Below, piece after piece: positions 1 through 32,443 of a DNA stretch of 32,443 bases. The stretch lies in assembly GCA_016210565.1 (NCBI GenBank), contig JACQUA010000136.1:1-32443 (forward strand), in the 5' to 3' direction. Source of the DNA: Chloroflexota bacterium. GTDB lineage: Bacteria > Chloroflexota > Dehalococcoidia > JACQUA01. Below the pieces are notes generated by a model. It had not been told where the DNA came from. It did not search any database and saw only the letters and a list, made by a program, of their open reading frames with translations. The position numbers and the translations under genes are program-made. The first letter of the stretch is position 1; the number at the start of each line of letters is the position of its first letter.

Positions 1-947
1 ATGCCAGTCACATCGTCCCCTATCGCTCCTGCCAGTTCTGGGGCATCAAAGAAGAATGCAAGTTCTGCGATATCAACGAGAATGCCCGCCAGGTGAAGAA
101 GTTCAAGGTCAATACGCTGAAAGCGGCGCATCTGAAAGTGGACCAGGTGGCGACGGTGGCCAATGAAATAGCTCAGGATGTGGTGGAAAGGGAGAGCCAT
201 CCCCTGACCACGAACTGGATGATCAGCGGCGGCACCATAACCAGCAAGCTCGATGGGCTGACCGAGGATGAGTTTTACCTCCGTTATGTGGAGGCAGTCA
301 AGTGGGGAGGCCCGCGGCGGTGGGTGATGCTGGCCGTCAGCGCCAAGGATAAGGCGACTTTCAGAGAATATCATTACCGGGGGGTAGACCGCCCTCTCTG
401 CAATCTGGAAGTCTGGGACAAGCATCTTTTCGAATGGATTTGCCCGGGAAAAGCGGAGCGGGTGGGCTGGGAAGAATGGGTGAAGCGGCTGGTGGACGCC
501 GTGGATATTTTCGGGGAGTTCAATGTCCAGTGCCAGTTCGTGGGTGGGATAGAACTGGCCCGGCCCTATGGTTTTAAGACCGTTGCCGAGGCCGTGAAGT
601 CGACTGCCGAGGGCATCAAGTTTCTCATGTCGCGCGGGGTCAGCCCTGCCATAGGGGCCTGGTCTCGTGAGCCCGGATCGTACCTGGAAAGAGTCCAGAA
701 GCAGGCGCTGGTGGTGCCCCTGGAATACTACCTGCAACTCCTCCGCATCCACTATGAAAACTACAAACGGTATAAGATGACTTTGCCCCGGCGCGCCGGC
801 CAGAGCCCCGAGCTAAAAGTGATCGCTTATCACAATATCACCCAGGATATGGTGATACTCAAGGAAGAAAAAGATTATGAAGAACAGGCCTTGCGGGCCC
901 TGGAACAGATAGGCGCCATATGGAGTTACGCCCCGCAGGCTGCCTGA
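1..947 (+). CDS. Radical-SAM-like protein, paralog 1 (5' end cut by window)
   Basis: This is the C-terminal two thirds of a protein. The open frame runs off the left edge (codons in phase from base 3), so the ATG at 93 is internal and not the start. Just inside the edge it encodes the cluster motif seen in its three paralogs, CQFWGIKEECKFCDIN: C-X8-C-X2-C with the first Cys at bases 30-32. Downstream it keeps the family's barrel-like blocks: WMISGGTITS, then CNLEVWDKHLFEWICPGKAERVGWEEW, then VDIFGEFNV and VGGIELARPYGFKT. It ends with ALEQIGAIWSYAPQAA. By order and sequence these blocks resemble radical SAM enzymes of the biotin-synthase-like kind. It is closest to paralog 2, sharing SGG where paralogs 3 and 4 have SSGT. 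The substrate is unknown. Lipoprotein SBP1 follows 188 bp downstream. Confidence 0.8.
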   Translation, partial: ASHIVPYRSCQFWGIKEECKFCDINENARQVKKFKVNTLKAAHLKVDQVATVANEIAQDVVERESHPLTTNWMISGGTITSKLDGLTEDEFYLRYVEAVKWGGPRRWVMLAVSAKDKATFREYHYRGVDRPLCNLEVWDKHLFEWICPGKAERVGWEEWVKRLVDAVDIFGEFNVQCQFVGGIELARPYGFKTVAEAVKSTAEGIKFLMSRGVSPAIGAWSREPGSYLERVQKQALVVPLEYYLQLLRIHYENYKRYKMTLPRRAGQSPELKVIAYHNITQDMVILKEEKDYEEQALRALEQIGAIWSYAPQAA

Positions 948-965
948 CCAGGATTGCACGGACTT

Positions 966-1057
966 TTCACCACAGAGTGCGCAAAGGAACGCAGAGGGAA
1001 GAAGGGTGAACTGCGGACCCAAAGTCTCGGCCGCTCTCGGCGTCCTTTGCGGTGAAA
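966..1057. repeat. Imperfect inverted intergenic repeat
   Basis: TTTCACC-CACAGAG at the left and CCTTTGCGGTGAAA at the right are near reverse complements, and both contain GCAAAGGA-CGC-type sequence. The element fills most of the gap between paralog 1 and SBP1. A partial relative (CTCTCTGCGCCGCTTTGCGGTGA) occurs near 18300-18322. It may fold in RNA, but there is no T-tract to call a terminator. Confidence 0.5.
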
Positions 1058-1135
1058 CCGCCCTTTAGACGGTACTGCACCGATGGGTCTCTTGTCATTA
1101 CGTTCGCATTGATAGCTTTCGAGGGGAGATCAACC

Positions 1136-2290
1136 ATGAAGAACATGCCTTTGGTGGCAATGGTTTGCTTGAGCCTGGTTCTCTTGTCCTGCGCTTCGGC
1201 CCAGCCCCCGGCGCCAACTGTCAAAGAGCCGCCCGCTGCCGGCGTGGGCAGCCAGGGGACGGTCCAGCAGCAGGGATGGGAGCAGGACTGGCAGAACACC
1301 CTGGCCGCGGCTAAGAAGGAAGGTATCCTGACTATCTACAGCGGCATAGGCAGCGAACTGCGTCAACCCATCAGCCAGGCGATCAAAGAGAAATTCGGGC
1401 TGGACATCGACTGGGTCATAGGGAGCGCTCAATCCCTGACGCCGAAGATCCTGGCGGAGCGGAGGGCAGGGCTCTATCTGGCGGATATTATTATGGGCGG
1501 GGTTTCACAGCAGATCGCTACCCTGAAGCCCGCCGGCGTGCTGGAACCGGTAAGACCTCTGCTGGTCCTGCCGGAAATCCTGGACGCAAAAGCCTGGTAC
1601 GGTGAAGAACCATACTGGATCGACAAAGAGAAATCCTACATCATTAACTTCGTCATCACGCCGCAGAAGGTGATAACCATAAACACCGACTTCGTGAAAC
1701 CCGAAGAAATGACATCCTACTACAACCTCCACGAATCTCGCTGGAAGGGGAAGATTGTTCTCGAAGACCCTGCCACCGCGGGCCAGGCTTCGCGCATCTT
1801 CAGCGCCATCAATCTCCTTTTGCCGGATTTCTGGAAAGGAGTGGCGGCCAACGACCCGGTCATAATACGGAACGAGAGGATGGCCACTGACTGGGTGGCT
1901 CGGGGCGCCTACCCTATTCTGGTGGGATCAAGAGACGATGTCATTATGGAGTACATCAAAGCGGGTGCGCCGCTAAAAAGGCCGATACCACGGGAGGGGA
2001 CCTATCTTGGTGGGCTGGCCATCCCGATGTCCATGCTCAAGCAGGCGCCCCATCCCAACGCGTCTAAGGTATTCATCAATTGGTACTTGAGCAAAGACGC
2101 CAGCACCATGATCAGTCGCCTTTTCAACGTGCAGACGGCCCGGGAGGATGTCCCCACCGACCACTTGCCTCCTGAGGTGATGCGTCTCCCGACAGCCAGA
2201 TACGTAAACTTCCAGACCGAGGAAAACGTCCTGAGACAACAGTCTGATTACAAGCTGGTGATGGAGATTTTCGGCCCGCTGCTGAAATAG
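1136..2290 (+). CDS. Extracellular substrate-binding lipoprotein SBP1 (iron(III)/SBP_bac family)
   Basis: This is a 384-residue ABC-type solute-binding protein, probably anchored in the membrane by lipid. The ATG at 1136 is chosen because GAGGGGAGATCAACC precedes it and a lipoprotein signal peptide starts there: MKNMPLVAMVCLSLVLLSC, with lipobox LLSC and the acylated Cys at residue 19. The longer open frame from 1052 would bury the signal. The mature part opens with the family pattern WEQDWQNTLAAAKKEGILTIYSG, followed by VITINTDFV, WKGKIVLEDP and a late APHPNASKVFINWYLS block. All of these are typical of AfuA/FbpA-like iron(III), thiamine or phosphonate SBPs. No permease or ATPase gene is nearby, so it is an orphan SBP. 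rSAM paralog 2 starts 46 bp downstream, so the two are probably co-transcribed. The ligand cannot be deduced. Confidence 0.88.
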   Translation: MKNMPLVAMVCLSLVLLSCASAQPPAPTVKEPPAAGVGSQGTVQQQGWEQDWQNTLAAAKKEGILTIYSGIGSELRQPISQAIKEKFGLDIDWVIGSAQSLTPKILAERRAGLYLADIIMGGVSQQIATLKPAGVLEPVRPLLVLPEILDAKAWYGEEPYWIDKEKSYIINFVITPQKVITINTDFVKPEEMTSYYNLHESRWKGKIVLEDPATAGQASRIFSAINLLLPDFWKGVAANDPVIIRNERMATDWVARGAYPILVGSRDDVIMEYIKAGAPLKRPIPREGTYLGGLAIPMSMLKQAPHPNASKVFINWYLSKDASTMISRLFNVQTAREDVPTDHLPPEVMRLPTARYVNFQTEENVLRQQSDYKLVMEIFGPLLK

Positions 2291-2336
2291 TTGAGCACTC
2301 AGCTAGTCCAACACAGAAGGAAGGAAGAGAAAAAGC

Positions 2337-3767
2337 GTGACCAGAACCGCGCCAGAGGCGAGCAGTGTGCAAATAATTGAGGACTTATTTCGCGAATATC
2401 CTGATATACCGCGGGAAGTCGTAATGAAGCAAGACCTCCTGAGGTTGGGCCAGGTGTTCAGCGATAGCGCTCTCGCTGCTGCGGCCGGGGCTGACAAGAA
2501 GCCTTATGACCTGTTCTCCCACGACCTGGTTCCAATGGCGGCCATGCAGAGACAGGAGTATCTGAAGGCGCCTCGATACTTCATCATGAAAGGTGGGCCT
2601 TACCAGTTGCGCCCCATTATCATTGATGCGGTAATAGCTGCTGACTCGCCATATCTGGTCGATGTAGTTGATGGGCGCCTCAAGCTGCTACTCGGTGGAG
2701 AGGCTATCGCTGATGTCGGCTATCGGCCTCCTTTCAAGTACTATTCCAGGCTGTTCCCGGACGGCACTCGATACGGGGATGTTATCGCTGCGGGTGACCA
2801 TATTGTTCCTTTTCGTCTCTGCCAATTCTGGGGCGTCAAAGAGGAATGTAAGTTCTGCGATATCAACGAGAATGCCCGGCAGACGAAGAAGTTCAGGGCT
2901 GGTACGCTGACAGCGCCGGTGAAGTCCGTGGAGCAGGTGGCCATCGTCGCCGATGAAATAGCCAGGGAAGTTCTGGAAAGAGACGGCTACCCCGCCCCCC
3001 TGAATTTCATGCTGAGTGGAGGCGCCGTAACCAGTCGGCTTCATGGATTGACAGAGGATGAGTTCTACCTTCGTTATGTGGACACTGTCAGGTGGGGAGG
3101 ACCCCGACGCTACCTGCGATTGGCAACCAACGCGGCGGACAGGATAACCGCAAAGGAATATCGCCGGCGGGGGGTAGACACCTACTATCCCAATCTGGAG
3201 GTTTGGGATAAGCGTCTGTTTGAGTGGATATGTCCCGGAAAAGCGGAACGAATAGGTTGGGAGGAATGGGTCAAACGGACAGTCGAGGCGGTAGATATCT
3301 TTGGCGAGGGTAATGTCCGTCCGGCATTAGTTTCCGGGGTGGAAATGGCTCAGCCCTATGGTTTCAAGACCATCGATGAAGCGGTGAAGTCCAGCACAGA
3401 GGGCATTAAATTCTTCATGTCTCACGGGGTGAATGTCAGTTTACATGTGTGGCGGCGCGAACCCGGCTCATACCTGCGAGAAAAAAATGAGCAGCCTCCG
3501 GTGGCCGCGGAGTATTACCTCCGGCTCCTGCGTAACTATTACGAAAATTGGAAGCGTTATGGGTTGCATCTTCCCCGTCTGATGTCGGCCAGTCCCGAGT
3601 TAAGAGTCATGGCATTTATCGATAATCCCCAGGATGACTATGTGGTGCTCATGGAGCGAACACAGTATGAAGTTCTGGCTCTGCAAGCCCTGGAGAAGGC
3701 GGGTGTCATGTGGACTTATGGCTCCGAAGACGCCTCTATAAGGAGCATTGCTCAGATGTCACCCTGA
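2337..3767 (+). CDS. Radical-SAM-like protein, paralog 2
   Basis: This 476-residue protein starts at GTG 2337, preceded by GAAGGAAGGAAGA; the start aligns with the ATG starts of paralogs 3 and 4. The N-terminal third has no recognised fold but conserves KQDLLRLG, YFIMKGGPYQLRP, SPYLVDVVDG and FPDGTRYGD. It leads to C162-X8-C171-X2-C174 in CQFWGVKEECKFCDIN. A barrel-like half follows: MLSGGAVTSRL, YPNLEVWDKRLFEWICPGKAERIGW, VDIFGEGNV and VSGVEMAQPYGF. The most likely reading is a radical SAM enzyme binding a [4Fe-4S] cluster through these three cysteines, although classical members use CX3CX2C. Compared with its paralogs it has about ten extra C-terminal residues. Its last codons (ATG TCA CCC TGA) lie inside a repeat element, so the native C-terminus may have been replaced. 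The substrate is unknown. Confidence 0.85.
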   Translation: MTRTAPEASSVQIIEDLFREYPDIPREVVMKQDLLRLGQVFSDSALAAAAGADKKPYDLFSHDLVPMAAMQRQEYLKAPRYFIMKGGPYQLRPIIIDAVIAADSPYLVDVVDGRLKLLLGGEAIADVGYRPPFKYYSRLFPDGTRYGDVIAAGDHIVPFRLCQFWGVKEECKFCDINENARQTKKFRAGTLTAPVKSVEQVAIVADEIAREVLERDGYPAPLNFMLSGGAVTSRLHGLTEDEFYLRYVDTVRWGGPRRYLRLATNAADRITAKEYRRRGVDTYYPNLEVWDKRLFEWICPGKAERIGWEEWVKRTVEAVDIFGEGNVRPALVSGVEMAQPYGFKTIDEAVKSSTEGIKFFMSHGVNVSLHVWRREPGSYLREKNEQPPVAAEYYLRLLRNYYENWKRYGLHLPRLMSASPELRVMAFIDNPQDDYVVLMERTQYEVLALQALEKAGVMWTYGSEDASIRSIAQMSP

Positions 3768-3914
3768 GCCGGCGCCCCGAGCGAAGCGAAGGGGCAGGCG
3801 AAGGGTCTTTTGTCAGGGCTGCACGACCAACGAAAGAACTTGTCCTGAGCAGAGCGAAGGATTCTTTCCCGACGTGTCGGGACGCTCGCTGCGCTCGCTT
3901 CGCTTTCAGTGACA
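3757..3914. repeat. TGTCACCCTGAG-type inverted-end repeat, copy 1
   Basis: The element begins TGTCACCCTGAGC and ends GCTTTCAGTGACA, roughly reverse complementary. It carries AGGGTCTTTTGTCAGGGCTG and GGATTCTTTCCCG inside. It overlaps the last 11 bases of the upstream gene and supplies its stop codon. A second copy follows after 1 bp; internal landmarks repeat at a 135-bp offset. Confidence 0.75.
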
Positions 3915-3915
3915 T

Positions 3916-4049
3916 TGTCACCCTGAGCGAAGTCGAAGGGTCTTTTGTCAGGGCTGTATGACCAACGAAAGAACTTGTCCTGAGCGGAGGGAAGGATTCT
4001 TTCCCGGCGTGTCGGGACGCTCGCTACGCTGGCTTCGCTCAGAATGGCA
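3916..4049. repeat. TGTCACCCTGAG-type inverted-end repeat, copy 2
   Basis: A close direct copy of the preceding element, from TGTCACCCTGAGCGAAG to CTTCGCTCAGAATGGCA. The terminal inverted repeats read outward as TGTCAnnCTGAGCGAAG. Together the two copies fill most of the gap between the two rSAM-SBP-rSAM triplets. No transposase is present, so it looks like a non-autonomous or REP/MITE-like intergenic element. Confidence 0.75.
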
Positions 4050-4146
4050 GAGCGTTCACCGGTTTTCATTGATCATGGCCGGCCGCCAGGGCGCGCCGGA
4101 TCGCCAGGTGTCGTACTGAACCGGAAGGTTCAAGAAGGAGAGACAA

Positions 4147-5556
4147 ATGATTCAACGTGTCGCAGAAAGCAGCATAAAAACCATCGAAGGCCTATTCCGC
4201 CAGTATCCGGACATGCACCCGGCGCTGGTAATAAAGCAGGACCTTCTGAGACTGGGTGTCTGGTACAGTGACAGCGCCCTCGCCGCTGCCGCGGCCATTG
4301 CTGACAGAAAGTCTTATCTCAAGTTCTCCCAGGACCAGGTCCCCATGTCGGCCATGCCGGGCCGGGAGTATATGAAAGCCCCCGGGAACTACTTTATCAA
4401 AGGAGGACCTTACAAGCTATGGCCTGTCCGGGTCTTCACGACGCTCGCGCCCGACTCCCCATACCGGATTGATCTCATCGATGGCCAGCTCAAGCTCCTT
4501 CTGGAGGGAGTGGTGGTCGCTGACGTTGGTTTTCGACCGGCGATGAAATATGGGAAGAAGGTGTTCCCGGACGGCACTCTTTACCGGGACATTATCGCCA
4601 ACGGCTCCACTGTTGTCCCTTTCAGCTTCTGCCAGTTCTGGGGCGCCAAAGAGGAGTGCAAGTTCTGTGACATCAACGAGAACGCCCGGCAGGTGCGACA
4701 GTTCAAGGCGGATACGCTGAAGGGTCCGGTTAAGCCGGTGGAACAGGTGGCGGAGGTAGCCAATGAGATATGCAAGGAAATTCACGAAAGGGACGGCTTC
4801 ATATCGCCCCTCACCTTCTCCATCAGCTCCGGGACCATAACCAATCAGCTTAACGGAGTAACCGAAGACGAGTTCTACCTGGGCTATGTCGAGGCGATCA
4901 AGTGGGGAGGACCCCGGCGCTACATACGGCTGGCGGTCAGCGCCAAGGACAGGGCAAGCTGCAAAGAATACCACAACCGGGGGGTGGACATCCCCCATTT
5001 CAATCTGGAGGTATGGGATAGGCGTATCTTCGAGTGGATTTGCCCTGGCAAAGCGGCGCGGGTGGGCTGGGATGAGTGGGTGAAGCGGCTGGTTGATGCC
5101 GTGGATATCTTCGGGGATGGCAGCGTCGTTTCCACCATGGTTTGCGGCATTGAGATGGCCCAGCCCTATGGTTTCAAGACCGTTGCCGAGGCGGTGAAGT
5201 CCGCTACGGAGGGGGTTCAGTTTCTCGTGTCCCACGGGGTGCATCCCCGTTTCACCCCCTGGATGCGCGAGCCCGGCTCCTACCTGGTAAAGAACTACAG
5301 CCAGCCGTCGGTACCGGCGGACTTTTATCTCCAGCTCACTCTGAACTACTACGAAAACCTCAAACGATACCGGTTGCAGGTGCCTCCCCGCGCGGTGATG
5401 TTCCCGGAGCAACAGGTCATGGGAGGGAACCCCTTTAACCTCCATGAGGACTTTGTGCCCATGATGGAGCAGGAAGACTATGAAAACCGGGCCTTGAAGG
5501 CTATGGAGGACGCGGGTATCAGGTGGAGTTGGGGCCCGCGGGAGCATGACACATAA
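4147..5556 (+). CDS. Radical-SAM-like protein, paralog 3
   Basis: This 469-residue protein starts at ATG 4147, with AAGGAGAGACAA directly upstream as ribosome binding site. Cluster motif: C162-X8-C171-X2-C174 (CQFWGAKEECKFCDIN). Other conserved blocks are KQDLLRLGVWYSDSALAAAA, YFIKGGPYKLWPV, SPYRIDLIDGQLKLLLEG, FPDGTLYRDII, FSISSGTITNQL, FNLEVWDRRIFEWICPGKA, VDIFGDGSVVSTMVCGIEMAQPYGFKT and FTPWMREPGSYL. It is very similar to paralog 4 along the whole length and clearly less so to 1 and 2, which points to a recent duplication. The order P-x-FPDGTxY-...-C-X8-C-x-FC-x-I recalls the MSMEG_0568 radical SAM family, from memory and distantly. It is probably a cytosolic iron-sulfur enzyme of unknown substrate. 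Confidence 0.87.
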   Translation: MIQRVAESSIKTIEGLFRQYPDMHPALVIKQDLLRLGVWYSDSALAAAAAIADRKSYLKFSQDQVPMSAMPGREYMKAPGNYFIKGGPYKLWPVRVFTTLAPDSPYRIDLIDGQLKLLLEGVVVADVGFRPAMKYGKKVFPDGTLYRDIIANGSTVVPFSFCQFWGAKEECKFCDINENARQVRQFKADTLKGPVKPVEQVAEVANEICKEIHERDGFISPLTFSISSGTITNQLNGVTEDEFYLGYVEAIKWGGPRRYIRLAVSAKDRASCKEYHNRGVDIPHFNLEVWDRRIFEWICPGKAARVGWDEWVKRLVDAVDIFGDGSVVSTMVCGIEMAQPYGFKTVAEAVKSATEGVQFLVSHGVHPRFTPWMREPGSYLVKNYSQPSVPADFYLQLTLNYYENLKRYRLQVPPRAVMFPEQQVMGGNPFNLHEDFVPMMEQEDYENRALKAMEDAGIRWSWGPREHDT

Positions 5557-5866
5557 TCCCCGTTAGGGGCGGGCGATTCAGAGGCAATACCGGGATGGGG
5601 TTTCAATTTTCTGACGGGTCCATTGTTTGAAGCGAAGGGCGCAGACAACCGGTACGACAGGCCACCGTGCCTGTCAGTCACGGATATTGAACAGGCGGAA
5701 TTGCTACAAAAAAGGGATGGCACAGTGCCTCGCCGCCTGTGGGCTGTTGTCCCCCGCACAGGCGCGGCGGCCTTGTGGTACCGGGTAGCGGGCAGCGCCG
5801 GATCAGGCGTGAATCGGAAAGGGCGTCCCTTGTATCAGCAAAAATGATATCTGGAGGCGAAATTCG
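5557..5866. other. 310-bp gap upstream of SBP2, hairpins only
   Basis: No convincing gene. It holds CCCC-GTTA-GGGG just after the stop of paralog 3, a 7-bp stem GACAGGC/GCCTGTC (5656-5662 with 5669-5675), and an 8-bp stem CGCCTGTG/CACAGGCG (5734-5741 with 5757-5764). A GGAGG ribosome binding site for SBP2 lies at its end. No known riboswitch consensus was recognised. Confidence 0.5.
5734..5764. repeat. Hairpin upstream of SBP2
   Basis: An 8-bp perfect stem CGCCTGTG/CACAGGCG encloses a 15-base loop. It is not followed by a T-run, so an intergenic hairpin or repeat is more likely than an intrinsic terminator. Confidence 0.4.
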
Positions 5867-7009
5867 ATGGTTAAGACCATAACTTTGCTGGCAGTAGTGT
5901 GCTTTGGCCTGATTGCCTGCGTTTCCGGGCAGGCGCCGGCGCCGGTGATTCAAGGGCCTGAGGCCAAAACCGGGGAAAGGACAGTTCAACAAGCCTGGGA
6001 AACGGACTGGCAGAAGACCCTGACGGCCGCTAAGAAAGAAGGCAGGGTGATCATCTGGTCTTTCACCGGTCCCGAAGTGCGCCAGGGTTTTGGTCAGGCT
6101 TTCAAGGACAAATTCGGTCTGGAAATCGAGTGGATGGTAGGGAGACCTGCGGAACTCAATCCGAAGCTCTTTCAGGAGCGAAGGGCGGGGTTGTATCTTG
6201 CAGACGTTTACCTGGGCGCGACGGGAGAACAGGTGACCGTTTTCAAGCCCGCTGGTATCCTGGAACCAATAAGACCCCAGCTTGTCCTGCCTGAAGTCCT
6301 GGACCAAAAAGCCTGGTACGGCGGCCAACTTCCTTTTCTGGACAACGAGAAGTCGTATATTCTTTATGGCAGCCTCAGTCCTAACGTGGGTCTGGTCATA
6401 AATACCACCATGGTAAGACCGGAGGACATCAGCTCCTACGACAAACTGCTGGAACCCCGCTGGAAGGACAAGATTCTCCTGTCCGATCCACTGAAAGCCT
6501 CTCTCAATAATACGATCGTCAATCTCTTCGCCATAAAGGGCACGGATTACCTGAGGAAACTAGCTGCGAACAACCCTATGATCATAGATAACTTGAGGGT
6601 CGGTGTAGAATGGGTCGCCCGGGGCAGGTACCCTGTTTGGGTGGGAGGCGCCAGGCAGCCGGCCGCGGTGGAGATGGAAAGAGCGGGGGCGCCGGTCAAA
6701 CGATGGTCGCCCCCGGACGGCGTCGCCGTCACCGCCGCGCTGGCAATATCCTCTATCAGCCAGGCGCCCCATCCTGCCGCCAGCAAGGTGTTCCTCAACT
6801 GGGTCCTGACCAGAGAAGCGCAGACCATATATAGCCGGCTTAACGACGTGCATATGGCCAGGGTGGATGTGCCCACCGACCATTTATCTCCCGAGGAGAT
6901 ACGTGATCCATCAGTCAAATACTTCCTGACCGCAACGGAAGATGCCTTTTTAAAGCTGGCCGAGTATCACCAGGTGGTCCCCGGAATATTCGGCCCGTTG
7001 ATGAAGTAG
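5867..7009 (+). CDS. Extracellular substrate-binding lipoprotein SBP2
   Basis: A 380-residue solute-binding lipoprotein homologous to SBP1 over its full length. ATG 5867 is preceded by TGGAGGCGAAATTCG. The signal peptide MVKTITLLAVVCFGLIAC ends in lipobox LIAC with Cys18. The mature protein opens WETDWQKTLTAAKKEGRVIIWS and keeps WKDKILLSDP, DNLRVGVEWVARGRYPVWVGG and APHPAASKVFLNWVLT. It ends IFGPLMK, like SBP1 (IFGPLLK) and SBP3 (IFGHLVK). The family normally delivers Fe3+, polyamines, thiamine or small organic ligands to an ABC importer, but none is encoded here. Paralog 4 begins 93 bp downstream, repeating the SBP-rSAM order seen at 1136-3767. Confidence 0.88.
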   Translation: MVKTITLLAVVCFGLIACVSGQAPAPVIQGPEAKTGERTVQQAWETDWQKTLTAAKKEGRVIIWSFTGPEVRQGFGQAFKDKFGLEIEWMVGRPAELNPKLFQERRAGLYLADVYLGATGEQVTVFKPAGILEPIRPQLVLPEVLDQKAWYGGQLPFLDNEKSYILYGSLSPNVGLVINTTMVRPEDISSYDKLLEPRWKDKILLSDPLKASLNNTIVNLFAIKGTDYLRKLAANNPMIIDNLRVGVEWVARGRYPVWVGGARQPAAVEMERAGAPVKRWSPPDGVAVTAALAISSISQAPHPAASKVFLNWVLTREAQTIYSRLNDVHMARVDVPTDHLSPEEIRDPSVKYFLTATEDAFLKLAEYHQVVPGIFGPLMK

Positions 7010-7102
7010 CGAAGGGGGATTGCTAATAAGACCCGCTAGATCGTCAGGCATCGACTCACGCCAACGCGCCAAGCGCACAAGGAAATCCCTGAGGAAAGAC
7101 AA

Positions 7103-8518
7103 ATGATTCAACAAGTCGCAGAAAGAGAAAGCAGCCTAAAGACCATCGAAGCCTTAATGCGGAAATACCCCGATGTGCCTCCGGTACTGGTGATAAAGCA
7201 GGACCTCCTGAGACTGGGCGTCTGGTACAGTGACCAGGCCCTCGCCACCGCACAGGCTGTTGCTGAAAAGAAGTCTTATCTCAAGTTCTCCCAGGACCAG
7301 GTCCCCATGTCAGCGATGCCCGGCCGGGAGTACATGAAGGCTCCCGGGAACTACTTCATCAAAGGAGGGCCTTATAAGCTGTGTCCTGTCCGGGTCTACA
7401 CGACGCTGGCGCCCAACTCGCCATATCGGATTGATGTCATCGATGGTCACCTCAAACTGCTTCTAGAGGGAGTGCCGATCGCCGACGTCGGCTTTCGCCC
7501 GGCGATGAAATATGGCAATAAGACATTTCCGGACGGCACTCTTTACCGGGACATTATCAGCGGCGGTTCCACCATTGTCCCTTTTAGCTATTGCCAGTTC
7601 TGGGGCGCCAAAGAAGAATGCAAGTTCTGCGACATCAACGAGAATGCCCGGCAGGTGAGACAGTTCAAGGCCGATACGTTGAGGGGGCCCGTCAAGAGTG
7701 TAGAACAGGTGGTGGAAGTGGCCAACGAGATAGCGAGGGAAGTGCATGAAAGAGACGGCTTCATTTCGCCCATCACCTTCTCCATCAGTTCAGGTACGAT
7801 CACCAATCAGCTCAATGGCCTGACGGAGGATGAATTCTACCTGCGCTACGTGGAGGCGCTCAAGGCGGGAGGACCCAGGCGTTACGTCCGTCTCGCCGTC
7901 AGCGCCAAGGACAGGGCAGACTGCAAGGAATACCATAACAGAGGGGTGGACATCCCTCATTTCAACCTGGAAGTCTGGGACAAGCGTATCTTTGAGTGGA
8001 TCTGCCCCGGAAAAGCGCAGCGGGTGGGCTGGGACCAGTGGGTGAAGCGACTGGTGGACGCCGTGGATATCTTCGGGGATGGCAGCGTCGTTTCGACCAT
8101 GGTTTGCGGGATCGAGATGGCCCAGCCCTACGGCTTCAAGACCGTGGCTGAGGCGGTCAAATCCGCCACTGAGGGCGTCGGGTTCCTGGTGTCCCACGGG
8201 GTGCATCCCCGTTTCACCCCGTGGATGCGCGAGCCCGGCTCCTACCTGGTAAAGAACTACACCCAGCCGTCGGTGCCCGCGGACTTTTATCTCCAGCTCA
8301 CTCTCAACTGCTATGAAAACCTTAAACGGTACCGGTTGCAGATACCTCCCCGGGCGGTGATGTACGGGGAGCAGCAGGTCATGGGCGGAAACCCCTTCAA
8401 TATCCATGAAGACTTTGTGCCCATCATGGAGCAAAAAGACTATGAAAACCGGGCTTTAAAGGGCCTGGAGGCGGCAGGCATCGTATGGGATTATCGCCCG
8501 CAAGACCCGGAGAACTAG
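7103..8518 (+). CDS. Radical-SAM-like protein, paralog 4
   Basis: A 471-residue close paralog of the gene at 4147. ATG 7103 follows GAGGAAAGACAA, and the first bases after the start also match paralog 3, so the duplication included the leader. Cluster cysteines are C164, C173 and C176 in CQFWGAKEECKFCDIN. The FSISSGTITNQL, FNLEVWDKRIFEWICPGKAQRVGW, STMVCGIEMAQPYGFKT and NPFNIHEDFVP blocks are all intact, so it is not a decaying copy. The role is unknown. Retention of two nearly identical intact copies flanking SBP2 suggests dosage, or a homo- or hetero-oligomer. It is the last gene of the array; a 368-bp gap follows. Confidence 0.87.
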   Translation: MIQQVAERESSLKTIEALMRKYPDVPPVLVIKQDLLRLGVWYSDQALATAQAVAEKKSYLKFSQDQVPMSAMPGREYMKAPGNYFIKGGPYKLCPVRVYTTLAPNSPYRIDVIDGHLKLLLEGVPIADVGFRPAMKYGNKTFPDGTLYRDIISGGSTIVPFSYCQFWGAKEECKFCDINENARQVRQFKADTLRGPVKSVEQVVEVANEIAREVHERDGFISPITFSISSGTITNQLNGLTEDEFYLRYVEALKAGGPRRYVRLAVSAKDRADCKEYHNRGVDIPHFNLEVWDKRIFEWICPGKAQRVGWDQWVKRLVDAVDIFGDGSVVSTMVCGIEMAQPYGFKTVAEAVKSATEGVGFLVSHGVHPRFTPWMREPGSYLVKNYTQPSVPADFYLQLTLNCYENLKRYRLQIPPRAVMYGEQQVMGGNPFNIHEDFVPIMEQKDYENRALKGLEAAGIVWDYRPQDPEN

Positions 8519-8886
8519 TGCTTGGTTGCGAAAATGGGCGAAAGATTCTTCGACTGGCCCTTCGCTTTGCTCAGGGCTCCGGCTCAGGTATCCACTGCGG
8601 TATTGATCACCTTCGTGACATGGTATCTGTCGAAGGTGCGACACATGGCCCGAAGAATGTTGTCAGGATCGACTGGTTTACTCCTGACCCAGGGTTCATT
8701 GCTATCCTATCTAGCAACAGAGTTAGCTCCGCAGTCGCCCGGGCCTGGGTCAACGGCAGGCGTTTCGGCCTGCCGGGCTTAGGGGGGACGATGTACACAA
8801 AACCGCGATTCGCCCGGGGGGAAGTCCGAAATACTGATTCAATTCATTGATCCTTCGCACACAATAGAAAGGAGAAAAGAGAAGGT
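8519..8886. other. 368-bp gap upstream of the flavoprotein
   Basis: No gene with a credible protein. The left part has a remnant of the ATTCTTCGAC...CTTCGCTTTGCTCAGGGCT repeat family (about 8546-8590). A perfect 8-bp hairpin CGGCAGGC/GCCTGCCG lies at 8754-8775. The gap ends with the ribosome binding site AAAGGAGAAAAGAGAAGGT of the flavoprotein. Any promoter must lie here, but no clear -35/-10 pair stands out. Confidence 0.5.
8754..8775. repeat. GC-rich hairpin
   Basis: Perfect 8-bp stem CGGCAGGC/GCCTGCCG with loop GTTTCG, about 110 bp before the flavoprotein start. No T-tract follows. Confidence 0.45.
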
Positions 8887-10662
8887 ATGGCTAAATACGG
8901 CAAGGAGTCCGTCCAGGAACTTCTGGCAGATGTCCTGGTCATTGGTGGGGGCCTCGCTGCCACTGCGGCGGCTATTGAAGCAGCCAAACATGGGGTGAAG
9001 GTAATCCTCGTGGATAAGGGGAGGCTCGGAGTCAGCGGCTCAAGCTGCATCAGTGGCGGGGGCTTGTCCCCTTATATTCCTCCCGAACTCGGGGGAAGCC
9101 CGGAAGATAGCAAGGAGAAGATGCTCAGGGACACAGTAGAAAGAGGCTTCTACTTGAACGACCAGAAGATGGCCGAACTACTGGTGGAGGAGGCTGCCAG
9201 CGAAGTGGTCCTTCTGGACGAGTTGGGATATCCCTTCAAGAAGAAGGCGGATGGAAAGTTTTGGCCCGGGGCCGCCTCCTGGTTCAGGGAGCTGCCAGCG
9301 TCGCCGACCAGCCGTGGGCCTATGCCGGACCAGGTGCGGGGCCTTCATTTCGGGGGAAAGCCCCACGAGCATGGCGGCTCCTTCATGATGCTCGTGATGC
9401 GGAAGGAGGTATTGCACCGGGGCGTGCAGGTTCTGGAGAATGTTATGATCACGAGGCTGCTGAAAAGAAACGGGGCCATTACAGGCGCTGTTGGGATTGA
9501 CACGAGAAGCGGCGGTTATTACCTTTTCAGGGCCAAATCCACTGTGCTGGCAGCGGGCAGCGCCACCAAATTAAGTGAGAACACTCCCGAATCCTATGTC
9601 ACTACTGGTGACGCTTACGCCGCCGGCTATGAGGCCGGTGGGATATTTATGAACATGGAATTCATTACCATAAAGCTGGATGATACCAAGCCTAAGGGAA
9701 TTGACTTCCCCCAGGGGATTGGGCAGGCGGGGATAGTACTCAAGGCCCGAGCCGTATTGTACAACGCGCTAGGAGAGAAGTTTCTGGAAAAATACCCCTG
9801 GAGCAAGGAGGGTGGGTCGACGATCAGCCGTCATTCTCCCAGTCAGATGAACGCCTTCCTGCAGGAATGGGCCGCCGGGCGAGGGCCAATATATGGCGAT
9901 GTCACCTATCTCTCTCCAGAAATGTGGGAGCGCCCGGAATTGAGAACCCCGTTGTCGATAATGAAGCAATTCGGATATGATGTGAGGAAAGAGCGGTTTG
10001 AACTGCAGAGCCCCAGTACCGACGATTATGAAGGTGGGTTGAGGATAGGCGAAGAAGCGATGACCAATCTGCCGGGACTGTATTCCGCTGGGGAGTCTGC
10101 GGGCCACGGGGCAGTTTTTGGCGCCGCACGCATTGCCGGAATGGCCCTGGCTGCCTGCATGGTTTTTGGCCGCAGGGCGGGAAAATACGCCGCTGAAAGA
10201 GCTCGCCAGATCGACCAGGCAAAAGGCGGAGAAACCAGTCTGAGGAAAGAAATAGACAGGATAGAAAAGCTCAAATCAACCCAGGGGAGGAAACCGGAGG
10301 ACCTTGAAAGGGAGGTAAGGCATTTCGGGAGCAAGCTCTGCCGTTTGAGGGATGAGGCGACACTCAAAGAGGCTATTGAGGCTTTTGTCAGGATCAGACG
10401 TGAGGACCTCCACAGTGCAAAGGTTTCAAATACCGCGGAGTTAATAACGGTTCTGGAGTCTCAGAACCTGGCGGTGAGCGGTGAAATGGTAGCCAGAGCT
10501 GCTCTACAGCGCACTGAAAGCCGGGGGTATCATCTGAGGGGCGACTATCCGCAAGTGGACAACAAGAACTGGTTGAAGTGGGTGCTCATCAAGAAAGAGG
10601 GGGAAAGAATGAAATTGTGGAGCGAACCCGTGCCCCTGCAGCAATACAAGATAAGGCCCTGA
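8887..10662 (+). CDS. FAD-dependent fumarate reductase/AprA-like flavoprotein
   Basis: A 591-residue flavoprotein. ATG 8887 follows AAAGGAGAAAAGAGAAGGT. It has an N-terminal Rossmann FAD site, DVLVIGGGLAATAAAIEA (G20-x-G22-x-x-A25), and GRLGVSGSSCISGGG, the region that contacts FAD in the family. YLFRAKSTVLAAGSAT follows, then GLYSAGESAGHGAVFGAARIAGMALAA, the C-terminal FAD cap pattern of fumarate reductase, succinate dehydrogenase and adenylylsulfate reductase alpha subunits. The last ~130 residues form a helical Fum_red_C-like domain ending ESRGYHLRGDYPQVDNKNWLKW. Architecture and length suit an oxidoreductase subunit that exchanges electrons with the ferredoxin encoded 168 bp downstream, like AprA with AprB. 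The substrate is not deducible; APS itself is unlikely without a sulfate operon. There is no signal peptide, so it is probably cytoplasmic. Confidence 0.87.
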   Translation: MAKYGKESVQELLADVLVIGGGLAATAAAIEAAKHGVKVILVDKGRLGVSGSSCISGGGLSPYIPPELGGSPEDSKEKMLRDTVERGFYLNDQKMAELLVEEAASEVVLLDELGYPFKKKADGKFWPGAASWFRELPASPTSRGPMPDQVRGLHFGGKPHEHGGSFMMLVMRKEVLHRGVQVLENVMITRLLKRNGAITGAVGIDTRSGGYYLFRAKSTVLAAGSATKLSENTPESYVTTGDAYAAGYEAGGIFMNMEFITIKLDDTKPKGIDFPQGIGQAGIVLKARAVLYNALGEKFLEKYPWSKEGGSTISRHSPSQMNAFLQEWAAGRGPIYGDVTYLSPEMWERPELRTPLSIMKQFGYDVRKERFELQSPSTDDYEGGLRIGEEAMTNLPGLYSAGESAGHGAVFGAARIAGMALAACMVFGRRAGKYAAERARQIDQAKGGETSLRKEIDRIEKLKSTQGRKPEDLEREVRHFGSKLCRLRDEATLKEAIEAFVRIRREDLHSAKVSNTAELITVLESQNLAVSGEMVARAALQRTESRGYHLRGDYPQVDNKNWLKWVLIKKEGERMKLWSEPVPLQQYKIRP

Positions 10663-10705
10663 TAAGCCGGAAACTCCAACTGTCAAATTCGAAGTTCCAA
10701 GCCTT

Positions 10706-10722
10706 TGGGAAACCTTTTCCCA
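10706..10722. repeat. Small hairpin between flavoprotein and ferredoxin
   Basis: TGGGAAA/TTTCCCA, a perfect 7-bp stem with a 3-base loop, 44 bp after the flavoprotein stop. It could attenuate or stabilise the transcript; no T-run follows. Confidence 0.35.
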
Positions 10723-10830
10723 TCTTGCGCAAGACTTCATTTTCTAATGGATTAATTCAGCGTTCAAAGCGGACCAGGCCCACAGTCGAGCCTGGATGCT
10801 TCAACCAGGATTTCAAAGAGAGGGATCAAT

Positions 10831-11073
10831 ATGGTAGCAAAAATCGAGAAGTCCGTTTGCAATGGGTGCGGCCTATGTATCTATGCCTGCGGCGAATTCT
10901 GTTTAGATTTTGATGCCGTCAGGTACAAGGCTCATCTAGCAAAGCCCAGGGACTGCATTGACTGCCGGCATTGCGCCTATGCTTGCCCGCGCCACGCAAT
11001 TACGTTTGTAATAGCAGACGTTGAGCGGTTTCTGCGACGCGAGGGAAGAAAGAAAGAAGCTAGACAAAACTGA
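10831..11073 (+). CDS. 2x[4Fe-4S] ferredoxin, flavoprotein partner
   Basis: An 80-residue ferredoxin. ATG 10831 follows AGAGAGGGATCAAT. It has two bacterial-type cluster motifs: C10-x2-C13-x2-C16-x3-C20 (CNGCGLCIYAC) and C42-x2-C45-x2-C48-x3-C52-P (CIDCRHCAYACP). There is an additional Cys24. It lacks a proline after the first motif, where CGEFC replaces the usual CP. The Lys/Arg-rich tail is short. Its position directly behind a fumarate-reductase/AprA-like flavoprotein fits an electron-transfer beta subunit, comparable to the AprB role, although AprB is about twice as long. It could equally serve the rSAM enzymes upstream as reductant; that is an inference. Confidence 0.9.
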   Translation: MVAKIEKSVCNGCGLCIYACGEFCLDFDAVRYKAHLAKPRDCIDCRHCAYACPRHAITFVIADVERFLRREGRKKEARQN

Positions 11074-11515
11074 TGTGAAATACGGGGTCGCATCGTCTGG
11101 TCCCTCCTAAAGAAGCGTGACCAAACGCCGATGAAGGGGGGCGGTGAGCTGCGTAACAGGGAAGGACGATATAGCCCAGAGTGCTGCTATGTTTGAACGC
11201 CTTGACGAAAGAAAGAGAGAGTCTTAGCTCCAGGAAACCAAATATGACTTGCACCAGAGAAGGCGAGATGACGCCATTCGCCGGCGTGCCGAAGGCAAGG
11301 TAATCATAGGTCACCCCCAGAAATCTGGATGTTAAGCTACTGCACGAAAAACTACTCAATCAGGGCGTCTTGCTCTTCTTCGACGAAGATCAGGCAAAGG
11401 AGTAAGAAATACTCGCCTAGCGGCTTAGTGCTGCCAGTGCCGGTCAAAAGGAACTGGAGCACGGCTTGTGGAAAAAGTGATTTGTTGCGCCTTTTGAACA
11501 GGAGGGACTAAGTCA
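11074..11515. other. 442-bp gap with a possible gene remnant
   Basis: No full-length gene. On the + strand, 11310-11405 reads as 31 protein-like codons (LDVKLLHEKLLNQGVLLFF then DEDQAKE and a stop) without any start codon, which could be the tail of a decayed gene. The rest shows no coding signal. The gap ends with ACAGGAGGGACTAAGTCA, the SBP3 ribosome binding site. Confidence 0.4.
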
Positions 11516-12667
11516 ATGAAAAGCTACCTGATCGTGGTCTTCGTATCGCTGGTAGTGGCCTGGCAGGGCCTCTCCTGCGGGCCGGAACCGAAGGAAGTGT
11601 CAAGCCCGGTTACCGCCACACCGATTGTCCCATCTGCCGCTACGAGAGAGCGGTGGCAGTCGGAATGGGAAAGGGTCACAGCGGAAGCTAAGAAAGAAGG
11701 AGAGCTCTCGATTTACAGTCCTTTCAGCAGCGCGGTGAGGACAGCCCTGATCGAGGCCTTGCAGCAAAAATACGGGCTAAGGCTCGAGGCAACGACCGGA
11801 AGGAACCAAGAAATCGCACAAAAATTTGTCCGCGAAAACCAGGCCGGATTGAACTTGGTCGATATTATCATAACCGGGGCACCTTCAGGGATGACGCTTT
11901 TTAAGCCAACCGGCCTGTTGTCCAGCCTTGAGCCGGTACTCTTGTTGCCCGAGTCGAAAGACCCCCAGGGATGGCCTGGCGGGAATCTTCCCTTCATCGA
12001 CAAGGACAAAACACTCTTCCACTTCGCAGGGGGGGTCAGCGCTCCCATCACCATCAATACCAATATGGTCAAAACAGGCGAGATCGTTTCCATGAGGGAT
12101 ATCCTCAACCCCAGATGGCAAGGTAAGATTTCCCTGAACAATCCTCTGGTAGGGGGAGGAGGGCTTTCATGGTTTGCCGCTTTCAGCGAGCTGTTGGGTT
12201 ATGATTTTATGCGAGATCTTGCCAGAATGAACCCTGAGCTCGCCACGGACCGCAGGCTTCAGGTCGAGTGGACGGCAAGAGGAAGATACCCGGTGGGAAT
12301 TGCGGCCGATAGTCAAACTGTTCAGGAGTTTATTGCAGCGGGCGCCCCGCTGGCCCAAATGGTACCCAAGGAGGGCGCCGAAATCATGAGCGGTTCGGGA
12401 GTTCTTGGTCTCGTGGCCAAGGCGCCACACCCCAACGCTGCTAAGTTTTTTGTCAACTGGCTCCTTACGAAAGAGGGCCAGACGCTGTACAGCACGGCCC
12501 AGCGAATGCCCAGTGCTCGAGTGGATGCGCCTACAAACCAATTCGATCCTATCACGGTCAGGCAGCCTGGTGCTGAGTACATAATGGTGGACAAAGAAGA
12601 CTTCATGCCCAAAATGGCGGAGAAGGAAAGGATGGCCAAGGAGATCTTTGGCCATCTGGTCAAATAA
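11516..12667 (+). CDS. Extracellular substrate-binding lipoprotein SBP3
   Basis: A 383-residue solute-binding lipoprotein of the same family as SBP1 and SBP2, but more divergent. ATG 11516 is preceded by a strong AGGAGGG. The signal peptide MKSYLIVVFVSLVVAWQGLSC has lipobox GLSC with Cys21. Family blocks are RWQSEWERVTAEAKKEGELSIYS, ITINTNMV, WQGKISLNNPLV, EWTARGRYPVGIA and APHPNAAKFFVNWLLTKEGQ, with IFGHLVK at the C-terminus. It follows a flavoprotein/ferredoxin pair instead of an rSAM gene, so one SBP type is paired with different redox enzymes in this locus. No ABC permease or ATPase is present. The ligand is unknown; iron, another metal chelate, or a small organic acid are all possible. 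Confidence 0.87.
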   Translation: MKSYLIVVFVSLVVAWQGLSCGPEPKEVSSPVTATPIVPSAATRERWQSEWERVTAEAKKEGELSIYSPFSSAVRTALIEALQQKYGLRLEATTGRNQEIAQKFVRENQAGLNLVDIIITGAPSGMTLFKPTGLLSSLEPVLLLPESKDPQGWPGGNLPFIDKDKTLFHFAGGVSAPITINTNMVKTGEIVSMRDILNPRWQGKISLNNPLVGGGGLSWFAAFSELLGYDFMRDLARMNPELATDRRLQVEWTARGRYPVGIAADSQTVQEFIAAGAPLAQMVPKEGAEIMSGSGVLGLVAKAPHPNAAKFFVNWLLTKEGQTLYSTAQRMPSARVDAPTNQFDPITVRQPGAEYIMVDKEDFMPKMAEKERMAKEIFGHLVK

Positions 12668-13002
12668 CACAAACGCGGTAGATCACGTCGAATATTTGCG
12701 TTTTGGGTTACAGTCTTGTCAATAAGGCCCGGAGCCCGGCTCGCAAAGAGGCGACCCGAGAAAGGGTATTCGCTCTGGCGAGGCAAGTTCCCGGGGGCAT
12801 GGGACAGAACAAAGGCCCCTGCCCTTTTGCTGGTTTTGGAGGGCCAGAGGCCAGGATGGACTAACTGCCTGTTCCATCTGAACCGAAAGAATCTAGAAAT
12901 CTCGATCGGGGGAAAGATCAACATGGTCTACGGGGTTTGCTGCTAAGGCCCCTGGCGGGACATTAACGACTAGGTTAATCATGGACAGTTTAAGGAGTCA
13001 AA
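12668..13002. other. 335-bp gap before the hydrolase operon
   Basis: No credible gene: a 76-codon open frame (12716-12946) has unlikely composition and no ribosome binding site. The stretch contains short complementary G/C runs, such as AGGCCC...GGGCCAGAGG around 12812-12852, and ends with TTAAGGAGTCAAA, the operon's ribosome binding site. I compared it with cobalamin, SAM, TPP, FMN and c-di-GMP riboswitch consensus cores and saw none. It probably holds the operon promoter. Confidence 0.4.
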
Positions 13003-13881
13003 TTGAATGCCTTGTTAAAAGACGCCTATGATCTGCATGTGCACACGGCGCCGGACGTACTGCCCCGGAAGGTGGACGATGTCGGGATGGCGCAGCGGGT
13101 GATCGCCTCGGGAATGAAGGGTTACGCCATCAAATCGCATTTCTTTTGTACCTCGGAGCGGGCGCAGATAATCCGGAAAGTCTATCCGGGTTGCAATGTT
13201 GTCGGCGGCATTGCGCTGAATAGCGCGGTGGGGGGCATCAACCCCACCGCGGTGGAGATGGCCGGACGGTCGGGCGCCAGGATAGTCTGGTTCCCTTCGT
13301 CGGATGCTGAACACGAGCAGAAACACCTGGCCCACAGCCCGCCCGACAAACTCCCCAACTGGGCAAAGATTCAATTCCAGATGAGGGCCGAGGGAGTCCA
13401 TTCACCCTCAATATCTATTCTGGAAAACGGCCAGTTGAAGCAGGAGGTCTTCGCCGTTCTCGATATCATCGCCAGGTTCAATATGGTCCTGGCCACCGGT
13501 CACATATCCCAGGCGGAGACCTTCGCCCTGGTAAAGGCGGCGCGGGCGCGCAAGGTCGGGCGAATCGTTATAACCCATGTGACTTTTCCTTCCACGTTCT
13601 ATTCTATTGAGGAGCAGCAGGAACTGGTCAAACTTGGCGCCTTCATGGAGCATTGCTACACCACTCCTTCCACCGGCAAGGTCGCGTGGCAAACAGTTTT
13701 CGACCAGATCCGAGCCATCGGCGTCGACCGCGTGCTGCTTACCACCGACCTGGGGGTGTCCACCGGCGCGTTTCCGGATGAAGGTCTGCGACTGTTTGCA
13801 GAGAAACTGCTGGAAAACGGCTTCTCCGAAACCGACGCCAGGACCATGATCGTCCGAAACCCGGCTTTTCTCGTTGAGTAA
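13003..13881 (+). CDS. DUF6282-like metal-dependent hydrolase (amidohydrolase-type barrel)
   Basis: A 292-residue protein starting at TTG 13003, chosen because AAGGAG sits 5 bases upstream and no in-frame ATG gives the N-terminal metal motif. It opens DAYDLHVHTAPD, with H12-x-H14 at the end of the first strand. H167 in ATGHIS, H192 in ITHVTFPS and D249 in TTDLG complete the metal-ligand set expected of an amidohydrolase-superfamily TIM barrel. I recognise the DLHVHTAPD...P-R-K-V-D-D opening as the DUF6282 type, whose reaction is not established. It is the first gene of an operon with an RraA/LigK-like aldolase and a PIG-L protein. A role as a lactonase, parallel to LigI on 2-pyrone-4,6-dicarboxylate, is attractive but only inferred. 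Confidence 0.82.
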   Translation: MNALLKDAYDLHVHTAPDVLPRKVDDVGMAQRVIASGMKGYAIKSHFFCTSERAQIIRKVYPGCNVVGGIALNSAVGGINPTAVEMAGRSGARIVWFPSSDAEHEQKHLAHSPPDKLPNWAKIQFQMRAEGVHSPSISILENGQLKQEVFAVLDIIARFNMVLATGHISQAETFALVKAARARKVGRIVITHVTFPSTFYSIEEQQELVKLGAFMEHCYTTPSTGKVAWQTVFDQIRAIGVDRVLLTTDLGVSTGAFPDEGLRLFAEKLLENGFSETDARTMIVRNPAFLVE

Positions 13882-13884
13882 GGA

Positions 13885-13951
13885 GGGTGGCGCAGGCCTC
13901 CGTGCCTGCGGGCGGTCGGCCACCGCGCAGGCACGGAGGCCTGCGCCACCC
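13885..13951. repeat. Perfect 26-bp palindromic hairpin between operon genes
   Basis: The arms at 13885-13910 and 13926-13951 are exact reverse complements around a 15-base loop, beginning 4 bases after the hydrolase stop codon. The core is GCAGGCCTCCGTGCCTGCG. There is no T-tract, so it is either a mobile REP-like hairpin or an RNA processing/stability element that could change the ratio of the first gene to the two behind it. Confidence 0.85.
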
Positions 13952-13974
13952 GGGAGAATTGATCTGAGGATAAT

Positions 13975-14715
13975 ATGGACCGCTATGTCGTTAGAACCAT
14001 CCCGCGCTGCGATGAAAAGACCTGTAACGAATTCGCCCGTCTGGGGACCGCGACGGTCCATGAGGCCCAGGGCCAGACCGGGCTTCTTCACACTAACATG
14101 AACCCCCTTCAACAGGGGGTGTCAGTGTGCGGACCCGCCGTCACCGTCGTCTGTCCCGCCGGTGACAACCTGATGGTCCATGCCGCAGTCGAGTGCTGCC
14201 AGCCGGGAGACATCCTGGTTGTCACCACCGAAGGCGAATCGAACAGGCACGGAATGGTCGGCGAGCTGCTGGCCAGGAGCTTCATGAAACGCCAGATCAA
14301 GGCGGTCATCATGGACGCGGCCGTGCGAGACACTATGAAGCTCCAGAAGCTCGGCTTGCCCGTCTGGACGGCGGCCATCGCCTGTGCAGGCACCACCAAG
14401 AATAAGGCGGGCTGGGTTAACGCCCCGTGTGTCTGCGCCGGGGCACTGGTGGAACCGGGCGACCTCATCGTCGCCGACGACGATGGCGTCGTCGTCGTCA
14501 AACGTGAGGACATACCTTCGGCGCTGGAAAAATCCCTCGCCCGCGAAAAGAAAGAGGAAGACACCACGCGCAAGATCGAAGCGGGCCAGCTCGGCGTCGA
14601 TTTCTACGGTTTCCGGGAGGTGCTGGCCAAACTGGGCGTGAGGTACTATGATACGCTGGAAGAGGCGGCTGAATCCACCCGCCGTCGCTCCGAAAAACGA
14701 GGAGGACAATCATGA
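13975..14715 (+). CDS. RraA/LigK family aldolase (CHA/HMG aldolase type)
   Basis: A 246-residue protein starting at ATG 13975, with GAGGATAAT just upstream. Typical RraA-family blocks are present: LGTATVHEAQGQTG, GPAVTVVCPAGDNLMVHAAV, QPGDILVVT, KAVIMDAAVRD with R118-D119, and VEPGDLIVADDDGVVVV. In LigK/ProA-type class II pyruvate aldolases the RD pair and an upstream acidic residue bind substrate and Mg2+ or Mn2+. Its length and motifs fit 4-carboxy-4-hydroxy-2-oxoadipate or 4-hydroxy-4-methyl-2-oxoglutarate aldolase better than the short E. coli RNase regulator RraA. The next gene overlaps it by 4 bases (ATGA) and looks like the preceding pathway enzyme, 4-oxalomesaconate hydratase. This supports a role releasing pyruvate and oxaloacetate from a ring-cleavage product. 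Confidence 0.85.
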   Translation: MDRYVVRTIPRCDEKTCNEFARLGTATVHEAQGQTGLLHTNMNPLQQGVSVCGPAVTVVCPAGDNLMVHAAVECCQPGDILVVTTEGESNRHGMVGELLARSFMKRQIKAVIMDAAVRDTMKLQKLGLPVWTAAIACAGTTKNKAGWVNAPCVCAGALVEPGDLIVADDDGVVVVKREDIPSALEKSLAREKKEEDTTRKIEAGQLGVDFYGFREVLAKLGVRYYDTLEEAAESTRRRSEKRGGQS

Positions 14716-15443
14716 CACAGGGCCAGCAGCAGTCCGCGCTGGTGGTGAGTGCGCACCCGGGGGATTTCGTCTGGCGGGCGGGAGGGGCCATTGCCCTCTA
14801 TGCCAGCCGGGGATGGAAGGTTAAGATCGTGAGCCTCTCCTTTGGAGAACGGGGCGAGTCGGCAAGTCTGTGGAAAGAGCGCGGAATGACAGTGGAGCGG
14901 GTGAAGGAGTTGCGTCGAGACGAGGCGATGGCGGCCGCAAGAGTACTGGGTGGTGAGGTGGAATTCTTCGACTGCGGCGACTACCCACTGAACTTCACGG
15001 CGGCTCACATGGACCGGCTGGTTGATATCTACCGGTCTGTCCAGCCCCGGTTTGTCCTGACTCACTCGCTGGAAGATCCCTACAACATGGATCATCCACT
15101 GGCGGCGCGAATCGCCCAGGAGGCTCGAATCGTGGCGCAGGCGCACGGACACCAGCCCGGCGGAACCGTGCTCGGCGCTCCCCCCGTCTTCCTCTTCGAG
15201 CCGCATCAGACCGAGCAGTGTAATTGGAAGCCCCAGGTGCTGCTCGACATCACCCCGGTGTGGGACACGAAACGGAAGGCGTTCGAGATACTGGCGGCGC
15301 AGGAATACCTGTGGGAGTATTACACGCGGGTGGCGTTGAACCGGGGCGTTCAGGCGGCGCGCAACTCCGAGAAGAAGCACATCAAGTACGCAGAGGCCTA
15401 TCAGCGCATCTTCCCCCAGGTGACCGAGGACCTGGCAATGTAG
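14712..15443 (+). CDS. PIG-L family protein, probable 4-oxalomesaconate hydratase (GalB-like)
   Basis: A 243-residue PIG-L/LmbE-fold protein whose ATG overlaps the stop of the aldolase gene (ATGA), so translation is coupled; GAGGACAATC precedes it. The metal motif is A14-H15-P16-G17-D18-F19. In deacetylases such as MshB it is AHPDDE, with the first Asp as general base and His plus the second Asp as Zn ligands. Here the Zn ligands stay but the base is Gly. THSLEDPYNMDHPLA supplies the later His/Asp motif. Loss of the deacetylase base and the neighbouring LigK/GalC-type aldolase fit the PIG-L-fold hydratase GalB, which hydrates 4-oxalomesaconate in gallate catabolism. Also typical of the family is FGERGESASLWKERGMTVERV. 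The specific substrate remains inferred. Confidence 0.8.
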   Translation: MTQGQQQSALVVSAHPGDFVWRAGGAIALYASRGWKVKIVSLSFGERGESASLWKERGMTVERVKELRRDEAMAAARVLGGEVEFFDCGDYPLNFTAAHMDRLVDIYRSVQPRFVLTHSLEDPYNMDHPLAARIAQEARIVAQAHGHQPGGTVLGAPPVFLFEPHQTEQCNWKPQVLLDITPVWDTKRKAFEILAAQEYLWEYYTRVALNRGVQAARNSEKKHIKYAEAYQRIFPQVTEDLAM

Positions 15444-15445
15444 CC

Positions 15446-15462
15446 GCACCCTTTACGGGTGC
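15446..15462. terminator. Possible terminator hairpin after the aldolase/hydratase operon
   Basis: GCACCC-TTTAC-GGGTGC begins 2 bases after the last stop codon, between convergent genes. There is no U-rich tail, so termination is plausible from position only. Confidence 0.35.
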
Positions 15463-15528
15463 GCACCCGGTGCCCGGCGCCATCAGCCCCCGGGTGGGTT
15501 AAGCGTTGTCCTGGTGCCTTCCGGGAGC

Positions 15529-15549
15529 GAACGGGCAAGATGCCCGTTC
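15529..15549. repeat. GAACGGGCA hairpin repeat
   Basis: Perfect 9-bp stem GAACGGGCA/TGCCCGTTC with 3-base loop AGA, followed by TACC. A near relative (GAACGGGCT...AGCCTGTTCTAC) lies at 29281-29302. It sits in the convergent gap and could also help terminate transcription. Confidence 0.55.
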
Positions 15550-15592
15550 TACCGCTTTTGAGACAGGCAGGGGACGCTTTGGTACACGGACC

Positions 15593-17008
15593 TCAACGGC
15601 AGCCCAGGCCCACGTTGGTCTTGCCGTTGGCGGCCGGACGAAAGCCCGTCTCGGCGGCTATGCGGTCAATCAGGGCAGACACCCTTTCCTCAACCCGGCA
15701 GACCAGATTAACGGCGAACACAGTATCGCTTTGCGCCGCCGCCCGGTGCAGGGTTTCGAGCGCTGCGGGCCTTTGCCCGCCGGGCACGAGCAGCTTCAGG
15801 ACCACCCAGCCGGCTCTTTCTTCCAGGATATCCTGCCGGAAGACCCCTCCGGCGGGGTCAACCGCCAGTTCGGTCAGCGGGGTCCGCTCTTCCAACGGCG
15901 GGTATTGCAGGTCCAGTCTCAGGCCGGCCGGAAGCAATGCCTGTACTATCTTCTGGACGTCTCCGAAGGTGGCGCCCACATGCGGGCGTCCCGGCTCGAT
16001 GACAATGACGGTCTCTCCGGGCTGCAACAGCTTCCTGTGGTCGTCGCTGAGCTCACCGGGAAACTGGCGGGCACCCGGGGCGGCCTGCCCTCTGCCGCCC
16101 GGTTCCCCCGGAGAGGAAACCGGCGCCATGAGCGGCGCGGCCCGGTAGGGGGCGTGGGGGTTCTGGAACTTGCCCCGTAGCGTGCGCGGCCACCGGAGAT
16201 CCCCGGCCACGATGGCGTCAACGGGACATACCTTCGATTGCCAGCATACCCCGCATTCGGTGCAACGCCGGGCATCGATTACCACGGTGTTTCGTGCCTC
16301 AACCTCGACTATCGCCGCCACGGGACAAATGGGAAGGCACTCCCCGCAATTGCTGCACTTCTCTTCGTCGATGGTTATCCCGTAATCCTTCCGCGGGACT
16401 TCGCCGGCCCTGGCGGCGGAGGCCTCCGCCGGCGCCACGCCGCCGCGGGCAACGATTTCTTCCAGGAGGCCAGCCGCCCGGACCTCGTTGAAGATGTTGC
16501 ACAGGCAGAGTTTGCCCATCTTCCTCGCGGCCTGGCCGCAGGCCGTCCGGCCCTGGCGCACCTGTCCCGCCAGGTCCCGTACCATGCCGGGGGCGACCCG
16601 CCCGTGACCGCACATGGACGTAATCTCCAGGATATCCCGGTCCGCCAGCCGCACCGTGTTTCCCCAGAACCCCAGGGACAGGTTGACCACGTAGGGGCTG
16701 AGGCCGGCCGCACGGCAGCACTCCTCAACCTGGTCGAACAGCCCGGAAACGGTTATCGAAACCCCCAGGTCAGCCGGGGCTATGTCCCGGAGGAAACCGG
16801 CCAGCTTTTCCCGGCTGTCATAGACCAGGTGGCCCGGCGACATGGCGGACCTGACGCCAGGAACGTTGACCGGTTGGTGGCGAAAGCCGATTTCGCGGTA
16901 CCGCTCTAGAGTCGCCTCAGCATTGCGGGAGTCCCACGGACGGGCCACGATAACGAAGTCGTTGGCGAGATTGGCGCAGGTACCCTGCCGGTGATTGGAA
17001 TGAGTCAT
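15593..17008 (-). CDS. Uncharacterised 2x[4Fe-4S] cluster-domain protein
   Basis: A 471-residue protein with a tandem ferredoxin domain in the middle (about residues 216-270). The first motif is CSNCGECLPICPVAAI (CX2CX2CX3CP). The second, CTECGVCWQSKVCPVDAI, has five residues before the last Cys instead of the usual three. The N-terminal ~200 residues carry their own Cys-containing blocks (EECCRAAGLSPYVVNLSLGF, MCGHGRVAPGM, GKLCLCNIFNEV) and match no family I can name. The C-terminal ~150 residues are Gly/Pro/Arg-rich at first, then fold-like (GETVIVIEPGRPHVGATFGD). ATG 17008 has only a weak upstream GGTCTCCG. It is transcribed toward the aldolase operon. It is probably a redox protein that passes electrons to an enzyme of aromatic metabolism; no function is assigned. 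Confidence 0.75.
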   Translation of the reverse strand: MTHSNHRQGTCANLANDFVIVARPWDSRNAEATLERYREIGFRHQPVNVPGVRSAMSPGHLVYDSREKLAGFLRDIAPADLGVSITVSGLFDQVEECCRAAGLSPYVVNLSLGFWGNTVRLADRDILEITSMCGHGRVAPGMVRDLAGQVRQGRTACGQAARKMGKLCLCNIFNEVRAAGLLEEIVARGGVAPAEASAARAGEVPRKDYGITIDEEKCSNCGECLPICPVAAIVEVEARNTVVIDARRCTECGVCWQSKVCPVDAIVAGDLRWPRTLRGKFQNPHAPYRAAPLMAPVSSPGEPGGRGQAAPGARQFPGELSDDHRKLLQPGETVIVIEPGRPHVGATFGDVQKIVQALLPAGLRLDLQYPPLEERTPLTELAVDPAGGVFRQDILEERAGWVVLKLLVPGGQRPAALETLHRAAAQSDTVFAVNLVCRVEERVSALIDRIAAETGFRPAANGKTNVGLGCR

Positions 17009-17074
17009 AACGGAGACCAGAATTCAAAAGTCAAGAATCAAAATGACAGACTAGAAAAAAGAACAAGGAAGAAC

Positions 17075-17088
17075 TCAGAAGCCAGAAT
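17075..17088. repeat. TCAGAAGCCAGAAT intergenic motif, copy 1
   Basis: The 14-base motif lies in the A-rich gap between the ferredoxin-domain gene and ada. The identical motif is at 29231-29244, also between genes. The surrounding sequence (CCAGAATTCA-type) is similar in both gaps, so it is a dispersed intergenic repeat. Confidence 0.5.
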
Positions 17089-17113
17089 TCATGAGTCGAA
17101 TTTCTCGGCTGTA

Positions 17114-18217
17114 TCAGCGAACCGAAGATTCCTTTTCGAGCAGGTCTTCTTTCAGTCTTATTCCCCAACGATAACCACCTGGACTACCATCTTTGCGCAC
17201 TACGCGGTGACAGGGCACCAGAATTGCTAACGGGTTGGTAGCGCATGCCCGGGCTACGGCTCGCGTCGCTTCCGGACGACCAATCAAGCATGCTATCTCG
17301 CTGTATGAGCGCGTAGTACCATACGGGATCGACATCAAGACATCCCAGACTTTGCGCTGAAAATTGGTACCATTCATGTCTAGCGGTAGCCTCTGATTTG
17401 TTAGTTTGCCCTCAAGATAATTAAGAATATCGTCGATCGACTGACGGATGTGCCCTTCGTCACGCTGAATCCTCGCATTAGGGAATTCTCCTTTGAGAAA
17501 GGCTTCCAGGTCGGTATCCGAATGACCAAGACCGAGCGCACATATCCCGTATTTTGTGGCTCCCACTATTACTCTCCCGAGGCTGCAATGTGTGAGACCA
17601 TATGTGATTTCCATTCCTCGCCCCCCTCGTCGATACGCGCCGGGAGTCATTCCGAGATGCACTTTTGCACGCTCATAAAGGCGACTAGTCGACCCATAGC
17701 CAGCGTCATAGAGAGCGTCTGTAACACTTTCACCCGCACGGAGTTGAGCCTTTAGTCTGCTAATGCGGCACGATTCTGCATACTGTCGCGGGGTTATTCC
17801 CGTGCAACGTCTAAATGTTCTCTGTAGATGATATCCGCTGAGGCTAAATCTCTTGCTTAGAACTGCTAGTATAACACGCTCATCTGGATTATTCTCAATC
17901 CAATCACAAACGCTTCGAACTATTTCGGACTCGGGTGGAACTGCCTTCTCAGGCTGGCAACGACGACAGGCACGGAAGCCTGCTTGCTCGGCGTCACTTG
18001 CTGTAGAAAAGAAGACTACCTGGATTCGATGGGGAAGCCTGGCAGAACAGTATGGTCTACAATAAATTCCGGTGGAACGGACTGCATACACGAAGTCAGC
18101 ATCTCGGCCATCTCGCCTCTGCACGATTTGCCACCGTTGATCATCTGTCATCTTAGGATCTGTCTTCGTGTTCGGGTTAGCTGTAGCCATTACTATCTCT
18201 AAGATTGTTGGATTCAT
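17114..18217 (-). CDS. ada: Bifunctional Ada: methylated-DNA methyltransferase and AraC-type regulator
   Basis: A 367-residue DNA-alkylation repair protein. The N-terminal domain has C53-x3-C57 (STGIYCRPYC) and C84-x2-C87. These four Cys have exactly the spacing of the Zn/methyl-acceptor cysteines of E. coli Ada (38, 42, 69, 72). An AraC-type HTH region follows (SGYHLQRTFRRCTGITPRQY and YGSTSRLYERAKVHLGMTPGAYR). The C-terminal O6-methylguanine transferase has MNGTNFQRKVWDVLMSIPYG and PCHRV with C336, again matching E. coli C321 in spacing. The self-methylated protein activates its own repair regulon. ATG 18217 has no clear ribosome binding site; ATG 18190 (after TTAGAGATAGTA) would give 358 residues. 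It is more AT-rich than its neighbours. Confidence 0.93.
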   Translation of the reverse strand: MNPTILEIVMATANPNTKTDPKMTDDQRWQIVQRRDGRDADFVYAVRSTGIYCRPYCSARLPHRIQVVFFSTASDAEQAGFRACRRCQPEKAVPPESEIVRSVCDWIENNPDERVILAVLSKRFSLSGYHLQRTFRRCTGITPRQYAESCRISRLKAQLRAGESVTDALYDAGYGSTSRLYERAKVHLGMTPGAYRRGGRGMEITYGLTHCSLGRVIVGATKYGICALGLGHSDTDLEAFLKGEFPNARIQRDEGHIRQSIDDILNYLEGKLTNQRLPLDMNGTNFQRKVWDVLMSIPYGTTRSYSEIACLIGRPEATRAVARACATNPLAILVPCHRVVRKDGSPGGYRWGIRLKEDLLEKESSVR

Positions 18218-18403
18218 TCTAGCGCAAAGCCTGCCTCTATTCTATCCGAACATTGCTCTTGAAGTTTTATCTGTAAGAGAACCGGAGGGCAGAGAAAGCT
18301 CTCTGCGCCGCTTTGCGGTGATAGCCTTCGTCACCCAATGCCCGCCATCGTGTCCCGAAGAACATGTGGGTGGCGGCCAGTTCGAAAAAGAGGAGAGGGT
18401 TGA

Positions 18404-18676
18404 TCAGTCCACAATACCGGCGTAAGGCCGTTCATGGAGATAATCGCCGATGTCCTTCGTCACCTTGATGTACCAGGGCTGCGGCAGCAGCAGGCCATTG
18501 GTATGCCGCACCCGCAACAGGTCGGCGCCGGGCATGGGCGAGGGAGAAACGGTGGCGATGACGTTGTGGCCGGTGTATTTCCGGGGACCGGGTTCCAGGT
18601 CCCTGATGGTCAAACTGAGTTCCGTCGGGCCCTTTATCTTGTCCGGGTCTTCAATGAAGGTCATATATTCTTTCAT
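18404..18676 (-). CDS. Small protein of unknown function downstream of UbiD
   Basis: A 90-residue protein. ATG 18676 is chosen because AAGGGAGTACGAAC precedes it; a longer frame to 18736 reads into a repeat and is not supported. The sequence has no membrane segment or cysteine motif. It shows TELSLTIRDLEPGPRKYTGHN and PGADLLRVRHTNGLLLPQPWY, which suggest a small beta-rich fold. It follows the UbiD gene on the same strand after 166 bp, most of which is one repeat element, so the two were probably one operon. It does not resemble the small VdcD/BsdD subunit of UbiD-type decarboxylases, which has CxxC motifs. It may be an accessory subunit, but no function is assigned. Confidence 0.65.
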   Translation of the reverse strand: MKEYMTFIEDPDKIKGPTELSLTIRDLEPGPRKYTGHNVIATVSPSPMPGADLLRVRHTNGLLLPQPWYIKVTKDIGDYLHERPYAGIVD

Positions 18677-18730
18677 GTTCGTACTCCCTTTGACCGATCT
18701 GTCCCTGCAATTCGCGCAGGCAATGTCAAC

Positions 18731-18834
18731 TGTCACCCTGAGCGAAGTCGAAGGGTCTTTCGTTCCCGCAGGCGAAACCAGCCAGAGATTCTTCGACTGC
18801 GACTCGCTTGCGCTCGTCTTCGCTCAGAATGACA
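18731..18834. repeat. TGTCACCCTGAG-type inverted-end repeat, copy 3
   Basis: Starts TGTCACCCTGAGCGAAG and ends CTTCGCTCAGAATGACA, an almost perfect terminal inverted repeat. The internal AGGGTCTTTCG and GATTCTTCGACTGCGACTCG are shared with the copies at 3757-4049 and at the right edge. It lies between ubiD and the 90-residue gene. Confidence 0.75.
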
Positions 18835-18842
18835 TTGCCGTC

Positions 18843-20276
18843 CTATTTAAGTCCGTAAGCCTTCCAGTTCTTGAGGACCTTTTCCTGGATTTCCGGCGGG
18901 TAAATGTCATTGAATGACGATTTTATCGGCAGGGTGTCTTTGGGCCATTCCGGCGGCCAGGTGCAGTCGAAGATGGCCACGCCGCCCTTCTTGTGGCGGC
19001 GCTCTTCCTCGCTGTAGCACGGCGTCAGTTCGTTGGCCTTGCCCGCCGCCACCTCGTCGGTCACGATGCCCCGCAGGGGGTGGCATTTCACCGCCAGGGC
19101 GTGGATGACCTGCTTCATGTCAAATACGTCGACATCCTTGTCCACCACCACGATCTTGTTGATCGCGGCCCGGCGTGCGGTCACGATATCCTTGATCTCC
19201 CGGGCTACCTTCGTCCCGCCTGAAGTGACGCCGACCACCAGCAAGTGCGTAACGCCCTCGGCGGGGGCATAGACGTCGGTCACAGGAATCTGGTGTCTCA
19301 GCAAGCGGCGCTTCAGGGCCAGGGAGGCCGTCATCGCGGCGGACACGGAGCTATCGTCCACAGGGATGCCCAGGGCGATCATGGTCAGGATAGGGTCGCT
19401 GCGGTAGGTTATAGCCGTGACCTCGCAGACGATGCCCGTCCGGGCCTTCCCCGTCCGGTAGCCGGGATATTCGCCGAAGGGACCCTCCGCACCTATGGCG
19501 TCGGGAAGGAGCTCGCCTTCGACCACAATCTCCGCATGGGCAGGTACCAGGAGATCGCTAGTCTCGGCCTTGACCAGCTCGACCGGGGCCTTGCGCAGGG
19601 CGCCCGCGTAATCGGCTTCGTCCTGGCCGATGCCGTAGCCGGCGGTGGCTACCATGTGGCACAGGGGGTCGGCCCCCGAGACGATGGCCACGGGCATTCT
19701 TTTCTTCTTGGCCACGAACTTCTCCCGGAAGACCATGGCGAGATGGCTGGTGAAGGTCGGATCGCCGGTCAGTATCCGGCCGTTGTGCACCATGAAGCGG
19801 TACATGCCCCAGTTGGTCCAGCCGGTATCGGGGTCTTTGGTGATGATGATGTCCCAGGTGCCGATATAGCGCCCGCCGTCGCCGTCGTGGATCAGGGGCG
19901 CCGGGAACTTGAGGACATCGATATCATTCCCCTTCATGATGTTCTGCTTGCAGGGGCCGGTGGGGACGATCACGGGTTTGATGGGCTTCTGGTCCCTGGC
20001 CTCGTACTCCCTGAAGATGAAAGGGATGGGGGTCTCCGGGGGCAGGCCCAGCGAAACGGCCACCCGCCGGTAGGTACCCTGCTGTCCACCCAGGATGCGG
20101 TAGCCCGGCGGGTAGTCCTTGACCTTCTCGAAGAGGAGCGCCGGCCCGAGGGTCTCGTAGCTGCGCCGCGTTATGGCCGCGGCCTCCAGCTCCCAGTCCA
20201 CCTCGCGCTGGACGCGCACGAGGTCGCCGGTCTTCTCCAGGGCCTCACAGTATTCACGGATGTCATTGAAAGCCAT
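18843..20276 (-). CDS. UbiD-family (de)carboxylase
   Basis: A 477-residue enzyme of the prenylated-FMN-dependent UbiD family, close to the usual 450-500 residues. ATG 20276 follows TTAGGAGACAACT. It starts MAFNDIREYCEALEKTGDLVRV, the standard UbiD opening, and contains IIITKDPDTGWTNWGMYR. The conserved AEGPFGEYPGYRTGK lies around residues 262-275 and holds the catalytic-site acidic residues. EIKDIVTARRAAINKIVVVDKDVDVFD is the usual C-terminal domain block. The family reversibly decarboxylates aromatic or alpha,beta-unsaturated acids and needs prFMN made by a UbiX flavin prenyltransferase. No ubiX is in the window, so cofactor must come from elsewhere. It is not necessarily the ubiquinone enzyme: the nearby CoA ligase and 4,5-cleavage genes favour aromatic-acid catabolism. 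Confidence 0.92.
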   Translation of the reverse strand: MAFNDIREYCEALEKTGDLVRVQREVDWELEAAAITRRSYETLGPALLFEKVKDYPPGYRILGGQQGTYRRVAVSLGLPPETPIPFIFREYEARDQKPIKPVIVPTGPCKQNIMKGNDIDVLKFPAPLIHDGDGGRYIGTWDIIITKDPDTGWTNWGMYRFMVHNGRILTGDPTFTSHLAMVFREKFVAKKKRMPVAIVSGADPLCHMVATAGYGIGQDEADYAGALRKAPVELVKAETSDLLVPAHAEIVVEGELLPDAIGAEGPFGEYPGYRTGKARTGIVCEVTAITYRSDPILTMIALGIPVDDSSVSAAMTASLALKRRLLRHQIPVTDVYAPAEGVTHLLVVGVTSGGTKVAREIKDIVTARRAAINKIVVVDKDVDVFDMKQVIHALAVKCHPLRGIVTDEVAAGKANELTPCYSEEERRHKKGGVAIFDCTWPPEWPKDTLPIKSSFNDIYPPEIQEKVLKNWKAYGLK

Positions 20277-20373
20277 AGTTGTCTCCTAACCCGGACAAAG
20301 CCGGTAATTCAAAGTATCAAGTTCCAAACGACTTGGAAGCCCCTATTCGATTTTGCCACGGAAATGCCTGCTG

Positions 20374-20400
20374 CCCACCGTAGGGGCGAACCTATGTGTT
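20374..20400. repeat. CCACCGTAGGGGCGAA repeat fragment
   Basis: CCCACCGTAGGGGCGAACCTATGTGTTCGCCC forms a short hairpin (GGGCGAAC/GTTCGCCC). It shares CCACCGTAGGGGCG with the hairpin at 27424-27500. It lies in the 190-bp gap upstream of ubiD. Confidence 0.55.
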
Positions 20401-20467
20401 CGCCCGCCAAGGGTAGACTTGGGATCTGCCCCCGCGGTGTTGGGCCAGGCCTCCAGAGCAAAACGAT

Positions 20468-20683
20468 TCATGCCACACCGATATCGGCAAAGTCAGCTAA
20501 GTTGTGCTGCCAGAGCGCCAGTCCCCCAAACGCAATGCGCACTCTTCCCCTAAAGTCCGGCCTTCCAACTTCTTTAGCCCGCATCAGCAGATCTCTGTTA
20601 GGGTCATAATCAATAAGATAGACAACGACTTCAGTTTCAGTGATGTCAGGCTTGATGGGAAAAAGTGCTAGCCTCTTTACCAA
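20468..20683 (-). CDS. Possible small protein overlapping the 3' end of the AAA+ gene
   Basis: A 71-codon open frame beginning at TTG 20683, overlapping the AAA+ gene end by 38 bases in another frame. Its later part is protein-like (EVVVYLIDYDPNRDLLMRA, GRVRIAFGGLALWQHNLADF), with alternating hydrophobic residues. GAAGG lies 3 bases before the TTG, which is too close for a good ribosome binding site. It could be a third gene of the helicase/AAA+ operon translated by coupling, a fragment of a lost gene, or chance. No family was recognised. Confidence 0.35.
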   Translation of the reverse strand: MVKRLALFPIKPDITETEVVVYLIDYDPNRDLLMRAKEVGRPDFRGRVRIAFGGLALWQHNLADFADIGVA

Positions 20684-23600
20684 AAGCCTTCAGTGCACTC
20701 TTGTCCCTTATTACCTCTGACAAAGCGGTAGCGAGAGCCTCATATGCGTTTTTGTTAGGGCTATCTGCAATCTCATAAGCCGCTCTCTTAGCAGCAAGAG
20801 CAAGGTCCGCTCCGCTTAAACAATCGTGGAGGTCACCCTGGACCTTCTCTGCGGAGAAGACCTTCTGCTGTATTTCTGGTTTGCTGATTAAAGCTTGTAA
20901 TTTATCGTTATCCCAGGATTTGTCATCTGACCCTCTAACAAATCTCTTCATGTGAAGCCTCAGGATCTTTACTACCTCTTCCTTCCCAGGAGGGTAAAAT
21001 TGTACCCGTTCATCGAATCTTCCCGGTCGCACCAGAGCTTTGTCGAGGTCTCCTGGCTTATTTGTTGCGCCAATAATCGTAACATTAGTGAGTTCCTGCA
21101 TGCCGTCCAATTCTGCCAGTAGGACAGATAAAACACTTCTCGTTGCTCTACTCTCCTCAGAATCTCTGGAAGGCGCAAATCCATCGAGTTCATCTATGAA
21201 CACAATGACTTGTTTCCCTGCTGCCGCCAACTCTCGACTGAGTGTGAAAACCTCCCTCAAGTTTTTTTCGCTTTCGCCCACGTACTTGCTGTATATCTGG
21301 GGCGGTGTCAGGTAGATGAAGTAGCCCCCTATTCTCGACGCTATGAATTTGGTCAAAAGCGTCTTGCCTGTTCCTGGTGGACCGTAAAAGAGGATCCCGC
21401 GCGCCGGACGAAGATCTGGTGAGCGCTTGTATGGGAAAATTGCCCTCTCGACCTGTCTCTGAATTTCCGGTGAGACTACGACATTTTGTTCGTCAACACG
21501 GGGAATTTCAATGGTCAAGAACTGCGGAAGGGAAGCCTTATATTTCTTGGCGATTTCCAAAGGTGTCGATGCCTGCGTCTTCTGGGTTGCCTTTTCTATT
21601 TCTTGCTTGATACCTCTCGCCAAGACAACGAGATCCCTATAAGTGAACCCTTGAGTGTTCTTGGCGAGGTGGGCTGTCTCATCTGACGAAATGTCAAGAC
21701 CGTAGATGTCCATGAACATCTCCACCGACTTGCTATCCACACTTTGAAGCCCTCCAAGCTCTCGTTTCAGCACTTCAGTTCTGAGTTTCATAAAGAAGTG
21801 TTGCCGCTCGTCGAGTCCGGGAGCAATAATGACCCTTCGGTGCGGGAAGAATTGAAGCAAAGCCTCAGGAACACTGTTCAGACTGTTGGCCTCGGCAAGC
21901 ACACCGATCTGGTAATCGTACCGCTCAAACATCTGCCGGAAAAAGTCCTTTAGCACTGCTGTGACCTTTTGAGAATCGGCCAAGGTGGCGGTTGACATCT
22001 CTTTTTTTTCCGTAAGAGCGTCAAGATCCTTGATAACGAGAACATAAGGGCCATTCTTGCTTTTTAGTAGAGCATCCTCTGTATACATCCTGCAAAAGTC
22101 CACCAAGGGAACACGGCCATCGATCACCTCGGTGATTGAAATCTCCTTGACGGCACATGGTTTACCCCTCTGCACTAGTTCACGCCGCAACTTTCGGACC
22201 TCAAGAGCAATGTGTGTTGATTTTCCACAGCCGGGCAGCCCATGGAATAACAGGGTGAAGGGGCGAAGACCATCTTCTACGATGTAGCTATCAGCTTCCA
22301 ACTCTAGCTCAATTTCCTTGAGGAAAACTGAGAAAATTAATTCATCGAAGGAGTGGAGTTCTTTTTCACGCTCTCTCTCTTTCTTAGCTTTTTGTTCTTT
22401 CTCCTTGTCAATTTGCTGCTTAGCCTTTGTTTCCCGTGATCGGAGTAGCTCCTGCAGGACGCCACGTTGCTCGATGGGCTCTTCGAAGTCTTTATCTAGA
22501 GTCTCAGAAGCCCAATGTGAAACTTGGCCAACCTGCGACAGTGCTGACACAATCTTCTCCCTGGATACATCTATGACTGTCCCCCCCTCTGCCACAAATT
22601 TGTGAAGCGAAGAATAGCCCTCTTCTAAACTCTTATATGGATTTAGCAGCATTCCGGTTACTACTACCGTCTCGGCCGTAGCTACAGGAATATGCTCCGA
22701 GGTAATAGACTTCAGACCTTCGTCTAACCCGCTAACGGAAACATAGTTCTCAGATGAACCATCGACCTGGAGTGCAGGGGCAACAATTAGTGTGTAGAGC
22801 TTGCCAGCTATGTTCGCCTTGAAAACTCTTGATGTGTTCATTTGGCTCTCGATTGGGATTCCCTTATTCCTCAGTCTTTCAACCAGGATCTCATACTCAG
22901 ACTTGAACCAATCGGAAACCGTAATGTGCCCGACGTCTGTTAGCCACACTTTCCCGTCGCTGCTACAAGTGAAAACATTAGCTCTCAGCAAAGCTTCCAC
23001 TCCCAGATTATGCTGCTGTCCCCGAAGTGCGGCAAACCATTGGTCTAGCTTTGTAGACTGCACAGCGTCCCTGGCATCTTTCAAAAGCTCTCCCTGGTTC
23101 TTACCCGTAAGCACATTCCACACAGTATTGGCGTCTTCTCTCTGTAGGCTATCAGGATGTTCAAATAGTGCCATGAGCGTTCCTGATGAATCAGATGATG
23201 AGAAGATGCAGAACGATTTGCGGAGCTTTCTGTAAGTAGGGAGATTAACGCCCAAAATTACGAGGTATGCTGCAAAGCTACCCTTTGCCGGCGAAGGGAT
23301 GGCGATCGTGGTTGCCAGCGGCTTGCCAATCATGAGATGAAGCACGCCTCTCTCAAAGTTGGACAGGCCGGCGTAGTCTTCTGCTATTTTCTGTTCTGTT
23401 TCTTCTACCCATTTGTTCGGAGAAAAGATTTCTACCAGGGCCGTCCTAACGAATGTGTCCTTCACCCACACACTTAGTGCGGGCGGTTTTTGTCCAGAAA
23501 GAAAACCCATTTGAAAGAGGCTTTCGAATGTTTTCAATCCCACAAGATCCGAGGCAATTAACTGATCTTCAGCGTTCCACTGGACTCGCTTTTCTGCCGC

Positions 23601-25022
23601 TCGTTCCAGAAAGAAAATCGCCGCTAAATCATTGTTAGTGAGCAACTTGTGAAACGAACTCTTCAAAATTGGGGCAACCGACATTCCTAGCTGGTCATGA
23701 GAGAAGCCCAGGTCAAATCCTGACAGGATGGAGAAGTTCTCGAATAAGTCCCCTGGATTGAGCGATGGCTCAACTTTGGCCAGGGACACAACAAACCTTT
23801 GTACGGGTTCGTCCACCTGTTGCAGAGTGGTCTGTTTTTGAAGCAGCGCTATGATTTCTATCGCGCTACGGTGCTGTTGCACGAACTTCTGCCGCACCTC
23901 CCTCTCTGTTCTATCCAGCATATAAAGGTCGCCCCTAAAGTCGCTAATGAGGGGGATCTTCAAGCTGACCTCGTCGCCCGGTTGAATATCGCCACGGAAG
24001 ACGCGCACCACTTCGGCTGTTGATACCTCACTGGTGGCAAGCCCTGCAAGCAACATCTCCTCCATTTCCTCTTTCGTAAATCGAGCTTTGAATAGACCAA
24101 TCAAGTCATCTTCAAATAAGATAACGGTCTGTTTACCATAAACCGCAAATATCAACAGCTCACGGAGAGCATTCCTTTCTTGTTCCGATGGAAGTGGCAC
24201 TGTGCCTCGTCCGACCTTCTTCGCCGTTAAGACCTTGGGAAGAAGTACTCGCAGTGGTAGCTTAACATACTCTGGGCTACTCGCTATCTTGCTAAAAGTC
24301 TCGCTCTGCTTCAAGTGCAGGCTGTTTTCTACTTGCCTATTGGCCATTTCCGCGACTTCCCCTCGGAAGAACCAATCGAGAACCATAGTCTCGCCGTCCG
24401 ACTTGAATAACAGCCCATGTCTTTCCAGATGCTTAAGGGAAGCCATGTCGACGAAATCAACGGGAACACCTTTTTGAAGAAATAACGCCAATTTTGCGAC
24501 CTCGGCGGTTATCTCCTGTCTCCGCGTCGCCTCCAGAAGCGGGTTGACTGTCCCTTGGGCCTCGTGAAAGTCCACCGCACGGGAGGATGGCTTAACGACT
24601 TGGCGCCAGTAAGTTTTAGGGCTGGCACTTGACTCATGCTCCCTGACAATGAAGCCATCTTGCTCAAGGTTTTTGAAGATTGATGTCACCAGTACATAAT
24701 TGGATTCGTAATCCTTTGACCCCAGACAAATTAGTGTAGTGAGACGCAAGAATGACTCGGTATCGGGTGACGACTTATCCTCTCCCCTTTTTGCAACCGG
24801 CCGTATTTCGTTGAGCAGCCATAGAAACTGTTTCTCTAACGGGCTCAGCGGACGCCCAGGAGTGGGTCCTATAGTAACCCTCTGCTCTCGTGAAGTCTCT
24901 TGTAGTCTCTCGGCTTCACGACGCAAATCTTCTCTAATTCGTACGATTTCAGCCGGTACCGAAGCCTGTACCTCCTCTGTCTCTTGTTGAGTTGGAAATC
25001 TCTCTCTCTCTATCATTGTCAC
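20646..25022 (-). CDS. Giant double-AAA+ ATPase with ~900-residue novel N-terminal region
   Basis: A 1458-residue protein. GTG 25022 directly abuts the helicase stop codon; ATG 25016, 9 bases behind GGGGG, is an equally good start. Residues ~1-860 match no family I know; the early part is acidic and coiled-coil-like. A charged helix (KEKEQKAKKEREREKE) precedes AAA domain 1, which has Walker A GLPGCGKS near 927 but only a degenerate Walker B (VLVIKDLD near 993). AAA domain 2 is classical, of CDC48/FtsH/proteasome-ATPase type: GPPGTGKT near 1212, YVGESEKNLREVF, Walker B VIVFIDELDGF near 1271, GATNKPGDLDKALVRPGRFDERV. It probably remodels protein or nucleoprotein complexes together with the helicase. 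The AT-rich composition suggests acquisition. A defence or DNA-transaction role is inferred from this pairing. Confidence 0.88.
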   Translation of the reverse strand: MTMIERERFPTQQETEEVQASVPAEIVRIREDLRREAERLQETSREQRVTIGPTPGRPLSPLEKQFLWLLNEIRPVAKRGEDKSSPDTESFLRLTTLICLGSKDYESNYVLVTSIFKNLEQDGFIVREHESSASPKTYWRQVVKPSSRAVDFHEAQGTVNPLLEATRRQEITAEVAKLALFLQKGVPVDFVDMASLKHLERHGLLFKSDGETMVLDWFFRGEVAEMANRQVENSLHLKQSETFSKIASSPEYVKLPLRVLLPKVLTAKKVGRGTVPLPSEQERNALRELLIFAVYGKQTVILFEDDLIGLFKARFTKEEMEEMLLAGLATSEVSTAEVVRVFRGDIQPGDEVSLKIPLISDFRGDLYMLDRTEREVRQKFVQQHRSAIEIIALLQKQTTLQQVDEPVQRFVVSLAKVEPSLNPGDLFENFSILSGFDLGFSHDQLGMSVAPILKSSFHKLLTNNDLAAIFFLERAAEKRVQWNAEDQLIASDLVGLKTFESLFQMGFLSGQKPPALSVWVKDTFVRTALVEIFSPNKWVEETEQKIAEDYAGLSNFERGVLHLMIGKPLATTIAIPSPAKGSFAAYLVILGVNLPTYRKLRKSFCIFSSSDSSGTLMALFEHPDSLQREDANTVWNVLTGKNQGELLKDARDAVQSTKLDQWFAALRGQQHNLGVEALLRANVFTCSSDGKVWLTDVGHITVSDWFKSEYEILVERLRNKGIPIESQMNTSRVFKANIAGKLYTLIVAPALQVDGSSENYVSVSGLDEGLKSITSEHIPVATAETVVVTGMLLNPYKSLEEGYSSLHKFVAEGGTVIDVSREKIVSALSQVGQVSHWASETLDKDFEEPIEQRGVLQELLRSRETKAKQQIDKEKEQKAKKEREREKELHSFDELIFSVFLKEIELELEADSYIVEDGLRPFTLLFHGLPGCGKSTHIALEVRKLRRELVQRGKPCAVKEISITEVIDGRVPLVDFCRMYTEDALLKSKNGPYVLVIKDLDALTEKKEMSTATLADSQKVTAVLKDFFRQMFERYDYQIGVLAEANSLNSVPEALLQFFPHRRVIIAPGLDERQHFFMKLRTEVLKRELGGLQSVDSKSVEMFMDIYGLDISSDETAHLAKNTQGFTYRDLVVLARGIKQEIEKATQKTQASTPLEIAKKYKASLPQFLTIEIPRVDEQNVVVSPEIQRQVERAIFPYKRSPDLRPARGILFYGPPGTGKTLLTKFIASRIGGYFIYLTPPQIYSKYVGESEKNLREVFTLSRELAAAGKQVIVFIDELDGFAPSRDSEESRATRSVLSVLLAELDGMQELTNVTIIGATNKPGDLDKALVRPGRFDERVQFYPPGKEEVVKILRLHMKRFVRGSDDKSWDNDKLQALISKPEIQQKVFSAEKVQGDLHDCLSGADLALAAKRAAYEIADSPNKNAYEALATALSEVIRDKSALKAFGKEASTFSHQA

Positions 25023-27212
25023 TTACCCCCTAACTTGCGATTCCATCGTCATTTCGGAAATCATCTCGGTCATGATTCTTGTAATGGTTTTCTTGTCAAA
25101 CTCACCTTCAAAGGTTTGATTGCACCTTGGCAGGATAAGTTCATCTGTCGGAGCATCAAGCAGATTCAAAGCACAGGCAAGAAGGCGGTCTGCTCTCAGC
25201 AGCAAGTGGGTGTCGCCCCAGGAAGACTCATAGAGCAGTATTTTGTTGTCAAAGCCATCGGCAGCAATTATGTGGACGTAGTTATTCAAGGGGATCGAAA
25301 ATTCCTCACGCATGGCATGCACCAAGACGTGAACAGCGAGTTCACACTCCTCTTCGGTTGCAACTTTCGCTTCGTAGCCGAAGCAATTTGTGTAAAGTGG
25401 AAGCTCAGGGACAGGCTTAACAGGGTGCCATCTGATCTTTCTTGGTTTATTCTCCGTAGCTCTGTATATGTTTACCGTATCTGGTCTAAGCCGGACCTCA
25501 GAGAATGCACCGTGCAGCTTATTGACAAACACAGCCTGCGTATCAAAGCGAACTCTCGAGAAGATTATGCCTTTTCCTATTTCATCAGCAATGTTGGCGT
25601 ATGCTGAGTTCTCTGGACTGCGAAGGTAAATCTTCAGGTCAGGGTCAGGCACAGCAGGATACTTGGACCAGCCTCCCACTACATAGGGTGAGCCGTCAAC
25701 CTGCAAAATACAACCCGGCAACCCTGCTCTCACCGCTTCGCTATATGACATTTCATCTAGGACGTTGCCCTCGTAAAACAAAGGCACCCGGCCGAAGCCA
25801 TAAAAAGAGAGATTTTGGAACAGCTTCTCACCATTGAGCGTCGGCTCTATTCTTGAAGGCAAGCTATCACCCATCATGTAATCAGTGAAATCTATAGAGG
25901 ATTTCAGCCACCCGAGTTTCGTAGCCACTCTAAGGGTCTCATCCTCGAGAGGAAGGTCGTAGATGGCGCAGTAAAATCCATCAAATAGAGTTGCAGCCAT
26001 CGATCTCACTGGTAGAGCGGTTGCTTCAGTAGGCATAGAAATGAATTTCTGATAGCGTTCGCTACTTCGAAGGATTGCTCTATCCCAATTGCCGTTCGAC
26101 ATCAGGACAGATTCAGCTTGCTTTTGTTTGGGGAGGCGTCCCTTCCGGCCTTCCCTTTGCCAGAATTCTGCCACCGTCTCTGGAAGGCCAACATGCACCA
26201 CCCGAGATATCTTACCTACGTCGATACCTTGCTGAAGTGTCTTGCAGGTAAGACACACTCTGGCTTCACCTTGCTTGAGGCTATTTTCCGCTTCTTGACG
26301 CTCGTCAATCCCCAGGGACCCATGATGTCTCACTACCCGGCGGTTATTCAATGATCCAACAGAGTTGTACAAGCTATCTGCCAAGCTCCTGTATGGAAGA
26401 AAGACGAGAGTAGAACCTTCGTCCTCGCTGTATATGCCAATCAATCTTTTGAGAAGCGTAACCGGGTCCTCTACCTGATCGGTTATTCTGTAGCGGCGCG
26501 CTGGCGCAGCCACAGTCTTGCCCTCAACATGAATGAACGGTCTTTTCAACCAACTGCAGGCCACTTCACACACGTGTTTAGGGTTCCCCAGAGTGGCAGA
26601 CAACAGAATCACCTGTGGGGTTACGCCCTTCTTTCTCATGAGGTTGAAATAAGATAAGAGGAGCGACCACTGAAAGGAGGAATAAAGATGAACCTCATCA
26701 ATCACGAGAAATCTAATATTGTTGAGGAATGTCGCAAAGGGGGTAGAAAACTTTAGATGTTCAATGAGCATCTGCGGATTAGTCAATACGATTTCCGAAC
26801 ATGAAACTTCAGACTTCCGCTTCGGGTTGTCCGCATCAAAGCGGCAAGTGGAATATCCGTAGAAGTATTTCCCCAGCCTTTGCCACTGATCGTTTGCAAG
26901 CGCTTTGGTAGGATAAAGAAATACCACTTGGCACGGTACCTTAGCTGTTATGCCGTTCTTGGCCAGTATTCCAAGGCAGGCTGCTTCAGTTTTTCCCGAG
27001 GCCGTTCCCGAGGTGAGCAGGACATTTTCTCCTGAGAGAATCAAGTCGGCCGTTTCCGCCTGGTGTGAGTAGAGAGCAAGGTCGGGAATGGTTGTTGCGC
27101 CGTAATTCGCTACCCGCCTCCCTTTGGAATCGAGTCTTGGCTCGCTGCCAGGTATATCTTCAACCTCGAAAGCAAGACCCAACGAATTAAGAATTTCATT
27201 TGAAGCGAGCAT
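25023..27212 (-). CDS. Superfamily 2 helicase, Hrq1/YprA-like
   Basis: A 729-residue ATP-dependent helicase starting at ATG 27212. Motifs in order: Q-like LYSHQ (47-51), motif I TSGTASGKTEA (GK at 73-74), Ia PTKALANDQ (101-109), II DEVH (172-175), III SATLG (205-209), IV LVFLPYR, V TCKTLQQGIDVG, VI QREGRKGR (352-359). The LYSHQAE...GTASGKTEA pattern is that of Hrq1/YprA(MrfA)/Lhr-like 3'-5' DNA helicases. The C-terminal region (ELAVHVLVHAMRE, LLYESSWGDTHLLLRADRLL) looks like a DUF1998-type domain that has lost its zinc-binding cysteine cluster; only one Cys remains in ILPRCNQ. The AAA+ gene starts immediately after its stop. No nuclease domain is visible. It probably unwinds DNA in a repair or defence complex. 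Confidence 0.9.
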   Translation of the reverse strand: MLASNEILNSLGLAFEVEDIPGSEPRLDSKGRRVANYGATTIPDLALYSHQAETADLILSGENVLLTSGTASGKTEAACLGILAKNGITAKVPCQVVFLYPTKALANDQWQRLGKYFYGYSTCRFDADNPKRKSEVSCSEIVLTNPQMLIEHLKFSTPFATFLNNIRFLVIDEVHLYSSFQWSLLLSYFNLMRKKGVTPQVILLSATLGNPKHVCEVACSWLKRPFIHVEGKTVAAPARRYRITDQVEDPVTLLKRLIGIYSEDEGSTLVFLPYRSLADSLYNSVGSLNNRRVVRHHGSLGIDERQEAENSLKQGEARVCLTCKTLQQGIDVGKISRVVHVGLPETVAEFWQREGRKGRLPKQKQAESVLMSNGNWDRAILRSSERYQKFISMPTEATALPVRSMAATLFDGFYCAIYDLPLEDETLRVATKLGWLKSSIDFTDYMMGDSLPSRIEPTLNGEKLFQNLSFYGFGRVPLFYEGNVLDEMSYSEAVRAGLPGCILQVDGSPYVVGGWSKYPAVPDPDLKIYLRSPENSAYANIADEIGKGIIFSRVRFDTQAVFVNKLHGAFSEVRLRPDTVNIYRATENKPRKIRWHPVKPVPELPLYTNCFGYEAKVATEEECELAVHVLVHAMREEFSIPLNNYVHIIAADGFDNKILLYESSWGDTHLLLRADRLLACALNLLDAPTDELILPRCNQTFEGEFDKKTITRIMTEMISEMTMESQVRG

Positions 27213-27218
27213 TTACTG

Positions 27219-27247
27219 TATATAGGTGCCACGTAATTCAAGATCAA
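27219..27247 (-). promoter_or_regulatory. Candidate promoter of the helicase/AAA+ operon
   Basis: On the - strand TTGATC (27247-27242) and TATATA (27224-27219) are separated by exactly 17 bases. The ATG is only 6 bases past the -10, and no ribosome binding site precedes it, so the transcript may be leaderless. Assigned by consensus similarity alone. Confidence 0.45.
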
Positions 27248-27423
27248 GATTTAACCTTGCCAGAGCTAATTGTCTGACTTTCTTTCAAGGACGACATCGG
27301 ATTAACCCTGATTGTGCATGAGCTATCCGGCAAAAATTCCAATCACCAAATTCCAATGGCGAGGCTGTGCTTTCGCTGGTCATTGGAGCACGACATTGCT
27401 CAGAAAAATAGGCCGACGAGTGT

Positions 27424-27500
27424 CCACCGTAGGGGCGCGGTCACCGCGTCCGGCGGGGGGCGCCACCACCCCGGGCGAGGAAACCTCGCCCCTACGGTGG
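27424..27500. repeat. CCACCGTAGGGGCG inverted repeat
   Basis: CCACCGTAGGGGCG (27424-27437) and its exact reverse complement (27487-27500) flank a GC-rich centre containing GGCGAGGAAACCTCGCC. It lies in the divergent/tail gap between the helicase promoter and the CoA ligase end. It shares its core with 20374-20400. Confidence 0.75.
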
Positions 27501-27521
27501 GCCAACTCGGCTCGTTTGCTT

Positions 27522-29183
27522 TCACCCTCTCCTAACCTCTCCCATCGAGGGAGAGGGATTTAGCTTGTCGGCAATGTCTTTTTGCAGGACCTTCTTGTCT
27601 ATCTTGGTGCCGGCCACCATGGGCATGTTTTCTATTATCTCCAGCCTTTCCGGTATCTTGTACAGGGCGATGTCCTGGTCGGTCAGGAACTTGCCCATCT
27701 CCTTGAACGTGAGGCTCTGCCCGGGCTTCAGTTCCACATAAGCGCAGGCCTTTTCGCCCATGAGCTGGTCGGGCATGGCCACCACCGCCACGCTGGCCAC
27801 CGCGGGATGGGTCAGCAGCAGCGTCTCGATCTCGGCGGGATAGATATTCTGGCCGCCGCGGATGATGAGGTCCTTTTTCCGGCCCACCAGGATGAGGTTC
27901 CCCTGCTCATCCACTTTCCCCAGGTCGCCGGTCTTGAACCAGCCATCTTTCGTCCAGCACTGCCAGGTGGTTTCCGAGTCGCCGAAGTACCCCGAAGCCG
28001 CGCTCGGCCCGGCGCCCCAGATCTCTCCCACATCACCCTTTTTGACCTCCCGTCCGCTATCGTCAACGACCTTGAAGCTGGTGCCGGCCCTGCCCTTGCC
28101 GACGGTCAGCAACCGGACTTCCTGGGGAGCGTCGATCTCGGGAATCATGGTCCCGCCGAAGTCGGAAGCTCCGAGCCCGCTGAGGATGACGCCGCCGAGT
28201 TTGGCCTCAACCTCGGCGCCGAGCTGGGGCGGCAGGAAGGCGCCGGCGTTCCACCACAGCCGGACGGACCCGGTGGAAGTTCTGGCATTGGGGCGCTCGA
28301 CCAGCATGCTCCACATTGCCGGAACCCCGCAAGCCACCGTCACCCCCTCCTTACTGATGAGTTTCAAGGCAGCTTCCGCCTCGAAATGCTCCAGCATCAC
28401 GACTTTGGCGCCGGCCTGGGGGGCGCCGAAATATGGCACGCAGTTGGCGCCCGCGGGGACCGCCCCCAGGGCGCAGACAACGTCTTTGTCAGTGAGTTTC
28501 AGGGACTCGATGAAACCCCGCCCCAGCCGCAGCCGGGCGGCCATGGGATATTCGACGAATTTCGGGAAACCGGTGGTGCCCGTGGTGTGGTTGATCAGGG
28601 AGACCTCTTCGGGCCGGTAGGACCTGTCTTTCAAGTGGTCGGCGGGATATTTGTTCTCGAGTGGAGTGTTCAGGATTTCCCTCACCGAAGTCGCCCCCGC
28701 CGGCACGGCGTCGTCGAGCACCCAGATGTGCTTTAGCTCCGGCAGGCCGGAACGGATCTGGTTAGCCATTTCGAAGTAGTCGAAGCCCCGGTATTTCACG
28801 GGTATCACGATGCCCCGAACTTTCAGATGGCCAAGAATGTATTCGACTTCCCGCGTTCGCAGGTTTCTCAGTACCGGCAGGCACATGACCCCGCCTTTCT
28901 CGCAGGCCACCCTCAGCAGGGGCAGTTCGGCCACATTGGGCAACTGGAGGACCAGGATATCGTCCTTTTTGAAACCGGCTTCTGCCAGGGCCAGGGCGAA
29001 CCTGTTGATTGCGGCGGCGGCCTGTTTCCAGGTATACCGGTTCTTTTCGTCGACGACGGCTTCCCGGTCGGGATGGCTGGCGGCATTCCTTTCCCATACC
29101 TGGAACAGGGCGGTCGGAAGCCACTCCTTCTTCTTGAAGAAGTCTTCGACCATCTGCGTTGTGTAACGGGTGGGTTTGGCCAT
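27522..29183 (-). CDS. AMP-forming acyl-/aryl-CoA synthetase
   Basis: A 553-residue ANL-superfamily ligase. The start is placed at ATG 29183 (MAKPTRYTTQ); the longer frame to 29474 reads through repeats and is rejected. The phosphate-binding loop is TTGTTGFPK (200-208). LGASDFGG and the WFKTGDLGKVDEQGNL block carry the adenylate Asp. The hinge is GRKKDLIIRGGQNIYPAEIE, and the catalytic Lys probably lies in KIDKKVLQ (about 527-534). It activates a carboxylic acid as acyl-AMP and then the CoA thioester. Similarity in style to EntE/DHB-AMP or benzoate ligases and the UbiD nearby suggest an aromatic or similar acid, which is inferred. The last 12 residues (NPSPSMGEVRRG) are encoded by a repeat hairpin, so the original stop was probably lost. 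Confidence 0.9.
   Translation of the reverse strand: MAKPTRYTTQMVEDFFKKKEWLPTALFQVWERNAASHPDREAVVDEKNRYTWKQAAAAINRFALALAEAGFKKDDILVLQLPNVAELPLLRVACEKGGVMCLPVLRNLRTREVEYILGHLKVRGIVIPVKYRGFDYFEMANQIRSGLPELKHIWVLDDAVPAGATSVREILNTPLENKYPADHLKDRSYRPEEVSLINHTTGTTGFPKFVEYPMAARLRLGRGFIESLKLTDKDVVCALGAVPAGANCVPYFGAPQAGAKVVMLEHFEAEAALKLISKEGVTVACGVPAMWSMLVERPNARTSTGSVRLWWNAGAFLPPQLGAEVEAKLGGVILSGLGASDFGGTMIPEIDAPQEVRLLTVGKGRAGTSFKVVDDSGREVKKGDVGEIWGAGPSAASGYFGDSETTWQCWTKDGWFKTGDLGKVDEQGNLILVGRKKDLIIRGGQNIYPAEIETLLLTHPAVASVAVVAMPDQLMGEKACAYVELKPGQSLTFKEMGKFLTDQDIALYKIPERLEIIENMPMVAGTKIDKKVLQKDIADKLNPSPSMGEVRRG
27536..27556. repeat. CCTCTCCC...GGGAGAGG hairpin inside a gene end
   Basis: An 8-bp perfect stem with a short loop, within TTCACCCTCTCCTAACCTCTCCCATCGAGGGAGAGGG, a common dispersed intergenic sequence type. 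It codes for the last residues of the CoA ligase, whose stop (27522-27524) is in the repeat. Confidence 0.65.
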
Positions 29184-29230
29184 GTTTAAGGGCTCCGATC
29201 TATGTTTCCAAAAAAGGTAGAATCCAGAAT

Positions 29231-29244
29231 TCAGAAGCCAGAAT
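29231..29244. repeat. TCAGAAGCCAGAAT intergenic motif, copy 2
   Basis: Identical to the motif at 17075-17088, within AGAATCCAGAATTCAG-type sequence upstream of the CoA ligase. Confidence 0.5.
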
Positions 29245-29280
29245 CCAGAAGTCTCTATCGCCGGCCGGCAGGCTAACAAG

Positions 29281-29302
29281 GAACGGGCTGGAAAGCCTGT
29301 TC
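29281..29302. repeat. GAACGGGCT hairpin repeat
   Basis: GAACGGGCT-GGAA-AGCCTGTTC, a 9-bp stem with one G-T pair, related to the hairpin at 15529-15549. It is followed by CTAC in both cases (TCTAC). Confidence 0.5.
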
Positions 29303-29315
29303 TACTGGTCGGCAG

Positions 29316-29418
29316 TCCCCCTCCCCCTTTCGTAAAGGGGGATACAGGGGGATTTCTCCGATGTCCCACTTGCGGCGCTTCTTGAATCCCCCTTAGTCCC
29401 CCTTTGAAAAAGGGGGAG
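29316..29418. repeat. CCCCCTTT...AAAGGGGGA inverted repeat at the end of the CapA gene
   Basis: Two hairpin-forming ends (CCCCCTTTCGTAAAGGGGGA and CCCCCTTTGAAAAAGGGGGA) with GGGGGATTTC and GAATCCCCC between them give a larger inverted repeat. It includes the stop codon and last eight codons of the CapA-like gene, SPPFSKGD. Confidence 0.7.
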
Positions 29419-30556
29419 AGACGACTATCTCGTCCCCTTCTATGGTAAGGTTGGCGCCCAGTTCCTGGGCCCATTGCCGGGCATAGTTGAATACCTCGTC
29501 GAACCTGGGGTCATTTCGTGACACGAACTCCGGCTCGGCCAGCCGGTTGATGTATCCCGGAATCAGGGAGACCTTCTGGACGGCTTCTTTATTAACAGTA
29601 CATTTTACCATTATTGTGTACCGTCTTTCCCGCGTCCCGGGATACCGTTCCCATCCCGGTTCCGGTTTCCACCGGGGCGGCCGGCCCGACGTCCGGGTGG
29701 AGAATACGCCCGGCGGTGGTTCGATGTTGTGCGGCGTTTCCAGCGCGAAATTCCCCGTGCTATAGACAATAACCTTACCCTTGTAAACCTCGATGTGCTT
29801 GATCACCCCGGCGTGGTGACCGACGACAAGGTCGGCTCCGGCATCAATGGCCCGGTGCGCGATGGCGGGCTGGTACGTGGCCAGCACCCCGGCCTGGTGC
29901 GTCCCCCAGTGCTGGGAAACAATCACGATATCTGCCTGCTGCCGTAGCTTGCGGATGTCCTCTTCCATAGCCCGGGCGTCTTCTTCGAAGGGAATGGTGA
30001 TGATCCGCGGCGGGTTTCCCGGCTGGGGGTCCTGGACCTCGTAGTGCGTCGAAACCCTGATGGGGGCGCAGCCGGCTTTGCCTTCCCTGGCCTCGTATTC
30101 CACACCCATGACCGAGCAATAGGCCAGGAATCCAACCCGGGTCCCCTTCCTGTCAAAGACGGCCGGTTTCCTGGCTTCAGCGATGTCCTTGCCGGCGCCG
30201 ATGGGCTGGATGTTATTGCGGCGAAGTACATCAAGGGTTTCCAGCAGCCCCTCGGTGCCGAAGTCAAAGCAGTTATTGGAGGCAAAAGAGACCACGTCGA
30301 AGCCGGCGAAAGCCAGCGCCCTGACGTTGTCCGGATGATGCTGCCCGTACCAGGTGGCAACATCCCGCCACTGCATGCAGCCTGTGGTGGAAAGGCCGCG
30401 TTCCAGGTGGCAGAAACGGATGTCAGCTTCCCTGATCTTCTGGTGCGTCATGGCAAAGATGGATTCCGGCGGCTCGCCGTATTCGACCCGCCGCGGGGCG
30501 ACGTCGCCTGCCAGATGGATTACCACAGTGCCCGTTGGAACAGACTGGTCAGTCAC
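29393..30556 (-). CDS. CapA-like metallophosphatase-fold protein
   Basis: A 387-residue protein starting at GTG 30556, preceded by AAAGGAGCAACA. It matches the PGA_cap/CapA family: VIHLAGDVAPRR at the N-terminus, HLERGLSTTG, FDVVSFASNNCFDFGTEGLLETLDVLR, VIVSQHWGTHQ, DAGADLVVGHHAG and VIVYSTGNFALE. Most members have NNHALDYG and GHHPH, where the histidines belong to the metal site. Here these are NNCFDFG and GHHAG, so the site is altered. There is no signal peptide. CapA proteins are known from poly-gamma-glutamate capsule synthesis, but many homologues are stand-alone and unassigned. Its stop and last residues (SPPFSKGD) come from a repeat element. It follows the flavoprotein gene after a palindrome. 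Confidence 0.85.
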   Translation of the reverse strand: MTDQSVPTGTVVIHLAGDVAPRRVEYGEPPESIFAMTHQKIREADIRFCHLERGLSTTGCMQWRDVATWYGQHHPDNVRALAFAGFDVVSFASNNCFDFGTEGLLETLDVLRRNNIQPIGAGKDIAEARKPAVFDRKGTRVGFLAYCSVMGVEYEAREGKAGCAPIRVSTHYEVQDPQPGNPPRIITIPFEEDARAMEEDIRKLRQQADIVIVSQHWGTHQAGVLATYQPAIAHRAIDAGADLVVGHHAGVIKHIEVYKGKVIVYSTGNFALETPHNIEPPPGVFSTRTSGRPPRWKPEPGWERYPGTRERRYTIMVKCTVNKEAVQKVSLIPGYINRLAEPEFVSRNDPRFDEVFNYARQWAQELGANLTIEGDEIVVSPPFSKGD

Positions 30557-30575
30557 TGTTGCTCCTTTCAGCCGT

Positions 30576-30647
30576 CATTGCGAGCGAAGCGAAGCAATCT
30601 CCCGATGGTCCAGTCAACCAGGGGATTGCTTCGCTTCGCTCGCAATG
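30576..30647. repeat. Perfect 24-bp palindrome (CATTGCGAGCGAAG family)
   Basis: Arms 30576-30599 and 30624-30647 are exact reverse complements around a 24-base loop. The arm begins CATTGCGAGCGAAGCGAAG. It sits between the flavoprotein stop and the CapA start and could fold in the mRNA. No T-tract is present. Confidence 0.85.
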
Positions 30648-30656
30648 AACAGCATC

Positions 30657-32123
30657 CTACTCCAACGGTTCTTCTGCGGCCGCGTTGCGGCCGGCTATCT
30701 CGCCGAAAACAATGCACTCGGCCAGGTTTCCAGACCCCTGGTAGAGGAAACCCCACACTGACCCCAGCTCCCCGGCCGAATAGAGCCTCGGTATGGGTTT
30801 GCCATCCGGGTTCACCACCCGGGACTCCCCGTCCCGCCGGGGGCCGCCCTGGGTATTGCACAGGCTGGGGTAAAGCTCAATGGCGTAATAGGGCGGGGTA
30901 TCAAGGGGAACCAGGGCTTCCGCCGCCCTGCCGAAATCGGCGTCCCTCCCCATTTTGCAGAACTCATTGTACTGCGAAAGGCATCTCTCCAGCGCCGGTC
31001 CATTCACCTTGATCTTGCGGGCCAGTTCGGCGATGGTCTTCCCTTTCGTTATCCAGCCCTTATTGATCTCCACGGAGTTGTCCGGGCTCCACTTGTACAG
31101 CGTCCGGTTGAACCCGCTGTTGGCCTGAAATAGAGGGGCCTTCTTCCTGCCGGCTTCGTCGAAAACGGCATAGACGGGTATTTGGGGATAAGTCCACCGG
31201 GCGGTGTCGAACACGCAGACGCGCGTGGCGATTTCATGGTCCTCCAGGCCCGCTTCATCCAGGAACCTCTTGCCGTCGCGGTTAACGAAGATGAACCTTT
31301 CGGTAACGAAGCTGACGTTGAAAGCGGCGACGTATTCCGGGGTCTTGAAACCGAGGGCCGCCGAAGTGGCCGGCATGTGCCATAGGGCGGCGCCGACCTT
31401 CTGGGCCATTCTGACGCCGTCCCCGGTGCAGTTCGGGTCGGCGAAGGCGTAGAACGGACGGCAGGGCAGGTAATCGTTCTTCATCGCCTCGTCGTACTCA
31501 AAGCCGCCGCAGGTCAGGATTACGGCTTTTTTCGCCTTAATGAAGACTTTCCCTGCCCCTCTTTGCGCCCTGACGCCGATCACCTCACCCTTTGGGCCGG
31601 TAATCAGGTCTTCCGCAGGCGTATTGGTCATTACCTTTATGGGCCTTTTTTCCACGTTGCTCGAAAGCAGCGGCCAGAGCACTTCGTCCTCGGTGCCGGC
31701 AGGTTTCCTGAGTTTCATCTTCACCATGAACTCGGCGCCTGGCAGCCAGGGATAACTGGCCCCGGGCAGCGGGCCTGCAACATACGATATCTGCACCGGC
31801 TTGAAATCGTAGGGATCGCCGCCGATGCTCTTCAGCCAGTCGCCGGTCTTCATGGACTTCTCGACAAACAGCCTGATCAGCTCCGGCTCGGTAGTGCCGG
31901 CGCAGAGCTTCTCCACGTATTGGCAGAACCGCATGTCGGTGGGCCGCAGCCAGCCGCCTCCGGCAACTTTGGTGGTGCCCCCGCCAGTGGGAGCCTTTTC
32001 CAGAATCACCACGGACGCGCCCCTGTCGGAGGCGGTAATGGCCGCCACCGCCCCCGCGCCGCCGTAGCCCACCACGACTACGTCGGTTTCGATGTCCCAT
32101 TTACCAGGTATGGTTACACGCAT
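30657..32123 (-). CDS. Fumarate-reductase/ketosteroid-dehydrogenase-like flavoprotein
   Basis: A 488-residue FAD enzyme. ATG 32123 follows AAGGAGATAATC. Domains: Rossmann FAD site TDVVVVGYGGAGAVAAITASDRGA (G19-x-G21-x-x-G24), then VILEKAPTGGGTTKVAGGGW, the FAD-contact block. A substrate cap domain follows, then AVILTCGGFEYDEAMK, and the C-terminal NTQGGPRRDGESRVVNPDGKPIPRLYSAGELGS typical of flavocytochrome-c fumarate reductases, urocanate reductase and KstD enzymes. Such enzymes reduce or desaturate a C=C bond next to a carbonyl; the substrate here is unknown. Unlike secreted Shewanella homologues it lacks a signal peptide and haem or FMN domain, so its partner must be cytoplasmic. It is first in a likely transcript with the CapA-like gene. 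Confidence 0.9.
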   Translation of the reverse strand: MRVTIPGKWDIETDVVVVGYGGAGAVAAITASDRGASVVILEKAPTGGGTTKVAGGGWLRPTDMRFCQYVEKLCAGTTEPELIRLFVEKSMKTGDWLKSIGGDPYDFKPVQISYVAGPLPGASYPWLPGAEFMVKMKLRKPAGTEDEVLWPLLSSNVEKRPIKVMTNTPAEDLITGPKGEVIGVRAQRGAGKVFIKAKKAVILTCGGFEYDEAMKNDYLPCRPFYAFADPNCTGDGVRMAQKVGAALWHMPATSAALGFKTPEYVAAFNVSFVTERFIFVNRDGKRFLDEAGLEDHEIATRVCVFDTARWTYPQIPVYAVFDEAGRKKAPLFQANSGFNRTLYKWSPDNSVEINKGWITKGKTIAELARKIKVNGPALERCLSQYNEFCKMGRDADFGRAAEALVPLDTPPYYAIELYPSLCNTQGGPRRDGESRVVNPDGKPIPRLYSAGELGSVWGFLYQGSGNLAECIVFGEIAGRNAAAEEPLE

Positions 32124-32142
32124 TGATTATCTCCTTAGCTAA

Positions 32143-32443
32143 TGTCACCCTGAGCCGATAGCCTGAGCGAAGCGAAGGCGCAGGCGAAGGGTCTTTCGCC
32201 TCGCACTTCGCCCCAAAGGATTCTTCGACGGCGCTCGCTGCGCTCGCTTCGCTCAGAATGACAGGCTATTCAGGCATTTTCATTGAGCCGATAGCCTGAG
32301 CGAAGCGAAGTCGCAGGGGAAGGGTCTTTCGCCTCGCACCTCACCCCAAAGGATTCTTCGACGGCGCTCGCTGCGCTCGCTTCGCTCAGAATGACAGGCT
32401 ATTCAGGCATTTTCATTGAGCCGATAGCCTGAGCGAAGCGAAG
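32143..32443. repeat. 133-bp tandem repeat of the TGTCACCCTGAG family, cut by window end
   Basis: The first unit begins TGTCACCCTGAGCCGATAGCC; GAGCCGATAGCCTGAGCGAAG then recurs at 32152, 32285 and 32418, exactly 133 bases apart. Units differ by few substitutions and contain GGATTCTTCGACGGCGCTCG and CTTCGCTCAGAATGACA. Two full units and a partial third are visible. Confidence 0.85.

Follow-up and report, generated by a model that had tools for sequence, protein, structure and literature searches.

Two intact genes, lying head to tail on the minus strand of a 32,443-nt stretch of contig JACQUA010000136.1 (the whole stretch is referred to here as the window), encode an SF2 helicase and a giant tandem-AAA+ protein, and we give roughly even chances that this pair is an undescribed defence module, akin to the BrxHI–BrxD or Shango dyads and a member of neither. 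We base the defence reading on the kinship of the helicase with BrxHI, SngC and YprA, the presence of an AAA+ partner, the rarity of the pair, its deviant base composition, the fast-evolving arm of the AAA+ protein and the defence-type genes that accompany the pair at a second locus. The main rival to this reading is a DNA-repair pair.

The helicase and its giant AAA+ partner

The two genes and their parts are as follows.

25023..27212, minus strand: SF2 helicase gene, 729 aa (from ORF, Pfam and motifs)
26043..27077, minus strand: helicase core, residues 46-390 (Pfam DEAD 49-210, Helicase_C 253-360)
25026..26042, minus strand: helicase C-terminal region, residues 391-729, without a Pfam match (predicted MrfA-like fold, zinc cysteines absent)
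25014..25031, minus strand: gene junction AGGGGG TAA GTGACA ATG, with a ribosome-site-like motif inside the helicase gene end (from sequence)
20646..25016, minus strand: giant tandem-AAA+ gene, 1456 aa from its likely ATG (from homologue and database starts)
22383..25016, minus strand: N-terminal region of the AAA+ protein, up to residue 880 (unmatched in Pfam; AlphaFold2 mean pLDDT 80.6, pTM 0.56)
24558..24857, minus strand: predicted winged-helix-like piece, residues 56-155
21528..22370, minus strand: AAA+ domain D1, residues 885-1165 (GLPGCGKS/T as Walker A; no DE in Walker B)
20703..21527, minus strand: AAA+ domain D2, residues 1166-1440 (Walker A, FIDELD Walker B, TN sensor and R-x-GRF intact)

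The original prediction described a helicase followed with zero spacing by a 1458-residue protein with two AAA+ domains. The adjoining open reading frames and the two AAA stretches (Pfam) are as it described, but a length of 1458 aa requires the GTG at 25022 to serve as start, and the ATG at 25016 is the more likely start judging by the sequences of relatives, because the window's own database entry (P0003, 1456 aa) and the homologues P0004 and P0005 begin there; the protein is therefore more likely 1456 aa long and the real gap between the genes 6 nt. This ATG starts 9 nt after the AGGGGG at the helicase gene end. The candidate promoter that had been assigned to the pair was not recovered, as a sigma-70 consensus scan upstream of the pair gave 0 sites (shuffles, mean 0.1), and terminator-like sites (1, with 0.5 expected) were not clearly above chance, a further scan giving none. 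Neither protein carries a nuclease or methylase domain detectable by Pfam, as had been noted at the outset. A 71-aa open frame (20468-20683, minus strand), read in a different frame from the AAA+ gene and overlapping its 3' end, may be a gene remnant or chance.

The helicase has a full set of motifs (SGTASGKT, DEVH, SAT and QREGRKGR), and its description as Hrq1/YprA-like stands in part. By sequence its closest solved relative is MrfA/YprA (6znp), and MrfA chains are the top Foldseek matches across the entire protein (whole model against 6znq: E 1.7e-32, TMq 0.65, rmsd 7.3, 780 columns, from a model whose alignment included three rows with an MZB domain, a possible bias towards MrfA), in keeping with the SF2 core of MrfA-like overall fold that marks the YprA/MrfA family. 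A profile built solely from the six family members matches MrfA residues 56-455, which correspond to the core. What is missing is the MZB/DUF1998 zinc cluster: none of the 6 helicase members matches that domain at E up to 5, and within residues 391-729 only Cys501 and Cys697 are invariant among the 6, the four-cysteine cluster being absent. According to PMC12458937, this DUF1998/MZB four-cysteine zinc cluster defines the YprA family and has been lost in Dpd. The best PADLOC matches of the helicase are BrxHI (145 bits) and SngC (131 bits), both covering residues ~47-371 of 729 only.

Profile and structure searches bore out the prediction of an unrecognised N-terminal region of ~860 residues in the AAA+ protein, in that residues 1-880 gave no known family by Pfam, PDB sequence search or Foldseek; a match of this region to a known non-defence family, the other outcome that would have told against the prediction, thus did not appear. 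The remainder is of CDC48 type, since two separate stretches of a profile built from 8 members align with VCP-like structures (E 1e-103), giving two CDC48/VCP-related AAA+ domains; the CDC48 N-domain was not found, residues 1-880 being without a Pfam match. D1 is atypical, retaining Walker A while carrying K/Q-D-L/I-D in place of the Walker B DE in 8 of 8 aligned members, and it is the most conserved domain in close members and second to D2 in distant ones. PADLOC models of IetA match the D2 region (best 110 bits, residues ~1134-1388). Residues 1-440 diverge much faster than D1, with identities of 60, 54, 35 and 16-18% against 82, 74, 66 and 37-39%, a pattern in the alignments that might resemble that of a sensor under an arms race.

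Rarity, pairing and a second locus

Relatives of the pair are few and scattered. Against 5.8 billion proteins, AAA+ residues 1-900 recovered the protein's own entry and at least two others, and residues 850-1165 gave eight matches, own entry included; among the matches listed, the close helicase relatives other than its own entry are P0007 (83%), P0008 (67%), P0009 (59%), P0010 (55%) and P0011 (33%). The searches with residues 1-900 and with the helicase covered those candidates that had the most words in common with the query. The AAA+ N-terminus plus D1 was present in 1 of 393 genomes sampled from the class and in 1 of 400 sampled from the phylum, in both cases the own genome only. Universal conservation at a housekeeping locus, which the original prediction had named as fatal to it, is thus not what we find, since none of the remaining genomes sampled (392 in the class, 399 in the phylum) has the pair.

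A scan of 84,980 species with two short peptide patterns, from which the window's own genome was possibly left out and in which relatives lacking both patterns would be missed, gave 78 loci, one of them full-length: L024, on a contig assigned to an uncultured Geobacter. The 77 other loci have the AAA part only (query residues 854 onward), and open reading frames were listed for four of the 78 (L024, L074, L084 and L085). Across the phylum of the L024 bin, the full-length AAA+ N-terminus plus D1 occurred in 1 of 395 genomes, with two more weak matches of 90-95 residues. Among 60 relatives, 59 match generic AAA, and the non-own matches listed all start at query residue 1143 or beyond. Searched with the AAA+ N-terminus plus D1, neither the 50,697 phage records nor the 72,556 plasmid records gave a match, and no relative of either protein turned up in four scans of viral contigs; this absence from phage, plasmid and viral sequences neither supports nor excludes defence.

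The pair is conserved as a unit, as read directly in the L024 locus of a Geobacter-assigned MAG, with the same gene order, a 22-nt helicase–AAA+ gap, and identities of 55% for the helicase and 46-48% for the AAA+ protein (P0010 and P0126 are this helicase and AAA+ protein again, at 100% and 99%, and are counted once). Equal contig sizes point to three further pairs: P0004 with P0007 (10609), P0005 with P0008 (14737), and P0127 with P0011 (6745; AAA+ overall 28%, helicase about 33-34%). P0009, P0128, P0129 and P0130 are without a known partner. Over five pairs, three of them joined by these equal contig sizes, the identities of helicase and AAA+ protein are correlated at r = 0.994, a value that none of the other permutations attains (120 in all, with five taxa only). 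This correlation in sequence identity indicates that the two genes have most likely been inherited or transferred together.

The Geobacter-assigned locus, the 1 other locus of 1 that could be read for neighbours, carries defence-type genes on its contig. A WYL regulator, the helicase, the AAA+ protein and a TM0106-type protein of 1135 aa follow one another on one strand, the last, which is third counting from the helicase, having RNase_H_2 within a TM0106-family nuclease plus SF1 helicase (TIGR03491, 188 bits; cut-off 97). About 2 kb after it lies a PD-(D/E)XK gene that matches the PADLOC candidate PDC-S26 (370 bits); the contig also has another WYL gene and another AAA gene. A type II restriction–modification pair (HindVP restriction enzyme and C5 methylase) lies ~13 kb before the helicase. 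The MBL-fold, TPR, bifunctional-nuclease/Clp_N and FtsZ-like genes of the contig are not defence-like and count against the defence reading, as do the catabolic and Ada-like neighbours of the pair in the window. In the genome of the window, the only match to the TM0106-type protein is a P-loop stretch of 48 residues. We also observed, at 3280-6457 of L024 (12941-16118 of L126), an FtsZ/tubulin-like gene of 338 aa between two weak DSP-phosphatase matches; neither the FtsZ-like protein nor the 491-aa DSP-like protein near the pair has a PADLOC match.

Possible functions and comparison with known systems

Consistent with the earlier failure to match the pair to known defence systems, PADLOC gave only partial matches for both proteins, and the pair falls within the full definition of none of the systems compared. 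The closest parallels are dyads in which a helicase is joined by an ATPase. In type 2 BREX, BrxHI and BrxD form a tightly linked dyad in which BrxD, a stand-alone ORC/Cdc6-type ATPase, is proposed as helicase loader, according to the accessible part of the source (PMC12839542). The pair likewise combines an SF2 helicase with an AAA+ ATPase, and the best PADLOC match of its helicase core is BrxHI, whereas its ATPase is CDC48-type and tandem, with an extension of ~880 residues; PglX, PglZ, PglY/BrxC and PglW of type 2 BREX had no Pfam match among the 19 window and 20 L024-contig proteins. Shango (a TerB-like protein, an ATPase and a DEAD/DEAH helicase) is anti-phage and also partners its helicase with an ATPase, as far as the portion consulted describes it (PMC10250203). 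Here too an ATPase accompanies a helicase, and SngC ranks second to BrxHI among the PADLOC matches of the helicase core, but it is the only Shango model matched: TerB has no Pfam match in the same 19 window and 20 L024-contig proteins, and the AAA+ members (8 compared with PADLOC, E up to 1) match no Sng model, in a set in which the presence of an SngB model is unconfirmed.

Two further comparisons concern the AAA+ protein. A CDC48-like ATPase found beside a conflict system has just one domain with complete Walker motifs, the second, in the part of the report available (PMC11090510); both proteins are tandem AAA+ with a full Walker set in the second domain only, and on the same partial description they differ in that D1 here keeps Walker A. 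No McrBC/CoCoNuT gene was found among the 19 window proteins scanned. In IetAS, the IetA ATPase has a protease partner. The IetA models are 262-395 residues long and cover the D2 region only, and no such protease was seen beside the pair by Pfam. Within the open-library PMC papers, as far as their available text extends, we found no description of this helicase and AAA+ pair.

If the pair is a defence module, the AAA+ protein would recognise or grip invading DNA and load or gate the helicase. Its N-terminal region, with one predicted winged helix and perhaps more, would bind nucleic acid; D1 would bind ATP, turn it over poorly and be mainly structural, and D2 would be the working ATPase. The protein would form a ring like CDC48-type ATPases and bring the helicase to foreign DNA, where helicase action could block replication or expose ends to nucleases. 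Because the pair here encodes no nuclease, we propose that host nucleases would finish the process, and at the Geobacter-assigned locus the adjoining TM0106-type nuclease/helicase gene would supply the nuclease. More tentatively, and with somewhat less than an even chance in our estimation, the pair may represent a new class of immune machine, composed of a CDC48-type double ring, a fast-evolving DNA-sensing arm, a zinc-less YprA/BrxHI-like helicase and an optional TM0106 effector; with the same reserve, the CDC48-type ring of such a machine would stand in for the ORC/Cdc6-type ATPase as helicase partner. How the ATPase serves the helicase in the BREX and Shango dyads is open, the loader role of BrxD being only proposed in the text available (PMC12839542), and a compact two-gene dyad with a different class of ATPase would make this question testable with two proteins. 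The pair would also add a rare system with only partial PADLOC matches.

The serious rival is a repair pair in which the helicase would work on damaged DNA as MrfA does and the AAA+ protein would load it or act as a remodeller; at the Geobacter-assigned locus an exonuclease-bearing partner would serve the helicase as MrfB serves MrfA; we consider both parts of this reading unlikely, although they deserve more weight than the alternatives below. It is a serious rival because MrfA, a repair helicase, is the best-scoring solved relative by both sequence and Foldseek, and because a gene with an RNase_H_2 domain, the TM0106-type gene, accompanies the L024 pair. PMC11194089 describes MrfA and MrfB as helicase and exonuclease in repair, PMC12458937 (section 5) links one of the main branches of the YprA family to repair, and a similarly low-GC Ada-like alkylation-repair gene lies 2.4 kb downstream of the pair. 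Set against these points, the extreme rarity and patchiness of the pair are unlike those of repair genes, the available text mentions no AAA+ partner for MrfAB, restriction and candidate defence genes are present on the L024 contig, and the DUF1998 zinc cluster is missing. Compared with the MrfA/YprA family as a whole (MrfAB, DISARM, Druantia, ARMADA and TALON), to which its closest solved relative belongs, the pair is without MZB/DUF1998, the four-cysteine cluster, a methylase, a second helicase or a nuclease, and Pfam finds no MrfB-type exonuclease beside it among the 19 window proteins. Less probable still, in our view, is a remodeller in which a CDC48-type ring strips or unfolds proteins, for example stalled or foreign nucleoprotein, while the helicase clears RNA or DNA; MrfA chains being the top Foldseek hits for the full-length helicase, and neither readable pair having a protease gene as immediate neighbour, both argue against it.

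Base composition, repeats and the surrounding window

The pair block has a GC content of 0.47-0.50 against 0.54-0.66 in most neighbouring windows, and the helicase and AAA+ genes, at 0.485 and 0.486, fall below all 89 ORFs sampled from their own genome (ORFs of at least 250 aa, picked mechanically from ~203 kb in 20 stretches; mean 0.605, sd 0.036). The block is thus more AT-rich than its neighbours, as first proposed, and the further idea of a transferred cassette agrees with its deviant base composition and patchy distribution; we conclude that the pair was likely acquired by horizontal transfer. Besides the pair, one of the 17 window ORFs tested is also below all 89, an Ada-like gene (GC 0.505; 17114-18217, minus strand) with Ada Zn-binding, AraC HTH and O6-MeG methyltransferase domains, which lies 2.4 kb downstream of the pair on the same strand, beyond a UbiD gene. 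The window neighbours of the pair are catabolic genes and this Ada-like repair gene, and no recognised defence gene was found in the window by Pfam on 19 proteins (four of them without any match) or PADLOC on 6. The same genome has many UbiD-family paralogues, with at least 16 matches from the 16 scored of 100 candidates.

The pair is flanked on both sides by copies of an interspersed repeat.

20373..20389, plus strand: 17-nt copy of this repeat on the downstream side of the pair (27486-27502 is its perfect inverted match)
27424..27500, no strand assigned: hairpin of the same repeat, upstream of the pair (35-nt arms, 80% complementary)

The pattern CACCGTAGGGGCG has 19 copies in the 6.53 Mb genome (a backwards control pattern occurs once), and three of the 19 are at most 300 bp away from one or other end of the pair; the 17-mer inverted match GCCCACCGTAGGGGCGA is confined to 20373-20389 and 27486-27502, with none elsewhere in ~6.5 Mb. 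Contig C198 has a similar close inverted arrangement, which makes this a small genomic repeat family. That the repeat had a role in the insertion of the pair is a suggestion, made from repeats that were sought after the pair was seen. A search for an empty site in the closest relative sampled, from another genus of the same family, gave absence of the pair at that place and not an insertion point: this relative has a UbiD orthologue (78%), next to which a gene for a DctM transporter takes the place of the window's AAA+ gene, and it does not give the insertion point because its contig is 4.7 kb long and 0 of the 9 other window proteins tried matched. The bracketing copies and deviant composition would also suit a module that maintains or replicates an integrated mobile element and has left no more than these two genes in the window, a reading that we regard as very improbable given the lack of an integrase, transposase or relaxase in 19 window proteins (Pfam; four without a match), of a plasmid or phage match to the AAA+ N-terminus plus D1, and of relatives in viral contigs.

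Two other repeats were observed in the window. An intergenic hairpin at 30575-30648, with 28-nt arms that are 96% complementary, belongs to another repeat (TCATTGCGAGCGAAGCGAAG), and a tandem 133-nt repeat occupies the contig end (32151-32443), where two full copies, 97% alike, are followed by the start of a third.
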